A DNA stretch of 64,000 nucleotides from Pyrinomonadaceae bacterium. GTDB lineage: Bacteria; Acidobacteriota; Blastocatellia; Pyrinomonadales; Pyrinomonadaceae. The notes below the pieces were generated by a model. The model saw only the letters and a program-made list of their open reading frames with translations. It had not been told where the DNA came from and did not search any database. This document shows positions 1 to 64,000 of this stretch, one piece after another. The stretch spans positions 213,581-277,580 of the forward strand of contig JAJQRF010000003.1 of NCBI GenBank assembly GCA_021228405.1, read 5' to 3'. Position 1 is the stretch's first letter. Every line of letters begins with the position of its first letter. The position numbers and the translations under genes were made by a program.

Positions 1-1160
1 AAGCTCACGCCGTCTTTTAATTCCAGACCGAAATTTTCGGCGACGGTTTGTCCTATGTCCGAAAGGCTTTGACGCGTTCCCAGGTTTACGCCTTGCTTTG
101 CGGTTTTGCCGTAAACCAGAAGCGGCGCGTATTCGCGGGTATGATCCGAACCTTCTTTGGTCGGGTCGTTGCCGTGATCGGCGGTGATGATGAAAAGATC
201 GTCTTCGCGCATCGCGTCGAAAAGTTCGGGCAAACGCAGATCGAAATCTTCCAACGCCTTCGCATAACCTTCGGGATCGCGGCGATGCCCGTAAAGCATA
301 TCGAAATCGACCAGATTCGAGAAAATAAGCCCGCGCGAATCTCTGCCTAAAGCATTGATCGTTTGATCGATCGACTGATCATTGTTTTTCGCCGTCAAAT
401 CTTCCGTCACGCCCAGACTGTCATAGATCGAAGCGATCTTGCCGATACAGATCACGTCAAAACCGTTATCCTTCAGCAAAGGCAGAAGATTATCGGTCGG
501 CGGCGGCACAGCATAATCGTGGCGGTTTTCGGTGCGTTTAAAGGTTTCCGCCGTTTCGCCGACGAAAGGACGCGCGATCACGCGACCGACCTTGTCTTCG
601 CCGTCGAGAATTTCACGCGCAATGTGGCAGATTTCGTAAAGTCTTTCGATCGGGATAACTTCTTCGTGCGCCGCGATCTGAAAGACCGAATCAGCCGAAG
701 TATAAACGATCGGTTTTCCTGTTCTGACGTGTTCTTCGCCGAATTGTTTGATAATCTCCGTTCCCGAAGCCGGAACGTTTGCTAACACGCCGGGAACTTT
801 CGCTTTTGCCGTAAATTCATCGATAATGCGCGGCGGAAAACCTTCGGGAAAAGTCGGAAAGGCTTTTTTCAGAATAATTCCAGCCATTTCCCAATGTCCC
901 GTCGTAGTATCTTTGCCGTTCGATTTCAAAGTGCATTTGCCGTAATTTCCGAGCGGATTTTCGACCGCTTCGAGATCGGCAAGCGGACGAATATTTCCCA
1001 AACCCAGTTTTTGCAGATTCGGAATATTTACTTTTCGCCGTTTCAAAATATTGCCGAGCGTATCCGCGCCCGCATCGCCCCACGCCGCCGCGTCAGGCAT
1101 TTCGCCGATGCCCGCACTGTCCAAAACCATCAAAACTACTCGTTTAAATCTCTCGTTCAT
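1..1160 (-). CDS. deoB: Phosphopentomutase (3' end cut by the window)
   Basis: The protein interconverts ribose/deoxyribose 1-phosphate and 5-phosphate in the cytoplasm, linking nucleoside salvage to the pentose phosphate pathway. The frame opens with MNERFKRVVLMVLDSAGIG, the N-terminal metal-binding Asp motif of the alkaline-phosphatase-like DeoB family. Further on come the family's TTGHWEMAG and TADHGNDPT motifs (metal-binding Asp and His). About 386 codons are present and the last ones (SDIGQTVAENFG) match the usual DeoB C-terminus, so only a handful of residues lie outside the window. Because the frame is open at the edge it is easily missed, and several plus-strand reading frames across it are shadows. 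No neighbour suggests an operon. Confidence 0.93.
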   Translation of the reverse strand, partial: MNERFKRVVLMVLDSAGIGEMPDAAAWGDAGADTLGNILKRRKVNIPNLQKLGLGNIRPLADLEAVENPLGNYGKCTLKSNGKDTTTGHWEMAGIILKKAFPTFPEGFPPRIIDEFTAKAKVPGVLANVPASGTEIIKQFGEEHVRTGKPIVYTSADSVFQIAAHEEVIPIERLYEICHIAREILDGEDKVGRVIARPFVGETAETFKRTENRHDYAVPPPTDNLLPLLKDNGFDVICIGKIASIYDSLGVTEDLTAKNNDQSIDQTINALGRDSRGLIFSNLVDFDMLYGHRRDPEGYAKALEDFDLRLPELFDAMREDDLFIITADHGNDPTKEGSDHTREYAPLLVYGKTAKQGVNLGTRQSLSDIGQTVAENFGLELKDGVS

Positions 1161-1465
1161 ACAATTATCATAAAAAAAATAACCCGCAGATGCACATAAA
1201 TAAAACGATTTTCAGCTTTATTTACTAACGAACGTCCACGGAACGCATTAATTTATAGACGTAAGAATCGAAACGGTAGTTCACTCTTCAGCCGATTTAT
1301 AAATTTACCCTTGAAAACACATTTTACAGACCTTGAAGCTTAAAGTTTTGACCCTTATGCCCCAAAATCTTGCCTTTGAAGCTTAAAATTTTGACCTTAA
1401 AGGTCAAAACTTTGAGGAATTTTCCCAAAAAAGTCATTAATTTAATAGTATTTTGATTTTTTCAA
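1161..1465. repeat. Intergenic region with a direct repeat and palindrome
   Basis: This gap between deoB and the VWFA-related gene has no coding potential. It holds a 21-bp direct repeat with one mismatch (1333-1353 and 1376-1396, both beginning TTGAAGCTTAAA). The second copy runs into a palindrome with 10-bp arms, TTTTGACCTT and AAGGTCAAAA (1389-1409), with one base between. There is no clear U-tract, so it is not a convincing terminator. Confidence 0.6.
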
Positions 1466-2569
1466 TTAGTTTGCCGGTGCGGTATAGCCTTCGCGGGCAC
1501 GGATTTGTGCTCCGGCAGGAACGCCTTTGAGCTCGATCTTTATTTTGCGGTATGTGCCGTCGCGTTTTTCGTTCGATGAATAATATCCGAGCGAATATTT
1601 CGTGCCGATCTCATCGGCAACGGCTTTAAAGGCATTTCGCGCATCGCTCAGATCGGCGGCGGGAAAAACCTTTCCGCCCGAAGTTTTGGCGAGATTCTGC
1701 ATTTCCGCATTTGCCAGATCGTATAAACTTTTGCTGATCGCGAGCCGTTCAAATTCGCCCAGGTCGCAGAAATTCGTCGCTTTTTCCATCTTCGCGTTTT
1801 TGAATTGACGATAATAACGCCGAATCTGCGCCTGTGAAAAACGAATCGCCGTTTCGCAATCGCCGAGCAGATTTTCCTCGAAGAAATCGCGCGTGTTGAC
1901 CTGGATGAAATAACTTGTGATTCCCGCTTTACCGAATTCTTCGCGCACTTCGTCAAAGCTTGCGGCACTGGTCGAATCAACGCCGTCGGTCAGCGCGACG
2001 AGCGCACGGCGACCGCGAAATTCGTCTTTCGGTTTATCGCTGAAAACTTTTTCGACAACCTGCATCAAGCTGTCGTAATAAGGCGTTCCATTGCTGGTTT
2101 TAACTTGTTCGAGCGCGGTTTTCAGTTTGTTTCGGTCGTCCGTCAGATTGCTCAAAACCTCACTGATCGCAGTTGTCTGATTTTCTCTTTTTTCGGCTTT
2201 GTAAGCGATGATCGAAACTCTGTCGCCCGCACGAAGCGAGGCGATAAAATTTGCGGCGGCGCGTTGGATAAGCGCGAGATCGGAGCGCGTGGAGCCGGAC
2301 GTGTCGAGCAAAAGCGCAACCTCGAAAGGCGCGGCGGTCGCGGCAAAATCCGAAATGTCCTGAAGTTTGCCGTCTTCGTAAATGACGAAATTAGACCTTT
2401 TCAGATTCAGCAGAGGCTTGCCCGTTTTGTCCGTAACGATGATCGGAACGTCAACGACCTGCGTATCGATCCGCAAAACTTCGTCTTCTTCCTTGCCGTT
2501 CTGGGCAAACGCAACGGCGGAAATCCAACCGAAAATCATCAGTAAAAGGAAAATCTTTCTCGCTTGCAT
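1466..2569 (-). CDS. Secreted VWFA-related domain protein
   Basis: A 367-residue exported protein of the 'VWFA-related' family that is abundant in Acidobacteriota; its function is unknown. A signal peptide (KIFLLLMIFGWISAVAFAQ) is followed by a beta-rich segment (DTQVVDVPIIVTDKTGKPL). Then comes a von Willebrand A domain with the MIDAS motif DTSGS near residue 90 and LTDGVD further on, and the protein ends with the family's REGYTAP. The start at 2569 is chosen because GAGG lies about 8 bases upstream; an in-frame ATG at 2614 would bury the signal peptide. It is single-copy here and not in an obvious operon. Metal-dependent adhesion or envelope assembly is inference from the fold. Confidence 0.85.
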   Translation of the reverse strand: MQARKIFLLLMIFGWISAVAFAQNGKEEDEVLRIDTQVVDVPIIVTDKTGKPLLNLKRSNFVIYEDGKLQDISDFAATAAPFEVALLLDTSGSTRSDLALIQRAAANFIASLRAGDRVSIIAYKAEKRENQTTAISEVLSNLTDDRNKLKTALEQVKTSNGTPYYDSLMQVVEKVFSDKPKDEFRGRRALVALTDGVDSTSAASFDEVREEFGKAGITSYFIQVNTRDFFEENLLGDCETAIRFSQAQIRRYYRQFKNAKMEKATNFCDLGEFERLAISKSLYDLANAEMQNLAKTSGGKVFPAADLSDARNAFKAVADEIGTKYSLGYYSSNEKRDGTYRKIKIELKGVPAGAQIRAREGYTAPAN

Positions 2570-2801
2570 TCTAAAAACCTCGTTTGTATTCGCCATTGTA
2601 GCAAAAATTATCATTCCGAAACATTTATTTAAGGCTTTTCTGTATCAATTTTTCGGCAACTTATGTTACTATTTCCGAAAAGTCATTTTTGATTTGTTTA
2701 TCAACTGCATATTCTGTTCGGAAAGCGTAGTTCCTTCGTGCGCTGAAACCGAGAATATACATATAAAATTTAGAGTTATATATTTTTTGGAGAGGAGTAA
2801 A

Positions 2802-4490
2802 ATGAAGAAAAATTTTGCCTTTGGCATTTCATTTGTTTTGGCTTTAGCCGCCTTAACATTTTTTAGTAGTAACGTTTCAGCCCAGGGACCGTTACTGGTT
2901 GAAGATTTTAATTACGGAGCAGGCAGTCTGCTGATTAACAACAACTGGACGGCACACAGCGGTGCCGGAACGAATCAGATTGCGGTGAGCGCGCCCGGAT
3001 TGACACTGGCAGGTTATCCTTCATCGGGAGTCGGCAATGCGGTAACTTTGGCATTGACGGGCGAAGATGTCAACCGACCTTTCGCCACACAATCTACGGG
3101 TTCGGTTTACGCCGCCTTTATGGTTACGGTCAGCGATGCCACGCTCGATGCCGCCGGCGGATATTTCTTCCACCTCGGTCCCGATCCGGTCGGAACGACT
3201 TTCAGAGGAAGAGTATTTGTCAAGAAAGATGCGTCGAACAATCTCTCTTTCGGTATCTCGAAAGCGGCAACGGCGGCGGCTGATATTGTTTTCACGCCGT
3301 TCAGCTATTCGATCAATACGACTTATTTGATCGTTGTAAAATACACCATCGTTGACGGCGCAACCAATGATACTGTGAGTATGATCGTCAGCACGACCGT
3401 TCCGGCAAACGAACCGGCGGCAACGGTCACGGCAAGCGATGTGGCAACGCAAACCGACATTGCTCCGGGCACGGTTTCCTTAAGACAAGGCGCAACGGCG
3501 ACCAGTCCGGCTGTCAGAGTTGACGGAATCCGCGTCGGCACGACGTGGGCAAGCATTACGCAAGCCGCCGCGCCTGTTCAGGCACCGATCGATTTTAACG
3601 GCGACGGAAAAACTGATTATGCCGTGGTCAGAAATACGGGCGGCGGTGCGAACGGACAAGTCACGTGGTTTGTAAATCAGAACGGTTCCGCCAACAACAC
3701 CGTTACGCCGTGGGGCATCGCATCCGATTTCTTCGTGCCTTTGGATTATGACGGAGACGGTAAAACGGACGTTGCCGTTTGGCGAGCGGGCGCACCTTTT
3801 GCGGCGGCATTTTACATTCTGCAAAGCTCGAACAATACGCTTCGCGTCGATGTTTTCGGTCAATCACTCGACGATCCTTCGGTCACGGGCGACTATGACG
3901 GCGACGGCAAGGACGATCCGGCAATTTACCGTCCGGGAGCAAATTCGGGCGACCCGAGCTTCTGGGCTTTCCGTGCTTCGACGACCGGCGTTATCAATAT
4001 TCGTCAATGGGGACAAGCGGGCGATTTTCCGGCTCCGGGCGATTATGACGGCGATGGAAAATACGACTTAGCGGTTCAGCGCAATGCGGGCGGCGGTCAG
4101 GCACGCTTCTGGTTCTACCTTTCAGGAACTTCAAGCATTTCTTCAACTGTTTTCGGAACACCGACCGATACGATCGTTCCGGGCGACTATGACGGCGACG
4201 GAAAAACCGATATTGCCGTCACGCGATCGTCGGGTGGTGCGCTTGTTTGGAGCTATCTGCCGAGTTCGGGCGGTTCTTTCGTATCATTCACCTGGGGATC
4301 GAGTTCAACCGACTTTACCGCTCAGGGCGATTATGACGGCGACGGTAAAATCGATGCCGCCGTTTGGCGACCGAGTGCCGATCCTGCCGCAACGTATTTT
4401 TACGCACGCGGATCGAGCAACGGCGGTTTATTCCTGACCGAATGGGGACAAACGGGCGATTATCCGATTGCCAACTACAACCGCCATTAA
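2802..4490 (+). CDS. Secreted FG-GAP/VCBS repeat protein
   Basis: A 562-residue exported protein. The start at 2802 has an excellent GGAGAGGAG ribosome site and opens directly into a signal peptide ending VSAQG; an open frame extends upstream but has no such signal. Residues of about 20-260 form a beta-rich jelly-roll-like domain. The C-terminal half carries six tandem repeats around D-Y-D-G-D-G-K-x-D-x-A-V-x-R, the calcium-binding FG-GAP/VCBS blade motif, suggesting a beta-propeller. The last blade is cut short (GDYPIANYNRH), an ending echoed by the protein at 61916. A surface or matrix role is inferred. Confidence 0.85.
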   Translation: MKKNFAFGISFVLALAALTFFSSNVSAQGPLLVEDFNYGAGSLLINNNWTAHSGAGTNQIAVSAPGLTLAGYPSSGVGNAVTLALTGEDVNRPFATQSTGSVYAAFMVTVSDATLDAAGGYFFHLGPDPVGTTFRGRVFVKKDASNNLSFGISKAATAAADIVFTPFSYSINTTYLIVVKYTIVDGATNDTVSMIVSTTVPANEPAATVTASDVATQTDIAPGTVSLRQGATATSPAVRVDGIRVGTTWASITQAAAPVQAPIDFNGDGKTDYAVVRNTGGGANGQVTWFVNQNGSANNTVTPWGIASDFFVPLDYDGDGKTDVAVWRAGAPFAAAFYILQSSNNTLRVDVFGQSLDDPSVTGDYDGDGKDDPAIYRPGANSGDPSFWAFRASTTGVINIRQWGQAGDFPAPGDYDGDGKYDLAVQRNAGGGQARFWFYLSGTSSISSTVFGTPTDTIVPGDYDGDGKTDIAVTRSSGGALVWSYLPSSGGSFVSFTWGSSSTDFTAQGDYDGDGKIDAAVWRPSADPAATYFYARGSSNGGLFLTEWGQTGDYPIANYNRH

Positions 4491-4515
4491 TTTACGAATT
4501 GATTTCGTGAAAGCA

Positions 4516-4546
4516 AAAAAGGCTCGGAAATTTTCCGAGCCTTTTT
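4516..4546. terminator. Rho-independent terminator
   Basis: The stem GGCTCGGAAA / TTTCCGAGCC (4521-4541) is bordered by an A-run on the left and TTTTT on the right. It terminates the FG-GAP gene on the plus strand and could work on both strands. Confidence 0.85.
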
Positions 4547-4555
4547 CCTTTATCA

Positions 4556-4649
4556 GGTCGAACAAACTTCAGTTTGTTCAAAAGCCGTTCATTTTTAAAT
4601 GAATCTGTTTTTAACCGAAGAATGAAACAAACTGAAGTTCGTTCTACTT
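4556..4649. repeat. Small inverted-repeat element (about 94 bp)
   Basis: The left end contains a palindrome, GAACAAACT-TC-AGTTTGTTC (4560-4579). The right end (4626-4647) is a near inverted copy of that end; read on the minus strand it contains GAACGAACTTCAGTTTGTTT. The element fills the convergent gap between the FG-GAP gene terminator and the next minus-strand gene, running up to its stop codon. It looks like a miniature inverted-repeat element, but no second copy was seen in this window. Confidence 0.5.
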
Positions 4650-5304
4650 AGTTCGCCGGTTCGATGTTGATGCTGAATTTCTTCAATTTATCTTTGTAAA
4701 ATTCATAAACGGCAACATATTGAGAAATCTTTACTTCTTTTCCGTCGCTCATTGTCATCAGTTCTTCCAAACGATATGTCAAAACTTCGCGTTTTTCCTT
4801 TTTGCCTGTTTCGTCAGGCTTTCCTTTTGCTTTGATGACCTTTTCCTTATCGGTTTTTTCGGCGACACCGAAAAGAAGCGATTTTGCCGATTGTTTTTCA
4901 CCGACGAAAAAGCCCGATTCGGTCGCAAACGAATTAACTTTATTAAGCTGAAAATGTCTTTCACGGTAATTTTCGCCGACCGAAAAAACTTCTGCGCCGA
5001 CGATCAGATACGGATTTTTTTCGGAAGCGGCGGTCAATTTCAAAACTTCCGTCGCGTATCCGTTGTAAAAATAGTAAACCGGACGATTTTTTTCATCGCG
5101 CCGCGCCGTGTATTTTTCGAGAAAGGCTTTGCCCGATTCTTCGTCATACAAACGAACTCCGGCAACCGTCATTTCGGGAGCGTTTTTCGTTTCCTGTGCG
5201 TTTACGGAAAAAACTGCCGAAATTAAAAACAATAAAACTAAAAAAGACAGAAACGTGCTGTCTGAAAATATTTTTTTCGATAATGCTGAATTCATTTTTT
5301 TCAT
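4648..5304 (-). CDS. Exported protein of unknown function
   Basis: A 218-residue protein that I do not recognise. It starts with a basic stretch (MKKMNSALSKK), a hydrophobic core (FLSFLVLLFLISAVFSV) and a likely cleavage after VNAQ, so it should be secreted. The mature part is mixed alpha/beta, rich in Lys and Glu, with a few aromatic pairs (PVYYFYNGYATEV) and no known motif or Cys. The start is uncertain: the ATG at 5304 precedes the signal peptide but lacks a strong ribosome site, 5295 is an alternative, and the upstream extension to 5445 is probably untranslated. It runs convergent to the FG-GAP gene. Confidence 0.6.
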   Translation of the reverse strand: MKKMNSALSKKIFSDSTFLSFLVLLFLISAVFSVNAQETKNAPEMTVAGVRLYDEESGKAFLEKYTARRDEKNRPVYYFYNGYATEVLKLTAASEKNPYLIVGAEVFSVGENYRERHFQLNKVNSFATESGFFVGEKQSAKSLLFGVAEKTDKEKVIKAKGKPDETGKKEKREVLTYRLEELMTMSDGKEVKISQYVAVYEFYKDKLKKFSINIEPAN

Positions 5305-5517
5305 AATTTTTGAAGTAAAATCTTTCGGGGGAAGATTTGCGGGAGTCACTTCTCTTGCGTAGAAATGCTTTTTATATTTTACAAAAATTTCCGGTCGAAA
5401 AGATAGATATATTTCGTGCTTGAAAAATGCCGAAAAAAAGTGCATTTTTCGGCATTAAGATTCATAATCAAAATTATAATTTTTCAAATTTCCCGAAATT
5501 CAAATAAGGAACGAACT

Positions 5518-6180
5518 ATGGCTAAGAAAACTTTAACTATCGAAGGAATTACTTTTCCGAAATTTTCAAAAGGAAGCAGTAAACGCAATTTTCGTCTGAT
5601 GTTCTACATCGCATACAAGGGCGATGACGGCAAAAATAAAACGGTCATCGTTACCAAACCGTCAAGCGGTCAATGGCAGTGGAAAAAGCAAGATAAGGAT
5701 TTCTATTTTCCCGAAGCCAACGATCTCGGCGATTCGGTCGAACTCGATGCGGGCGTGCTGAGATTTGCCGATAAGGGTTTCAAGGAAGACGATTACAAGA
5801 TCACGGAAATCGACGGCAAACTTTCGTCCATCACGGTTCAGTTCGTTGACGTTTTCGATTCTTCGCCGTTCGATTTCCTGAAGCAGAAAATTTTGCCGCA
5901 AGTGCTTGAAGAATTAAAGAAAACGGGCTTTAACCCGATCGATCTGCTTCCGCTTCCGGGCGTTGTCACCGGAATTGTAAAAGATAAGGTCAAGATCGAA
6001 GATTTAGCCGCAAAGGTCGAAGATTTCTTGAAACAGGCAGGAAAGGACAAACTGCTTCACCGCGTCAGTGCGAAATACAAAAAAGGCGATTCGCTCACCG
6101 TCAGCGGCGAGAAAGAATGGGAAGAAGGCAAAACGGGCACTTACGCTGTGACCATCGGAATCGAAGACTCCGCAGAGTAA
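5518..6180 (+). CDS. Unrecognised cytoplasmic protein
   Basis: A 220-residue protein with no signal peptide or membrane segment. The start at 5518 is preceded by AAGGAA at a good distance. The N-terminal half is beta-rich, with aromatic and Gly/Asp-rich strands (IAYKGDDGKNKT, SGQWQWKKQ). The middle contains an amphipathic helical stretch (KIEDLAAKVEDFLKQAGK), and the C-terminus returns to strands (GTYAVTIGIEDS). I know no family for it. It is divergent from the secreted gene at 4648 and convergent with the ArsR-type regulator, so it is probably a single transcription unit. Confidence 0.6.
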   Translation: MAKKTLTIEGITFPKFSKGSSKRNFRLMFYIAYKGDDGKNKTVIVTKPSSGQWQWKKQDKDFYFPEANDLGDSVELDAGVLRFADKGFKEDDYKITEIDGKLSSITVQFVDVFDSSPFDFLKQKILPQVLEELKKTGFNPIDLLPLPGVVTGIVKDKVKIEDLAAKVEDFLKQAGKDKLLHRVSAKYKKGDSLTVSGEKEWEEGKTGTYAVTIGIEDSAE

Positions 6181-6185
6181 AGCAT

Positions 6186-6515
6186 TTAAATTCTGATAAA
6201 AACATCCGCTTGTCTTTTCAAACGGTCTTCGAGCGAATCGCAGACGGCTTCGCAAAGCACGAAAATGCTTTGATCGGCAATCGAATAATATACCGTGTTA
6301 CCGACTTGTCTACGTTTGACGATTCCCGCATCCTGCAATATTTTCAGATGTTTGGAAACGTTCGGCTGGCTGGTCGAGATCGCGTCCGTCAGTTCGCCGA
6401 CGCTTTTTTCGCCTTCTTGAAGCAAATGCAGAATCCGCAAACGCAGAGGTTCGGATAAAACCTTAAAACGTTCGGCGATCAAAGCCAATGCTTCCGTCGA
6501 GAGTTTTTTACTCAT
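6186..6515 (-). CDS. ArsR/SmtB-family transcriptional regulator
   Basis: A 109-residue winged-helix repressor of full family length. The fold is visible as RFKVLSEPLRLRILHLL (helices 1-2), a recognition helix around STSQPNVSKHLKILQDAGIV and the wing RRQVGNTVYYSI. The metal-sensing ELCVCD motif of ArsR/SmtB is absent. Two Cys (CEAVCDS) lie in the last helix, so it may sense thiol or redox state or something else. It is separated from thioredoxin upstream by a strong terminator, so it has its own promoter. The target is unknown. Confidence 0.85.
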   Translation of the reverse strand: MSKKLSTEALALIAERFKVLSEPLRLRILHLLQEGEKSVGELTDAISTSQPNVSKHLKILQDAGIVKRRQVGNTVYYSIADQSIFVLCEAVCDSLEDRLKRQADVFIRI

Positions 6516-6554
6516 TATATATTCGTATATAAGTTTACGGTAATATTACAGGTC

Positions 6555-6598
6555 AAAACAGAAGCGTTCGGACAAATTTGCCGAACGCTTCTGTTTTT
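6555..6598. terminator. Strong rho-independent terminator after trxA
   Basis: A 17-bp stem (6555-6571 with 6581-6597, core CAGAAGCGTTCGG) has a 9-base loop and A/T runs on both sides. It sits directly downstream of thioredoxin on the minus strand. Confidence 0.9.
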
Positions 6599-6606
6599 CT
6601 ATTTAA

Positions 6607-6933
6607 TTAAACGTATTTTTCGACGGCTTTCGCGATCGCTTCGCGTGAAACCGCGCCGACGATACGTTCCTGTTCCTGACCGTTCATAAACACGATCAGG
6701 GTCGGAATTCCGCGAATCCCGTAACGTTGCGGAACATTCATATTTTCGTCAACGTTCATTTTATAAACGCTTGCCTTTCCTTCGTAATCTTCCGCCACGG
6801 CTTCAACGGCGGGCGCGATCATCCGGCAAGGTCCGCACCATTCCGCCCAGAAATCAACCAAAACCGGTTTATCCGAGCCTAAAACATCCGATTCAAAATT
6901 TGAGTCCGTGACTGCTTTTGCAAAATTTCCCAT
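6607..6933 (-). CDS. trxA: Thioredoxin
   Basis: A 108-residue cytoplasmic disulfide reductant with the active site WCGPC at residues 32-36 (Cys33, Cys36) and cis-Pro77 in RGIPTLIVF. It matches the family in length and motif order. GGAG lies just upstream of the ATG. It is followed by its own terminator and preceded by a 71-base gap after the OsmC gene, so it may be transcribed from its own promoter or with the OsmC operon. It would supply electrons to peroxidases such as the glutathione-peroxidase-type gene at 18801. Confidence 0.96.
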   Translation of the reverse strand: MGNFAKAVTDSNFESDVLGSDKPVLVDFWAEWCGPCRMIAPAVEAVAEDYEGKASVYKMNVDENMNVPQRYGIRGIPTLIVFMNGQEQERIVGAVSREAIAKAVEKYV

Positions 6934-7004
6934 TTTAATCTCCTAAATAATATTGCACTATAAAATTTCTATAGCTTTATGTTTATATTCTAACTTTTAC
7001 AGGT

Positions 7005-7433
7005 TTATTTTACCAAACTTGCCGTCAGATTGATCTGCGTCGCCGCCAGAGCTTTGCTGACGGGACAAGTTTCCTTCACCTTCGCGGCGATTTTCTGAAA
7101 CTCTTCGTCTTCCAAGCCTTCGACTTCGGCACGCGTTTCCAGATCGATGAATTTGATGGCAAAACCCGCGTCATCCTTACCGAAATCAACCTTCGCGTCC
7201 GTATTTATTTCTTTGGCTTTATGACCTTCTTTTTCCAAAGTCGCCGACAAAGCCATGGTATAACAACCTGCCAAAGCCGCGCCGATCAGTTCTTCGGGAT
7301 TCGTTCCGGGTTCGTCCCCCATTCGCGTGTTGAATGAAAACGAACCTTCAAACGCGCCGCTTCCGAGCGACATTTTCCCTTTTCCGTCCGTCAAACCGCC
7401 TTGCCAATTTGCCTTTGCATTTCTTTTTGCCAT
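7005..7433 (-). CDS. OsmC-family peroxiredoxin
   Basis: A 142-residue OsmC/Ohr-fold protein with the two redox Cys: Cys57 in ALAGCYTMAL and Cys123 in KETCPVSKAL. The family reduces organic hydroperoxides with thiols in the cytoplasm. The motif details (GTNPEELIGAALAGC) favour the OsmC branch over Ohr. It is the last gene of an apparent operon alcohol dehydrogenase - ABM monooxygenase - OsmC (gaps of 12 and 33 bases), whose promoter region carries the proposed Rrf2 operator at 8827. Confidence 0.92.
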   Translation of the reverse strand: MAKRNAKANWQGGLTDGKGKMSLGSGAFEGSFSFNTRMGDEPGTNPEELIGAALAGCYTMALSATLEKEGHKAKEINTDAKVDFGKDDAGFAIKFIDLETRAEVEGLEDEEFQKIAAKVKETCPVSKALAATQINLTASLVK

Positions 7434-7466
7434 ATTTTCACCTTCCCTTTTTAATATTTTTCTAAA

Positions 7467-7775
7467 TTACTTTTTTTCGCTAATCATTCTGGTCAGCGTG
7501 ATTGCGGGTTCTTCCGCCGCAAATTTGTTCACTTTTTCAAAAAACTCCAAGAAATAAGGTTTCTGAAAATGTTCGTCGAGTGCCGCTTTGTTTGCCCAGG
7601 TTTCGTGCCAGACAAAAACCGTCGGATCGTCGATCGACTGATGAATGTCATAATTCAGACAGCCTTCTTCGCTTCGTGAATCTTCAACGATCGCCAAACC
7701 CGCTTCTTTAGCCTCTTCGACCGCATCTTCTTTAACCTTCAAACGTGCAACCAGCACGATCTTTTCATCGCTCAT
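7467..7775 (-). CDS. Antibiotic biosynthesis monooxygenase (ABM) family protein
   Basis: A 102-residue dimeric ferredoxin-like-fold protein, like YgiN-type quinol monooxygenases. Typical features are the opening VARLKVKEDAVEEA, SRSEEGCLNYDIHQS and FVWHETWANKAALDEHFQKPYF. Members act on quinols or other aromatic electrophiles, or simply bind them; the substrate cannot be read from sequence. A clear AAAGGA ribosome site precedes the ATG. It lies 12 bases after the dehydrogenase and is probably co-transcribed with it. Confidence 0.88.
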   Translation of the reverse strand: MSDEKIVLVARLKVKEDAVEEAKEAGLAIVEDSRSEEGCLNYDIHQSIDDPTVFVWHETWANKAALDEHFQKPYFLEFFEKVNKFAAEEPAITLTRMISEKK

Positions 7776-7787
7776 TTTGTTTTTCCT

Positions 7788-8807
7788 TTAGTTAAGATCA
7801 TTTTCCAAAACGATTCTATAACGAGCCTTGCCGCTTTCCAAACGCTCGAAAGCTTCGTTGATCTGCGACATTTTATATTTTTCCGTGACGGTTTCGATAT
7901 TGTGCCGCGCACAGAATTCCAACATTTTCGCGACGACGCTCGGGCTTCCTGTTGCCGTTCCCGAAACCGATTTCTGTCCCATAATCAATTGAAAAGAAAC
8001 GATCGGAATCGGTTCGAGCGTCGCACCGACAACGTGCAGTTTTCCTTTCGGCGCAAGCGCATTCAGATAATTCTGCCAATCGAGCGAAACGTTCACGGTC
8101 GAAAGAATCAGATCGAATTTCCCTCTTAGTTTTTCGAGTTCCGCCGAATCGCGTGAATTTACGACAAAATCTGCGCCCAAACCTTTCAATTCATCGGTTT
8201 TCGACAGATCGGACGTAAACGCCGTGACTTCACATCCCCATTTATCGGCAAACTGTAACGCCAGATGTCCGAGTCCGCCGATACCGATCACGCCGACTTT
8301 ATCCGTCGGTTTGATGTCGAGCTGAACGAAAGGATTGAAAACCGTGATGCCGCCGCAAAACAGCGGTCCGGCTTTCGACATATCGAGCGCGTCGGGCAAT
8401 TTAACCGCCCAATCCCAGTTACAGCGAACGCGGTCGGCAAATCCGCCGTGTCTGCCGACGATCGTGCCGATCAGATTCGGGCAATTTATCTGAAAACCCG
8501 AAAGACATTGTTCGCAATGTCCGCACGTCGAAGCGTTCCAACCAAGCCCGACCTTATCGCCGATCTTTAAACCTTTGACATTTTCACCGACGGCAACGAT
8601 CTCGCCGACCGCTTCGTGACCGCCGACAAACGGATATTCACTCATTCCCCATTCATTGTCGCGCATCGAAAGGTCGGAATGGCAAAGTCCGCTGTAAGCG
8701 ACTTTTATTTCGACTTCTTCCTTGCCGAGTTCGCCCGCATCGAATTCAAACAACTCAAATTTTCCTTTCGGCTCGTGCGCCGCATATCCTTTAATTAAAT
8801 TGCTCAT
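7788..8807 (-). CDS. Zinc-dependent alcohol/aldehyde dehydrogenase (YahK/CAD type)
   Basis: A 339-residue medium-chain dehydrogenase. Catalytic zinc ligands are Cys42, His64 and Glu65 (YSGLCHSD, GGHEAVG), and structural zinc is held by Cys95/98/101/109 (CGHCEQC, NCP). GIGGLGH binds NADP(H). The family reduces a broad range of aldehydes. The start at 8807 has GAGAA upstream; an upstream ATG at 8834 would overlap the operator. It heads the operon with the ABM and OsmC genes. The inverted repeat at 8827-8845 is the same as the one in front of the Rrf2 regulator, suggesting repression relieved by electrophiles. Confidence 0.93.
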   Translation of the reverse strand: MSNLIKGYAAHEPKGKFELFEFDAGELGKEEVEIKVAYSGLCHSDLSMRDNEWGMSEYPFVGGHEAVGEIVAVGENVKGLKIGDKVGLGWNASTCGHCEQCLSGFQINCPNLIGTIVGRHGGFADRVRCNWDWAVKLPDALDMSKAGPLFCGGITVFNPFVQLDIKPTDKVGVIGIGGLGHLALQFADKWGCEVTAFTSDLSKTDELKGLGADFVVNSRDSAELEKLRGKFDLILSTVNVSLDWQNYLNALAPKGKLHVVGATLEPIPIVSFQLIMGQKSVSGTATGSPSVVAKMLEFCARHNIETVTEKYKMSQINEAFERLESGKARYRIVLENDLN

Positions 8808-8826
8808 AATAATATTCTCAACAAAC

Positions 8827-8845
8827 TGTAACAAATTTAGTTACA
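8827..8845. promoter_or_regulatory. Predicted Rrf2 operator upstream of the dehydrogenase operon
   Basis: TGTAAC-(7 bases)-GTTACA is a perfect 6-bp inverted repeat 20-38 bases upstream of the dehydrogenase start. The same half-sites and spacing occur at 26008-26026 by the Rrf2-type gene, and a one-mismatch version is at 25543-25561. Confidence 0.7.
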
Positions 8846-8901
8846 ATTGATTCTATCGCCTGAAAACTAAAAAGTCAATTCATTTTCTTACGGTTTCGAT
8901 C

Positions 8902-9810
8902 TCACACGATCAGTTTACGATAAGAACCGTTTTCGATGTCGTCCAGAATCGAATGATATGAACCCGGCGACCAGCGCAGATTCGCTTTCGCTTTGGTCGC
9001 ATCCAACTGATTGTTAATCGACAGGAAATCGAACATTTTCCCGAATTGTTCTTTCGCCTTTTCCGCCGAAATGCTTCGCGCTTTTACATCCAAAAGCCGC
9101 CCGACGGCTTCGTTCATTTCCTTCATCGAAACGCTTTCCGCCGCCACATTATACAAACCTTTCGCGGTGCTCGTGTCGAGCGCGAGAAAATAAAGATCGG
9201 CGACATCGTTGATATGAACCGCCGAAACCTTCTGTTCGCCCGATTCGACATAATTTGCCGTTCCGACCGCTCTCGCCTGATTTATCACGAACGGCACAAA
9301 CGAGCTTCCCGACCGACCGTAAACGAAAAGCGGCAAACGCAAAACGATCGAACGAATGCCTTTCGAGGAAAGCTGTAAAACGTCCCGCTCGGCTTCGCCG
9401 CGAAATTTGCGCGGACTGTTTTCGCCGAATGGATAATCTTCGTCGGCTTCGTTTGAACGCGTATCGCCCAAAACTGCCGAGCTCGATGTAACGATTAAAG
9501 GTTTGTTCGTTTGGCTCAACGCTTCGCCGAAAGTTTTGATAACTTCGCGGTCTAACCTGACGGCATCGTTATAATCTTCAAAATTATGACTGAAAGCCGT
9601 GTGAATCACCGCATCCGAAGCCTGCGCCGCGTTTCTCAAAACGTCGAAATCGTTCAAATCGCCAAGCACCGCTTCGATTTTCTTTTCGTTCAGCTTCGCC
9701 TGCGACTCGTCATTGCGCGCCAGACCGAGCACTTCATAGCCGCGCCCTTTCAACCTTTCCGCCACCGCCGAGCCGACATAACCTGTCGCGCCCGTCAAAA
9801 ATACTTTCAT
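8902..9810 (-). CDS. NAD-dependent epimerase/dehydratase-family (atypical SDR) protein
   Basis: A 302-residue extended/atypical short-chain dehydrogenase. The Rossmann motif TGATGYVG is at residues 7-14, an acidic patch follows (VLGDLNDF), and the active region around SSSAVLGDT and FRGEAERDV lacks a clear YxxxK. The substrate is unknown; sugar-nucleotide epimerase, NmrA-like or aldehyde-reductase roles are all possible. It sits between two other oxidoreductases on the same strand. Confidence 0.85.
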   Translation of the reverse strand: MKVFLTGATGYVGSAVAERLKGRGYEVLGLARNDESQAKLNEKKIEAVLGDLNDFDVLRNAAQASDAVIHTAFSHNFEDYNDAVRLDREVIKTFGEALSQTNKPLIVTSSSAVLGDTRSNEADEDYPFGENSPRKFRGEAERDVLQLSSKGIRSIVLRLPLFVYGRSGSSFVPFVINQARAVGTANYVESGEQKVSAVHINDVADLYFLALDTSTAKGLYNVAAESVSMKEMNEAVGRLLDVKARSISAEKAKEQFGKMFDFLSINNQLDATKAKANLRWSPGSYHSILDDIENGSYRKLIV

Positions 9811-9821
9811 AGTTAAATGAT

Positions 9822-9866
9822 CTTCGGTTTTCCAATCCGAAATCCAAAATCTAAAATCTAAAATCC
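9822..9866. repeat. Single arm of the GATTT-type intergenic repeat
   Basis: AT-rich units around AATCCGAAATCC and AAAATCTAAAATCT fill the 57-base gap between two genes. The same units form a full palindrome at 45640-45745. Confidence 0.55.
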
Positions 9867-9867
9867 G

Positions 9868-10506
9868 TTAATAACCTTGCGAACCGAGAATCGCGGACGC
9901 TTCCGGAATCGTCAAATTGCGGTTGTAAATCGCCGTGTTCGGTTGTTGATTTTTTCCGCCTTCGCGCAAACTTCCCGTATCGTAAGCCGCAAAACCGATC
10001 TCTTCGATCAAATCTGCAACGGTCTTTTTCGCTTCCTTGTCATCGCCCGCGACAAAGATCACGCGTCTTTGCTCGATCGGCAATTCCTTATTTCCCTGCG
10101 TTTTCAGATGCTCGAACCAAATTGTATTAAAAGCTTTCACGATTTTCGCGCCTTTCAGATGTTCGGCTAAAAGTTCGCTCGAAGTCTTTTCGTCCGAATC
10201 GAGTTCGGCGATCTGCCCGTCGCGGTCGGGATAATAATTATTTGAATCGATCACGATTTTCCCTGTAAATCCGTCCGGCGAAAGCTCGTCGATCTTGCCG
10301 AGCGGAATCGACACGAAAACGATTTCCCCGAAATCTGCCGCTTCTTCCGCCGTGACAGCTTTTGTGTTTCCGCCGATTTCCGCAACCAAACCTGCCAAAG
10401 TTTCCGGCGAACGCGAATTTGCGATGGCGACCTCGTGTCCTGCTTTTGCAAACAGCTTTGCCGCGTTTCCGCCGATATTTCCTGCTCCGATAATTCCGAT
10501 TTTCAT
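9868..10506 (-). CDS. NADPH-dependent F420 reductase-like (NpdG-type) protein
   Basis: A 212-residue single-domain Rossmann protein of the 'coenzyme F420-binding' oxidoreductase family. GAGNIGG is at residues 7-13, followed by IANSRSPETL, a feature of NADP selectivity, then VSIPLGKIDELSP and IDSNNYYPDRDG. Many bacterial members do not use F420, and no F420 biosynthesis gene is visible here, so hydride transfer to an unknown flavin or substrate is the safer statement. It lies 3 bases downstream of the SDR at 10510, so the two are almost certainly one operon. Confidence 0.87.
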   Translation of the reverse strand: MKIGIIGAGNIGGNAAKLFAKAGHEVAIANSRSPETLAGLVAEIGGNTKAVTAEEAADFGEIVFVSIPLGKIDELSPDGFTGKIVIDSNNYYPDRDGQIAELDSDEKTSSELLAEHLKGAKIVKAFNTIWFEHLKTQGNKELPIEQRRVIFVAGDDKEAKKTVADLIEEIGFAAYDTGSLREGGKNQQPNTAIYNRNLTIPEASAILGSQGY

Positions 10507-10509
10507 AGT

Positions 10510-11313
10510 TTAATTCCCTTTGCTCAAAAATTCTTTCCTTTGCGCCAAAACCGCTTTTCTGATTTTCCGCAAGCTATGCAACCAGCGGTCACGATTTTCG
10601 GCTTTATTTATTATATATTGTTCAACTTCCGCGTGCGGCAAAATGAGAAAAGTTTCTTTTTCCAGAGCTTTAACGACCGCGTCGGCACATTCTTCCGCCG
10701 GGATCGCCTCCGCCATCAGAAAATTTTCCGGTTCGCCTTCCGCGCTCGCGATCAGATTCGTTTTCACGCCCTGCGGACATAAACACGAAACGTAAATCCC
10801 TTTTTCGGCAAATTCGATGGCAAAACTTTCCGCCAGCGCGACCGCACCGTGTTTGGAAACGACATACGGCGTGGCAAACGGATGCGTCAAAAGTCCTGCC
10901 GCCGATGCCGTAATTAAAAATGCGCCGAAGCCGTTTTCGATCATCGCGGGAAAAGCCGCCCGCGCCAGATAAAGGTGCGACAGAACATTGATCTCATAAA
11001 TCTTCTGCCAAACGTCGTTCGCAACTTCCAGACTTCCTTCCGCGCCGCCGATTCCCGCATTTGAAGCGATAAAATCAAGCCTTCCCGTTTCATTCAGAAT
11101 TTCCGAAACGACCGATTTGCAATTCGATTCGTCCGCCACATCGAGCCGGAACGCCTTTCCGTTTACCGACCCGGCAACTTTTTCGGCATTTTCAAGATCG
11201 ATGTCCGCCACGAAAATCTTCGCCGCGCCTTCTGCGAAAAATCTTTCGCACAAAGCCTTGCCGATTCCGTTCGCGCCGCCGGTGACGAGAATGATTTTGT
11301 TCTTTACGTTCAT
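10510..11313 (-). CDS. Short-chain dehydrogenase/reductase
   Basis: A 267-residue classical SDR. The cofactor motif is TGGANGIG (residues 11-18), DIDL supplies the ribose-binding Asp that favours NAD(H), the fold motif is SNAGIGG, and the catalytic triad Ser...Tyr-x3-Lys appears as ITASAAG and YVVSKHG. The substrate is not readable. It is first in a tight pair with the F420-type reductase. The compound repeat region lies about 140 bases upstream. Confidence 0.92.
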   Translation of the reverse strand: MNVKNKIILVTGGANGIGKALCERFFAEGAAKIFVADIDLENAEKVAGSVNGKAFRLDVADESNCKSVVSEILNETGRLDFIASNAGIGGAEGSLEVANDVWQKIYEINVLSHLYLARAAFPAMIENGFGAFLITASAAGLLTHPFATPYVVSKHGAVALAESFAIEFAEKGIYVSCLCPQGVKTNLIASAEGEPENFLMAEAIPAEECADAVVKALEKETFLILPHAEVEQYIINKAENRDRWLHSLRKIRKAVLAQRKEFLSKGN

Positions 11314-11453
11314 TAGATTTTCTTCATTTATAAAAATCCTTTTCCTTTATTTTACTGAGAAAAATCCTCAAACGAAATTTCCCGTGTGCTTTTGCCAGCC
11401 ATAAGCAAGCCTCTGATTATTTTCCGCCTTAGATTAAAAAATGAAACGCTCTA

Positions 11454-11665
11454 TGGCGAAGGCTCAACCTTCTGTGGAGTGCGTTGACGCATCGTAGAGA
11501 GGGAAAACATACGATTTGGTATGTAAAACCTTCTCTGGAGTGCGTCGATGCTCTGTAGAGTGCGTCAACCTTCCAGAACGTGCGTCAACGCTCTGTGTAG
11601 AGCGTTTATATACGATTTGGTATGTTTTCGCACTCCACAGAGCGTTGACATACCAAATCGTATGT
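11454..11665. repeat. Compound repeat cluster of two interleaved motifs
   Basis: Three copies of an 18-bp imperfect palindrome, ACATACGATTTGGTATGT, are present: two direct (11507-11524 and 11608-11625, the latter with one change) and one inverted (11648-11665). Between and around them are at least five degenerate copies of CTCTGTGGAGTGCGTYRACG, in both orientations. The cluster fills the gap between the SDR and the quinone oxidoreductase (11314-11709). Reading frames through it are repetitive and not believable as genes. Confidence 0.8.
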
Positions 11666-11709
11666 TTTTTTTGTAAAAATAATGTCCCCGAAAACGACAA
11701 AACAACATT

Positions 11710-12666
11710 TCAGCCCACTTTTAGAACTACTTTTCCCGTCGTCTTTCGGTTTTCGATCGCTTCGTGCGCTTCTTTTGCCTTTTCCAAAGGAAATTCCGTG
11801 ATCTGAATTTTCAAACGCCCCGCGCCGAGATGTTCCAGTAATTCTTTGGTAAAAGCGATTCGATTTTCGACCGATTCGTTCATTAGCCAATAACCGCGAA
11901 TGATGTGATTTTTCGCCATCAAACTCAAAACGGAAACTTTGAAATCTTCGCCGCTTGCCGAGCCGTAAATCCACATCGTGCCGTGTTTGGCGAGAACTTT
12001 CAGGTTTTTCCCGACAATATCGCCGCCGACCATTTCGATCAGCCAGTCAACGCCTTTGCCGTCGGTCGCCTTCAAAACTTCGTCCGTCCAGTCGTCTTCC
12101 GTGTAATTTATCGCAAAATCCGCGCCGAGTTCGGCAACCGTCTGCAGTTTTTGCTCGCTCGAAGCCGTGCCGATAACCTTCAAACCTTTGTGTTTCGCAA
12201 GCTGGACGAGCAAAGTTCCGACACCGCCTGCCGCCGCGTGAATCAAGATCGAATCGCCCGCTTTCGTGCCGTTCAAAAGTCCGAGTGCGGTCAAGCCCTG
12301 CACGAGCAGAGCGGTCGATTCGCCGAAACCGAGCCCGTCGGGAATCGGAATCACCTGATTTGCTTTCGCCGTCGCAAATTCGGCATAACCGCCGCTCGAA
12401 GTCGTTGCCAGAACGCGCTGTCCGACTTTCAAATTAGATACGTTTTCGCCCAAACTCTCGATCGTTCCCGCCGCTTCATAGCCGAGCGTGACCGGCAGTT
12501 CGGGCTTTGTCAAATAATTGCCCGCACGCATCATCGTGTCGGCATAATTAATGCCCGCCGCCGCAACTTTTATTAAAATTTCGCCCGCATTCGGAATCGG
12601 TTTATCGATTTCTTCGAGCGATAGTTTATCCGCTCCGCCAAGTTCGTTTAATCTGATTGCTTTCAT
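11710..12666 (-). CDS. NADPH:quinone oxidoreductase-type MDR protein
   Basis: A 318-residue medium-chain dehydrogenase of the zinc-free quinone oxidoreductase (QOR) branch. AAAGINYADTMMR takes the place of the catalytic Cys, followed by GYEAAGTIESLGENV and the cofactor motif AAAGGVGTLLVQLAK. The ends of the chain (FPLEKAKEAHEAIENRKTTGKVVL) are typical of QOR. It reduces quinones or alpha,beta-unsaturated carbonyls with NADPH in the cytoplasm. The 5' flank contains one of the 83-bp palindromic elements, 14 bases from the start codon. Confidence 0.93.
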   Translation of the reverse strand: MKAIRLNELGGADKLSLEEIDKPIPNAGEILIKVAAAGINYADTMMRAGNYLTKPELPVTLGYEAAGTIESLGENVSNLKVGQRVLATTSSGGYAEFATAKANQVIPIPDGLGFGESTALLVQGLTALGLLNGTKAGDSILIHAAAGGVGTLLVQLAKHKGLKVIGTASSEQKLQTVAELGADFAINYTEDDWTDEVLKATDGKGVDWLIEMVGGDIVGKNLKVLAKHGTMWIYGSASGEDFKVSVLSLMAKNHIIRGYWLMNESVENRIAFTKELLEHLGAGRLKIQITEFPLEKAKEAHEAIENRKTTGKVVLKVG

Positions 12667-12680
12667 AATTTTTTATTTTA

Positions 12681-12763
12681 TCAAACCGCAGATTGCGCAG
12701 ATAACCGCAAATTTATTTTTATTTGATTTTATCTGCGTTTATCCGCGTCCGTCTGCGGTTAAT
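12681..12763. repeat. Solo 83-bp CGCAGAT-type palindromic element
   Basis: Two arms face each other (left ACCGCAGATTGCGCAGATAA, right TTATCCGCGTCCGTCTGCGG) and consist of degenerate 10-bp units. The same arms border the GxxExxY cassette at 16245-16774. The right arm extends into the 3' end of the neighbouring flavoprotein gene and supplies its stop codon. Confidence 0.75.
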
Positions 12764-13773
12764 TTCTTCTCGTTCTCATTGAAAAGTTCGGAAATGATTT
12801 CATACGAGCGCAGACGTTTTTGCTGATCGAAAATCATCGCGTTGACCATAATTTCGTCCGCTTTCGTTTCGTCTAAAAACGCTTCCAGTTTTCGTTTGAC
12901 GGTTTCCTTGCTTCCGATGATCGAACCGCCCGTCCGCGAAGCGACGAGAGCTTTTTCCTGCGCGTTCCAGATCGAATCCATATCTTCGACCGGCGGCGGG
13001 ATTTTGCCCGGTTTTCCGCGCACCAGATTCAAAAACGATTGATACTGCGAACTCGCTAAAAATTCGGCTTCTTCATCAGTTTCCGCCGCGACAATGTTCA
13101 GAGCGACCATCGCATAAGGCTTTTGCAAATTTTCCGAAGGCTGAAAGGTCTGCCGGTAAAGCTTGAGCGACGGCAAAGTATATTCGGGGGAAAAATGCGC
13201 CGCGAACGCGAACGGCAATCCTAAAACTCCCGCGAGATGCGCCGAAAAACCGCTCGAACTCAAAAGCCAGATTGGAACGTTCAACCCCGCGCCCGGAACG
13301 GCTTGAACCTTTTGATTTTCGACCTTTTCACGAAAGAAAAACCTTAATTCTTCAAGTTGTTCGGGAAACTCCTCGCCGTCGTTCATTAGATTTCGGCGCA
13401 AAGCCAAAGTTGCGGGACGATCCGTTCCGGGCGCACGTCCGAGTCCGAGATCGATCCGATTCGGATAAAGACTTTCGAGCGTTCCGAATTGCTCGGCGAT
13501 CACGATCGGCGCGTGATTCGACAACATAATTCCGCCCGAACCGACGCGGATTTTCTCCGTATTTCCCGCCACAAATCCGATCACGACCGAAGTCGCCGCG
13601 CTCGCAATTCCGGGCATATTGTGATGCTCGGCGAGCCAAAATCTGTGATAACCCAATTTCTCGACCGTCTGCGCCAGATTCAAAGTTCTCTGAAACGCAT
13701 CGTTCACCGTTTCGCCTTCAAAAACAGGCGACAAATCCAAAACCGAAAACGGAATTTTTGTAATACTGCTCAT
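12739..13773 (-). CDS. LLM-class flavin-dependent oxidoreductase (MsnO8-like)
   Basis: A 344-residue luciferase-like monooxygenase, TIM-barrel, using reduced FMN. Recognisable family stretches are [17 protein letters not shown] near residue 45, [24 protein letters not shown] and [14 protein letters not shown]. Oxygenation of an unknown small molecule is expected, with reduced flavin from a partner reductase. The last residues (LTADGRG) are encoded by the right arm of the palindromic element, so the original C-terminus has been replaced or extended. It lies downstream of the MFS transporter with a 19-base gap. Confidence 0.92.
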
Positions 13774-13792
13774 AATTCCTCTTTAATTATTT

Positions 13793-15043
13793 TTACCCCA
13801 AAACCGCTAACTCTTCCTCATTTGCAATCACGGTTTCGTTTTCCTTTTCCTTCAATTTTTTGTTCAGCATCGTTGCGATAAAAATACTGAACAGAATGAT
13901 TACGATACTGAGATAACCGGTTTTCTCGTAGTTTTCGATTCTGTTGTCGGGCAACTTGACGACGATCAAACCTGCCAGAACCGAAGCCATTCCAACGAAT
14001 AACTGTTGGACGGACGAGTTAAAACTCATAAAACTTCCGCGTCTTTCGGTCGGCACGACGTTGCTGACCATCGCCTGCGCGGGAATTATTCTGCCCGTCG
14101 AAATGACGAACCACGCACCCGTGATGCAAAGCACGAAATAAAACGGTATCGCCGGCAGATTCGTGATCAACGCGATCAGCGGCAAACTCGTCAAAGCCAT
14201 CAAAACAAACAAGATATATTTTCCGATGCGGTCGGCAAGCCGTCCGATGAGCGGCGAAGTAACCATCGTCAGCGCGCCGCCGACCATATAAACAAGCGGC
14301 GTTTGCGTCTTGGAAAACCCCATATTGAATTCCATAAACGGATTGATGAAAGGAATTATCATAAAATGTCCCATCATCAAAAACGCTGTCAACGCAAGTG
14401 CATACAATTGTCCCGGACTGCGAAAAACGTCGCCGAGCAATTGCAAAGGATTTACTTTTTGACGATTTTCGACGAGCAGATGCGCGTTCATCTGCGGCAG
14501 AAGTTTAAGCAAGAACGGAACGAGCAAAACGCCCAGAATGACGACAAAGAAGAACGGCGCGTGCCAGTTGAAAAGATTGGCGATATAAAGTCCGAACGGA
14601 ACGCCGAAAACCGAAGCCGCCGAAAATGCCGCCATAATCATTCCCATCGCCGCCGCACGTCTTATATACGGCACGATGTCGGCGACGATCGACAAAACCT
14701 GTGCGCCGATCAAACCGCCGAAAAGTCCCGCGACGATTCTCGATATGAGTAAAATTTCGTATCGAGGCGAAATCGCACAGCAAAGCGTTCCGAGCAAAAA
14801 TCCCGCGTAAGCAAAAAGCAGAACCTTTTTTCGGTCGAAATTGTCCACAAAAAACGCAGCCGCAAATCCCGAAAATCCTGCGCTGAAAGTGTATGCCGCA
14901 ACGAGCATCGAAAATTGCTGTGAGCTGATGTCAAAATACGGCATCAGATAATTTCCGAGCGGCATCATAATCATAAAATCGAGAATGTGCGTGAAATTTA
15001 AGATCGTCAGCAACAGCAATATAATTTTTTCTTTAGATTCCAT
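13793..15043 (-). CDS. MFS transporter (AraJ-like efflux family)
   Basis: A 416-residue inner-membrane protein with twelve predicted helices. The start resembles sugar-efflux/drug MFS members (LTILNFTHILDFMIMMPLG). The conserved loop 2-3 signature appears as VDNFDRKKVLL, and ISRIVAGLFGGLIGAQVLS is the motif of helix 4. Export of a small organic molecule or drug is likely; the substrate is unknown. It lies 19 bases upstream of the flavin monooxygenase, so efflux and oxidation may act on the same compounds. Confidence 0.92.
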   Translation of the reverse strand: MESKEKIILLLLTILNFTHILDFMIMMPLGNYLMPYFDISSQQFSMLVAAYTFSAGFSGFAAAFFVDNFDRKKVLLFAYAGFLLGTLCCAISPRYEILLISRIVAGLFGGLIGAQVLSIVADIVPYIRRAAAMGMIMAAFSAASVFGVPFGLYIANLFNWHAPFFFVVILGVLLVPFLLKLLPQMNAHLLVENRQKVNPLQLLGDVFRSPGQLYALALTAFLMMGHFMIIPFINPFMEFNMGFSKTQTPLVYMVGGALTMVTSPLIGRLADRIGKYILFVLMALTSLPLIALITNLPAIPFYFVLCITGAWFVISTGRIIPAQAMVSNVVPTERRGSFMSFNSSVQQLFVGMASVLAGLIVVKLPDNRIENYEKTGYLSIVIILFSIFIATMLNKKLKEKENETVIANEEELAVLG

Positions 15044-15130
15044 TTCAAAACTTCGTGAAATTTCAACGATCCAGCCACTAAATCATTTAACATTTCGTGA
15101 CTTTTTCGCGGTTGTCCGAGGCTACTCTTA

Positions 15131-16222
15131 TTAAACCGATTTCGCTTTCCGCAAATCTATCGCGCGTCCGTATTGTTTCGGCACATAGCGCAAATTTTCG
15201 CCCAGTTCCTTCGCCGCCGTGAACGGGAAATAAGGATCGCGCAAAAATTCGCGGGCGATCAGAACCGCGTCGGCTTGTGTATTTTGCAAAATTTCTTCGG
15301 CTTGCTTTGCTTCCGTAATCATTCCGACCGCACCTGTTGCGATGCCCGCTTGTTTCCGAATTTCCGCCGCGAACGAAACCTGATAATTCGGCGCAACGGG
15401 AATTTCCACCTCCAAAACATTGCCGCCCGTCGAAACGTCGATCAGATCGATTCCGATTTTCTTTAATTCTTTGCAGAGTTCAATTGACTGTTCCAAATCC
15501 CAACCGTTTTCCGTCCAATCCGTCGCCGAAATTCTCACGAAAACAGGCAGACTTTCGGGAACAATTTCGCGAACTTTCTTTGAAACATCGAGCAGTAAAC
15601 GCATCCGATTTTCCAAACTTCCGCCGTATTCATCCGTTCGTTTATTCGAGATCGGCGAAAGAAATTCGTGAAAAAGATAACCGTGTGCGGCGTGAATCTC
15701 GATGACTTCAAAACCCGCTTCAACCGCCCGGTTTGCCGCCGCAACAAAATCGTTTTCGACTTTTTCGATGTCTGTTTTTGTCATTTCGCGCGGTATCGGA
15801 TAATCGTCCGCAAAAGCGATTGCCGAGGGCGCAACCGTTTCCCAACCGCCGTTGTTTTCTTCAACTTTTTTCCCGCCGTGCCAAGGTTCAGCCGTCGAAG
15901 CCTTGCGTCCGGCATGGGCGAGTTGAATTCCCGCAACCGCGCCGTTTTCTTTAATGAATTTCGTGATTTTCTTGTAAGCTCCGGCGTGTGCGTCCGACCA
16001 AATTCCCGCGTCCGACGGCGAAATCCTGCCTTCGGGCGAAACGGCGGTCGCTTCCTGAATTATCAATCCCGCACCGCCCACCGCACGGCTTCCGAGATGA
16101 ACCAGATGCCAATCCGTCGGCATTCCGTCTTCGCTCGAATATTGGCACATCGGCGAAACCCAGATGCGGTTGCGAAATTCGACACTGCGAATTTTGTATT
16201 TTTCAAATAATTTACTGTCCAT
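15131..16222 (-). CDS. Old Yellow Enzyme (YqjM/NamA-type NADPH dehydrogenase)
   Basis: A 363-residue FMN-dependent ene-reductase. It opens with LFEKYKIRSVEFRNRIWVSPMCQYS; the Cys of MCQYS tunes the flavin in the YqjM class. Substrate-binding His are in EIHAAHGYLFHEFLSP, and KRTDEYGGSLENRMR and LIAREFLRDPYF are family signatures. It reduces alpha,beta-unsaturated carbonyls and nitro compounds. The GxxExxY cassette lies 22 bases upstream, so its leader or promoter must lie in, or be interrupted by, repeat DNA. Confidence 0.95.
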   Translation of the reverse strand: MDSKLFEKYKIRSVEFRNRIWVSPMCQYSSEDGMPTDWHLVHLGSRAVGGAGLIIQEATAVSPEGRISPSDAGIWSDAHAGAYKKITKFIKENGAVAGIQLAHAGRKASTAEPWHGGKKVEENNGGWETVAPSAIAFADDYPIPREMTKTDIEKVENDFVAAANRAVEAGFEVIEIHAAHGYLFHEFLSPISNKRTDEYGGSLENRMRLLLDVSKKVREIVPESLPVFVRISATDWTENGWDLEQSIELCKELKKIGIDLIDVSTGGNVLEVEIPVAPNYQVSFAAEIRKQAGIATGAVGMITEAKQAEEILQNTQADAVLIAREFLRDPYFPFTAAKELGENLRYVPKQYGRAIDLRKAKSV

Positions 16223-16244
16223 TAACTTCCCTTTTCATTTCAAT

Positions 16245-16774
16245 TAACCGCAGATAGACACAGATAAACGCAGATTTTTTAAATTATCTTTTTAATTTGC
16301 GTCTATCTGTGCAAATCTGCGTTTAATTTACCTTAAAAATATTTCTCAAATTTACCGACTGAAAAACTCTTTTCACCTCAACACGCGGTTTGCCGAAATT
16401 TATCAGCAAACACAAAGGCAAATTCGTCGCCTTCAAATAATTCAAGCATTGCGCCAGATATATTTCGTCAATTCCTTTGACCGCTTTCAATTCGACTATA
16501 ACTTTATTTTCAACCAATAAATCAGCAATATATTCACCGACCACGCGATTTTTATAGTAAACACTTATCGGATGCTGCTGTTTTACATCCAAATTCTTTT
16601 CGATCAATTCAAAAGCCAACGCGTTTTCATAAACTTTTTCTAAAAAACCGTTTCCAAGCGTGTTTCCAACCGCATATGAACAGCCGATAATTGTTTCACT
16701 AATTTTATTAGGTTCGTCTTCACTCATAAAAAATCAAAAAATCATCTGTGTTCATCCGCGTAAATCTGCGGTTA
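16245..16774. mobile_element. Putative 530-bp GxxExxY cassette with terminal inverted repeats
   Basis: Both ends read inward as TTAACCGCAGAT, a perfect 12-bp terminal inverted repeat, with weaker similarity continuing beyond. The left end is a full 82-bp palindrome (16245-16326; arms match at about 27 of 33 positions) and the right end is a single arm (16737-16774). The only gene inside is GxxExxY. The flanking genes stop 6 bases and start 22 bases away, so removing the cassette would leave a normal 28-base intercistronic gap. No target duplication is evident. Confidence 0.6.
16323..16727 (-). CDS. GxxExxY protein (PD-(D/E)XK-like)
   Basis: A 134-residue protein with the family signature GNGFLEKVYENAL (G-x2-E-x2-Y). 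The segment YIADLLVENKVIVELKAV places Asp and E-x-K as in PD-(D/E)XK nuclease folds, followed by the typical YLAQCLNYLKAT and LLINFGKP. The biochemical role of the family is not established; nuclease activity is an inference from the fold. The gene is the only one inside the repeat-bounded unit at 16245-16774, and the upstream arm ends about 10 bases before the ATG, so the repeat may carry its expression signals. Confidence 0.9.
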   Translation of the reverse strand: MSEDEPNKISETIIGCSYAVGNTLGNGFLEKVYENALAFELIEKNLDVKQQHPISVYYKNRVVGEYIADLLVENKVIVELKAVKGIDEIYLAQCLNYLKATNLPLCLLINFGKPRVEVKRVFQSVNLRNIFKVN

Positions 16775-16780
16775 ATTTTC

Positions 16781-17677
16781 CTACGTCATCTGCTTCCAGT
16801 CTTTGCCCGCGACTTCGTTCCATCTTTCACGAATCCCTTCAAATTCTTCCGCCGAAAGTTTGCCTTCGGCGACATATCCCGCGTTTTCCTGCCAGCGGTT
16901 CGGCTTGGTCGTGCCGACGATCATCGTGTCGATGCCGTCGATCGAAAGCGTGAATCTTAAAGCCGTCGCGGTCGCTTCTTCCATCGATTTTTCGAGAAAT
17001 CCGTATTTCAATTTTTGGATGCGATGCCAGTATTCGTGATGATACGAATCGGGCGGCAATTCTTTGTTGCGCCAGACGGCATTGGCAATCGGGCGTTTGG
17101 CGATAACGCCCAAATCCTTTTCTTTCGCAAATTTGATAACGCCGTCGATCGGCGACTGGTCGGCGAGCGAAACGGAAGTTTGCAGACTGTCGAAAACGTC
17201 TAATTCGATCGCGTATTTTGCATCGTCGTTATCGCCCGAATAGCCGATGAACCGCGTGTAGCCTTTTTCCTGCGCGCGTTGCAAGCCTTCGATGCAATCG
17301 CCCTGACGCAGAATTTCCGCCGAGCAACTGTGCAGTTGTGCGATGTCGAGATGATCCGTTTTCAAATTTCGCAGACTGTTTTCGATCGTTTCCAAAATTC
17401 CTTTTTTCGACCAGTCTTCGCGCGTAAAAGCATCGAGCGCGCCGCATTTCGTCAGTAAATAAAATTCTTTTCGTCTGCGTCCGACGGCTTTGCCGATCAA
17501 CATTTCCGAAGTTTTATAAGCCGCCGCCGTGTCGATCACGTTCAAGCCCGCATCGAGCGCGGAATTTAGCAATTCTTCAACGATTTGCTCATCTTTGCCG
17601 TCCCAACCGATTTCCGCGCCGCCGAAGCCGAGCACCGAAAATTCCATATCCGTTTTGCCGAATTTTCTCTTTTCCAT
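16781..17677 (-). CDS. Aldo/keto reductase
   Basis: A 298-residue TIM-barrel NADPH-dependent carbonyl reductase. The catalytic set is visible as DTAAAYKTSEMLIGKAV (Asp, Tyr), LLTKCGA (Lys) and DIAQLHSCS (His), near residues 49-120. FIGYSGDN and RFTLSIDGIDTMIVGTTKPN are typical of the bacterial branch related to oxidoreductases that act on aldehydes. It is encoded upstream of the GxxExxY cassette, and before that insertion it probably neighboured the Old Yellow Enzyme gene directly. Confidence 0.93.
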   Translation of the reverse strand: MEKRKFGKTDMEFSVLGFGGAEIGWDGKDEQIVEELLNSALDAGLNVIDTAAAYKTSEMLIGKAVGRRRKEFYLLTKCGALDAFTREDWSKKGILETIENSLRNLKTDHLDIAQLHSCSAEILRQGDCIEGLQRAQEKGYTRFIGYSGDNDDAKYAIELDVFDSLQTSVSLADQSPIDGVIKFAKEKDLGVIAKRPIANAVWRNKELPPDSYHHEYWHRIQKLKYGFLEKSMEEATATALRFTLSIDGIDTMIVGTTKPNRWQENAGYVAEGKLSAEEFEGIRERWNEVAGKDWKQMT

Positions 17678-17692
17678 AATTTTTACTTAACT

Positions 17693-18172
17693 TTACAAAT
17701 CAAAAATAAAACAGGTCGTCGTGCCGTGTGCATAAAGCTTGCCGTCTTTGTCCAAAAGTTTGCCTTCCGCCGAAGCGATCTGTCTTCCGACGTTAACGAC
17801 TTCGCCGACGGCTCTTAAAATTCCCGTTTTTTCAAAGATCGGGCGCACGAAATTTACTTTTATCTCGATGCTCGTCGAACCTTTTCCCGCTTCGAGTGTT
17901 GAATGAATCGCGCACGCCATCGCCGAATCGAGCAAAGTCGTGATAAAACCGCCGTGAATTGTGCCGAGCGGATTGTAAAAGTTCGGCTTTGCCTTTCCTT
18001 CAAAAACAGCGCGTCCGTTTTCGATCTCATTTAACAGAAAATCGAAATGCTCGCCGATCGGCGGCGCGGGAAGCTCGCGTCCGACCATTTTCCGGAAAAC
18101 GTCCAAAGGCTTTTCGGTTTTCCAGATTTCCAACGGAATCAATCCGTATTTTATATCCGTGTTTTCACTCAT
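17693..18172 (-). CDS. PaaI-family hotdog thioesterase
   Basis: A 159-residue hotdog-fold protein. The family motif appears as NPLGTIHGGFITTLLDSAMACAI near residues 65-87 and STSIEIKVNFVRPIFEKTG further on. Members hydrolyse aromatic or acyl-CoA thioesters. It lies 3 bases downstream of the stop of the pyridoxamine-oxidase-fold gene, in an evident operon, and 15 bases upstream of the aldo/keto reductase gene. Confidence 0.92.
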   Translation of the reverse strand: MSENTDIKYGLIPLEIWKTEKPLDVFRKMVGRELPAPPIGEHFDFLLNEIENGRAVFEGKAKPNFYNPLGTIHGGFITTLLDSAMACAIHSTLEAGKGSTSIEIKVNFVRPIFEKTGILRAVGEVVNVGRQIASAEGKLLDKDGKLYAHGTTTCFIFDL

Positions 18173-18175
18173 CTT

Positions 18176-18718
18176 TTAATCAAAAATTCCTGTCGGAAGC
18201 CCGTCGATACTAGTTACGTTTTTCTCACGCCAATATTTTTCAATCCCGTCTTCGCCTTTATTTTCCGCCCAATCGAGCAAAGTCGTCCGATCTTCCTTGT
18301 ATTCGTAAACGGGAATTCCGAAACCGCAAGACGTTTGCAAAGATTCGACGTGAAGCACGATGATCTGACGCATTCCCGCATAATCATCGAAATTTTTCGC
18401 CAGATCGTCCCATTTTTCCGAGTTTTGATGAACAATCTCGCCTTTTCCGTAAAGCCGCAGAATGAGCGGTGCGCCCGAAAAACTGCACATCATTATCGTC
18501 AGCCGCCCGTTTTCGCCGATATGTGCCGCCGTTTCGTTGCCGCTTCCCGTCAGGTCGAGATAGCAAACCGTCTTTTCATCCAAAACGCGAAACGTATCAA
18601 TACCTTTCGGCGAAAGATTTATTCTGCCGTTTGCAGGTGCGCTCGCCGTAAAAAACATTTTCTGTTCGCCGATAAACTTACGAATTTTGCTGTCGATCTT
18701 GTCAAAAAATTTCGCCAT
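18176..18718 (-). CDS. Pyridoxamine 5'-phosphate oxidase-fold flavoprotein
   Basis: A 180-residue split-barrel protein of the FMN-binding 'pyridoxamine phosphate oxidase-like' group. Visible features are FIGEQKMFFTASAPANGRINLSP, CYLDLTGSGNETAAHI and RLTIMMCSFSGAPLILRLYG. Such proteins bind FMN, F420 or haem; which one is unclear. The start at 18718 (MAKFFDKI) is preferred by family comparison, with an in-frame ATG at 18724. It is co-directional and nearly contiguous with the thioesterase. Confidence 0.9.
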   Translation of the reverse strand: MAKFFDKIDSKIRKFIGEQKMFFTASAPANGRINLSPKGIDTFRVLDEKTVCYLDLTGSGNETAAHIGENGRLTIMMCSFSGAPLILRLYGKGEIVHQNSEKWDDLAKNFDDYAGMRQIIVLHVESLQTSCGFGIPVYEYKEDRTTLLDWAENKGEDGIEKYWREKNVTSIDGLPTGIFD

Positions 18719-18728
18719 AATCATTCAA

Positions 18729-18791
18729 ACAAAAACGGAAAGCGGAAAAACAGGAATTTTTCGTTTCCGGCATTTTCCGTTTTCCGTTTTC
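18729..18791. repeat. CGGAAA-type palindromic intergenic element
   Basis: The left arm AACGGAAAGCGGAAAAACAG faces the right arm TTTTCCGTTTTCCGTTTT across about ten bases. It occupies almost the whole gap between two genes, like the other palindromic elements in this strand array. Confidence 0.6.
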
Positions 18792-18800
18792 AATTTTTCG

Positions 18801-19349
18801 TTATTTCTGAAGTTCGGCTTCGACTTTTTCTTTCAAACGCGAATCTTCCGCCGTCACATCGGGCGCAAATCTAGCGACGATCTCGCCGTTCTTTCCGACC
18901 AGAAACTTCTCAAAATTCCATAAAACCTCGCTCGGCGTTGAACGCGACGAACCGAAACCTTTCAATCTTTCTTCCAGATTGCCGTCATTTACGTCGGTTT
19001 CAGGTTTAGTTTCGGTTAAATAATGATAAAGCGCGTGCTGATCGCCGCCTTTGACTGAAATTTTTGAGAAGAGCGGAAATTTGACGTTGTAATTCGTGTC
19101 GCAAAAATCTTTGATTTCTTCTTCCGTGCCGGGTTCCTGTCCCATAAAATTGTTGGCGGGAAAGCCCAAAACTTCAAAACCCTGGTCGTGATATTCGCTG
19201 TAAAGTTTCTGCAAACCTTCATATTGCGGGGTCAAACCGCATTTCGACGCAACATTGACGACGAGCAATACTTTGTTTTTGTATGCTTCCAGATTCGTTT
19301 CTTCGCCGTCAATCGTTTTAACGGGAATTTCATATATTTCATTTGCCAT
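18801..19349 (-). CDS. Glutathione peroxidase-family thiol peroxidase
   Basis: A 182-residue peroxidase of usual length. The peroxidatic Cys37 lies in NVASKCGLTPQYEGL. The catalytic Gln71 is in FPANNFMGQEP and the Trp/Asn pair is in LWNFEKFLV. Cys rather than selenocysteine is used, and Cys83 (DFCDTNYNV) is a candidate resolving residue. Such bacterial enzymes usually draw electrons from thioredoxin, so the trxA at 6607 is a plausible partner. It detoxifies lipid or organic hydroperoxides. Confidence 0.95.
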   Translation of the reverse strand: MANEIYEIPVKTIDGEETNLEAYKNKVLLVVNVASKCGLTPQYEGLQKLYSEYHDQGFEVLGFPANNFMGQEPGTEEEIKDFCDTNYNVKFPLFSKISVKGGDQHALYHYLTETKPETDVNDGNLEERLKGFGSSRSTPSEVLWNFEKFLVGKNGEIVARFAPDVTAEDSRLKEKVEAELQK

Positions 19350-19383
19350 AAATTAGTTTCCTCTATTTAATTTTTGCTTCCGC

Positions 19384-19800
19384 TCAGACTTTTTTTAAGT
19401 CTTCGACCGATTTCACGATAAGTTTTTCTAAAACGGATTCGTCAACATCGCTTAACTTCTTGATATACAAACAGCCCTTCCCGGTTTTGTGTTTGCCGAG
19501 TTTATCCAATAATTCGCGATTTCGTTCGTTGTCGTCCGTCAGGTAAAGCGTAATGTTCTGTTTACGCGGCGAAAAAGCGATTTCCATCCAATCGAGTTCT
19601 CGCCCCGATTCGTATTTCAGGAGTCTTTTGCCGAAACCGACGATGTTCGATCCCCACATTTTCGGCTTTGCGCCCGTCGCTTTCTCCATTATTGACGAGA
19701 TTTTCAGACAATCGGCAAGAACTTTTTCGTCTTCGATCGAATTCAAAAAATCCTCAACGCTCACTTCCGTTTTTTTGGTTTTAAGTTCCGTTTTCGCCAT
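19384..19800 (-). CDS. DUF1801 (YdhG-like) protein
   Basis: A 138-residue protein of unknown function. The DUF1801 pattern is visible: SVEDFLNSIEDEKVLADCLKI, then KPKMWGSNIVGFGK, SGRELDWMEIAFSPRKQNITLYL and GKGCLYIKKLSDVDESVLEKLI. The family fold resembles an iron-chaperone/frataxin-like alpha-beta sandwich, but no activity is established. The start codon overlaps the stop of the O-methyltransferase by one base (TAATG), implying translational coupling. Confidence 0.88.
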   Translation of the reverse strand: MAKTELKTKKTEVSVEDFLNSIEDEKVLADCLKISSIMEKATGAKPKMWGSNIVGFGKRLLKYESGRELDWMEIAFSPRKQNITLYLTDDNERNRELLDKLGKHKTGKGCLYIKKLSDVDESVLEKLIVKSVEDLKKV

Positions 19801-20441
19801 TAATCGTGCTCCTTTCTCGCTATCATCAACCCGTCGCGAACTGCGAAAAGAATATTGCTCACGCGTTCGTCCGCCTGAATTTTTTTATTGAATTCGTTCA
19901 GTGCGAGGGTACTTTCGTCGTTATATGTTTCCGTATCTAAAACCTGTCCGCTCCACAAAACATTGTCCGCCATAATGATTCCGCCGATTCTCATTTTCGG
20001 AAAGATCATATCGTAATAATTGGTGTAATTCGGTTTGTCGGCATCGATAAAAACCAGATCGAACGTTTCGTATAAGCCGGAAATTATCTGCGCCGCTTCG
20101 CCCAGATAACTTTCGATCTTGCTGAAAACCGGAGTCCGCGCCCAGAATTCCTTGGCGATCGCGTTTGTTTCGGGCTGAATGTCGAGCGTGATGATCTTGC
20201 CGTCCTCGCTCAAGCCTTCCGCCAGACAAAGCGCGGAATAGCCCATATAAGTCCCGATCTCCAAAATGCGTTTCGGTTGCAGCATTTTGCTGAACATCGC
20301 CAGCAAACGACCTTGATAAAATCCCGAAAGCATCGATTTATCGGCGCGTGTGCTGTAAGTTTTCTCCAAAAGTTCGGTCAGCAGATCGCTTTCCGCCGAT
20401 GTATGCTGTTCGGCATAAGCCTGTATTTTTTCGTCAATCAT
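19800..20441 (-). CDS. O-methyltransferase (catechol/caffeoyl-CoA type)
   Basis: A 213-residue class I SAM methyltransferase of the OMT-3 family. The SAM motif is ILEIGTYMGYSALCLAEGL near residue 60. Metal-binding Asp and Asn residues follow the IDADKPNYTNYYDMIFP pattern, and GGIIMADNVLWSGQV and VRDGLMIARK complete the signature. It methylates catechol-like hydroxyls, which fits an array also encoding a YgiD-type dioxygenase and quinone reductases. Confidence 0.94.
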   Translation of the reverse strand: MIDEKIQAYAEQHTSAESDLLTELLEKTYSTRADKSMLSGFYQGRLLAMFSKMLQPKRILEIGTYMGYSALCLAEGLSEDGKIITLDIQPETNAIAKEFWARTPVFSKIESYLGEAAQIISGLYETFDLVFIDADKPNYTNYYDMIFPKMRIGGIIMADNVLWSGQVLDTETYNDESTLALNEFNKKIQADERVSNILFAVRDGLMIARKEHD

Positions 20442-20470
20442 AGTCTAAAATTTTTCGCCGCGAACGCCTT

Positions 20471-20830
20471 TTACGAAACTCCGTCTATTTTCGATTCAAA
20501 CCGCAAGCTGTATAAGTGATTCTGGCTGTTGGTCAGTTCGAGAATGTTTTCGCTCTTGTCTTTTTCATATTGAACGGCAATTCCGCGAATGTTTTCGAGC
20601 GTGTCGGTCATCGTTTTTTCCTCTTCACCGTCGAGATAACTACGTGTGATAACAACATTTGAAACGTTGTCGTTTTTTTCGACCGAAGCTTTTTGAAAAT
20701 GTCCTTCCTGTTCTTCTTCATTCATTTCGCCGTTTCTGAAAATGTGGAAACGCGCACGGCGGTCACGGTTTCTTTCTGAAAATTCTTCTAAAAAATCTTC
20801 CCAATTACTGTATTCGATTGCTTTACTCAT
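20471..20830 (-). CDS. Small acidic protein, possibly DUF5335
   Basis: A 119-residue cytoplasmic protein. The opening SNWEDFLEEFSERNRDRRARFHI followed by acidic beta-strand segments and LENIRGIAVQYEKDKSENILEL fits DUF5335-type proteins from memory, but this is tentative. There are no Cys, no membrane segment and no catalytic motif. It sits between the O-methyltransferase and a medium-chain dehydrogenase with short gaps (29 and 31 bases), so it is probably part of the same transcription unit. Confidence 0.7.
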   Translation of the reverse strand: MSKAIEYSNWEDFLEEFSERNRDRRARFHIFRNGEMNEEEQEGHFQKASVEKNDNVSNVVITRSYLDGEEEKTMTDTLENIRGIAVQYEKDKSENILELTNSQNHLYSLRFESKIDGVS

Positions 20831-20861
20831 AAACTTCCCCTTTTCTTATTTTTAATTTCAA

Positions 20862-21866
20862 TTAATATTTGATAACGATCTTACCGAAATGCGATCCGCT
20901 TTGCATATATTTCAAAGCGTCCTGAATTTCGGAAAAATCAAAGGTTTTATCGATTACGGGTTTGATGTGATTTTGCGAAATCAACCGATTCATATCTTCA
21001 AACATCTGCCGCGAACCGACAAAAATTCCTTGCATTTTGATCGATTTCTGCAAAATCGAAACGGGATTAACCCCGTCGCCCTGCGATAAAACACCGATCA
21101 CGGCGATATGTCCGCCCATTTTCACGGCATTGATCGATTTCGCCATCGTTCCCGCGCCGCCGACTTCGACGATGTGATCGACACCGCGTTTTTCGGTCAA
21201 TTCCGAAACGGCTTTGTCCCAATCCTCGCGTTCTTTGTAATTGATAAACTCATCCGCACCGAGTTCCTTTGCACGTTCAAGCTTTTCGTCGCTCGATGAA
21301 GTAATAATCGTTTTTGCGCCGAAATGCGAAGCGAACTGGAGCGCGAAGATCGAAACGCCGCCCGTGCCCTGAAGCAAAACCGTGTCGTCGGGTTTCAGAC
21401 CGTCCGAACAGAAAAGCGCGTGGTAAGCCGTCACCGCCGCACACGGCAAAGTTGCCGCTTCCTCGTATGAAAGATGTTCGGGAATACAAACCAGACCGTT
21501 TTCGTCAAAGGCACCAAACTCCCGCAAAACGCCGTCAACATCGCCGCCGAGTGCGGTTCGCGCTTTTTGAAAATCGATTGCGCCGTCGATCCAGCCTTGC
21601 ATAAAGATCGGCGTGACGCGGTCGCCGACCTTCCATTTCGTGACTGCGCTTCCGACCGAAACGACTTCGCCCGCGCCGTCCGAAAGCGGCACGCGCGGAC
21701 GTTTCAGATTCGGATTATACCAACCGTTTACCATCATCAGATCACGGTAATTCAGTGATGCCGCGTGAAATTTCACGACGACTTCCATTTCCTTCGGTTC
21801 GGGTGTTTCGCGGTTCGTCAGTGTCAGATTTTCAATCCCAAATTCGTTAATTTCGTATATTTTCAT
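20862..21866 (-). CDS. Medium-chain dehydrogenase (QOR-like, no catalytic zinc)
   Basis: A 334-residue MDR protein often annotated as zinc-dependent alcohol dehydrogenase. The zinc Cys is absent (AASLNYRDLMMVNGWY), while SDGAGEVVSVG and LQGTGGVSIFALQFA (cofactor) and SGSHFGKIVIKY (end) are clear. It should be an NADPH-dependent enoyl or quinone reductase. The ATG at 21866 starts the conserved domain (MKIYEINEF); the upstream in-frame codons fall in the palindromic element at 21876-21958 and are not likely to be translated. Confidence 0.92.
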   Translation of the reverse strand: MKIYEINEFGIENLTLTNRETPEPKEMEVVVKFHAASLNYRDLMMVNGWYNPNLKRPRVPLSDGAGEVVSVGSAVTKWKVGDRVTPIFMQGWIDGAIDFQKARTALGGDVDGVLREFGAFDENGLVCIPEHLSYEEAATLPCAAVTAYHALFCSDGLKPDDTVLLQGTGGVSIFALQFASHFGAKTIITSSSDEKLERAKELGADEFINYKEREDWDKAVSELTEKRGVDHIVEVGGAGTMAKSINAVKMGGHIAVIGVLSQGDGVNPVSILQKSIKMQGIFVGSRQMFEDMNRLISQNHIKPVIDKTFDFSEIQDALKYMQSGSHFGKIVIKY

Positions 21867-21875
21867 ATTTTTTAC

Positions 21876-21958
21876 TGCCCACGAAATACACGAAAACAAC
21901 GAAAAAAAGAAAGAATCATTTTGTTTTTATTTCGTTCTTTTCGTGTGTTTCGTGGGCA
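21876..21958. repeat. 83-bp CACGAAA-type palindromic element
   Basis: The 29-bp arms (21876-21904, beginning TGCCCACGAAATACACGAAA, and 21930-21958) are inverted copies with two mismatches around a 25-base centre. The element fills the gap between the dehydrogenase start (21866) and the dioxygenase stop (21965). Confidence 0.8.
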
Positions 21959-21964
21959 AAATTT

Positions 21965-22726
21965 TCAACTAATTTTCACCGATGTCATCGAAATTGAAGC
22001 CAGATCGATCGCATCGTTAAAAATCTCGACTGTTTCGTTTTCGTCCACTAAAGCCAAAACGTAAAGCAACGGCAAATAATGTTCCGCACTCGGAACGGCT
22101 AAAGCCGCATCGTTTCCTAAACTTTCATATTTAATTAGTTTGTCGTGTTCGCCCGATAAAATCAACTTTTTAAATTTATTATTTGCGGAAGCCGCCCAAT
22201 CGTAAACTTTTGAACTTTGAAAATTGACCATTCGCAGATTGTGAACCATATTTCCGCTCCCGATTATCAAAACGCCTCTTTCGCGCAAAAATTTTAATTC
22301 CTTTGCCAGTTGGTAATGCTCTTTCGCGGATTTGCCGTAATCCAAACTCAACTGTAAAACGGGAACGTCAGCATCAGGGTAAAGATGTTTCAGAATCGTC
22401 CAGCTTCCGTGATCCAAACCCCATTTTTCGTCGAGTGAAATCACCTCATCTTTCAAGGTTTCGGCAACTTCTTTTGCCAGCTTGGGATTTCCCGGAACGT
22501 CGTATCTCGCCGCAAAAAGTTCGGGCGGAAATCCGTAAAAATCGTAGATCGTGCGCGGCGTTTTCATTGCGGTAATCTGCGTTCCGCGAGTTTCCCAATG
22601 CGCCGATACAACGATGATCGCGCTCGGTTTCGGCGTTTTTTCAATCGCTTTTTTCCAACCGCGTGTGTAATCGTTTTCAATAATTCCGTTCATCGGGTTT
22701 CCGTGTCCGATGAAAAAAACAGGCAT
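21965..22726 (-). CDS. 4,5-DOPA extradiol dioxygenase-like protein (YgiD/LigB family)
   Basis: A 253-residue enzyme of the class III extradiol dioxygenase family. Metal ligands are expected in FIGHGNPMNG, VSAHWETRG and the DHGSWTILKHLYP segment; GSGNMVHNLR and AEHYLPLLYVLA are YgiD hallmarks. It opens catechol-type rings. The start at 22726 has an AGGAA ribosome site about 8 bases away and begins at the conserved MPVFFIGHG; longer in-frame starts (22765, 22801) lack one. Its neighbours (O-methyltransferase, quinone reductases) suggest aromatic compound turnover. Confidence 0.92.
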   Translation of the reverse strand: MPVFFIGHGNPMNGIIENDYTRGWKKAIEKTPKPSAIIVVSAHWETRGTQITAMKTPRTIYDFYGFPPELFAARYDVPGNPKLAKEVAETLKDEVISLDEKWGLDHGSWTILKHLYPDADVPVLQLSLDYGKSAKEHYQLAKELKFLRERGVLIIGSGNMVHNLRMVNFQSSKVYDWAASANNKFKKLILSGEHDKLIKYESLGNDAALAVPSAEHYLPLLYVLALVDENETVEIFNDAIDLASISMTSVKIS

Positions 22727-22853
22727 TTTTATTTCCTGTTTTTCAAGATTTCTTAAGTCTTTCATTGATTCGCATGTCAGCGGAAAACTCGAAAGCCGCA
22801 AAATTGAAGACAGAAAGATTTTGCTTTCTTCGGATTTTCCGCCGACAATTCAA

Positions 22854-23531
22854 TTATTTTTTACGCGGACTTTTCAAATTCAGTCTGATGACGACATCAT
22901 CACGAATCAGATCGTCGGCTTTTCCGGCGTAAACGATGCCGAAATCTTTGCGATTGATCGAAAATTCGCTTTCAACCGCCACGTCCGCATCCGTCACGGT
23001 GATTTTCGCCGGAAACGTGATAGATTTTTTCTGTCCGTGCAGATCAAAATCGCCCGTCACCGTATAATTTCCCGCGCCTTTTGCCGAATCCGCGACGATT
23101 TTTGTCGAGGTGAAATTCGCTTTCGGGAATTTTTCAACGTCGAAAAAGTCGGGCGATTTCAAATGCCCGGTCAATTTTTCATCGTCCGCAAAAGTCGAAT
23201 TCATATCGATGTCAACCGAAACACTGCTTTCTTCGGGTTTCGCGTTGACGAGATCGATCGTTCCCGTAAATGCCTTAAATCCGCCGTCGTGTTTGCCCGT
23301 CACTTTTGAACCCGTAAATTCAACCTTTGAATTTTCCGCCGTTAAAGGCAAAGCATCGCCTTTCGCCGCCGGTTTTGCGGTCGGCGTGCTCGCATTTGCC
23401 GTTTGCGTCGTGGAAGCCGAATTGGATGTTGCCGAATTTGACGTGACGGCTTTCGTTTTATTTGCCGCCGGGTCTTCGCACGCCGCTAAAAATAAAGATA
23501 AAGATAAAGCTCCGAGAGCCAGTTTGTTCAT
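22854..23531 (-). CDS. YceI-family lipoprotein
   Basis: A 225-residue exported lipoprotein: LFLAAC gives the lipobox with Cys18. A low-complexity Thr/Ser/Ala/Asn linker follows, then a YceI lipocalin-like domain (LTAENSKVEFTGSKVTGKHDGGF, HLKSPDFFDVEKFPKANFTST, FSINRKDFGIVY). YceI proteins bind polyprenoid or quinone-like lipids in the periplasm and often accompany oxidative-stress genes. It lies 33 bases downstream of the thioredoxin-fold gene's stop. Confidence 0.93.
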   Translation of the reverse strand: MNKLALGALSLSLFLAACEDPAANKTKAVTSNSATSNSASTTQTANASTPTAKPAAKGDALPLTAENSKVEFTGSKVTGKHDGGFKAFTGTIDLVNAKPEESSVSVDIDMNSTFADDEKLTGHLKSPDFFDVEKFPKANFTSTKIVADSAKGAGNYTVTGDFDLHGQKKSITFPAKITVTDADVAVESEFSINRKDFGIVYAGKADDLIRDDVVIRLNLKSPRKK

Positions 23532-23563
23532 TCAAATATTCTCCTAAATTTTTCCTGATATTA

Positions 23564-24178
23564 TTAATTGACTGCCCTTTGCTCTTTCTTTTTTGTCCAG
23601 TTTTCCAGTAAAATTTCAAACTCAGCCTGCAACGATTTTTCCTTGTCCGCCAGATACCAACGCTGAATATTTTCCATCATCAAAGGCTTTTCCAGACCGC
23701 GGCTTTTCATCTCGTGGAATAAATCCATCGCCGCTTGCGGTCGCGGTCCCCAGTTTCCCAATTCTTCGAGCGTTTCGGCATCGAGCGCGATCAGCTTCGG
23801 GATCGAACGTCCGCCGTTCGTCAGATATGCGTCCATCAGCTCGAGATTTTCATCGCGCAGAACGTAGCGCGTTTCGATGTTTTCGCTTTCCGCCGCGATT
23901 TTTTCGATTGTCGGAATATTTTGCGCCGCATCGCCGCACCAACCTTCGGTGATTATCAGCCAGATCATTTTACGATCGACATTTCGCGCTTTTTCAATGA
24001 TCGAATCGGTCAATTTCACTGTTTTTTCAAGCCGATGAATGCGCTGACGATTCAACTTTCCGTAATTGAACATCGCCTCGGACTGAACGGGTCCGGTCGT
24101 TTTGCCGTCAAGCAGGAGATCATCGATCAGCTTGATATATTCGGCATAAGTCATTGAATTTTCAATATAATCTTTCAT
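23564..24178 (-). CDS. Thioredoxin-fold family protein with a single active-site Cys
   Basis: A 204-residue cytoplasmic protein. An N-terminal helical part (about 70 residues) precedes a thioredoxin fold with LIITEGWCGDAAQNIPTIEK, where the CxxC is reduced to one Cys. Then come RYVLRDENLELMDAYLTNGGRSIPKLIALD, carrying the cis-Pro, and an LGNWGPRPQ motif. This layout matches the thioredoxin-like group common in Bacteroidota and acidobacteria. The lone Cys favours a monothiol role. The start at 24178 is taken because the upstream ATG at 24199 adds a poor extension. Confidence 0.85.
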   Translation of the reverse strand: MKDYIENSMTYAEYIKLIDDLLLDGKTTGPVQSEAMFNYGKLNRQRIHRLEKTVKLTDSIIEKARNVDRKMIWLIITEGWCGDAAQNIPTIEKIAAESENIETRYVLRDENLELMDAYLTNGGRSIPKLIALDAETLEELGNWGPRPQAAMDLFHEMKSRGLEKPLMMENIQRWYLADKEKSLQAEFEILLENWTKKKEQRAVN

Positions 24179-24254
24179 ATCTTTAACACAAAACGACATT
24201 CAGCCGCCCGATTCGGGCGGGTTTTATTCGTTGATAAAATAATTCAAAACTATC

Positions 24255-24647
24255 TCAGTTTTTTTTCTGCAACAGATTGTCCAAACTCCAAACACCGCCG
24301 CCGGCAAAAAAGAGATAGAAATAAACGAAACAATACAGCACCGCGAGTTCGCCTTTATTTACGATCGGTAAAAATCCGCCGGAAGCGTGCGCCATAAAAT
24401 ACGCAACCGCCATCAAACCGCTCATAACAAAAGCCGTCCAGCGCGTAAATAATCCGACCGCCAGCAAAATGCCGCCCGCAAATTCCAGAATTCCGGCAAC
24501 CAGCATCAAACCTGCCGCCGCCGTAAAACCGTCTTTCGGCGGATAATTGAAAAGTTTCTGGGTTCCGTGCCACAGCATCAAAAATCCCGAAATAAAGCGC
24601 AAAACGCTCAAAATGCGCGGCGACCAACTGTTTAAAAATTCATTCAT
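24255..24647 (-). CDS. DoxX-family membrane protein
   Basis: A 130-residue inner-membrane protein with four helices. The family motif appears as RFISGFLMLWHGTQKLFNYPP near residue 17, then AGILEFAGGILLAVGLFTRWTAFVMSGLMAVAYFMAHA. DoxX-type proteins form membrane complexes with thiol or quinone redox partners in some bacteria; the actual partner here is unknown. It is downstream of the nitroreductase and the tiny gene at 24684, and could be co-controlled by the operator at 25543. Confidence 0.93.
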   Translation of the reverse strand: MNEFLNSWSPRILSVLRFISGFLMLWHGTQKLFNYPPKDGFTAAAGLMLVAGILEFAGGILLAVGLFTRWTAFVMSGLMAVAYFMAHASGGFLPIVNKGELAVLYCFVYFYLFFAGGGVWSLDNLLQKKN

Positions 24648-24683
24648 TATTCTTTTTTTGACTCCTGCGATTGATTTGAAAAA

Positions 24684-24827
24684 CTACTGAACCAATTTTA
24701 ATAAATAATTGCTGAATTGAAGAAACCACAGATAAACGCCCATGAAAGTAAAAGTGATTCTTCCGAACAGCGGCGATTCGATCGCGCTCTGACATTTTTC
24801 ACAATTATTAAAAATCTGTGGTTTCAT
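24684..24827 (-). CDS. Possible 47-residue membrane microprotein with CxxC
   Basis: A short frame MKPQIFNNCEKCQSAIESPL... of 47 residues. It has Cys9 and Cys12 in a CxxC pair, then a hydrophobic segment (ITFTFMGVYLWFL) near the C-terminus. AAGGTG lies 5 bases before the ATG. It fills the gap between DoxX and the nitroreductase on the same strand. Against it: both ends of the frame overlap a 12-bp inverted repeat (GAAACCACAGAT) that resembles the CGCAGAT-type palindromes, so it may be only a repeat element. Confidence 0.4.
   Translation of the reverse strand: MKPQIFNNCEKCQSAIESPLFGRITFTFMGVYLWFLQFSNYLLKLVQ
24722..24825. repeat. CCACAGAT inverted repeat (104 bp)
   Basis: GAAACCACAGAT (24722-24733) and ATCTGTGGTTTC (24814-24825) are perfect 12-bp inverted repeats, similar to the arms of the elements at 12681 and 16245. 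They overlap the small frame at 24684-24827. Confidence 0.5.
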
Positions 24828-24861
24828 TTTACACCTTCCCGTTCCCGTAAAACTATTAAAA

Positions 24862-25515
24862 TCAGACTCTGACGATTAATTCTTCCTTCGGGAAACGAAC
24901 TTTCGGCAGATTTGCCAGCCAATCGCCTTCCGCGTTCCTGTAACCCAAAGCCGCAACCGCAACCGCCGAATAATCCGTCAAACCTAAAATTTCGTTAAAC
25001 TGTGCCGGATCGAAACCTTCCATCGGCGTTGCGTCGATGCCTAACAGTGCCGCCGTTTGGAGCAAAAAGCCGAGTGCGATATAAGCCTGACGCGAATTCC
25101 AAACTTCGATATATCCGCCGTCAACCGCTTTTTGCGCCGAACTTTTCATCACGTTTTCATAATCCGCCAAATCTTCGCGCGAACCGCCGCGAACTTCGAC
25201 GATTCTATCGACATAATGTTCGATGTCCGCATCGGTCAAGGTTTTCTTATACGCAAACACGACAAGGTGCGAAGCATCCGTAATCTGCGGTTGTCCCCAC
25301 GCCGCCGGTTTCAGTTTTTCCCTTGTTTCCGGGTCGGTCACGACAATATATTTATACGGCTGAAGTCCGAAGCTCGACGGCGCGAGAACCAAAGATTCTT
25401 CCAAAGTTGCCCAATCACTGTCAGAAATCTTTTTCGCCGGGTCGTAGCTTTTGGTCGCATAACGCCAATTCAGTTTCTCTAAAATATTTTCACTTTTGAT
25501 TCCGTTATCACTCAT
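24862..25515 (-). CDS. NAD(P)H nitroreductase (NfsB/DrgA-like)
   Basis: A 217-residue FMN-dependent nitroreductase. The FMN-binding RYATKSYDPAKK lies at residues 18-29, followed by LAPSSFGLQPYKYIVVTD and, later, AYIALGFLLQTAALLGIDATPMEGFDP. It reduces nitroaromatics and quinones by two electrons. The inverted repeat at 25543-25561, 28-46 bases upstream, resembles the proposed Rrf2 operator, and the Rrf2 gene lies next upstream on the same strand. Confidence 0.95.
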   Translation of the reverse strand: MSDNGIKSENILEKLNWRYATKSYDPAKKISDSDWATLEESLVLAPSSFGLQPYKYIVVTDPETREKLKPAAWGQPQITDASHLVVFAYKKTLTDADIEHYVDRIVEVRGGSREDLADYENVMKSSAQKAVDGGYIEVWNSRQAYIALGFLLQTAALLGIDATPMEGFDPAQFNEILGLTDYSAVAVAALGYRNAEGDWLANLPKVRFPKEELIVRV

Positions 25516-25542
25516 TAATTTTTCCTCTCGATTTAATAATTC

Positions 25543-25561
25543 TGTAACTTATTTTGATACA
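25543..25561. promoter_or_regulatory. Predicted Rrf2 operator (degenerate) upstream of the nitroreductase
   Basis: TGTAAC-(7 bases)-GATACA: one half-site is identical to those at 8827 and 26008 and the other has one change, with the same spacing. It lies 28 bases from the nitroreductase start. Confidence 0.5.
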
Positions 25562-25581
25562 AATAAACTCAAAAAAAATTG

Positions 25582-26004
25582 CTATGCCGGATGTGCCACC
25601 ATTTCGATCACGTCGCGCAAAGTATATTCGCCGAGCTTGCATTCGATGGTTTTGTCAATTTCCTTCTGCAAACCGCAAAGAATCGCCTCGATGTTTTTTC
25701 CGACGGGACAATCTTCGTTCGGTTTGTTCGGATGCAAGGCAAAAACCTCACCGCGACTGACTGCCTTATAAACCTCGGAAAGTTTTATCTCTTCGGGTTT
25801 TCGCGCCAGAGCCGTGCCGCCGCAAGCACCGACGTGCGAAACGACCAGTTTTGCTTCCTGCAAACTACACAACAAACGCCTGATGACGACCGGGTTAGTA
25901 TTGACGCTTTTCGCCAAATATTCTGACTTCACGCGTTCGTCGGACTTACCTGCGACCATTGCCAAAACGTGTACTGCTATTGAAAATTGACTATTTGCCG
26001 CCAT
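25582..26004 (-). CDS. Rrf2-family transcriptional repressor (redox-sensing type)
   Basis: A 140-residue winged-helix regulator. SIAVHVLAMVAGKSDERVKSEYLAKSVNTNPVVIRRLL is the DNA-binding region and GACGGTALARKPEEIKLSEVY the wing and dimer start. Cys residues sit at 46, 61, 99, 110 and 122. Their spacing (C99-x10-C110-x11-C122) does not match the iron-sulfur ligands of IscR or NsrR, which favours direct thiol sensing as in HypR/YwnA-type members. The operator at 26008 overlaps its own leader, and similar sites precede the dehydrogenase operon and the nitroreductase. Confidence 0.93.
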   Translation of the reverse strand: MAANSQFSIAVHVLAMVAGKSDERVKSEYLAKSVNTNPVVIRRLLCSLQEAKLVVSHVGACGGTALARKPEEIKLSEVYKAVSRGEVFALHPNKPNEDCPVGKNIEAILCGLQKEIDKTIECKLGEYTLRDVIEMVAHPA

Positions 26005-26007
26005 AAC

Positions 26008-26026
26008 TGTAACAAGTATAGTTACA
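26008..26026. promoter_or_regulatory. Predicted Rrf2 autoregulatory operator
   Basis: TGTAAC-AAGTATA-GTTACA begins 4 bases upstream of the Rrf2-type start codon. It has the same half-sites and 7-base spacer as the operator at 8827, consistent with autorepression. Confidence 0.72.
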
Positions 26027-26071
26027 AATCAAAATCTTGTCAAGACTTCTGAACAACTAGGTAGATTAAAT

Positions 26072-26299
26072 TTATAAAATTCGTTTCGTTCTGTCCGTAT
26101 CATCTTCATCGATTGAGGGTTTCTCACTTTCCGGCGGTTCTTCAACGGGCGAAGAAGGTCGGCTGTCGGGCGGAAGCGGAATATCTTCATCGGTCTGTTC
26201 GATGTCGTTATTGATTCGCTCCTGATCCGCTTCGCTGTGGTTAATTGTTTCGTCGCCGTTCTGGACGGAATTTACATCGGGATTCTGATTTTCTTGCAT
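26072..26299 (-). CDS. Small acidic disordered protein
   Basis: A 75-residue protein, almost entirely disordered by composition: rich in Asp, Glu, Asn, Ser and Pro (PPDSRPSSPVEEPPESEKP), with no hydrophobic core. GGAG precedes the ATG at a good distance, which is the main support for a real gene. I do not recognise it. It lies between the GntR-type and Rrf2-type regulators, with 67 bases to the latter. Confidence 0.65.
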   Translation of the reverse strand: MQENQNPDVNSVQNGDETINHSEADQERINNDIEQTDEDIPLPPDSRPSSPVEEPPESEKPSIDEDDTDRTKRIL

Positions 26300-26400
26300 A
26301 AAAAAACTCCAAAATAATATTTGAACTCAATCGACAGCAAAATTTATGCCTTTGAGTTTTTGGAACTTATGGAGTGGTTTTCACGGAAAAATGTATTGAT

Positions 26401-27306
26401 TTAAGCCGATTTGCGGAGGCATTTCCCTTGCAGTTCAGCCAGAGATTGTTCGGAAACGATCGGGAAAACTCGCACATTGTCCTTTAATCTCAATTTTGCG
26501 GCGGTTAACGAATCACAGATTATGATCGAGGCGTTTTCCAATCCTTTTTGCCAATTTTTCAGTTTAGCGTCTTTTAAAATCAGACATTCCGCTTCGATTC
26601 GGGCGGCGATCAGGAAGGTTTTCGACCAGACAAGAAATTTTTTCCAGCCGGAAACGACCGCGATCAATTCATTTTCCGACGGTCTTTGTTCCCCGCTCAT
26701 CGCTGACGGAACCGAATGAGCCTTAAGGAAAACGCTTGTTTGTCCGTTTCTCAAAAATTGCTCGATCTTCGTTTTTTCGCCATACATTCCGACGAAAATT
26801 GCTTTTGATCTGTGATATTTGTTCTTGAATTCTTCAAAATTGATGCCCGTAACTTTTATGTTGAGCTTTGCGCGAATTTCTTCCGCAACGATTTCTCTCA
26901 GGTCCGCGTCGGATTCGACCAGAATAATTTTTTCGGGTGTTTGATTTGTGAAATTATGACGAATGCTTTTTTTAATTTCCTGCGCCGTAAAGCCCAGATC
27001 ATATAAATTGCCGATAAAATCAGCGATCAATTTATCGAGATGCAATTTATCCTGAAAACCGTCCGTGCGATTTTTGCAGACATAAAATCCGCTTCCCTTT
27101 TTGAACTCGAGCCAGCCGTCGGCTGAAAGTTTGCGGTAAACCGCGCTTACCGTGTTTGAATGAATTGTAAAACGCCGGGCAATTTCGCGGGTGCTCGGAA
27201 GTTTTTCGCCGATCGGCAGATCGCCGCTGACGATGCCGAGCGCAATCTGCGTCAAGAGTTGTTCGCGCACGGGAATTTCGGAGTTTTTGGAGAGCCAGAT
27301 TTTCAT
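26401..27306 (-). CDS. GntR-family regulator with unrecognised C-terminal domain
   Basis: A 301-residue protein. Residues 1-75 are a GntR winged helix (IPVREQLLTQIALGIVSGDLPIGEKLPSTREIARRF, then SGFYV). The remaining 220 residues are not the usual aminotransferase, FCD or UTRA domain. They contain GFTAQEIKKSIRHNF and a Rossmann-like or periplasmic-binding-like alternation (KIILVESDADLREIVAEEI, KAIFVGMYGEK, ASIIICDSLTAAKLRL). Effector and targets are unknown. It lies downstream of the transglycosylase terminator and is therefore probably transcribed alone. Confidence 0.85.
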   Translation of the reverse strand: MKIWLSKNSEIPVREQLLTQIALGIVSGDLPIGEKLPSTREIARRFTIHSNTVSAVYRKLSADGWLEFKKGSGFYVCKNRTDGFQDKLHLDKLIADFIGNLYDLGFTAQEIKKSIRHNFTNQTPEKIILVESDADLREIVAEEIRAKLNIKVTGINFEEFKNKYHRSKAIFVGMYGEKTKIEQFLRNGQTSVFLKAHSVPSAMSGEQRPSENELIAVVSGWKKFLVWSKTFLIAARIEAECLILKDAKLKNWQKGLENASIIICDSLTAAKLRLKDNVRVFPIVSEQSLAELQGKCLRKSA

Positions 27307-27360
27307 TTTTGCAGTTTTCGCAAATTGTAACCGAAAAGCTTTGAAAACTCACTTTAAAAT

Positions 27361-27387
27361 AAAAAAAGGACGCAAAAATTTGCGTCC
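27361..27387 (-). terminator. Rho-independent terminator of the lytic transglycosylase gene
   Basis: The stem GGACGCAAA / TTTGCGTCC (27368-27387) is followed on the minus strand by a run of seven U. Confidence 0.88.
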
Positions 27388-27410
27388 GTAAATTATTTTC
27401 ATTGGATTGA

Positions 27411-29228
27411 CTATTTAGCCGGAATCTTGATTTCGCGTCCTGCGCCTAAAACCGAGGTTGGAAGCAAGCCGTTGAATTTAGCGACTTCCGTTGCATTTGC
27501 GCCGTAGCGTTGGGCAACTTTCGCAACTGTGTCGCCTGCCTGTGCTTTGACAACTTTGATGCTGTTTGCAACGGGCGAAGCGGTCGGCGAAGTCGGACGT
27601 GAATAATTTGTGCTGGCAACCTTATTTCCCTGCGGAACAAAAACTTTACCGCGCGGAATCTGCATTCCCGGATTTGCCGCCATCAGATCGGCAACGCTCA
27701 CGCCCGTTCGGTTCGAGATCGTTTGCCACGTTTCGCCGGCGGCGGAATTTGCCAGATTTGAATTGCTGAGTTTTGAAGCCGGAGCGCGTCTGAAAAGTGC
27801 GACAACTTCGTTTGCCTTTCCTGCCGGAACGCGCACAATATACGGCTCGGGCGGAGTCATATTCGTGCGAAGTTCGGGATTCAGGTAACGCAGATATTGA
27901 ACCGATGTATCTGAAGCCTGTGCAATCAGATTCAGGCTGGTCGAAGGCGGAATGCGGATTTGGTCATACATCAGCGGCGGCGCGGGTCGAACGTGTCCGA
28001 AACCGTAGCTTTGCGGATTATTTGCGATTAGGATCGTTGCCAGAATATTCGGCACGTAATTGCGTGTTTCCTGCGGCAGATACGGATAAGCCGCCCAGAA
28101 ATTTGCAACTCCGGCGCGTTTGATGGCACGGTCGACGTTTCCTTCACCACAGTTATATGCGCCCATCGCCAATTCCCAGTTTCCGCCGTAACGGTTTGCG
28201 AGGAATTTCAGATAACGAGCAGAAGCGCGGGTTGCACTTTCAAAACTGTTTCTTTCGTCAACGTAAGCCGTCTTGCGAAGTCCGAAACGTGCGCCCGTTC
28301 CCGGAATAAACTGCCAGAGTCCTGAAGCCGCCGCCCAGGACATCGCGGTCGGTTTCCACGCACTTTCGACTTGTCCGAGCCACGCGACGTTTTCGGGAAC
28401 GCCTTCTTCCTTGAAGATTCGGCGCGCCATCCGCATAAACATACCCGAACGATAAAGTCCGGTTTCCATCGTTGCACGTCCGCGTCCGCGATAGTAAGCA
28501 ATGAATTGCTGAACCATCGGGTGCATTTGGAAGTTAAAACCGAATGATTTGTTGGCGATTGCCGTCTGAATTACGTAGTATTGCTGTTGACCTTCGGGCG
28601 TATTGACAACTTCTTTTTCTTCTTCGGTCAATTCAAGTTTTGCAAGCTCGTCAAGCGGCGAAGATTCAAATTTTTGTTCGTTAAAGCCGATCTGCGGTTC
28701 GTCCGACGGAATCCCGTTAACCGCCGAAGCCGTTACGATGTTTCCTGCTGACGGATTTTGTTTGTTCAGCGACGGACGCACCAATGTCGCGATGTCATCA
28801 GCCAATTTGTTGTCGATATTCCACGAACAAGTTGCGGAAAGTCCGCGAATTTGCGGAACTTGCGCGTCGGTCGGAAATTCGATGCGGTAGATCGTTTCGA
28901 TCAACTGATTGTAGCAATCACGCGCCCGCACATTGTCCTTCGAGGTCAGATTGATGCCCGACATCAGAAAGACTTCGACTGATTTGTTGAATTTTTCAGC
29001 GGCAACGGAGCGTCGATTGTCCTGTAAACTCAGCAAACCTTCTTTAAAAGATTTGCCCGCGTCATCAGTAATTTGCCTAATACGAGCTTCCGCTTCGGTA
29101 ACTTGATCGGGCTTACTGTTATTTCTTCCGCTTGCGCTTGAACTCGTAATTTGAGCAAAAGCAAAAGAATTCAGAATTAAAAATATAAATGCAGTAAAAC
29201 TTAAAACCTTAAAAACGGTTGTTTTCAT
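27411..29228 (-). CDS. Membrane-bound lytic transglycosylase with LysM repeats (MltD-like)
   Basis: A 605-residue periplasmic murein hydrolase. An N-terminal signal segment (VLSFTAFIFLILNSFAFAQ) is followed by about 190 residues of helical linker. The SLT catalytic domain has catalytic Glu in WLGQVESAWKPTAMS and supporting motifs GLWQFIPGTGARFGL and MGAYNCGEGNVDRAIKR. The C-terminal third carries LysM-type repeats (GETWQTISNRTGVSVADLMAAN and GDTVAKVAQRYGANATEVAKFN) that bind peptidoglycan. It has its own terminator, and the 264-base gap upstream presumably holds its promoter. Confidence 0.94.
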   Translation of the reverse strand: MKTTVFKVLSFTAFIFLILNSFAFAQITSSSASGRNNSKPDQVTEAEARIRQITDDAGKSFKEGLLSLQDNRRSVAAEKFNKSVEVFLMSGINLTSKDNVRARDCYNQLIETIYRIEFPTDAQVPQIRGLSATCSWNIDNKLADDIATLVRPSLNKQNPSAGNIVTASAVNGIPSDEPQIGFNEQKFESSPLDELAKLELTEEEKEVVNTPEGQQQYYVIQTAIANKSFGFNFQMHPMVQQFIAYYRGRGRATMETGLYRSGMFMRMARRIFKEEGVPENVAWLGQVESAWKPTAMSWAAASGLWQFIPGTGARFGLRKTAYVDERNSFESATRASARYLKFLANRYGGNWELAMGAYNCGEGNVDRAIKRAGVANFWAAYPYLPQETRNYVPNILATILIANNPQSYGFGHVRPAPPLMYDQIRIPPSTSLNLIAQASDTSVQYLRYLNPELRTNMTPPEPYIVRVPAGKANEVVALFRRAPASKLSNSNLANSAAGETWQTISNRTGVSVADLMAANPGMQIPRGKVFVPQGNKVASTNYSRPTSPTASPVANSIKVVKAQAGDTVAKVAQRYGANATEVAKFNGLLPTSVLGAGREIKIPAK

Positions 29229-29492
29229 TAAGTTCGTCTATACTCCTTGTTTTTTTTCAGGGTTAGGGCGAATGTTCGTAAAACGACCTAAAACTTAAAT
29301 AGAGCGTCAAAAAAATCTAACGCTGCTCATCAGGAAAAGTTCCTTTATGTTGTTTGATGTTCTGAAAAAGGACAGCAAAACCTTTCTCAACTTAACATAG
29401 CCGAAAAGCCGTGTCAAAACTTAAAACCTCCGTAAAATCTGGAGTTTAGTAATATTGACTGCTAAAAAACCTTTCTTTTCAACTATTTATCC

Positions 29493-31922
29493 TTAACCTT
29501 TTTTCGCCGAACGCGACTTAACTTTTTCCGTGTTCGGCTTGTTTTCGAGCAACGCTTCGGCAAACACTTGTCGAACGTTTTCTACAAATATAAATGTCAA
29601 ATCGTCCAAAACTTCCTGAGGTAAATCTTCCAGATCGCGTTTGTTCGGTTCGGGAAGAATTACTTTTTTGATATGTGCACGCCGCGCCGCTAAAACCTTT
29701 TCTTTGACTCCGCCGATCGGCAAAACGTTGCCGCGTAAAGTTATTTCGCCCGTCATTGCCAGTTCTTTGCGGACGGGTTTCTGCGAAAGAACCGAAACCA
29801 ACGCCGTCGCCATCGTGATTCCCGCGCTCGGTCCGTCCTTCGGAATCGCGCCTTCGGGAATGTGAACGTGAATGTCGTAATTGTCGAAATCTTCGGGATT
29901 GATGCCGAGATCAATGGCACGGGCTTTCGCGTAAGAATACGCCGCTTGTGCCGATTCCTGCATCACTTCGCCGAGTTGTCCGGTCAATTGCAGTTTGCCT
30001 TTGCCTTTTGTGCGCAGAGCTTCGATAAATAAAATATCGCCGCCGACCGCCGTCCAAGCCAATCCGGTGACAGTTCCGACCTGGTCTTTTTTCAAAGCGT
30101 GTTCGCGGAAAATCTTCGGTGCACGCAGAAAATCGGGAATGTTGGCGGCAACCACCTTGACCGGCTTAAAGTTTTCTTCGAGTTCGGCTTTTTGACGTGC
30201 AACTTTGCGGCAAACCTTGCCGATCTCTCTTTCAAGCTGGCGCAGTCCCGCTTCCTGTGTGTATTCGGTCACGATTCTCGCGATCGCTTTGCGGTCAAAT
30301 TTTACATCGTCTTTTTCAAGCCCGTTTTCCTCGATCTGCTTCGGAACGAGATGACGTTTTGAGATTTCGAGCTTTTCCTCTTCCGTATAGCCCGAAAGAC
30401 GAATAATCTCCATACGGTCGCGCAGAGCGGGCTGGATTGTGTCCAGAACGTTGGCGGTCGTCATAAACATCACGTTTGAAAGATCGAACGTCACGCCGAG
30501 ATAATTATCACGAAACGACGAATTTTGTTCCGGGTCGAGAACTTCGAGCAGTGCCGACGACGGGTCGCCGCGAAAATCCGCGCCGACCTTATCGATCTCG
30601 TCGAGAATCATCAGCGGATTATTCGTTCCCGCCTGCTGAATTCCCTGAATGATTCTGCCCGGCATCGCGCCGACATACGTTCGGCGATGTCCGCGAATTT
30701 CGGCTTCGTCGTGCAGACCGCCCAAACTCAAACGAATGAATTTGCGGTTCAAGGCGCGTGCAATCGAACGTCCGAGCGAGGTTTTTCCGACTCCCGGCGG
30801 TCCGACCAAACACAAAATCGAGCCTTTCGGTTTTTCGATTAATTTGCGGACGGCAAGAGCTTCGACGATTCTTTCCTTCACTCTTTCCAGTCCGTAATGA
30901 TCTTCGTCGAGAATTTTTTCGGCTTTTTTCAGATTCAGATTATCCTTTGAAGATTTCGACCACGGAAGCTCGGTCATAATGTCGAGCCAATTGCGCAAGG
31001 TCGCCGTTTCAGCCGTGTCGGGGTGCATTCTTTCGAGCTTTTTAAGTTGGCGAAGCGATTCCTCCTCCGCGCCTTCGGGCATTTTCGCCTTCAGGATTTT
31101 GTCGCGATATTGCTCGATCTCTTCAAAAAGTTCGTTTCCTTCGCCGAGTTCCGATTGAATTGCCTTTAACTGCTGACGCAAGAAATATTCGCGCTGAGAA
31201 CGGTCGATGTCGGCACGTGCCTGCGTGTTGATTTCCTGCTGAACGGTCAAAACGTCGATTTCCTTGCTCAAAAGATCGTTGACCTTTCGCAAACGCTGAA
31301 TCGGGTCGTAAATATCCAGAACGCTCTGCGCGTCTTCGACTTTTAGTTCGAGATTTGAAGCCGACAGATCAGCCAATCTTCCCGCATCTTCGAGATTTGC
31401 GATGATCGCCAAAACTTCGGGCGAAATGTTTTTTCCGAGGCTCGCGGCGCGTTCCATCGAACTGCGGACATTACGCACGAGGGCTTCTACTTCCAGCGAA
31501 TTTTCCGGCGCGAGCGGTTCGGAGATCGGCGAAACGTTGGCTCTGATGTAATCGCTTCCAGGCGTGACCGTATCGACTTTGGCGCGTGAAAGTCCCTGAA
31601 TCAAAATACGGATTCTGCCGTCGGGCAATTTGAGCATTCGCATAATCACCGCGACCGTTCCGACCGTATAAAGATCGTCTTTTTCGGGGTCTTCTTTGTC
31701 TACATCTTTTTGTGAAACGAGCAAGATCATCCGATTCTGGCTCAACGCTTCATCGACCGCCTTGATCGATTTATCGCGCGAAACGAAAAGCGGCACGATC
31801 ATAAACGGATAAATAACAATGTCGCGCAGAGGCAAAACGGGCAGCTCGGAAGGAATCTGCATCATCGGCTCAACGACATCGCCGTCATTCAAACTGGCTG
31901 AGAAATCTTCTATATCGTCCAT
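29493..31922 (-). CDS. lon: ATP-dependent protease Lon
   Basis: An 809-residue cytoplasmic AAA+ protease. The N-terminal substrate domain ([21 protein letters not shown]) is followed by a coiled-coil region. The ATPase has Walker [12 protein letters not shown], Walker B-type [10 protein letters not shown] and the arginine-finger region. The serine protease dyad Ser-Lys appears as GPSAGITMA and [10 protein letters not shown]. The start at 31922 (MDDIEDF) is preferred over 31958, whose extension is hydrophobic and atypical. It degrades misfolded proteins and regulators. It is a single gene. Confidence 0.97.
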
Positions 31923-32088
31923 ATTAAATATGTTAAGTAAAAACACACAAAAGGGCAAAAGAGGAAAAGGGAAGTAAAAATTAAAAAGTTAAAAAGTTAA
32001 AAATTAAGCTCTCTGATATGGTCGGAAATTTTCTTTTCAACCGGCGCAAATAGTGTGTCTAAATTCTATTTCTTCCTTCAAATTAAAA

Positions 32089-32117
32089 CCGCCGTTTACC
32101 GATCAGGCAAACGGCGG
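32089..32117 (-). terminator. Rho-independent terminator of nrdR
   Basis: CCGCCGTTT / AAACGGCGG with an 11-base loop is followed on the minus strand by TTTT. It lies about 30 bases after the nrdR stop. Confidence 0.85.
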
Positions 32118-32146
32118 CGCGGAAACAAATCTATTTTTCGGCTTTT

Positions 32147-32638
32147 TCAGATTTCCTTTTTCTTCGTTTTCTTGTTTTTTTCGCCGCGCGAACGGACGAG
32201 ATACTTGAGTTCGGTCATAAATTCCGAAACGTCTTCAAACTCCAGATAGACCGAAGCGAAACGGACATACGAAACTTTATCCAGGGCTTTCAGACGTTTC
32301 ATAATGATCTTGCCGATGTCGTTCGTCGAAAGTTCGCGGTCGGGCGAATCCTGTACGGCTTTTTCCACTTCGTCAACGATAGCTTCGAGTTGCGCGGCGG
32401 AAATCGGGCGTTTTTCGCAGGCGCGAAGCAATCCGGCAAGAATTTTGTTGCGCTCGAAAGTGGCGCGTTTGCCGTCTTTTTTGACGACCATATAAGGAAT
32501 TTCGTCGATGCGTTCATATGACGTGAAACGCCGTCCGCATTCGAGGCATTCGCGGCGGCGGCGAATCGAATCGCCTTCCTTCGATTCGCGTGAATCAACT
32601 ACTTTGTCTTCCAAAAATCCGCAAAATGGACATTTCAT
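32147..32638 (-). CDS. nrdR: Transcriptional repressor NrdR
   Basis: A 163-residue regulator of ribonucleotide reductase genes. The zinc ribbon is CPFCGFLEDKVVDSRESKEG...CLECGRRFTSYER (four Cys in two CxxC pairs), followed by the ATP-cone domain (VVKKDGKRATFERNKILAGLLRACEKRPIS). It senses ATP/dATP and binds NrdR boxes. Its start overlaps the stop of the upstream membrane protein (ATGA), so the two are translationally coupled, and it ends at its own terminator. Confidence 0.96.
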   Translation of the reverse strand: MKCPFCGFLEDKVVDSRESKEGDSIRRRRECLECGRRFTSYERIDEIPYMVVKKDGKRATFERNKILAGLLRACEKRPISAAQLEAIVDEVEKAVQDSPDRELSTNDIGKIIMKRLKALDKVSYVRFASVYLEFEDVSEFMTELKYLVRSRGEKNKKTKKKEI

Positions 32639-33846
32639 AAATTTTCGATTTCAGATTTGCGATTTGCGATTTGAAAATCGACCTTCTCTTTTTGACCTTC
32701 GATCTTCGTTCTTTGGTCTTTGGCTTCCGAACTGCTGTTCGGTGCTTCGGATTCGATCTCTTCAACCGCATTTTCGCTGGTCAAAAGATGTCTGAAGCCA
32801 GAAACACTAATATCACCGCGCAGAAAATAATACAACCCGAAAAATATCGCGGGCGCAAAATAAACAAGGTGCATCGCGATCGAAGCCGCCGCCGCTTTTT
32901 CCTTCGGAACATTCAAAAATATCAAGCTCGCCGCCGTCGCCGTATGAAATGCGCCCGCCGCACCGCCCGGTGTCGGAATCACCGAACTGAACGCCGCAAA
33001 ACCCATAATAAAAAGCGAATCGGTAAAAGTCAGCGGCAGATCGAACGCCAAAAGCACGAACCACGTCGGCAAAGCGATTGCCAGCCAGAGCGTCAAAGTC
33101 CAGAAACTGACGGACAAAATCTCGCGCCAATCGCGCAAAATGCCGAGTGCGGCGGCAAGTTGTCTGAGCAAACTGAGAAAGATCGCGCGAATTTTAGCCG
33201 GAATAAATGATTTGTCCGTGATTCTTTCAAAAAAGCTGATGGTCGGCGCGGAAATTCTTTGAAAAACGATCAAGGCGATGAAACCGGCAATTGCGCCCGC
33301 AAGCATCAGATTTCCGACAAATTTGATGTAGCCGAAATCGGCTTCGCGCCCGGCGGGGGCGGTATAAAAAAGCAGATTGATCGCAAAAAAACAAATGATC
33401 GAAGCCAGATCGAAAATTCGTTCAACGCCTAAAGTCACCAACGCCGCCGAAGGTCGCACGCGTTTGTCGCGCATCGGCAACCACATCGGACGCACGATCT
33501 CGCCCATTCTGCCGATCAGAAATACTGCTGTGAAACCGACCGTCGTCGTCGCAAAAAGTTCGCGCAAGTTACTCGGCGTGATCGGTTCGAGCAAAACCTG
33601 CCACCGTTTGGCGCGCAGGAGATAGCCGAGACAGATTATAAAAGTCGCCAGAGCCAGATAAAAGGGATTTGCCTGTCTGAAGCTTTGCGAAACTTCATCC
33701 CAATTGAGATTTCGCCCGAAAAACCAAAAGATAAAGGCGGCAAATAAAAATAAAAGTATGAATTTAATGTATTTACGCAAATTATTACTACCTGTTTTTG
33801 CCAATAAAAATTTATCGATCGTTATTATTTGATATGAAAACCGCAT
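32635..33846 (-). CDS. Flippase-like / lysylphosphatidylglycerol synthase TM-region protein
   Basis: A 403-residue inner-membrane protein (YbhN/AglD-like family) with about eight helices. Recognisable stretches are LRKYIKFILLFLFAAFIFWF, AVFLIGRMGEIVRPMWLP, VTLGVERIFDLASIICFF and IPTPGGAAGAFHTA. The family is linked to lipid or lipid-sugar flipping. The last 25-30 residues are charged and repetitive (KIEGQKEKVDFQIANRKSE) and are encoded by an AT-rich simple repeat, probably an acquired tail. The start at 33846 is not well supported; a downstream TTG or ATG is possible. Confidence 0.85.
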   Translation of the reverse strand: MRFSYQIITIDKFLLAKTGSNNLRKYIKFILLFLFAAFIFWFFGRNLNWDEVSQSFRQANPFYLALATFIICLGYLLRAKRWQVLLEPITPSNLRELFATTTVGFTAVFLIGRMGEIVRPMWLPMRDKRVRPSAALVTLGVERIFDLASIICFFAINLLFYTAPAGREADFGYIKFVGNLMLAGAIAGFIALIVFQRISAPTISFFERITDKSFIPAKIRAIFLSLLRQLAAALGILRDWREILSVSFWTLTLWLAIALPTWFVLLAFDLPLTFTDSLFIMGFAAFSSVIPTPGGAAGAFHTATAASLIFLNVPKEKAAAASIAMHLVYFAPAIFFGLYYFLRGDISVSGFRHLLTSENAVEEIESEAPNSSSEAKDQRTKIEGQKEKVDFQIANRKSEIENL

Positions 33847-34001
33847 AGATTACAGTTCTGTTAAATATGCGGTAAAGACAAAAGATTAGCTTATTATTTT
33901 GCAAAACCGCAACAACTTCGGAGAAAAGTAACGCTAAAATATACATCATCCCGTTTAATTAACCGAATTTCGCTGTTAATATTTGGTTGAGAATTAATTA
34001 A

Positions 34002-34691
34002 ATGAACCCGATCAGCAAAATTGTCTGGAAATTTTCCGCCCAAGCCCGAAAAAAAAGGGCGCAACTCTTTCGCCGCTATTTTTCCATCGATGAAAACACG
34101 AAAATTTTGGATTTAGGTTCGGAAAACGGCACGAATATTTTCAATGTTCTGCAAGATACTTCACATAACCCCGCCAACGTTTACATCGCCGACATCAACC
34201 GAAACGCCGTCGAAGAAGGAAAGCGCAACTATGGATTCAACGCCGTTTTGATCGATGAAACGGGAAAATTGCCGTTTGCAGACAAGTTCTTCGACATCGT
34301 TTACTGTTCGTCGGTGATCGAACACGTGACGGTCGTAAAATCGGACGTTTGGACGTGGAAAGACGGCAAGAAATTCAGCGCGGAATCATGGAAACATCAG
34401 AAACTCTTTGCCGCTGAAATCGTCAGATTAGGTAAACAATATTTCGTCCAAACGCCTTCAAAAAACTTTCCCGTCGAAAGTCATACGTGGCTTCCGCTCG
34501 TCGGATATTTGCCGCGCAGACAGTTTCTTCCCGTTTTGAAATTGAGCAATCGTTTCTGGGTCAAACAAGCCGAACCCGACTTTAACCTGCTCGACGCAAA
34601 CGATTTGAAACGTCTTTTTCCCGATGCGGAAATCGTCAAAGAGAAAAAATACGGACTGACGAAATCGATTATGGCGATCAGGAACGACTAG
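34002..34691 (+). CDS. Class I SAM-dependent methyltransferase
   Basis: A 229-residue cytoplasmic methyltransferase. Motif I is ILDLGSENGTNIFNVL at residues 34-49, motif II YIADINRNAVEEGK, and motif IV DIVYCSSVIEHV, the UbiG/Methyltransf_11-type pattern with Glu-His. The C-terminal part (FVQTPSKNFPVESHTWLPLVGYLPRRQ) is common in enzymes that methylate lipid or polysaccharide intermediates. The substrate is unknown. It is divergent from the flippase-like gene (155-base gap), so a functional link to lipid carriers is possible but speculative. Confidence 0.9.
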   Translation: MNPISKIVWKFSAQARKKRAQLFRRYFSIDENTKILDLGSENGTNIFNVLQDTSHNPANVYIADINRNAVEEGKRNYGFNAVLIDETGKLPFADKFFDIVYCSSVIEHVTVVKSDVWTWKDGKKFSAESWKHQKLFAAEIVRLGKQYFVQTPSKNFPVESHTWLPLVGYLPRRQFLPVLKLSNRFWVKQAEPDFNLLDANDLKRLFPDAEIVKEKKYGLTKSIMAIRND

Positions 34692-35040
34692 CGAATCAAA
34701 GAAAATACACGAAAGAAAAATATAGTTCGCATTACTCGCTAAACAGTTCGCAAGATTCTTCAATGTGAACCGTTTATTTAAGACCGATTCGGCAAACGCA
34801 TTGAAAGCATCGGACAGTCTTTAGTCTTTTTCTCGTTCCGCCCTTCCGTAAACGATGGCATAGCAAATCGCCGATTCATTCGCGTTGGCATAAAAAAATC
34901 GATTTTTATACAATAAATCCGGGTTATCTATTTTCTTTGGAACTTTTCTTTTTTTTGCCTCGTAACCAATCATTGACAAGGCGTGTTTTTGAGCTTTGTT
35001 GCTTTTGGCTAAAAGGCATTTGCTTGGTGGAGATACATCG
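34692..35040 (+). promoter_or_regulatory. Intergenic region with candidate ECF-type promoter
   Basis: The 349-base gap ahead of the sigma factor gene contains GGAACTT (34939-34945) and CGTAAC (34961-34966), 15 bases apart. This is the layout of an ECF-sigma-dependent promoter. TTGACA at 34973 is an alternative housekeeping -35 element. No gene is seen in the gap. Confidence 0.4.
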
Positions 35041-35631
35041 TTGGAAGCACTTAAAGTAGCGGAAACAAACGGCGCAGAACTTGTGCGTCGGGCGCGTGCC
35101 GGAGACGGCGCGGCGTGGGAAGAAATCGTCCAGAATTATTCGCGGCGCATTTTTAATCTCGCCTATCGCTTTACGTCGAGCATCGAAGCGGCGGAAGACT
35201 TGACACAAGAAGTTTTCATCCGTATTTATCGAACGCTCGAACAATACGATGCCAAGCAGGGCGATCTTTCAAATTGGCTGATGCGGCTGGCGCGAAATCT
35301 GATTATCGACGATTACCGGCATCGCCAGCGCAATCCGCAGAATACGATGGCGGACGACGTTGACGACCACAGTTATCATCTGCGGGCGGTCGGCACGTCG
35401 GCGCATAAGGAAATGGAACGGCGCGAGCTCGCGGCACAGGTTCAGGAAGGAATTGACAAGCTTCCGGCAGATTTGCGAACTTGCGTGATCTTGCGCGACA
35501 TCGAAGAAATGACTTACCAGGAAATCGTTGACGTTTTGAAGATTCCTGAAGGAACGGTGAAATCGCGCATCAATCGCGGTCGCATCGAATTGGCAAAGAT
35601 TTTGCGGCGGATGAGAGTCGTCGCGATCTGA
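35041..35631 (+). CDS. ECF RNA polymerase sigma factor
   Basis: A 196-residue sigma-70-family ECF factor. Region 2 contains AYRFTSSIEAAEDLTQEVFIRIYRTL and NWLMRLARNLIIDDYR; region 4 contains LPADLRTCVILRDIEEMTYQEIVDVLKIPEGTVKSRINRGR. Translation most likely starts at the TTG at 35041, which has GGTGGAG 8 bases upstream; no ATG fits. The gene is followed by its presumed anti-sigma factor (85-base gap) and a B-box membrane protein. An ECF-type promoter in front suggests autoregulation. Confidence 0.93.
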   Translation: MEALKVAETNGAELVRRARAGDGAAWEEIVQNYSRRIFNLAYRFTSSIEAAEDLTQEVFIRIYRTLEQYDAKQGDLSNWLMRLARNLIIDDYRHRQRNPQNTMADDVDDHSYHLRAVGTSAHKEMERRELAAQVQEGIDKLPADLRTCVILRDIEEMTYQEIVDVLKIPEGTVKSRINRGRIELAKILRRMRVVAI

Positions 35632-35716
35632 TCGAGGCAAATAAGATGAAAATTAACGTCATTGTCGGGAAAGTATTTGAAAAGGATTGAAATTTGGTCA
35701 AAGGATTTTTTTTGTT

Positions 35717-36499
35717 ATGAATTACAGCGATGAAAAATTAATCAATTGCTCGGCGTTCGAGGAACTTTTAACGGATTATCTCGACAAAACGCTGGACAAA
35801 CAAACGCATAAGGCAGTTGCCGCGCACGCTTTGCGCTGTCCGCTTTGTCACGCGCTTTTGAATGAAGTCAAGGACGCGCTCGATGTTTGCCACGAACTTT
35901 CCGTGCCGAAAACGCCGATGACCAAACTCGAAGCCCGCATTCTCTCGATGACAATGCCCGAAACGGCAATGTCCTGCGCCGAGTTTGAAGAATATTTGAC
36001 CGATTATTTAGACGGATTTCTGCCTGCGACGCTTTTTCACCGTTGGGAACGCCACGCCGTTCTGTGCGATAGTTGCACCGATTTGCCGGGCGAAGTCGTG
36101 CGTTCGATCGCCGCTTGCTACACATACAAAACCGAAGAACTACCGCTTCCCGCAGGTTTACACGACAGGATTCTGCAATCGACCATCGGCACGACCGAAG
36201 CCAAAGCCGTTAAAGCTTCGTGGACTTCGCAGGTCGGCGAATGGCTGCGCGGATTCAGTTTACCGATTCCGCAGCTTGCGCCTGTCGCAATGATGCTGCT
36301 TTTCGCGTTTCTTGTTTTGAGCCAGACGGTTTCGGCGGACGGTTCACTGAGCGGCGTTTACCAGAAAAGCATCGAATTAGCCGAACAAACTTATAAACAA
36401 AGCACGAGCGTTTGGAGCGGAAAGGATAATTCCGCCGAACCGCGCCCGAATCAGGAACCGATTCAGGGAACTTTTGTAAATAACGAGGAAAATAAGTAA
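35717..36499 (+). CDS. Anti-sigma factor with tandem zinc-finger (ZAS) domains
   Basis: A 260-residue membrane protein. Two copies of the anti-sigma zinc finger lie exactly 76 residues apart: Cys11...His37-x3-Cys41-x2-Cys44 and Cys87...His113-x3-Cys117-x2-Cys120, with matching surroundings (EELLTDYLD and EEYLTDYLD). One transmembrane helix follows (LAPVAMMLLFAFLVLSQTVS), then a short periplasmic tail. It presumably holds the ECF sigma factor inactive until envelope or redox stress. AAAGGA supports the start at 35717. The stop overlaps the next start (TAATG). Confidence 0.88.
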   Translation: MNYSDEKLINCSAFEELLTDYLDKTLDKQTHKAVAAHALRCPLCHALLNEVKDALDVCHELSVPKTPMTKLEARILSMTMPETAMSCAEFEEYLTDYLDGFLPATLFHRWERHAVLCDSCTDLPGEVVRSIAACYTYKTEELPLPAGLHDRILQSTIGTTEAKAVKASWTSQVGEWLRGFSLPIPQLAPVAMMLLFAFLVLSQTVSADGSLSGVYQKSIELAEQTYKQSTSVWSGKDNSAEPRPNQEPIQGTFVNNEENK

Positions 36500-37251
36500 T
36501 GAATTGTGCATATCACAGCCATAACGCGGCGGTCGTCAATTGCAACGGATGCGGAAAACCCCTGTGTCCGGCTTGCGATCATCGCATCAAAGGCTTCCCG
36601 TTCTGCCAGGACTGCATCGTTGCAGGCGTAGAACTTTTGAGAAATCACAATCAATCCGCTTACGCTCCGTTCGTGAAGGCGCAAACGTCGCCTTTTATCG
36701 CAACTGTTTTATCTTTCGTCTGTCCGGGATTGGGCGCGGCTTACAACGGGCAAACCGGAAAGGCTCTGGTTCATTTTGCGGTGACGGTCGGACTTTTCCA
36801 GATGGCGATTATGACCGGCGTGCCTGTTTTTGCGTTCGGCGTTCTCGGAATGTGGCTCTACGCGGCGGTCGATGCTTGGAAAACCGCCAAGCTGATCCGC
36901 TCGGGAATCACGCCCGATATTGCCGAAGATATTTTGGTCAAACGATTTTCGGGCAATCCGAAGCTTTGGGGAATCGTTCTAACAGTTCTCGGTTCCCTGT
37001 TTTTCCTGCAAGCGTTTTTTAATCTGAAAGGTTTGATTCGCGGAATTTTGCCGGTTTTGCTGATCGGTCTGGGCATTTATCTGTTGCGCGATTACGTTTT
37101 CAAATCGAAGGAAACCGAACAAAATTACCAATCGGCAAACGCTCCGAACTTTGTCAGCGCGTTGAGCGAACCGAATTATAATCGCGAAAATTTCGATGCG
37201 CAGGACGATTATTCATCGCAAACGCGGGTTCGTTTCTGGAAAAACAGATAG
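36499..37251 (+). CDS. B-box zinc-finger membrane protein
   Basis: A 250-residue protein. The N-terminus is a B-box-like zinc finger (NCAYHSHNAAVVNCNGCGKPLCPACDHRIKG...CQDC). It is followed by four or five hydrophobic segments, including a Gly-rich TM2-like region (SFVCPGLGAAYNGQTGKALVHFAV), and a polar C-terminus. It is coupled by a one-base overlap to the anti-sigma gene, so it should belong to the sigma/anti-sigma unit, perhaps as a sensor or target. Its function is unknown. Confidence 0.82.
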   Translation: MNCAYHSHNAAVVNCNGCGKPLCPACDHRIKGFPFCQDCIVAGVELLRNHNQSAYAPFVKAQTSPFIATVLSFVCPGLGAAYNGQTGKALVHFAVTVGLFQMAIMTGVPVFAFGVLGMWLYAAVDAWKTAKLIRSGITPDIAEDILVKRFSGNPKLWGIVLTVLGSLFFLQAFFNLKGLIRGILPVLLIGLGIYLLRDYVFKSKETEQNYQSANAPNFVSALSEPNYNRENFDAQDDYSSQTRVRFWKNR

Positions 37252-37363
37252 ATTTTTTTGAAAAATTTAGTATTATGGAAAAGAGGCGGTTTTAAGGCTT
37301 TTATAAAGCAAAACTGCTCTTTGACGAAATTGACCGTTTTAATTTTAAGGAGTTTACGAAATT

Positions 37364-37573
37364 ATGACTTTTATGAAAGCCGCCGGAGTCGGTGCAACAA
37401 TTTTAGCGATCTTGGCTTTGGTTATCACTTTATTGAAACAGATCATTGCTTTTATAGGCTTTCTGACATTTGCATTTAAGGTGTTGATCGTCTTAGCTTT
37501 TGTCGTGGTCATTGTCGGAGTCGGTTTCGTAATCTTCCGTAGTTTTCAGCAAAGCAAGAAAACACAAAGTTAA
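37364..37573 (+). CDS. Small two-helix membrane protein
   Basis: A 69-residue protein that is nearly all hydrophobic: AAGVGATILAILALVITLLKQIIAFIGFLTFAF, then VLIVLAFVVVIVGVGFVIF, ending in a short basic tail. AAGGAG precedes the ATG by a suitable distance. I do not recognise a family. It follows the B-box gene by about 110 bases and ends before a likely terminator, so it could be the last gene of the sigma-factor unit. Confidence 0.75.
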   Translation: MTFMKAAGVGATILAILALVITLLKQIIAFIGFLTFAFKVLIVLAFVVVIVGVGFVIFRSFQQSKKTQS

Positions 37574-37610
37574 GGTTTCGGAAACGATTTCTGAAGCATA
37601 AGTTAATTCG

Positions 37611-37662
37611 GCTGTCGGACGAAAGGTTCGGGACAATTTGCCTTTTCCGACAGCATTTGTTT
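37611..37662 (+). terminator. Probable terminator after the small membrane protein
   Basis: GCTGTCGGA (37611-37619) pairs with TCCGACAGC (37646-37654) and is followed by ATTTGTTTATT. The loop is long (26 bases), so it is moderate support only. Confidence 0.5.
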
Positions 37663-37867
37663 ATTATTAATTCAATCGGATATTCAAAAATTAAAAGCTA
37701 ATTTTTTAATATTACCCCCTGAAATAGAGGAGCATTTGTTGTTTTTAACAACAAACTCTTTGAAATAAAGGATTCGCGTTTAGTCGTTCGCGGCTGTACT
37801 TGCGTGATTCCGTGTGTCGAAAAGTTTTATCTTCGGCGCGAAATCATTTAAAGGAGCTTATAGCGGA

Positions 37868-38710
37868 ATGCAAAAAAACGACAAGTTTTATACTTTTCTT
37901 TTATCGCATACTACAAAATCAAAAATTTATATTCGTCGGGTGGAAGTTTCCAGAAAACTTTTTCACTCAAGTATTTTAGGTATATTTTTTATAATCGGAA
38001 TTATTTCTTTGGGAGCTTTGGCAGTTTCCAAAATTGATAACGTAAACGCCAAATCAAACGAAACTGCTTCGGCAGAAACCGTTCTGAAGGCACAATCAAT
38101 CGAATCAACGCCCCAGAATCAACCAATCGAACAAAAATCGATTAATTATTCGCGTCCGGCAGGAACAGTTAATTATTCGATCAATAGCGGCGGTCCGGCT
38201 TCGCCGTTTCAGCTGACTTTAGTCGAAACGGAAGAAGAAGAATCCGCAATGGAAAACCAGATTCGCCAGATTCAGGCGACGAGCAATCCGAGTTTCGTGC
38301 CGACGATGTGGGCGCATCTCGGCAAGATCAACAATGAATTCGGTTTCCGGCGCAATCCGTTCGGCGGTCGAACTTACGAATTTCACGGCGGTTTGGATAT
38401 TGACGGCGAACGCGGCGACAACGTTCTCGCTCCGGCAAACGGCGTTGTCACCAAAGCCGGCTGGCAAGGCGGTTACGGCAATTTGATCGAGATCGACCAC
38501 GGCAACGGTCTGACGACGCGTTACGGACATCTTTCCTCGATTCAAATCCAGATCGGCGATGCCATCCAACGCGGACAAATTCTCGGTGCAGTCGGTTCGA
38601 CGGGACGTTCGACCGGTCCGCATCTTCATTACGAACTGCGTTTGAACGATAAACCGATCAATCCGCGCCGTTTACTTCCGCCCGAACCGGCAGAATTAAA
38701 AAAAGGTTAA
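37868..38710 (+). CDS. M23-family metallopeptidase (peptidoglycan endopeptidase)
   Basis: A 280-residue membrane-anchored LytM-type enzyme. A basic N-terminus precedes one transmembrane helix (SILGIFFIIGIISLGALAV) and a linker of about 120 residues. The peptidase domain has metal ligands in FHGGLDIDGERGDNVLAPANG (His-x3-Asp) and TGPHLHYELRL (His-x-His), with YGHLSSI between. It cuts cell-wall crosslinks. The start at 37868 is taken because GGAG lies upstream; a longer frame to 37814 exists but adds a poor extension. A terminator follows. Confidence 0.92.
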   Translation: MQKNDKFYTFLLSHTTKSKIYIRRVEVSRKLFHSSILGIFFIIGIISLGALAVSKIDNVNAKSNETASAETVLKAQSIESTPQNQPIEQKSINYSRPAGTVNYSINSGGPASPFQLTLVETEEEESAMENQIRQIQATSNPSFVPTMWAHLGKINNEFGFRRNPFGGRTYEFHGGLDIDGERGDNVLAPANGVVTKAGWQGGYGNLIEIDHGNGLTTRYGHLSSIQIQIGDAIQRGQILGAVGSTGRSTGPHLHYELRLNDKPINPRRLLPPEPAELKKG

Positions 38711-38741
38711 GGAAGATCGAAAATTTTCATCCAATCCTTGA

Positions 38742-38767
38742 GCGAGTCTGTAAAGACTCGCTTTTTT
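38742..38767 (+). terminator. Rho-independent terminator
   Basis: GCGAGTC / GACTCGC with a 6-base loop is followed by TTTTTT. It lies 30 bases after the M23 peptidase stop. Confidence 0.9.
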
Positions 38768-38845
38768 GTGCTTTACGCAAATTAAGATAGAATCTTAATT
38801 AAAGTTATATCTGTGACTTAAAAACTATAAAAAAAGGAAGTTAAT

Positions 38846-41026
38846 ATGCGCTTAAAAATCAAATTTTTAACAACATCCGTTTTAGCGTGTGCGATTCTGC
38901 TGTCGTCGGTTTCGTTTGCAATTGCCGCACCCGAAGAAGGAATGTTCACGCCCGATCAGATCAGCAGTTTGCCTTTGAAGAAAAAAGGCTTAAAGATCAA
39001 ACCAGAGGAAATCTACAATCCGAACGGGGTCGATATTTCAGATGCCGTCGTTCGTTTAAGCATCGGCTGTTCGGCTGAATTCGTTTCGCCGAACGGTTTG
39101 ATCCTGACCAATCACCACTGCGGTTTCGATGCTTTGGTTTCTGCCTCTTCGACCGCCAAGGATTACGCCAAAGACGGCTTCAAAGCCAACAATATGCAAG
39201 GCGAGATCGAAGCCAAGGATTACAGCGTTTTCGTAACGAACCGCGTCGAAAACGTCACGGCTCAGATCACGAAAGGCACGGAAAATTTGGCGGGTGAAGC
39301 AAAGGCAAAAGCGATTACGGCAAACATCGAAACGCTTCAGAAAGCGGAACAGGCAAAAGTTCCCGAAGGCACGACCATTCGCATTCAGGCTTTGAACAGC
39401 GGATTTTTCTATTATTTGTATGAAACAATGGAGATCAAGGACGTGCGCGTCGTTTATGCGCCGCCGCAAAGCATCGGATTTTTCGGCGGCGACCCCGACA
39501 ACTTTGAATGGTCGCGTCACACAGGCGATTTCACATTCTTACGCGCCTATGTTGCGCCCGACGGCAAATCCGCGCCTTATTCGGCAAGCAACATTCCCTA
39601 CAAACCGAAAAAATATTTAACGGTTTCGTTGGACGGCGTTAAGGACAACGATTTTACGATGATTCTCGGTTATCCGGGCGGCACGACACGTTACCGTGAA
39701 AGCCAGTCGGTCGAATTCTCGCAAAATGCCAATTTCCCTTTCCTCGTCGATTATTTGAAAGCCTGGACAGCAGGACTCGTCAAAGCGGGTGAAAACGATG
39801 AAGAAAAACGCATCAAACTGCAAGGCGAAATTTTCAGCTTGAACAATTCGATCAAAGCATTTGACGGCGGCGTGATCGCAATGAAACGCGCCGACATCAT
39901 TTCGCAAAAACGCGCTCAGGAAGCACAGCTTGAAACTTGGATCAATGCCGATCCCGCGAGAAAAACAAAATACGGCACGGTTCTCGCAGACATCAAGCGT
40001 CTTTCCGATCCTTATTACGCGACCGGACTCCGTGACCGCATCCTGCGCACGATTCCGAATCCGGCATCGGCACCGACCTTTTCGTGGGTAGTTGACGCGA
40101 TCACGAGCGTTCAGCAAGGGAAGAAGCTGGATGACCGCAAACGCGGCGCGATCACGCAGAGTATGGCGGCGCGTGAACCGATTGTCGAACGCGAAGTCAT
40201 CAAATACAACCTGAAAGCGATTTCCGATCTGCCCGACAATCAAAAATTCAAAACGGCGGAAATGGTCTTCGGCAACACTAAAGGAAGAGAACGCCGTGCC
40301 GCCGAAGATGCTTTTACGGCTTCGATCATTGATAATCCCGATTTCGATTCGACCGAAAAAATCTTCAAGCTTTACGATATGTCATTTGCTCAATTGCAGT
40401 CGAAATATCCGAAACTGGTTGATTTTGCAGTCGGTTTGGCAGGCGAAAGAGCCGCCATTGCCGCCCGCACAAAAGCATTCGGCGACAATATCGACGCGCT
40501 TCGCGTAACTTATCAGCAAGCAATGGCGGAAATGCGAAACATCACGCCGTATCCCGATGCAAACTCGACTTTGCGTTTCACTTACGGCAATGTCAAAGGC
40601 TATGCTCCGCGCGAAGCCGTTTATTACAACCCGTTTACGACCTTGAAAGGCGTACTTGAAAAAGACACGGACGTTGACCCGTTCGACGCGCCCGACCAGC
40701 TTCACGAACTGCAAAAATCGAAGGATTTCGGCAGATTCGGAGCCGGCGACACGGTTCCCGTCAACTTCCTGACGACCAACGACATCATCGGCGGAAATTC
40801 GGGGAGTCCGGTTCTGAACGCACGCGGCGAACAGATCGGAATCGCTTTCGACGGTAACTACGAAGGCTTAGGAAACGATATTTTCTTTGACCCGAACTAC
40901 GGCAGAACGATCGTCGTCGATATTCGCTACGTTCTGTTCATCACCGAAAAACTCGGCGGCGCAGGATGGATTTTAAACGAAATGTCGCTCAAAGGCGGAA
41001 CGTCGGCAAAAGGAAAAGGTGCGTAA
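38846..41026 (+). CDS. S46-family dipeptidyl-peptidase (DPP7/DPP11-like)
   Basis: A 726-residue exported serine peptidase. After a signal peptide (TSVLACAILLSSVSFAIAAP) comes EEGMFTPDQI, typical of the mature start. A chymotrypsin-like fold split by a helical domain follows: the catalytic His is in LTNHHCGFDA near residue 90 and the Ser in IIGGNSGSPVLNARGEQIG near residue 650. FDGNYEGLGNDIFFDPNYGRTI is also conserved. It removes N-terminal dipeptides from peptides in the periplasm for amino-acid nutrition. AAAGGAAG supports the start. It is a stand-alone gene. Confidence 0.95.
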   Translation: MRLKIKFLTTSVLACAILLSSVSFAIAAPEEGMFTPDQISSLPLKKKGLKIKPEEIYNPNGVDISDAVVRLSIGCSAEFVSPNGLILTNHHCGFDALVSASSTAKDYAKDGFKANNMQGEIEAKDYSVFVTNRVENVTAQITKGTENLAGEAKAKAITANIETLQKAEQAKVPEGTTIRIQALNSGFFYYLYETMEIKDVRVVYAPPQSIGFFGGDPDNFEWSRHTGDFTFLRAYVAPDGKSAPYSASNIPYKPKKYLTVSLDGVKDNDFTMILGYPGGTTRYRESQSVEFSQNANFPFLVDYLKAWTAGLVKAGENDEEKRIKLQGEIFSLNNSIKAFDGGVIAMKRADIISQKRAQEAQLETWINADPARKTKYGTVLADIKRLSDPYYATGLRDRILRTIPNPASAPTFSWVVDAITSVQQGKKLDDRKRGAITQSMAAREPIVEREVIKYNLKAISDLPDNQKFKTAEMVFGNTKGRERRAAEDAFTASIIDNPDFDSTEKIFKLYDMSFAQLQSKYPKLVDFAVGLAGERAAIAARTKAFGDNIDALRVTYQQAMAEMRNITPYPDANSTLRFTYGNVKGYAPREAVYYNPFTTLKGVLEKDTDVDPFDAPDQLHELQKSKDFGRFGAGDTVPVNFLTTNDIIGGNSGSPVLNARGEQIGIAFDGNYEGLGNDIFFDPNYGRTIVVDIRYVLFITEKLGGAGWILNEMSLKGGTSAKGKGA

Positions 41027-41050
41027 GCTTTGAGAAGAGTAGTAAAAGTG

Positions 41051-41080
41051 AAAGAGGAGAGATTTTTTCTCCTCTTTTTA
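41051..41080 (+). terminator. Rho-independent terminator after the S46 peptidase
   Basis: AAAGAGGAGAG pairs with CTCCTCTTT around a T-rich loop and is followed by TTTTT. It is about 25 bases after the stop. Confidence 0.85.
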
Positions 41081-41278
41081 CTTTTTATGTCTGCGATAAG
41101 GAAATAACCCACGCAATGGGAAAAAATCGTTCGCTATGACGAAATAACCATCGGCAGTGAAAAAAATAAATGAACAATGAAATAAGCAAACAGCATCACA
41201 ACTTTTTACCGATTATGCAAAAAAGTGTAAGTTGATTCTCGGCTCACACTTTTTGAATTTAGCTTTATGAAAATAAAA

Positions 41279-43295
41279 CTATTGATTTTCATCTAATTTT
41301 AGAAAAACATCCCACGCCCAGCGTCCGACCATCCCGTCTTGCGTGTTTCGAACTATTGCCCGATACCTAAATTCATTGCCATTTTCATCTACTTGACGAG
41401 AACGTTTGTAATCCAATTCAAATGCCTTGACGTTCAGCTCCCTCAATTTATAAAGTTCTTCAGGTTCGGAAATTCCTGTGTGATTCGCATCTTACCACAA
41501 CCGTAAACTGGAAAATATTGAATCAAGTTTAGTTATCTTACCATCACCGTTGCCACCATTTTCCGCCTTATCATATTCAGCTAAGGCAAGGAAACCATTC
41601 TTTTCCGGTGAAATTGGTTGCGGAGTCATATTGCCGAACAACTCCGAAGCATCATCAATCATTCCGTTATTGTTACGGTCTAATACAAGCCACGCATCAT
41701 CAGAGCCAAATGAAGTCCATGACATTCGATGCGAAATACCGTCACCATTAAAATCGAACATTACTCCATTTGCAGGATTAGTCAAATCAAAACCATCACC
41801 ATCTATGTCAACAATTATCGGGGTTAGAATACAGCATTCATCAAGACTGTTTGAGGTGTTTCTATATGAGTCTTTTTTATCTGCAAGCCCATTTCCCTGA
41901 CACGCCGGATTACATTCCCAGTTACCGCCACCTGTAGTCTGCGCACTGCACATAAGCCCTTCGGCTCTTGCAGTATTCCATAATTCTCCCCCTGTAATCG
42001 TTGCTGAAGCCCCAACCCCACTACCGCTTACGCTCAAATTCACACTTACGTTACAATTTGAAAGTATACATCTATTAAAACCAAAGCCTACGGACTAATC
42101 ACAAGAAACATCCTGATTCCGAGATCCGGTATTTCCTCGTTCTTGTTCAGCACGCTTTCCCACAGGATAATAGATTATCGTCATGGTCGGTTTCATTATC
42201 TCCGTGACCTTGGTCACGAAGCTGTACATAACAACGTTGCTGATTGGATGCAATATAAGAGCATTGAGGTCGAAATCGCGACCGACCGAAATGAGAACCT
42301 CCACCAAGATGATATTGATGATCCGAACTGTAAAATTGAATATCAGCTAGGTTTGAAGTGATACTAGGATTACTTATTGAAAGATTTGCATCCGATTCCC
42401 ACGCATTACAGGCATCTATTTCCCAAAATTCTGCCAGCGTAGAAGCAATACAGCACTGCCGTAATTCTTTAGAATTATTGGGACAATCAAAGCTTCTATT
42501 ATCTGCGTAAATATCTTTTCCGCTGGAAGTTAAAAATCTACGTATTTTGGCAACAAATTTTTCATTATTATGGATAGTTCCAATTTGATTATCGGATTTG
42601 TTAATTATTCCATATGGTAAAACTTGTTCTTTCCAAACTTGCGTTAAATTTCCGCCCATCCCTGTAATAGTATCCCAAAATTCAAGTTTCGGATTATCAG
42701 TAGAACCGTGATTGAGAGCAAGAGCCTTGTATTTACGATTTTTCCCCTCAAATACAACATCTACATCAAATGAAGTGTATCTTTCAACATCATAATATGT
42801 TGCCGTTTCCATTTTAAGAACATCGCCAATTGTCCAATTCCGATCAAAAGCTCTTGCATACTTACCGTGAATCCACTCGGCTTTGTAAACAACTTGTTCA
42901 TCTTTTTGCTTCCCGTTTACAGTATTTTGTATTAAAGAACGAGTTAATTGAATAATTTCTCCGCTTGGCTCACTTATCATTTCGTTATAGAGTTTCTGTT
43001 GGATTTCTACGATATTACCACTCTTGAAATTAGATAACCTAAAAACTAAACCACCTTTCTTATCGAAAATATCTTCCAGTTTGCTGCCTTCACGGTATTG
43101 AGCGACTGCATTATAAACCTCAAGTTTTCGATAAGTTAACAAAATGAGTTTCTTTTCTACCTCTAATTTTGAATTAGAGTTTGGTTGAGAAACAGAGATG
43201 GTCTTGTTTGACAACTCAACTTGTGCGTAGCCAAAAGAAACCAAGACAAATAAAATAGTTATTAGCATTAATAAATTGATTTTCTGTTTTTTCAT
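41279..43295 (-). pseudogene. Decayed Cys-rich secreted protein with calcium-binding-type C-terminal domain
   Basis: One gene appears broken by three lesions. It starts at 43295 with a GGAGA ribosome site and a signal peptide (LLMLITILFVLVSFGYAQ). It is intact for about 380 codons, including Cys-rich stretches (KELRQCCIAST, LLSCGKAC), until a frame change near 42148. The new frame (EQERGNTGSRNQDVSC) hits TAG at 42095-42097, continues with [13 protein letters not shown] and [15 protein letters not shown]...[16 protein letters not shown], and reaches TAA at 41492-41494. It then resumes with DANHTGISEPEEL and FRYRAIVRN...GRWAWDVFL before the final TAG. The conserved RLW-x-DANH motif is split by the second stop. 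The region is visibly AT-richer than its neighbours. Confidence 0.75.
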
Positions 43296-43388
43296 TTCTC
43301 CAATCTCCTTATTTTTAAGTTAATTCTCTTATTAACTTAATGGTAATTTACGTGATTTCCACATTGAATTTATTTAGTAAATCAATCA

Positions 43389-44438
43389 TCAGTTTGTTTT
43401 TCGACCTGTAAATAATTCTCGTTCAATTATGTCTTTGAATTCATCAAAGTCGAGCCTTCCTACATAAATTCTGTCATTGATGATAAATGACGGCGTAGCA
43501 GTAATACCAAGCTGTTTTGCTTCTTTTAGGTCATTCAACACAGCAAAACGGGAATTTTCAGATGTAAGGCAAGAATCAAATTTTGATAAATCCAAACCTT
43601 TATCACGGGCAATTTTTTTCACAAAATCACTTGATAAGTCGTCGGAGTTAAATAAGCTGTCGTGAAATTCCCAAAAATATCCTTGAGAATTTGCACAATG
43701 TGAAGCAATTGCAGGTAGAATTCCTTGTTTATTAATTTGTAAAGGTAGATGTTTATAGATAAACCTAATATTTTCTCCATATTCCATCAAAACCTTCTTA
43801 ATGATTTTTTCAGATTCCTTACAATATCGACAATGAAAATCCGAAAATTCAATGATAGTTATTTTAGCGTTTTTAGCTCCCTTTGATGGAGATTCTAGAT
43901 TATCGAAATTTTGGGATTCCGACTGTGGCGACTTCAAGAGAATTCTAATCTTGGCTTTCGCTTTTAAATTTGAGATAGCTTTTAGGTAAAGCTGCATTCT
44001 GGCTTCGCTTTCTAAATCAAGTCTTAGTCTTTCTTTTACCTCGTCGGGACTCATCGAAGCAAAGTATAAAGCATTTTTAAGATATTCTTTTTCTACTGCT
44101 TCATCAGGAATTTCAATGACTCCGCGAGTGAATTCCTTCCTCAACGAGGCTACTGAAATATTTCTGCGTTTTGCTTCTTTTTCAAGTAAGATTTTTATAA
44201 TGAAATTGTCTAGTGCAACTTTGCGAAGAGCGTAAAGTTGTTTTTGGTCTAACGCTAAATGTTCCGAAGGACTGAAAAGTTCAACTTCGGCTTTCGTTAT
44301 ATTTCGACCGGTTACAATTGCAAGAATTTCATTTTGGGGTTGAGAATAAACATCAAGAGTTAAAGTTCCAAACTCTGCTATCAGAATGAAAATAATTATA
44401 AGATTGGGAATACTTACAAAACGAGAGAAATACTTCAT
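43389..44438 (-). CDS. SurA-like chaperone / DsbA-type thiol oxidoreductase fusion
   Basis: A 349-residue exported protein. A signal segment (IPNLIIIFILIAEFGTLTLDV) is followed by a SurA-N-like helical domain (residues about 40-170, TGRNITKAEVELFSPSEHL...RLRLDLESEARMQLYLKA). A DsbA/thioredoxin-fold domain follows with FSDFHCRYCKESEKIIKK (active-site CRYC) and the cis-Pro in GITATPSFIINDRIY. It should introduce or rearrange disulfides in periplasmic proteins while binding the unfolded chain. GGAG supports the start. It lies just upstream of the decayed Cys-rich secreted gene on the same strand, a likely former client. Confidence 0.87.
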   Translation of the reverse strand: MKYFSRFVSIPNLIIIFILIAEFGTLTLDVYSQPQNEILAIVTGRNITKAEVELFSPSEHLALDQKQLYALRKVALDNFIIKILLEKEAKRRNISVASLRKEFTRGVIEIPDEAVEKEYLKNALYFASMSPDEVKERLRLDLESEARMQLYLKAISNLKAKAKIRILLKSPQSESQNFDNLESPSKGAKNAKITIIEFSDFHCRYCKESEKIIKKVLMEYGENIRFIYKHLPLQINKQGILPAIASHCANSQGYFWEFHDSLFNSDDLSSDFVKKIARDKGLDLSKFDSCLTSENSRFAVLNDLKEAKQLGITATPSFIINDRIYVGRLDFDEFKDIIERELFTGRKTN

Positions 44439-44875
44439 TCAATTCTCCTTTCCGTTCTTTTGGAAGATAGTGACAGTTGCTAAAAAAAGATTTAACCTTT
44501 CAGAAAGCAAAACAACCGTTCAGATTCACGAAAGCAAAAGATTTACTTTTGAAAGAAATTGTTTGTTTTATAGTCTAAATAATTTTGACCGTGAAAATCA
44601 GTCTGTCAATTTGCGAAAGTGGCGCATACCGCACTTATTGGAAGAACAATGACAATTTACAAACGACATCTGATTTTTTATTTTTTTGTTCCGAACAAAA
44701 TGTTTATCACACGAAAACAGAAAAGGCAAGAAATGTTGAAAATTTTTCAATTTAATAGAAAACTTTGAGAGTGCAACTTTATAAATATCATTGATATAAA
44801 AACCAGACTTTTGCTGAGTTCTACCTCTGACTTTTTTGATTATTTAGAGTTATTTTACAGGTCACTCAGAACAAT
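44439..44875. other. AT-rich intergenic region
   Basis: 437 bases without a convincing gene. It contains A/T-rich stretches and presumably the promoter of the SurA/DsbA gene on the minus strand. I see no tRNA, repeat or terminator in it. Confidence 0.5.
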
Positions 44876-45637
44876 TTAATACTTCAACTGAATGGAATTC
44901 ATTCCGCGCAAAATCGCCTTTTGTCGGCGGACAACGCGTTTCGGATTCTTTTTCGGATTAAAAACGTTGAGCGGCGAAGGAATCATTGCCGAAAGGTATG
45001 CGGCTTCTTGCGGAGTCAGGTTTGAAGCGGATTTTTTGAAATAAGTTCGCGCGGCGGCTTCTGCGCCGTAGATGCCGTCGCCCCATTCGATGACGTTCAG
45101 GTAAAGTTCGAGAATGCGTTTTTTGCTCAGTTCCCTTTCGAGAAAATAAGTAATCGCGGCTTCGCGTCCTTTGCGCAGAAAATTGCGGTCTTCGGAAAGG
45201 TATAGATTTTTCGCAAGCTGTTGCGTGACGGTCGAAGCACCGCGTTTGAACGAAGGCATCGGCGGAATCCAATCGTTCGGGTCATAATCGCCTTCGGCTT
45301 TCGCTTCCTTTTCGCCTTCTTTCACGGCTTCGTCCCAAGCTTTTTGAATTGCGTCCCAATCGAATCCGTTGTGCTCGAAAAACCGTGCATCTTCGCCCGC
45401 GAGAACGGCGCGTTGCAGATTCGGCGAAATCTGCTCGATCGGCTGCCAGATCATATATTTTTTCGGCTCCTGCCCGTTTGCCCGCGCTTCCGACAAACGA
45501 TATTCGATCATCGAAGAAGTCGTCGGATTTTCGGTGCGAAGTTTGCCGATGTTCGGAAACGTAATCACTTCATACGCCGCCCAAACCAGCACCGCACCAA
45601 TCAAAATCAGAGTTAAAACTTTTGTCCAATACCACAT
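44876..45637 (-). CDS. mtgA: Monofunctional peptidoglycan glycosyltransferase
   Basis: A 253-residue inner-membrane glycosyltransferase (GT51). One N-terminal transmembrane helix (VLTLILIGAVLVWAAYEVI) is followed by the catalytic domain: LAGEDARFFEHNGFDW with the catalytic Glu, RGASTVTQQLAKNLYLS, RKGREAAITYFLERELSKKRILELYLNVIEWGDGIYGAE and AAYLSAMIPSPLN. It polymerises lipid II into glycan strands and lacks a transpeptidase domain. It lies downstream of the CrtI-like gene, separated by a palindromic element that fills the gap. Confidence 0.96.
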   Translation of the reverse strand: MWYWTKVLTLILIGAVLVWAAYEVITFPNIGKLRTENPTTSSMIEYRLSEARANGQEPKKYMIWQPIEQISPNLQRAVLAGEDARFFEHNGFDWDAIQKAWDEAVKEGEKEAKAEGDYDPNDWIPPMPSFKRGASTVTQQLAKNLYLSEDRNFLRKGREAAITYFLERELSKKRILELYLNVIEWGDGIYGAEAAARTYFKKSASNLTPQEAAYLSAMIPSPLNVFNPKKNPKRVVRRQKAILRGMNSIQLKY

Positions 45638-45639
45638 AC

Positions 45640-45745
45640 GATTTTAGATTTGGGATTTCGGATTTTAGATTTCCCGAATTATAAACGCCAATTCAAACAA
45701 TTATGTTCTAAACAATCCGAAATCCCAAATCCCAAATCCCAAATC
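45640..45745. repeat. GATTT-type palindromic intergenic element (106 bp)
   Basis: The left arm (units GATTTTAGATTTGGGATTTC) faces the right arm (CCGAAATCCCAAATCCC). It spans the whole gap from mtgA's start to crtI's stop, overlapping the stop codon. Its units also occur at 9822-9866 and, in variant form, at 32640-32680. Confidence 0.7.
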
Positions 45746-47216
45746 AATCGGCTTTGCCGATCATATTTCCGACTATCTTTCCCGAACTCATCACGCCCGG
45801 CAGACCTGCGCCGGGATGCGTTCCCGCGCCGACAAAATAGAGGTTCGGAACGTCTTCCGATAAATTGTGCGGACGCAGCCAAGCCGATTGCAAAAGCGTC
45901 GGTTCAACGCCGAACGCATTGCCGAGATAACTGTTCAAAGTGTCTTCAAAATGTAGCGGATCGATGTGCGTTTCGCTAACGATGTGCTTCCGCAGATCGG
46001 GCATATAACGCGTTTCGAGATATTCGTAAATCTTTTGTTTATACGGCTCGGCTTTCGTTTTCCAATCTATTTTTCCTTCCAGATTCGGAACGGGCGAAAG
46101 CACATACCAGCAATCACAGCCTTCGGGCGCAAGGCTCGGATCGGTCGCTGTCGGGCGGTGCAGATAAAGCGAAAAATCTTCGGCTAAAGTCTTATCGACA
46201 AAGATTTCATCGAGCAAAGGTTTGTAGCGATTGCCCAAAATTATTTCGTGATGCGCCATATTTTCGTATTTTTTATCCGTTCCGAAATAGATCACGAAAA
46301 GCGACATCGAATAAGTCATTTTTTTAACTTTCGCGTCCGTGTATTTTTTGCGGAATTGCGCCGGAATCAGGTCGAGATACGTCCGCGCTACATCGGCATT
46401 TGCGACGACGGCATCGGCTTCGACAAATTCGCCCGACTTTATTTTCACGCCTTTCGCTCTGCCCGTGTTCTCGTCGATGACGATCCCGGAAACTTCGGCT
46501 TCCGTCAGAACTTTGCCGCCGATGTCCTGAAAACATTGTCCGAAACCTTTCACCAACGCGCCCGTTCCGCCCATCGCAAACCACACGCCGAATTTTTGCT
46601 CCAATTCGTGAATCATCGCGTAGATCGAGGTCGAAGTAAACGGATTTCCGCCGATCAGTAAAGGATGAAACGAAAACGCCTCGCGCATTTTTTCGTTTTT
46701 GAAGAACTTTGACGCAAATTTATAAACCGAACGATCCGAACGAAGTTTTATCATTTCGGGAACGACCTTGACCATATCCCAAATTTTCGTAAAAGGTTTG
46801 TCGATCAGTTCAAACCCGACACGGTAAATCTCGTCCAGACTGCGCGCAAATTTCTTGTAATTTTCAACTTCGCGCGGGTCGATCTTGTTGATCTGCTGGT
46901 AAAGCGTTTCCTTGTCGTCGTTGTAATGAAAAACCGTGCCGTCTTCCCAGCGAATGTTGTAAAACGGGTCGATCTTGACGAGATGAACGTAATCACTCGT
47001 CTTTTTTCCCGCCAACGTAAAAATCTCGTCGATCAGCCACGGTGCGGTAATGATCGTCGGTCCGCCGTCAAACTTGAAACCGTCCTGCTCATAAACATAT
47101 GCACGTCCGCCGAGTTTGTCGCGCTTTTCGACAATCGTTACCTGGTGTCCCTGTGCCTGCAAACGAATTGCTGCCGATAATCCGCCGAAACCGCTACCGA
47201 TTACTACTATTTTCAT
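45744..47216 (-). CDS. crtI: CrtI-type phytoene desaturase / carotenoid oxidoreductase
   Basis: A 490-residue FAD-dependent enzyme. The dinucleotide motif is VIGSGFGGLSAAIRLQAQGHQVTIVEK at residues 4-30 and GGRAYVYEQDGFKFDGGPTIIT follows. FVGAGTHPGAGLPGVMSSGKIVGNM at the C-terminus is the bacterial CrtI signature. It introduces double bases into phytoene or related C30/C40 chains, or acts as a carotenoid ketolase (CrtO branch) - the exact reaction is not readable. No phytoene synthase gene is in the window. It is divergent from mglB across a 353-base gap. Confidence 0.9.
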   Translation of the reverse strand: MKIVVIGSGFGGLSAAIRLQAQGHQVTIVEKRDKLGGRAYVYEQDGFKFDGGPTIITAPWLIDEIFTLAGKKTSDYVHLVKIDPFYNIRWEDGTVFHYNDDKETLYQQINKIDPREVENYKKFARSLDEIYRVGFELIDKPFTKIWDMVKVVPEMIKLRSDRSVYKFASKFFKNEKMREAFSFHPLLIGGNPFTSTSIYAMIHELEQKFGVWFAMGGTGALVKGFGQCFQDIGGKVLTEAEVSGIVIDENTGRAKGVKIKSGEFVEADAVVANADVARTYLDLIPAQFRKKYTDAKVKKMTYSMSLFVIYFGTDKKYENMAHHEIILGNRYKPLLDEIFVDKTLAEDFSLYLHRPTATDPSLAPEGCDCWYVLSPVPNLEGKIDWKTKAEPYKQKIYEYLETRYMPDLRKHIVSETHIDPLHFEDTLNSYLGNAFGVEPTLLQSAWLRPHNLSEDVPNLYFVGAGTHPGAGLPGVMSSGKIVGNMIGKAD

Positions 47217-47569
47217 TTGATTGGTTTTTTAATTTATTATTTTCGCTAAATTGTTGAAATTACAGATTAAAAAATTCAAGAGAAAAAATAAAATCGGAAA
47301 ACTGCATATTTTCGCAGATATGCAAAAGTGCGGATAATTTTTGCAAAAATTGTCGTCAGTTCGACGAGTTTTCACTTTTTCTCCCCGCACAGATTAAAAA
47401 ATATTTGACGTTAAAAAAAAATAAACTCCAAAAAACACTTGAAGACTGCGTGTTCGGTATGCTAGATTTAAAAGTGTGATTTGTCGCAAGAACCCGCCCG
47501 ACAAATTGCCAATCAATATCACAAACGTTAAACTTACCGCGTAGTTACTAAACCGAAAGAGAAAATCCA
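47217..47569. promoter_or_regulatory. Divergent crtI / mglB promoter region
   Basis: 353 AT-rich bases between divergent genes with no coding potential. TTGAAG (47439-47444) and CTAGAT 17 bases later form a candidate plus-strand promoter for mglB. Confidence 0.4.
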
Positions 47570-48052
47570 ATGGCAGAAGCGCCCTTTATTATACACGAAC
47601 AACCGTTTCAGAGAATCAAAAGCGTCTTGGCGCGTTTATGTGTCGAATGTGCGGCGCGTGTTGTGTTTTTGGTTGACCGCGACGGTCAGCCGATTGCATT
47701 TCACGGCGACATCGGCGATATGGACACGACGAGTTTTTCCAGCCTAGCCGCCGGCAACGTTGCCGCGACGACTTCGATGGCGAAATTGATCGGTGAAGAT
47801 GTTTTTCCCGCAGTTGTTCACGAAGGCGAACGCGAAAGCATTTTCATCAGCGTTATCGGAAGAAGTCTTTTGGTGGTAGTATTTGACGAACGTTCGACGC
47901 TCGGGCTCGTCAAGCTCCGAACGAAAAAAGCCAGCCACGAAGTCGCTTCCATTTTGGACGAAGTGGCGAAAGATTCGGCAAATCATCGGTTGAATAACAA
48001 TTCTTTCTTTGCCGAGATTACCGACGAAGATATTGATAGTCTTTTCAGTTAA
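47570..48052 (+). CDS. mglB: Roadblock/LC7-domain protein (MglB-like)
   Basis: A 160-residue protein with the Roadblock fold: [60 protein letters not shown], then [28 protein letters not shown]. In other bacteria such proteins are GTPase-activating partners of MglA and set cell polarity for motility or secretion. It lies 29 bases upstream of the MglA gene, an obvious operon. It shows no transmembrane segment. Which polarity process it controls here is unknown. Confidence 0.92.
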
Positions 48053-48081
48053 ACAAAAAATATTATAAAATTAGCAAAGCT

Positions 48082-48666
48082 ATGACATTCATTAATTATG
48101 CGTCCCGCGAGATTAATTGCAAAATTGTATATTACGGTCCGGGTTTGTGCGGTAAAACCACAAATCTTCAATACATTTACGACTCGACCGCACCGCAGGC
48201 AAAAGGAAAATTGATCAGTTTGGCAACGGAAACAGACCGCACGCTGTTTTTCGATTTTATGCCGCTCGAACTCGGAACGGTTCGCGGCTTCAAAACCCGT
48301 TTTCACCTTTATACCGTTCCCGGACAGGTTTATTACGATGCTTCGCGCAAGTTGATCCTGAAAGGCGTTGACGGCGTTGTTTTCGTCGCCGACAGCCAGG
48401 AAGAACGAATGGATGCGAATGTCGAATCTCTTTACAATCTGGAAGAAAACCTGCAAACACAGGGTTATAATCTGATGGACTTGCCGTATGTTCTCCAGTT
48501 GAATAAACGCGATCTGCCGAACGTTGTTCCCGTCGATGATCTCGTCGGCGAGCTTCAGCGCAAGAACGAACCCGTTTTTGAAGCTGTCGCAATGGACGGA
48601 ACAGGCGTTTTCGATACTCTCAAAGCCGTCGCCAAGCAAGTTTTGACCGAACTCAGAAAAGGTTAG
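48082..48666 (+). CDS. mglA: MglA-like Ras-family GTPase
   Basis: A 194-residue small GTPase of the bacterial MglA group. The P-loop is [11 protein letters not shown] at residues 19-29; the switch region has [19 protein letters not shown] and the DxxG equivalent is [13 protein letters not shown], with the G-to-P type change typical of Mgl[10 protein letters not shown] is the guanine-specificity motif. It cycles with MglB to mark cell poles. Two terminators follow directly. Confidence 0.95.
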
Positions 48667-48687
48667 GAATAATTACAAAACCGCAAA

Positions 48688-48718
48688 AGCCGTTGAGTTT
48701 CAAAACTCAACGGCTTTT
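48688..48718 (+). terminator. Rho-independent terminator of mglBA
   Basis: AGCCGTTGAGTTT / AAACTCAACGGCT is a 13-bp stem with a 2-base loop, followed by TTTTTTT. Confidence 0.9.
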
Positions 48719-48738
48719 TTTCGATTCTAAACAAAAAA

Positions 48739-48770
48739 AGCTGTCAGTAGCGAAACCGGACAGCTTTTTA
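48739..48770. terminator. Second, bidirectional terminator
   Basis: AGCTGTC / GACAGCT is bordered by an A-run and TTTTTA, just before the tRNA fragment. It may have terminated the original minus-strand tRNA transcript. Confidence 0.75.
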
Positions 48771-48778
48771 TATCTTAA

Positions 48779-48823
48779 TGGCGGAGCCGACGGGGCTCGA
48801 ACCCGCGACCTCCAACGTGACAG
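48779..48823 (-). tRNA. 3' half of tRNA-Asp(GTC): candidate attachment site
   Basis: Read on the minus strand, the segment runs from the anticodon loop CTGTCAC (anticodon GTC) through GTTGG, the variable loop AGGTC and the T-arm GCGGGTTCGAGCCCCGT. It ends in the acceptor strand CGGCTCC, then G and CCA. The matching 5' stem CCAAC, the D-arm and the 5' acceptor GGAGCCG are missing; unrelated AT-rich sequence begins directly at the loop. This 45-base remnant is not a functional tRNA. It is what integration at the anticodon loop of a tRNA gene leaves behind. Confidence 0.8.
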
Positions 48824-49367
48824 ATTAAAATTCTGCGTACCAGATTTCGCTTAAATACAAGTGAAATCAAACAGTTATGAATTTTTAGCAACTAGGCTTC
48901 GGCATAGTTGCTTTATTTATACGGAGTTTTTGGGGCACATTTTGGGGCACATTTTGACACATCTATATTTTGCGTTTAACTCTATAATCTTATATATAAA
49001 TATTTTTGCACTAAAGATTAAAATCTCCTTCAACAAATTAATTAAGAGGCTTTTTATACAATTAATGAAACATTAAATTAGAATTTTGCGATATTTTTTA
49101 TTTTTTAAACACTTAATCTAGGGTGGTTCCCCTCAGTTCGCAATGCGGGTTTCTTTATTCATCCTGAAAGCGTAACACTCTTTGTTCATAAAACAATTCG
49201 TGATAGTTAGTGCTTTGACCAATTAATTTTCGGGTGAATGTCCCGTCAGCGGAGCCACCGGAATAGTCCAAAATAACGAATTCTCAATTTACTTAAATGT
49301 TTTTTTATATTAGTATTGCGAAAAAATGGGCTCTTGAGCATCTGAAATTTTATTAATGCTAGCGAAG
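48824..49367. other. Left end of the putative island, without a clear gene
   Basis: AT-rich sequence after the tRNA remnant. On the minus strand at about 48890-48965 a frame ends in repeated CPKMCPK/NVPQNVPQ-like codons (from a GGGGCACATTTT direct repeat). Such tails are often seen at the 3' ends of tyrosine integrase genes, so it may be the stub of a lost integrase. Nothing else convincing is present. Confidence 0.35.
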
Positions 49368-49793
49368 TCACACATATGACAATCTTTTAATTGCATCAAT
49401 GGTAAAAAGAACTGCCCCAGCGTAAAAAGTCAAAATCATAGTTAAATAGACCGGGTACGGATGTTCGATTAAGGATTTGGGCCAGCTAAAATGATCACAA
49501 TCCACTTTTGCTTTAACCTCCAAATATTTTACCGCTAAATATTGATAATAAACTCCCGCTCCAATTGACAATAAAAAACATGCCCAAGAAGCGACGAGAG
49601 TTTTATCCAGCGGCATTGGAACACCGGGCTTTAATCCGAAAACTTGCTGAATAAACACAACGGAAAGTGCAAGTCCTGCACCCGCAAGTTGCGTATAGGT
49701 TTTAGCATTATCTATAAACAAAGTCATAATTTTGAACTCGTTTTCTAAAATGCTATTTTGTTCAAACGATTTATCTTCTTCTTCAAGTTTCAT
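49368..49793 (-). CDS. Unrecognised three-helix membrane protein
   Basis: A 141-residue protein. An acidic N-terminus of about 35 residues precedes three hydrophobic segments (YTQLAGAGLALSVVFIQQVFG, LVASWACFLLSIGAGVYYQYLAV, PVYLTMILTFYAGAVLFTIDAI). No family is recognised. It is AT-rich, with a weak ribosome site, and isolated on the minus strand by gaps of about 240 bases or more on each side. Confidence 0.65.
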   Translation of the reverse strand: MKLEEEDKSFEQNSILENEFKIMTLFIDNAKTYTQLAGAGLALSVVFIQQVFGLKPGVPMPLDKTLVASWACFLLSIGAGVYYQYLAVKYLEVKAKVDCDHFSWPKSLIEHPYPVYLTMILTFYAGAVLFTIDAIKRLSYV

Positions 49794-50036
49794 ATTTTGG
49801 TTCTTATAAAAAGTGGTTTCTTTTAAAGTCTAATAAGTTTCTAAGAAAGTTTATCGGAACAGTCTAATGTCTGCCGATTTTACCCGTCTGTTTCATTATT
49901 GACTAATAGTTCATCTCATAAATATTTTTAAGCGTTCCGAATCCAGTTTTCAGGCGACTATTGGCTAAGGAATGGACTTGGAACTCACTCCAATGTTTGT
50001 GATATAAATTCTAATATAATTCCAGTAAGTATATTT

Positions 50037-50903
50037 TCATTCTTTAGAATATGCCTTTCGACGCTTAACTACCGCCAATAATATAATAATAACTAAAAGT
50101 GCCGAACTTATTAGCCACACTGCTGAAATTTGCATAAAACAAGGCAACTTTTTAAAAGGACTTTCAGGCATCGAGGTTGAAATTGAGGATCGTTCAAATA
50201 CCCACACCTCTCTTTTAGTTGGCAAACCATTAGACGATAATATCAGACCGGAAGGGGGAATTTGTCGCACAATTGCTTGTTGACTTAACCAGCTATTTAT
50301 CGGCATTAGCGTCGAGCAGTCCGATGTTAATTTAGACTCATAGAAATGCATTGGAATCACAACTTTTGGAGATAACCGATCAATTATCCGCGCTACTTCT
50401 GACAAAGTCAGTAAATGCTCAGATTCATCAACAGGGAGCAGTAAAACATCAATCTTTCCTAATTGGTGTAAAAGATTGTCGTCTATATTAGCATCATTAT
50501 CACCCCAATGGCAGAAACGAATACCGTCTATTTCCAGCACAAAAATTATATTTCTGCTCCCAAACTTTTCAGATCGAGCGTGATGACCGATAATACCTCG
50601 AATATGGTAATCAGATGCCTTTATAACTCCCTCTTTATCTAAAATTAAACCGCTTTTTACTCGATCAATCGCGTTGTGGTCGTAATGAGGATGTGTAACT
50701 AGTGTAATGTCGGTATTCATCTCAGGAAATTGTTGATCAAACCAATGTGTCCATATCGAATTTCCATAAGGATCAATCAAAATTTTTGTCCCACTACTTG
50801 TGGTCCATTGAAATGATGCATGTCCTATATGAATAATATTTACACCAGCATTCATTATCGAAGGCATTAGGATTATTAAACATATTATAACAAGTTTTTG
50901 CAT
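50037..50903 (-). CDS. Exported metallo-beta-lactamase-fold hydrolase (UlaG-like) with C-terminal anchor
   Basis: A 288-residue protein. A signal peptide (LVIICLIILMPSIMNAG) is followed by a metallo-beta-lactamase fold: IIHIGHASFQW, LIDPYG, the metal motif THPHYDHN near residue 92, FCHWGDNDANID and VIPMHFYESK. One transmembrane helix (VWLISSALLVIIILLAVV) and a basic tail close the chain, so the catalytic domain should face outside, anchored at the C-terminus. The substrate is unknown. It is 42 bases downstream of the acyltransferase-methyltransferase fusion. Confidence 0.88.
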   Translation of the reverse strand: MQKLVIICLIILMPSIMNAGVNIIHIGHASFQWTTSSGTKILIDPYGNSIWTHWFDQQFPEMNTDITLVTHPHYDHNAIDRVKSGLILDKEGVIKASDYHIRGIIGHHARSEKFGSRNIIFVLEIDGIRFCHWGDNDANIDDNLLHQLGKIDVLLLPVDESEHLLTLSEVARIIDRLSPKVVIPMHFYESKLTSDCSTLMPINSWLSQQAIVRQIPPSGLILSSNGLPTKREVWVFERSSISTSMPESPFKKLPCFMQISAVWLISSALLVIIILLAVVKRRKAYSKE

Positions 50904-50945
50904 AAATGCTTGTGACTTAATAAATACGCGATTAGTTTCCGTTTA

Positions 50946-52850
50946 TCACTTTTTCGGTTTAATACAAGTCGTTATTTGAAAGAGATGTCCCGGCATGATT
51001 TGATCCCCCATTAGTTGGAATCCCGTCTGCGACAGAATCTTTGGTAAGCCTTCTTTCTGCAATTCCTTGAAAGTGAGTCTTTCCTTTCTTTCAGAAATAA
51101 TTCTAAATAAAGCCTTCTGAATTAGTTTTCCCATTCGACTTTCAGCAATATAATGTTCTCCAATCAGTAATCTGCCGCCCGGCTTCAGAATACGCCGGGC
51201 TTCTATCAAAATAGATACCACTTTTCTAAGCGGCATTTCATGCAGAGCGGCAACGATTGTCGCAACATCAAAATACTCGTTTGGAAAGTCAGTTTTTGAC
51301 GCATCCATTATAGTAAAAGTAAGATTTGGCATTGGTCCTTTTGTTTTAGCTTGGGCGATCATTTGAGAAGATAAGTCGATGCCATAAACTTCTCCGTTCG
51401 GCTGAATAGTTGTCGCTAAAACGGCGGTCAAATTCCCCGTGCCACAACATAAATCAATTATCTTATTATCTGATGTCAGTTTAAGTGCGGAGACACATCT
51501 TTTATAAAATGCACTTCCCCCTTTGACTAGTCTAAGGACACTCAATTGTGCGTCATACGATTTAACTAGTTTCGGATTATTGTAAAAATCACGCCAGTTG
51601 GTGTCGTACCAATTTTTCATTCCATCGTTTTCAGATTTAAAGACATGTCGATCAGGCATTTCCAGGGGCGGAATTATTTTTGTAACAGAGCGTAAAAAAA
51701 TATTAACAGGAGTCAAAAGTGGACGAACGAAAAAGCCGTAACACTGATAATTCCAAGTATGCGCTCCCAACTCTAATTTAGTTAACATTCCTGTTCTACC
51801 AAAACATATCTCTCTGGCTCCTCGTTCAATTGCCCGCTCAATTTTAGTTGAAAGTAAAGTACGATAGATAAGCGAAACATTTTTGTCATACTCCATACCG
51901 CTAAAAAGGGAATAGTAAACATTGTCGCTGTGTAAATTTATAGTATAGCCAACAATTTTATCAGATGTCCTTAAAGTAATAACGTCAAACTCATTGCCAA
52001 AATTGTCTCGAAAAAGATTGAAAAACTCATTATTTAGCTCGCGCGTCCTGAATTTTCTAGGAAGATTAGTTAAAAAGGTTGGAATAGTCTGCAGAGAAAA
52101 TTTCTCTGATGTCGGGGGAGCGCTTCGCGCCACTTTTATATATAATTCATAAAGGCGGTCGTTTATACTGCTTACATCCTTTTCGACGTATACTTTTATT
52201 CCTTGTTCTTCTAACTTTTTTCTTGCTCCTGTAATTTTTTTCTTGTATTTACCCTCCATATCCGCCAAATATTCCGAGAAGGTCTTCCAGCGGTTAACTT
52301 GATCAATTCCGACTGCTGGTTCGGAAGGGATGTGGAAAAATCCGTTGCCGGTAAAAATTTGGTCAGGTGCGTCCATATCTCTTAAAATCACGCCTGAAAT
52401 GCCAAGGTCTTTAAGTGCTTGTTTTAGAATCTTCAATAATTGAGGAAGTAATTGGTCGCGTTGTCTCTTATCAATAGCAGATATTCCACAATCTCCAGTA
52501 ATAATCGGGTTGCCACATATCGCGTATTTCATTTTCAGTAAAGATTTATCTTTACTGTATTTTAAAATGGGGAGGTCAGCTTGATTATTAACAAGATATA
52601 TTAGTGCCACAGGTTTATCATTGTTACTGACGACAACATAATGAACCCGCGAACCATCAAGGCTTTTTTCAATAATACGAGAAAAATTTTTGTTGATGAG
52701 GCAATGACTTTCCGGTGCCAGTATTTTGATTAAATCGTCGTCTATATCTTCAAGATTAATAATGATTTTGTAGGTTAAGACTTCGATCTGTTCGTTATAT
52801 ATGTCTTGAGAATCAAACTGGTGATTTACAACTAACTGGGAATCCTGCAT
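50946..52850 (-). CDS. GNAT/FemAB-like acyltransferase fused to a SAM methyltransferase
   Basis: A 634-residue cytoplasmic protein in two parts. Residues about 1-390 resemble GNAT/FemAB-type N-acyltransferases (KYKKKITGARKKLEEQGIKVYVEKD, then VGYTINLHSDNVYYSLFSGMEYDKN and ICFGRTGMLTKLELGAH). Residues about 450-630 are a class I methyltransferase with motif I IIDLCCGTGNLTAVLA, VYGIDLSSQMIAQAK and ARRILKPGGRLLIGEHYIAE. The fusion implies two successive modifications of one substrate. AGAGGTAG supports the start. It forms an operon with the metallo-beta-lactamase-fold gene. Confidence 0.85.
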   Translation of the reverse strand: MQDSQLVVNHQFDSQDIYNEQIEVLTYKIIINLEDIDDDLIKILAPESHCLINKNFSRIIEKSLDGSRVHYVVVSNNDKPVALIYLVNNQADLPILKYSKDKSLLKMKYAICGNPIITGDCGISAIDKRQRDQLLPQLLKILKQALKDLGISGVILRDMDAPDQIFTGNGFFHIPSEPAVGIDQVNRWKTFSEYLADMEGKYKKKITGARKKLEEQGIKVYVEKDVSSINDRLYELYIKVARSAPPTSEKFSLQTIPTFLTNLPRKFRTRELNNEFFNLFRDNFGNEFDVITLRTSDKIVGYTINLHSDNVYYSLFSGMEYDKNVSLIYRTLLSTKIERAIERGAREICFGRTGMLTKLELGAHTWNYQCYGFFVRPLLTPVNIFLRSVTKIIPPLEMPDRHVFKSENDGMKNWYDTNWRDFYNNPKLVKSYDAQLSVLRLVKGGSAFYKRCVSALKLTSDNKIIDLCCGTGNLTAVLATTIQPNGEVYGIDLSSQMIAQAKTKGPMPNLTFTIMDASKTDFPNEYFDVATIVAALHEMPLRKVVSILIEARRILKPGGRLLIGEHYIAESRMGKLIQKALFRIISERKERLTFKELQKEGLPKILSQTGFQLMGDQIMPGHLFQITTCIKPKK

Positions 52851-53638
52851 ATTTTTCTACCTCTTTAGGAAGAAAATTACACTTTTTATGTAAAAAGTCA
52901 ATAAAAATTAAAAAATCTAAACATTGCCAATTGGAACATCTGCAGTAATTTCTGGTAGTTTTTTAACATTACATACATATCATTTTCAAATACTTTTATG
53001 AATTCACCCCCGCCTTATTTATTGATTGCGGGAATACCCATTGTAATTTTAGGCGAATTTCTATTATTGAAGGATCATAAAGCAAGCAGTTTAAATTTTG
53101 CAGTCTCCTGCTTCTTCAAGATCACTTATATATTCAAAAAATTATTTATAGCGGAAGTGAATTGGGTTTGATCGGCATCTCCTTTCGCAAGGACAAATCG
53201 TTATGCTTATTTATTTTAGTAATAAAATTGTTTCAAGTACGAAACAGGCTGTCCACCGCTAATTTGGGGCGTTCCGCTAAATTAGACGATATGTAATGAA
53301 TCAAAAGACCCTTAGTGTAAAAAGTACGGATGCGCTTTTATTAAATTGAACAGGCAAATAATCTCTTTTCACGCAGGAAGTAATTAGGTTTTTATAACGA
53401 CTTCGACAACTGGCGAAGAATAGTTAAAAATGCACAATTCACATTGCTAGAAGACGCAGACGATGCACAGTTTAGAGTAAGGATGAAATAATTATGGATT
53501 TCTTATTTAAGTCTATATCTTTTGTAAAAAACTATTGAACAAAAGGTAAAGTAAAACACGCCAAAAAATTTTCTGGCATTTTTTTAACTTTAAATCTATA
53601 TACTTTGTAAAATACCTTAAAAAAGGGAGATGCCGCTG
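52851..53638. other. Long intergenic region with a direct repeat
   Basis: 788 AT-rich bases. A 24-bp direct repeat with three mismatches lies at 53506-53529 and 53589-53612 (core TCTATAT), upstream of the four-gene module, and may be a promoter or operator. A 57-codon frame at 52998-53171 (+) starts MNSPPPYLLIAGIPIVIL but has no ribosome site; I give it little weight. Confidence 0.4.
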
Positions 53639-54052
53639 ATGTGGAATTTTCTTAAATTTAACTTGTTATCAATGGGCGGAAGCATATTGGTACTGCTCAG
53701 CTTATTTTTATTATTGTTTCTGACAAGCAAGCCGAAAGAAGAACCGAACACTATATTACTTTTTCTACTGAATACTGTCGGACTGGTAGCCATTTTAACT
53801 CTTTTTTTCTCTATCGTCGGCACCATTGCCGATTGTTGGAAAGTGTTCATAAAAGGCGAAGAAGTAGAAGGATTCCAATGGAAGCATACATCCAAATCCG
53901 CACCTCTCTCACCCCCAACTATACGAAGGAAACAAACGTGGCAAGACTTAGCCAAAGAAAATCTTGCAAAGAAATCATCCTCTCAAATTACCGAACCATT
54001 ACCAACTCACCAAAAACAATCCGTACCGAATGATCCATTAGGAATCAGATAA
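53639..54052 (+). CDS. Two-helix membrane protein, first gene of the coupling-ATPase module
   Basis: A 137-residue protein with two hydrophobic helices (LLSMGGSILVLLSLFLLLFL and ILLFLLNTVGLVAILTLFFSIVGTI) and a basic, polar cytoplasmic tail of about 65 residues. The start at 53639 has GGGAG 9 bases upstream; an ATG at 53630 is too close to it. No family is recognised. It is 2 bases from the next gene, so it clearly belongs to the module. Confidence 0.78.
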   Translation: MWNFLKFNLLSMGGSILVLLSLFLLLFLTSKPKEEPNTILLFLLNTVGLVAILTLFFSIVGTIADCWKVFIKGEEVEGFQWKHTSKSAPLSPPTIRRKQTWQDLAKENLAKKSSSQITEPLPTHQKQSVPNDPLGIR

Positions 54053-54054
54053 TT

Positions 54055-54987
54055 ATGCAAACCGTTGAAGATTTAGGAAGAAAAGCAAAAGCCAAATATC
54101 CCGACTATCGGGATATGTCCGATCTTGAAGTGGGAAAACGGATAAAACTGAAATACCCCGAAGCATATTCGGATTTTATCGAAGTCGAAGCGATGCGGGC
54201 ACAGTCCCGGGCGGAATACGAAATTGATAGAAACACAAGTCCCGTTAATTCGACTATATTATTCTACGCACTGGGCACCGTTTTACTGTTGATTTCGATG
54301 TGGCTGTTTTACAACGTCAACGACTATTCAGGCTGGAACATTTTTGCCGTATTGGTAATTTCCATTGTCCTGTTCATACTCGGTATCAATGTCTTCATAG
54401 CCGGACATAAAAACCGTCAGAAAGAATACGAATTTGCCAAGCAGAAAATTGATGACCGTCTGGCATTTGCAGCAAAACAGGAAGAACTGCGGAAAACCAT
54501 TGCCAATCGTTCGGTCGAGGAAGAGGAACGCCAAACTAAAATCGCCCTGCATCAGTATGAACGCGGACTGATGATGACACGCCTGCGAAATGAAATGCTG
54601 ATTACGGAAGCTGCCAACCGCGAATTATTAGACACCGAAACTTATATTGCAATACGGATGATGCACGCCCAAGCAGAAATTGATCTGCGAAAAACGGCGG
54701 CGGAATTAAAGATAGACTTGGAATACAAGAAAGAGCTTCAAAACTTGCAACTCATTGCCAACAGAACCGAGGCTGAACTTGATATAGCAATGGCAGATAT
54801 TAAACTCTTACTTCCCTTTCATGAAGTTTCGACACTTAATACCCAGTTAGCCGAGCTTTCACTGCAACTCGAAGAAGCGGAAAAACTGACGGATTCCGAA
54901 TATAAGAAACGTGAAATCAAACGCATCACTGAGCAAATGCAGACATGGAGGAAAAAAATCCGTGAACGGCAAAAGAGATTACTTTAG
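54055..54987 (+). CDS. Membrane protein with long coiled coil, coupling-ATPase module
   Basis: A 310-residue protein. Residues 1-60 are charged; two transmembrane helices follow (STILFYALGTVLLLISMWLFY and WNIFAVLVISIVLFILGINVFI). About 190 residues of heptad-like coiled coil follow (KQEELRKTIANRSVEEEERQTKI ... LAELSLQLEEAEKLTDSEYKKREIKRITEQM). This is a plausible membrane scaffold for the ATPase encoded next. No family is recognised. The ATPase gene begins inside its 3' end. Confidence 0.78.
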   Translation: MQTVEDLGRKAKAKYPDYRDMSDLEVGKRIKLKYPEAYSDFIEVEAMRAQSRAEYEIDRNTSPVNSTILFYALGTVLLLISMWLFYNVNDYSGWNIFAVLVISIVLFILGINVFIAGHKNRQKEYEFAKQKIDDRLAFAAKQEELRKTIANRSVEEEERQTKIALHQYERGLMMTRLRNEMLITEAANRELLDTETYIAIRMMHAQAEIDLRKTAAELKIDLEYKKELQNLQLIANRTEAELDIAMADIKLLLPFHEVSTLNTQLAELSLQLEEAEKLTDSEYKKREIKRITEQMQTWRKKIRERQKRLL

Positions 54988-56521
54988 AGAGCTGACAGGA
55001 CAGATAAAAAAGGATGTCTTCAGGCGCACAAAACACCCGGAAACCCGCGATTTGTTGTTCAAACAGACTCACTCTAAATACCCGCTTCGCTCATTAGGAA
55101 GCGGTATTGACGGCGAATTATTCATCTCCGAAGAAGAACGGATTGACCACTGCCATATCTTAGGCACGACCGGCGAAGGCAAATCCAAATTCATCGAATA
55201 TTTAATCAGAGAGGATATTCGCCGGGGCAACGGGGTCTGTCTGCTCGATCCGACCGACCGCGCCGAAACCGCCTACAACATCTTAAAATTCTGCATTGAA
55301 CAAGGTCACGAAAAAGTCTGCCTGATTGACCCACACCTTGAGAAAATCACTTGCATTCAGCCCTTCCATAGTAAATACAAGGAAGCGACCGTTGCCAACG
55401 TAATGGACACCATTAGAATCCTGTTCAACTCGAAAGATGCTGCCGAAACTCCGGTTATTCAGAAATATCTGCCTGCCATTGTCAACGTCCTCCATAACGC
55501 CAAAATGACACTTCACGAGGCAAAATACTTTATGGAGTATAAAAGATCGGGCTTCAGAAGAAAGCAAATCTTAGAGGCTTCTGGAGAGTTTGACAGACAC
55601 CGCCTGATACTTGAGGAATCCTTCGATACGTATTTTCGATTTGACAAGGATATTGGCTCGTCAACCCGTAGATTAGAGCCGTTTTTTGATTCTCGACTGG
55701 ATTTGATGTTTGCAGCCCCCGGAATAGATTTTGCTAAAATGATTAGCGAAGGCTGGGTAATTTTAGTCAATCTGTATGCCGGACTCGGATTTGAGCCGAT
55801 TCATTCACGGCTTCTCGGCACGACCGTTATCAACGAAATTATCTTTGCACTTGATAGACTTCGCAAAAACGATTGGAAAGGCGTTTACTATCTCTATGTT
55901 GATGAAGCCGGACGATACGCCAACCGCAATTTAGCCGATCTTTTGGCATATAAGCGTAAATCCGGCTTGCGCGTAACTATTGCACATCAGTATTTCGCCC
56001 AATTTGAGGATAAGTATATCCTTGATGCCGTCAAAAACCTTACGAAAATCAAGATCATGTTTCATACTCCGGGCTATCAAGATCGGCTTGAAATGATCAA
56101 AGCCTTAGGTTATGGCGGCGATATTCCGCACACAATGGCGACCTATGCGAATCAAAACCTACCCAAACAACAGGCGATCATTAAGGTCGGAAAGGACTCT
56201 CCAAAGAGAATTAAAATTCCCGATGTCCCTGATCCAGACATTAAATATGATGTCTCGAATTTCCTGAATAACGAATGGAATTACACCAGACCGCAAATTT
56301 ACGAAATAATCAACAACCGATTTAACAACCAACGCTATGCTCGACCGCAGACAAAAAATACGCGAACTTCTCATGCTCGAACCGCGCCTGACCGCCGTTC
56401 AAATCGCCAAACTGGCGTACCCGACAAACGAACTGCGGGTAATAAATGGCAGAGCGTATCCGAAAACGTACCAGTCGGCACGAAACATGCTGATGCGGAT
56501 GGAAAAGGACAAGGACATTAA
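54962..56521 (+). CDS. VirD4/TraG-like DNA-coupling ATPase
   Basis: A 519-residue P-loop ATPase. Walker A is HILGTTGEGKSKFIEYLI (about residues 66-83) and Walker B YYLYVDEAGRYAN (near 310), with LAYKRKSGLRVTIAHQYFAQF after it, as in conjugative coupling proteins. It lacks its own transmembrane helices, which the two preceding genes may supply. Translation probably starts at GTG 54962 (GGAGG 10 bases upstream), overlapping the previous gene by 26 bases. The last 60 codons overlap the next gene in another frame and read as low-quality, Arg/Thr-rich sequence. Confidence 0.85.
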   Translation: MNGKRDYFRELTGQIKKDVFRRTKHPETRDLLFKQTHSKYPLRSLGSGIDGELFISEEERIDHCHILGTTGEGKSKFIEYLIREDIRRGNGVCLLDPTDRAETAYNILKFCIEQGHEKVCLIDPHLEKITCIQPFHSKYKEATVANVMDTIRILFNSKDAAETPVIQKYLPAIVNVLHNAKMTLHEAKYFMEYKRSGFRRKQILEASGEFDRHRLILEESFDTYFRFDKDIGSSTRRLEPFFDSRLDLMFAAPGIDFAKMISEGWVILVNLYAGLGFEPIHSRLLGTTVINEIIFALDRLRKNDWKGVYYLYVDEAGRYANRNLADLLAYKRKSGLRVTIAHQYFAQFEDKYILDAVKNLTKIKIMFHTPGYQDRLEMIKALGYGGDIPHTMATYANQNLPKQQAIIKVGKDSPKRIKIPDVPDPDIKYDVSNFLNNEWNYTRPQIYEIINNRFNNQRYARPQTKNTRTSHARTAPDRRSNRQTGVPDKRTAGNKWQSVSENVPVGTKHADADGKGQGH

Positions 56522-56996
56522 ACGGCAAGCGTTCACCTTTTCGGGCGATTGGTTTATGTTGCCGGAAACCGAAAAGAAGACAAAATGGCGGTATGCTCAC
56601 GAAGTCGCGTCAGCCGATTTATTCACCGCCCTTTACCGATTTATGGAGGCGTGGAGTTTCGAGCCTTACCTAGGCAACAAGCGCGCCGACCGGGGAATGA
56701 AGTTTAACGGCAAAACCATTTATTTCGAGGTCGATTTATGCACTGAATCGATTCGGATACTGGAAGAAAAAATCGACAACTATCTACAGCATCAAGGTAA
56801 ATTTAATGTCATCTTTTCCTTTCTCGGTGAATCGAAAGAAGTCACCAGACGAGGCAATTTATTACTCCCCTACCTGCAAAAAATCCGGCACGGAAATCAG
56901 TTTGTAATCGCCAATCATACCCAACTTCTTACGCAACCATTAGGTCAAATTCTGTATTCTCCAAAAGACGAATTATTATCTCTCAAGATGTTATAA
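56337..56996 (+). CDS. Replication-relaxation-family protein
   Basis: A 219-residue protein. The N-terminal winged helix is RRQKIRELLMLEPRLTAVQIAKLAYPT. The C-terminal half carries the family's modified nuclease-like core: KTIYFEVDLCTESIRILEEKIDNYLQHQ (EVD with T-E-S), then FNVIFSFLG. Such proteins occur with conjugative or plasmid mobilisation genes, and their biochemistry is poorly known. The first 185 bases are shared with the ATPase frame. If translation starts later the overlap shrinks, but the winged helix would be lost. Confidence 0.82.
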   Translation: MLDRRQKIRELLMLEPRLTAVQIAKLAYPTNELRVINGRAYPKTYQSARNMLMRMEKDKDIKRQAFTFSGDWFMLPETEKKTKWRYAHEVASADLFTALYRFMEAWSFEPYLGNKRADRGMKFNGKTIYFEVDLCTESIRILEEKIDNYLQHQGKFNVIFSFLGESKEVTRRGNLLLPYLQKIRHGNQFVIANHTQLLTQPLGQILYSPKDELLSLKML

Positions 56997-57555
56997 ACTG
57001 ATGTTATACAAGTGTTATAAGCCTTATAATCCATCAACAAATCAAACATCAACAGAATCAAGCAGTTGCGCGGCTTTTGAAATGATGACTTATCTGCTTG
57101 CGGATAATGTAAGAAATCTTTTGTCGTTTTACAGTCCGGCTCGCTCTAGCTCGCCATAAAGTCGAAGGTAAACGGGCATTATCACGGTTAGCTGTAAAGG
57201 TTTATTTTTGTATTTGTACCTTCGGATTTCCATTTATGTTAAAAGGAAATCCGTCTGTTGATCGTGTTGATCTGAAGTGGTGTGTGTTGCCGATAATGCC
57301 GGAAAGGACAATTCGATTTACGGTAAATCGTGGATGGTTCTTAGCTAATAGCAAGAGAACCGGAACGTAGGAATACCATTCGTCTCGCTCCGCTCGCCGT
57401 TGGCTTTGCAAGCCAACGTTTTTAAATTACTTTTTGAGTTTTCTATCCAGTCCGGTAAACGGCATAAATGCCGAAATGAGTCGTGCTTGGGTCTGTGACA
57501 CCGAGAGACTCCCGACTGCTTTTTGAGAGACCGTAATTAAGTGAAAGGAGTTAGT
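56997..57555. other. Noncoding region after the module, with terminator
   Basis: No convincing gene. A strong hairpin, CGTTGGCTT / AAGCCAACG (57398-57418), followed by TTTTT, can terminate plus-strand transcription of the module. Reading frames here are shadows. Confidence 0.5.
57398..57423 (+). terminator. Rho-independent terminator
   Basis: A 9-bp perfect stem with a 3-base loop and five T, about 400 bases downstream of the replication-relaxation gene. Confidence 0.75.
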
Positions 57556-57705
57556 ATGAAGGGTAGCGGATTATATATAAGAGTCAACGGTAAGTTTGTC
57601 GAACTGCCGAAAAGAAAGAAGAAAAGAATCGATTGGAAATTTGTTCTGTTGTGGGTTTGTTTGCTCTTGGGAGTGTTGACGGAATTCGTTTTGCACCAGT
57701 TGTAA
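57556..57705 (+). CDS. Small 49-residue single-helix membrane protein
   Basis: A short gene with a strong AAAGGAG ribosome site 6 bases before the ATG. The N-terminus is MKGSGLYIRVNGKFVELPKR, then a very basic patch (KRKKKR) and one transmembrane helix (FVLLWVCLLLGVLTEFVL) ending close to the C-terminus. No family is recognised. It stands alone on the plus strand in the accessory region. Confidence 0.6.
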   Translation: MKGSGLYIRVNGKFVELPKRKKKRIDWKFVLLWVCLLLGVLTEFVLHQL

Positions 57706-58489
57706 TCCTACGTTTTGTCTGTGACCTTGCACTTACAGGTCTCTGAATTGTAGCAGTCGGACTCCCGTGTCAAGACCGCTCGCGCTACTATTTCGGCAAT
57801 TATACGTTTACGGACAGCCATGCCCTTATCTCCGTATGTAGTTCATTTTATAATCAATAGGGGGTCGTCATTTAAAAGCGATTATTTGAGCCTATAAATA
57901 ATGCTTTACAATTTTAGCGGTTGTGCTATAGTAAATATGAGTAAGTTTTAGTCGCGCAGTAGCACTAAAAAATATCAAACGGTATAGATAAGCACTCATC
58001 TAACAAATCTGCGCCATTAAACTTCCACAATAATCTTCAAACAATTTTAAAATGAGGGAATATGTCTGTTTGGGTATATACCCTATTTTTACAAGTTTAG
58101 TAACTGTCACAAGTTGCTAAAATGCCGTAACTAATTCGTTGGTTAGGGTTTATCTTTCTCAGTCAATCGGTAACGATTGGTGAGTTTATTAACGACCGAG
58201 CGTTTGTGTAGCCGCACAAACGCTTTTTTCTTGTCTGGAATAAGATTTTATGTCATAATAGCGACCATCCAAATAGAATTATTGTCGGCTAACAATAATT
58301 CTAGACGTTTTGGATAATACTGTGATTAAGCGTAATTACAGTCGTTAATAACTTAAATGAGAAAGATTCTTAGGTTGAAATCAACGGATTTACTTTTCCG
58401 CTCCGCATTTCCTAGCATATTGCTCCTTTAGAATCTTACTTTAAATCAAAAAAGTAACCATACATTCTATATGTAGTAGGAAAAAAAAT
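57706..58489. other. Noncoding region rich in inverted repeats
   Basis: It contains a 12-bp palindrome GGGTATATACCC (58072-58083) and an imperfect hairpin TAGTAACT-GTCACA-AGTTGCTA. A terminator-like GCGTTTGTG hairpin with TTTTTT lies at 58200-58229. A further 12-bp stem (TAGAATTATTGT / ACAATAATTCTA, 58274-58303) is nested in TCCAAA / TTTTGGA. No gene is seen. An origin of transfer or replication is a possibility given the neighbouring mobilisation-type genes. Confidence 0.45.
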
Positions 58490-59494
58490 ATGAAAAATAT
58501 ATTTTGTCCGGGTTGTGGTGTAAGCCATTCTCGGGAACATTCGTTTTGCTTAAATTGCGGAACTGAAATCAAATTTGATGTTATTCCGTATGCTGATAAC
58601 CAATATGTCTTAAATGTTATTCCCCCTTCCGGTGAGCCTTCAATGCCAACAATTGAAATGACTCGATCAGTTACGGCTCATCAAACGGCACAGCCTTATC
58701 GTTCTGGGACAGCAACAAAAAGACCCCTTTCAAAAGATAATGAAAACTCAAAGAAAAATAAGTCGTGGCGACGAATACCACTTGTCATACTTATTTTACT
58801 CATTTTTGGTGGCGTAACCTTCACGATTAACGTCTATCAACGTAATGATAAATCACTCGCACAATCACAGCCGCATGGAACTGTAAATACTCCTACGCAA
58901 AAGCCCAAACCAAGTCCTGTCGTCAAAGAGGATGAGGACTTGCCGCCTGAATTTGAGAAAGCACACACCGTACGTGTCACCGATTCAAAAGGAAAAACCG
59001 GTGAAATTGGTGTTGGTATTTTACTGAAAGGCAATTCTTGGGAAACGGGTAGCAGAACGTACGTTATCGGACTTGGAGATTTGTCGAAGCGAGGCAAAAA
59101 CGCATTTAGTACGGAATTTCAAAATAAAATACGAAGTTATCCTGAGGTAATTCCAGTCGGAACCTCAGATGCCCGAAAAACGCTGACAGGCGGACAAACA
59201 GAGGAGATTGACAGATCTTATGACCGCTTATCAACTTTGTTTTCCGTGACAAAACAAATCCGAAATGATGAGGCATCAATAAAGGCACTTAATTTGGGAC
59301 AATGGGATACTACAAAATGTCCCGGAAATGTATCGTATTTGCAACAGCGCCGGATTATCTTTATGTGGCTTGTCCGAAGTGACGATGGCTTTAATTTGAA
59401 AGAAGGGGTGCAACAAGCACTAAAAGCACTTAGCCCCGGAGAACCAATCTATCAAAATATGCTGGAGTGCTACACAAATTTTGATCTGAGCTAA
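58490..59494 (+). CDS. Zinc-ribbon membrane protein of unknown function
   Basis: A 334-residue protein. The N-terminus is a zinc ribbon (FCPGCGVSHSREHSFCLNCGTEI, four Cys), followed by a polar linker. A single transmembrane helix (RIPLVILILLIFGGVTFTINV) near residue 100 leads to an outside domain of about 210 residues (GIGVGILLKGNSWETGSRTYVIGLGDLSKRGK...). AGGA supports the start. It could sense or bind something in the periplasm. No family is recognised. Its expression is probably stopped by the hairpin at 59524-59578. Confidence 0.75.
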   Translation: MKNIFCPGCGVSHSREHSFCLNCGTEIKFDVIPYADNQYVLNVIPPSGEPSMPTIEMTRSVTAHQTAQPYRSGTATKRPLSKDNENSKKNKSWRRIPLVILILLIFGGVTFTINVYQRNDKSLAQSQPHGTVNTPTQKPKPSPVVKEDEDLPPEFEKAHTVRVTDSKGKTGEIGVGILLKGNSWETGSRTYVIGLGDLSKRGKNAFSTEFQNKIRSYPEVIPVGTSDARKTLTGGQTEEIDRSYDRLSTLFSVTKQIRNDEASIKALNLGQWDTTKCPGNVSYLQQRRIIFMWLVRSDDGFNLKEGVQQALKALSPGEPIYQNMLECYTNFDLS

Positions 59495-59949
59495 ATGCGG
59501 CGTTACATCTTTGCCAAATGGATCATAGGGTTAGTTGCAATTGGAAACGCTTTTACGGCTATTACAGCAAACCCTATGAATTCTTTTTTGATTTTTACGA
59601 ATCACTTTCCGAATGAATTGTGTTATATACGCAGGTGATGTGTGATCTACCACGCTCTATTCGCTCATTGTGGTTATGAGATTATGCGCAACTGAAAACT
59701 GCGTTAGCTTTGAAAGATTTGCGACTTCGACTTTGGTATGAGTGTCGGTTACGACATTCAACCGTTTATTCAGTCGCAACTTTGCAGGTATCTGGTCACA
59801 GGTGAACGTCAGTAAAACAACGCGCTGAAACAAATTATTGTTTTCCGTTGTAAACCATTTTCATTTCCTTTTATAAAGCATGTTATTAACCTCGTAATGA
59901 TCCTGCCACCTAAATGTCGGGTCAATCCGGTATGCACCGAACGACACGG
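59495..59949. other. Intergenic region with terminator-like hairpin
   Basis: CATAGGGTT (59524-59532) pairs with AACCCTATG (59570-59578) and is followed by TTCTTTTTTGATTTTT, consistent with termination of the zinc-ribbon gene. Nothing else is recognised. Confidence 0.4.
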
Positions 59950-60237
59950 TTATTTTGCCTTCCCATTCAATGGGTTGCGGTTCAGCCGTTCCGCTTCTGA
60001 AAGTTCGCGCGGCGGTATTTCTTCACCTTCGACCGTAAAAGTCGGCTCATTTTTGATCACCGCAAACCAGACGTTGTTTGGTGCGCCTTGCTGAATTGCC
60101 GCCCGGTAGAATTCCCCGCACGAATCAGGTGGGACGCTATCCCGTCTCTGAAAGTCGGATGTGACCCTAGCTGATTCTCTGTTTTCCGCACCTAATCCGT
60201 GTGCGGAAATTAACCTGTAATCTGATTTCTTCGCGGT
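59950..60237 (-). pseudogene. 3' remnant of an unrecognised gene
   Basis: A 95-codon open frame on the minus strand reads like real protein: GLGAENRESARVTSDFQRR, CGEFYRAAIQQGAPNNVWFAV and EGEEIPPRELSEAERLNRN, ending at TAA 59950-59952. It has no ATG, GTG or TTG before its last third and opens directly after a stop, so the 5' part is missing. It lies 9 bases downstream of the response-regulator gene. I do not recognise the family. Confidence 0.5.
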
Positions 60238-60245
60238 TTACAATT

Positions 60246-60608
60246 TCACTTTTCCAATAAGTGTGTAACTCTTTTTTTCAATTCCTCGACAAAAGTATGC
60301 GTTCCCTTTTTCACGACACCTTGCGCGCCGATTTTAATTGCCTGTCGCTCGGTCATCGAGACTGAGCCGGTCACGAACAAGATCGGTGTTTTCGTATCAA
60401 AGTTTTTAATCAATAAAGCCAGCTCCAAGCCGGTTCCGTCAGGCAAATGATAGTCGAGCAGATAGAGATCGAATTTTTTCTGCGTGGAAAGCCGCAGGGC
60501 ATCTGCCATACTGTAGGCATTAAGAACTTCGCAGTTTTCTAGGATTGTTGAAATCAGTTCGCAGGCATCTTGGTTGTCTTCGACACACATAATGCGTTTT
60601 TTGCTCAT
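60246..60608 (-). CDS. Stand-alone response-regulator receiver protein
   Basis: A 120-residue receiver domain with no output domain. The acidic pair Glu10/Asp11 (CVEDNQ), phospho-acceptor Asp52 (YLLDYHLPDGTG), Thr80 (LFVTGS) and Lys100 (GVVKKG) are all present, so it should be phosphorylatable. The start at 60608 (MSKKRIMCVEDN) has GGAG upstream; a longer start at 60638 is less likely. No histidine kinase is in the window, so its partner lies elsewhere. It probably acts by protein-protein contact. Confidence 0.93.
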   Translation of the reverse strand: MSKKRIMCVEDNQDACELISTILENCEVLNAYSMADALRLSTQKKFDLYLLDYHLPDGTGLELALLIKNFDTKTPILFVTGSVSMTERQAIKIGAQGVVKKGTHTFVEELKKRVTHLLEK

Positions 60609-61915
60609 AAAAAGAAACTCCTCTTTTTCAATAAGCAAATAAATTGTTGGAAGAAATGATTATTGAAGATTTGAGTATGACAGCTATTGAAGGGCATCGC
60701 AAATAATTATATTTTTTAGAAGTCAATCGCCAAAGCATTGCCGGATACAGTGCACGTAATTGAATGACATTCAGGTGGTTCAAGTATAGTATTGCCCTAA
60801 TAATCTCGGGCACATTTCATTGAGATCAGCGTCTCATCAATCTGCATCGAATCGTAGAAAAAACAGTCAGAAAAGTAATATCTAATAATATTTTTTGCGT
60901 CGAAAGAAGCTAAATAATTATCGGCGGTATCTGTTGAGATAAATTTAATGCGGACATTTAACCCTTGCTTGATAACCAGTTGAGAGGAATTCTCGTGAAT
61001 AGCGGCAGCTAAAGAACTAATGAAAAAGGATTGTTTTCGGTGAGCGTTAAAACTATAAATAAAATTATTGACACGAAGATTTAAGGTATGATAGCTTTTT
61101 TATAAGTAAAAATTTACAACAGCGATTAGAAAAATGTTCAGAAAGAAAAATAAAAAAAACATTTTTCGATCAAAATTTAGCAAGCAGCAACCGACTTATT
61201 GGGGAACAATTAAATAGTGCGTGACAATGTAAGATCAAGAACTTCACATTGTCACGCTTAAATTGGATTTGCCGATCTGCTTTGTTCCGTGTTTGAAGAA
61301 ACCATTGAACAAAACTCCCAATATCGGAAATCAGGATAAAGAACCTCGGTATTGTAAGAATGTCGGAAGTTTGCCGTGATTGCTGTTTATTTTATTATGT
61401 TTCTGCCGATTTGGCAGGAACGTTTCGCATTTTACAGGTCATTAAAGCGGAAATTAAGCAAGCTGAGTATCTTTTATTAGTTAAAAGGATATTCGGCTTT
61501 TTTGTTTTTTGAAACGGATCAAGCAGATGGATTCTTGAAATTGATCTTGAAAATACGAAAGAAGAAAAGCCTGAAAGATAATTAGCAGTTATCTTTCAGG
61601 CAGTTCGGTTAATCTTGAAGCAAACATGGATGCAGGCATCAAGATGCAACCCCTCGACAAATGGCATCTTACTCTAATTCATTGCTTTAAATCAATCTTT
61701 CCTTGAGTTTTATTGCGAATTATTTCGTTGAAGAGTAACACTTCTGCTACTCCGAGCCGGAAACATTTTATCCGCATTCCTTTAATTCTTTAGGGCATTG
61801 CGGATGAAACGTCATTTTTACAGATTTTATTAAGATTTTATCAAAGAAATATAAATACCTGGCGCGCGGCAACAACCGCCTGCCTGTGCCGCAAGGATCA
61901 TCAACTAACGAAATT
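60609..61915. other. Long intergenic region with hairpins and a possible microgene
   Basis: About 1.3 kb without a solid gene. It holds a possible 27-codon basic frame at 61134-61217 and a 12-bp-stem hairpin (61219-61257, GCGTGACAATGT with its complement). A terminator-like structure lies at about 61461-61505, and a perfect 13-bp stem at 61569-61601 (GCCTGAAAGATAA) has no U-run. TTGACA at 61068 could start a plus-strand transcript. Confidence 0.4.
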
Positions 61916-63166
61916 ATGTCGAAAAAAGAAATGTCGAAAAAATTGAGCAAAGATACCCCTTCATCCGAAACCGCCTCGGCGGAAACGAACAACGGATTAA
62001 TTTCAAAGATAAAGCAACGCTGGTGGCTGATGGCGATGCTCGGGTTGTTGTCGCTCGGAGTGTTAGGCTCAACGCTCAAATATCTGGATGAAGATGCCAA
62101 GGCTCAAATCGCCAAACGCAGTGCCGCCACGCCTTTGAAACCGCACGAGGAATCTTTGCTCAACGCGGTCAATCCGTTTCTGCCCGCGCCTTCGCCAACC
62201 GCCACACCGCAACTTACAAAAGAATACATTTATGCCGGTTCGCGCCTGCTCGCCGTGGAAGATGCCAATGCCAACGCTTCGGCACCTGCCGATCTCGCCA
62301 TCTGGCGACCTTCAACCGGTTACTGGTGGGTGATGGGCAGTGCGAACTCTCAGCAGGTCGGCGTGGCGTGGGGCGTTTCCTCGGACAAGACCGTGCCGGG
62401 CGATTATGACGGCGACGGCAAGACGGATTTTTCGGTCTATCGTGCCGACAATCCGGCAACACCCGAAAACGAATGCGCGAGCGGCTGCAATTGGTATATT
62501 CAGAACAGTAGCAACGGTGCTTTGACGGCTTACAACTTCGGTCTCAACACGGACGAACTCGCCCCGGCGGATTACGACGGCGATGGGCGCACCGATCCGG
62601 CAGTTTACAGAAACGGCACTTGGTATATTCTCAAAAGCTCGGATGCGGCAATGCTCACAGTCGCTTTCGGCGCGGCGGGCGATAAACCCGTCGCGGCGGA
62701 TTATGACGGCGACGGGAAAGCCGATCCGGCAGTCTGGCGCGACGGCACTTCTCCGAATTCGGCGAACTTCTACATTTTGCGCAGCAGCAGTAATCAATTC
62801 CAGTCTCAACAGTTCGGAACGACGGGCGACGTGCCTGTTCCGGCGGACTATGACGGCGACGGCAAGGCGGACTTCGCACTGAGACGCGGCGCGAGTTGGG
62901 TATTCATCTATAGCACAAATGCAAACAACACCCAAACGACGATTGCGTGGCAATCAGCAAGCGACAAAGCCGTGCCGAACGATTACGACGGCGACGGCAA
63001 AGTGGACATTGCGGTGTGGCGCGGCACGGAATCATCGCCGGGCGCAGGCGATGTCGGCAAATGGTTCATCAGACAAAGCAGCAAGATCAGCACGGCACAA
63101 GAAACCCGACAAGAATCGTGGGGCACAACCAATGACATCCCCGTCCCCGCTTTTTATCGGCGTTAA
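61916..63166 (+). CDS. FG-GAP/VCBS repeat protein with an RHS-tail-like segment
   Basis: A 416-residue protein. A polar N-terminus of about 37 residues precedes one transmembrane helix (WWLMAMLGLLSLGVLGSTL), then a Pro/Thr linker. The segment LTKEYIYAGSRLLAVEDAN is the kind of sequence that closes RHS/YD-repeat cores. Five FG-GAP blades (DYDGDGKTDFSVYRA type) follow and it ends VPVPAFYRR. The start at 61916 (ATG) is preferred over GTG 61886. It looks assembled from the tail of a larger RHS protein; the next gene is such a protein. Surface display is inferred. Confidence 0.83.
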   Translation: MSKKEMSKKLSKDTPSSETASAETNNGLISKIKQRWWLMAMLGLLSLGVLGSTLKYLDEDAKAQIAKRSAATPLKPHEESLLNAVNPFLPAPSPTATPQLTKEYIYAGSRLLAVEDANANASAPADLAIWRPSTGYWWVMGSANSQQVGVAWGVSSDKTVPGDYDGDGKTDFSVYRADNPATPENECASGCNWYIQNSSNGALTAYNFGLNTDELAPADYDGDGRTDPAVYRNGTWYILKSSDAAMLTVAFGAAGDKPVAADYDGDGKADPAVWRDGTSPNSANFYILRSSSNQFQSQQFGTTGDVPVPADYDGDGKADFALRRGASWVFIYSTNANNTQTTIAWQSASDKAVPNDYDGDGKVDIAVWRGTESSPGAGDVGKWFIRQSSKISTAQETRQESWGTTNDIPVPAFYRR

Positions 63167-63200
63167 TTATTATTAGGGCAAAGAAACAAAATTAAAAAAT

Positions 63201-64000
63201 ATGAAGAAACCAATTATTTATCCAGAGATCACAAAAATGTTCAAATTAAATGATATAAATTTTGTCTTCGTCAGAAACTCATTATTTGTTTTCACAATAA
63301 TTTTCATTTCAGTATTTACGATTTTTGGTCAATCGCAGTATCAAGTGCCGCAGGGTGCATCGTCCGCCAATACGACTCCCGGAACGCCGTCGGGAGCTTA
63401 TCTTTTAAACGGATTTGAGTCTGTCAATCCATTCTCGGGAAAAGTTAATTTTTCGATGCCGCTTTTTAAGATCGGTGGTCGCGGCAGTGCCGGGTATCCG
63501 ATTAATCTAACGATCGAGCGCAACTGGACGATCACACACGATGTGAACGATCCTAATTTTTATCAGGAATCTTCGGAATTGTATCCGATTACGCACAGAT
63601 ACACTCCCGATGACGGAACGGGATTTGTCGGAAATCAAAGCACCAGCACAATGCCCGGTTTTATCGGTGTGTTAAGAGGAAACCGCATCGGGCGAAATCA
63701 TTTATATAACTTATGCGACAATCTGCCTTGTTACGACATAACGCTGACAACCTTAACATTTATTCAACCCGACGGAACCGAAACCAATTTTCGGGATGTT
63801 CTAAAAAGCGGAAAAGCGACCGCATCATATGATACAAATTTGTCACGCGGCACCGATTGGGTTTCCACTGACGCATCGGGCACAACTTTTAAATCGGATA
63901 CGACAATTTCAGATATTCGTCTCAAAGGGCAAATGCAGGACGGATTTTTCTATCCGAGCGGGGTTCTAACTTTGCCGAACGGGACGAAATACAGAGTCCA
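63201..64000 (+). CDS. Large secreted RHS-type protein (N-terminal part, cut by window)
   Basis: An open frame runs from the ATG at 63201 to the window end (266 codons seen). A signal-type segment (NSLFVFTIIFISVFTIFGQ) is followed by YQVPQGASSANTTPGTPSGAYLLNGFESVNPFSGKVNFSMPLF, typical of the N-terminal domain of bacterial RHS/YD-repeat secreted proteins. GGRGSAGYPINLTIERNW and FRDVLKSGKAT follow. The core repeats and any toxin tail lie to the right. An in-frame ATG at 63237 is an alternative start. It is 34 bases downstream of the FG-GAP gene and could be co-transcribed with it. Confidence 0.82.
   Translation, partial: MKKPIIYPEITKMFKLNDINFVFVRNSLFVFTIIFISVFTIFGQSQYQVPQGASSANTTPGTPSGAYLLNGFESVNPFSGKVNFSMPLFKIGGRGSAGYPINLTIERNWTITHDVNDPNFYQESSELYPITHRYTPDDGTGFVGNQSTSTMPGFIGVLRGNRIGRNHLYNLCDNLPCYDITLTTLTFIQPDGTETNFRDVLKSGKATASYDTNLSRGTDWVSTDASGTTFKSDTTISDIRLKGQMQDGFFYPSGVLTLPNGTKYRV

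Follow-up and report, generated by a model that had tools for sequence, protein, structure and literature searches.

MITEs and DNA transposons with subterminal repeat arrays are short units whose inverted ends are built of repeated sites. RAYT proteins (TnpA-REP) are tyrosine transposases thought to spread or maintain REP/REPIN elements (PMC3116915). The intervening sequences (IVS) located within 23S rRNA carry an ORF of the S23/four-helix-bundle type and have been described as selfish, and mobility has been proposed for them earlier (PMC4990558). In the literature outside subscription journals, we found no role for GxxExxY proteins, which appear there only as an annotated neighbour of a CRISPR-like reverse transcriptase. 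The arm sequences described below are undiscussed in the same literature, where matches are confined to unrelated papers, in one of them within a PCR primer.

We analyzed a window of 64,000 nucleotides from a Pyrinomonadaceae bacterium (contig JAJQRF010000003.1), in which an initial annotation had noticed a GxxExxY gene packaged as a 530-bp unit at 16245-16774 with perfect 12-bp inverted termini. The unit is present, with its ends shifted by one base to 16244 and 16775 and a length of 532 bp (Table 1). The termini are as described: TTAACCGCAGAT at 16244-16255 is matched by its reverse complement at 16764-16775, and the perfect match extends to 14 bp if the flanking AA/TT are counted (AATTAACCGCAGAT). 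Between the flanking genes, which are co-directional (both on the minus strand), excision of 16244-16775 leaves 26 bases, the gap of 28 bases given previously being correct for a 530-bp excision. The unit is asymmetric, with a full palindrome at the left and a single arm at the right, each arm comprising three iterated CRCAGAT-type units with a 10-bp period. Its sole ORF (16323-16727, minus strand) is the GxxExxY gene with the Asp...E-x-K core, as had been noted, and its stop codon is part of the left palindrome. The left terminus is indeed palindromic and of the same class as the gene-less element at 12681-12763; the folding of both (16244-16326 and 12681-12763) far exceeds that of shuffled sequences, with z from -6.3 to -8.7. 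In the genome, TTAACCGCAGAT occurs 14 times vs. 0 for the reversed pattern, and two-unit CGCAGAT-type arrays have 82 matches vs. 4 for the reversed pattern; hence, the arm sequence and the arrays are not due to chance.

Table 1. Features of the GxxExxY unit and its surroundings (positions in the window)
Feature	Position	Strand	Comment
Complete GxxExxY unit	16244..16775	.	Inverted arms at both ends; absent from the orthologous junction in G019
Left outer arm	16244..16275	+	TTAACCGCAGAT AGA CACAGAT AAA CGCAGAT; three 7-bp units, 10-bp period
Inner inverted arm closing the left palindrome (16244-16326)	16294..16326	-	Contains the GxxExxY stop codon
GxxExxY gene	16323..16727	-	134 aa; predicted Cas4/RecB-like PD-(D/E)XK; D69, E79, K81, Q93, Y97
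Right outer arm	16744..16775	-	ATCTGTG TTC ATCCGCG TAA ATCTGCGGTTAA
Gene-less palindrome (solo element), unit class as in the window arms	12681..12763	.	Separate intergenic gap
Flanking redox gene, old yellow enzyme-like (by eye)	15131..16222	-	Adjoins the 16781..17677 orthologue in G019 without the unit
Flanking gene, aldo/keto reductase-like (by eye)	16781..17677	-	Adjoins the 15131..16222 orthologue in G019 without the unit

For each gene, we aligned 300 bases on its left with the reverse complement of 300 bases on its right, applying a score threshold of at least 34. GxxExxY genes are present in 41 of 60 related genomes. The threshold was reached by 83% of the 84 loci in these relatives vs. 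5% for flanks paired across different loci, and, in the controls, inverted arms were observed at 2.1% of 143 neighbouring genes and at none of 29 ParE toxin genes. Overall, arms flank 83-89% of the GxxExxY orthologues in the relatives, about 10-17% being without clear arms; about half of eight plasmid-borne homologues have weak arms or none. A 7-bp unit, e.g., CGCAGAT, CACAGAG, or ACGGAA, occurs three or four times in each arm, mostly at a period of 8-11 bp. The mismatch between both arms of one element is 5.7% in units and 14.6% in spacers, a split favoured by the fact that the unit pattern defines the positions. Two further GxxExxY genes of the window's genome also have inverted arms, with different units (CACGAAT-like at L010 and CGCAAAA/CACAAAA-like at L011). 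Judging by sequence, the GxxExxY family occurs in many bacteria and some archaea, mostly between mirrored arrays of a short DNA word.

The more identical two proteins are, the more similar are their arms (Mantel test, Spearman 0.48 for 2193 cross-genome pairs, 0 of 1000 permutations). On a quick tree of 92 proteins, built from few columns, the final base of the unit (G, A or T) requires 7 changes vs. 36.8 with shuffled labels (minimum 30), and unit positions 4-5 change 19 times vs. 37. Each GxxExxY protein clade has its own unit. The initial annotation proposed testing the orthologues for CGCAGAT-type arms; arms are there, but the unit differs by protein clade. At one gene junction in four genera, both arms carry CGCGAAA (L112), CGCGGAA (L120, L125), or CACGAAT (L010), and at an aspS-like site the arms are CGCGAAT (L121) or CGCGAAA (L132), that is, arms at one common site differ in concert, both sides alike. 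The cross-phylum scan relied on a close alignment, a 17-sequence one being too diverse, and the resulting set therefore represents mainly the window's clade (GFLEKVY), with 80 loci in named genomes from many phyla and archaea. In most of these loci, CRC[ACG]GAT units recur every 10 bp, and the clade retains CRCRGAT-like units in archaea and in over ten phyla. The unit class was found in Planctomycetota, cyanobacteria, Treponema, Pedobacter, Acetobacteraceae, deltaproteobacterial lineages, and Methanosarcinales. The swapped-pair control is high in this set, because the unit is common to its loci.

Gene-less arrays were counted in the same genomes. CGCAGAT arrays have a median of 8 in the 41 genomes with any GxxExxY gene vs. 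1 in the 19 genomes without it (p = 1e-5, with no correction for relatedness). An ACGGAA-type gene is present in four genomes (in G037 as a broken copy), which have 289, 226, 190, and 46 matches to ACGGAA arrays, and the other 56 genomes have 90 (G045), 25 (G038), and 0-1 (the remaining 54) matches; the association of the array with the matching gene yields Fisher p = 3e-5, again with no relatedness correction. There are 7-33 CGCGAA arrays in five genomes with such genes and mostly 0-3 elsewhere (p = 1e-4, similarly uncorrected), and G016, with 39 of these arrays, has a broken gene beside a CGCGAA-type arm. As array matches overlap, the palindromes are fewer than the matches. Gene-less arrays are abundant mainly where a matching gene exists, and the dependence of element number on the gene, proposed in the initial annotation, holds with exceptions. 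These include G031, where 28 CGCAGAT arrays were found and no GxxExxY gene, and G045, where no gene with a unit matching its 90 ACGGAA arrays was detected.

Twelve dispersed palindromes of G049 share the arm GAGATTACGGAACAGACGGAAATAACGGAACAGACGGAA with the arms of the resident gene, at 35-39 of 39 bases. In these dispersed arms, the first two to three units hardly vary, the innermost one is decayed, and the loops are unrelated, which means that the arm is what is kept. The unrelated loops are not accounted for by plain copying of whole palindromes. In G049 and G041 alike, the solo palindromes (L351-L368) have arms near-identical between dispersed copies and unrelated loops. Rfam yielded only sub-threshold microRNA-like matches.

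The window protein belongs to the GxxExxY family, as its scores exceed the curated cut-offs of both TIGR04256 (E = 1.2e-42, 144.9 bits vs. 35) and PF13366 PDDEXK_3 (E = 4.3e-41, 140.4 bits vs. 22). Its core is Asp69...Glu79-x-Lys81. Across 74 proteins, G25, G27, E30, Y33, D69, and K81 are invariant, E79 is retained in at least 90%, and Q93 and Y97 are nearly invariant, yielding the motif D...ExK...QxxxY. The AlphaFold model (pLDDT 92) has a predicted PD-(D/E)XK fold, and the nearest structure is Cas4 SSO0001 (4ic1; Z 10.3, rmsd 3.2 over 98 residues); a sequence search for relatives with solved structures produced no clear one. By its motif and the restriction-endonuclease-like fold of the model, GxxExxY is a predicted RecB/Cas4-like PD-(D/E)XK nuclease. 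Cas4 profiles match it weakly. Cas4 proper was rejected, as the four cysteines that bind the Fe-S cluster are absent from the invariant and nearly invariant columns of the 74 sequences. In four GxxExxY pairs, those with unsaturated dS, dN/dS is 0.04-0.14, and hence the protein is under selection. Gene copies inside one genome are mostly less than 62% identical; therefore, the gene itself rarely amplifies. No match to GxxExxY was found in phage records or in PHROGs, nor did PADLOC match the window protein; one virus-derived contig had a GxxExxY match.

The empty sites anticipated by the initial annotation were found both for the window copy and for others. In G019, orthologues of both flanking genes adjoin without the unit, and the units of L048 and L123 are absent from the matching junctions in G032. 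Given the compact, repeat-bounded unit, such junctions are most simply read as empty sites, a polarity that we infer. They are ∼70-80% identical to the filled ones, and no target-site duplication is readable at that divergence. The archaeal L202 and Brocadiaceae L230 share 82% identity in a 402-bp stretch that covers the unit, and no match beyond this length was reported. Among archaeal units L202, L224, L212, and L200 and Brocadiaceae L230, DNA identity is 71-82% over about 400 bp.

Several other loci illustrate the genomic context. In Sphingomonas parapaucimobilis, the unit lies between fabD and fabG, and the units of L048, L077, and L258, which come from different genera and a further phylum, are at seemingly the same sufS-sufD type junctions. 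The same 270-bp segment flanks the unit on its right side in L186 and on its left side in L195, as if there had been two insertions or a local move. The unit of L047 (around 1230-1900) lies between two copies, ∼100 bp each, of the start of a hydantoinase-like gene; these are too diverged to be called a target duplication.

The S23/four-helix-bundle genes, with 12 copies in the window's genome (G000), are located outside rRNA at the loci considered here (L134-L182). Scores of at least 34 were obtained for 81% of 42 S23 loci vs. 2%. Their arms have a 7-bp period in most cases, with AGTTTCA, CAGTGGG, AGTCTGG, and other units, and the unit tracks the S23 protein, more weakly than in GxxExxY (Spearman 0.27, 0 of 1000 permutations). 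These loci appear to form a second system with the same arm-gene-arm plan and with unit classes different from those of GxxExxY.

The initial annotation suggested that GxxExxY may be the mobility or maintenance partner of the palindromes, and this is the best-supported reading: arms flank the orthologues, empty sites exist, and element number follows the gene, the reverse of the three outcomes named there as speaking against it. We consider it rather probable that the unit represents a minimal element of selfish or mobile DNA, whose nuclease recognises its own arms and mobilises or maintains solo derivatives in trans. One gene, encoding a predicted Cas4/RecB-like PD-(D/E)XK nuclease, is enclosed by inverted short-unit arrays; the nuclease of each clade would recognise and bind its own unit array in DNA and cut at or near the arms, and the cutting would spread or restore arms and gene-bearing units. 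The solo palindromes would be non-autonomous derivatives mobilised or maintained by the nuclease in trans, the closest working model being RAYT transposases acting on REPINs. Binding, cutting, and the resulting spread are steps that we infer from sequence, rather than observe. Support is provided by the linkage of gene and arms, the clade-specific units and their concert, the empty sites, the bare unit common to two domains, the coupling of solos to genes, and the selection on the protein. Against this reading are the rare amplification of the gene, the array-rich G031 and G045, the fraction of genes without clear arms, the unrelated loops among near-identical solo arms, and the weakly armed or armless half of the plasmid homologues.

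Instead, the arms could be operators and terminators of the GxxExxY gene, the protein binding them to regulate itself and the solos being unrelated decoys or relics with no mobility. The same coupling of protein and unit would then be expected, and units located between co-directional genes do follow the direction of the host operon (60 vs. 3 in the relatives and 32 vs. 5 in the wider set; for comparison, 33 vs. 1 for S23 and 9 vs. 4 for ParE; strands were taken from the longest ORFs, and single cases may be wrong). Still, self-regulation leaves unexplained the 46-289 solo matches per genome that resemble the arm of the resident gene, the bare unit common to an archaeon and a planctomycete, and the matched arms at both sides of the gene, and we regard it as unlikely. 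The sense orientation within operons would also agree with an RNA-level element, whose arms pair in the operon transcript and which is excised by RNase III, as are the 23S rRNA intervening sequences (PMC4990558); this precedent and the strong predicted hairpin are in its favour. However, pairing does not require iterated units, and the arms have no G-U preference, as 162 arm-to-arm transitions are G-U-compatible vs. 165 that are not (three sets pooled), so that excision at the RNA level seems highly unlikely.

GxxExxY could also be a passenger, with another enzyme moving the palindromes and the gene carried between them. The persistence of solo arrays in G031 and G045, where no matching gene was detected, and the S23 genes inside similar arms are consistent with this. 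On the other hand, a passenger would not follow the unit sequence across phyla and archaea, and the GxxExxY and S23 families have different unit classes; we thus consider a passenger role quite unlikely. Finally, the likeness of the arms might be due solely to template-switch correction of palindromes, with no role in recognition. The private variants of the solos point in both directions: in G041, with spacers included, 27 are common to both arms vs. 13 in one arm, as such correction would have it, whereas in G049 they are mostly in one arm (25 vs. 6 in both). As it explains neither the unit following the protein tree nor the one arm common to dispersed copies, this account is very improbable.

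GxxExxY is a widespread family, and the link to arms supplies it with a testable substrate, explains a group of dispersed palindromes, and makes available natural protein-DNA pairs for working out the recognition code. The GxxExxY arm system has a fair chance of being a new class of its own. Tentatively, there may be a broader new class of minimal selfish DNA, in which one small protein lies between inverted arrays of its own recognition word, protein and word co-diverge, solo arrays spread in trans, and whole units cross between bacteria and archaea; it would include at least two unrelated proteins, GxxExxY and S23, with different word classes. If the mobile-element reading is true, the REPIN idea would extend to another class of enzymes. 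The S23 genes, with their matching anatomy, are relevant to the nature of IVS elements.

Similar to MITEs and DNA transposons, the window unit has terminal inverted repeats; unlike DNA transposons, it has no transposase found inside. GxxExxY shares the predicted fold and the D...ExK...QxxxY motif with Cas4/RecB-type nucleases and, unlike Cas4, lacks conserved Fe-S cysteines; neither a CRISPR nor a helicase context was noted in the surroundings of the gene. The likeness to IVS, which are units of about 430 bp, lies in one small ORF between complementary termini. However, the window unit is intergenic, rather than within 23S rRNA, and its GxxExxY ORF is unrelated to S23, for which reasons an IVS/S23 element was rejected; the S23 genes outside rRNA have arms of iterated units as well, and the period there is a strict 7 bp. 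Unlike RAYT, an HUH/Y1 tyrosine transposase, GxxExxY has a predicted PD-(D/E)XK fold, and its arms, unlike REPINs, are formed by three or four iterated 7-bp units bounding the gene itself. Because the enzyme class differs, the GxxExxY system is not a member of RAYT-REPIN. As in RAYT-REPIN, there are dispersed gene-less palindromes, often of two arms and a loop, which are tied to a gene of matching specificity, are placed between genes, persist for long, and vary in both sequence and number with the resident gene.
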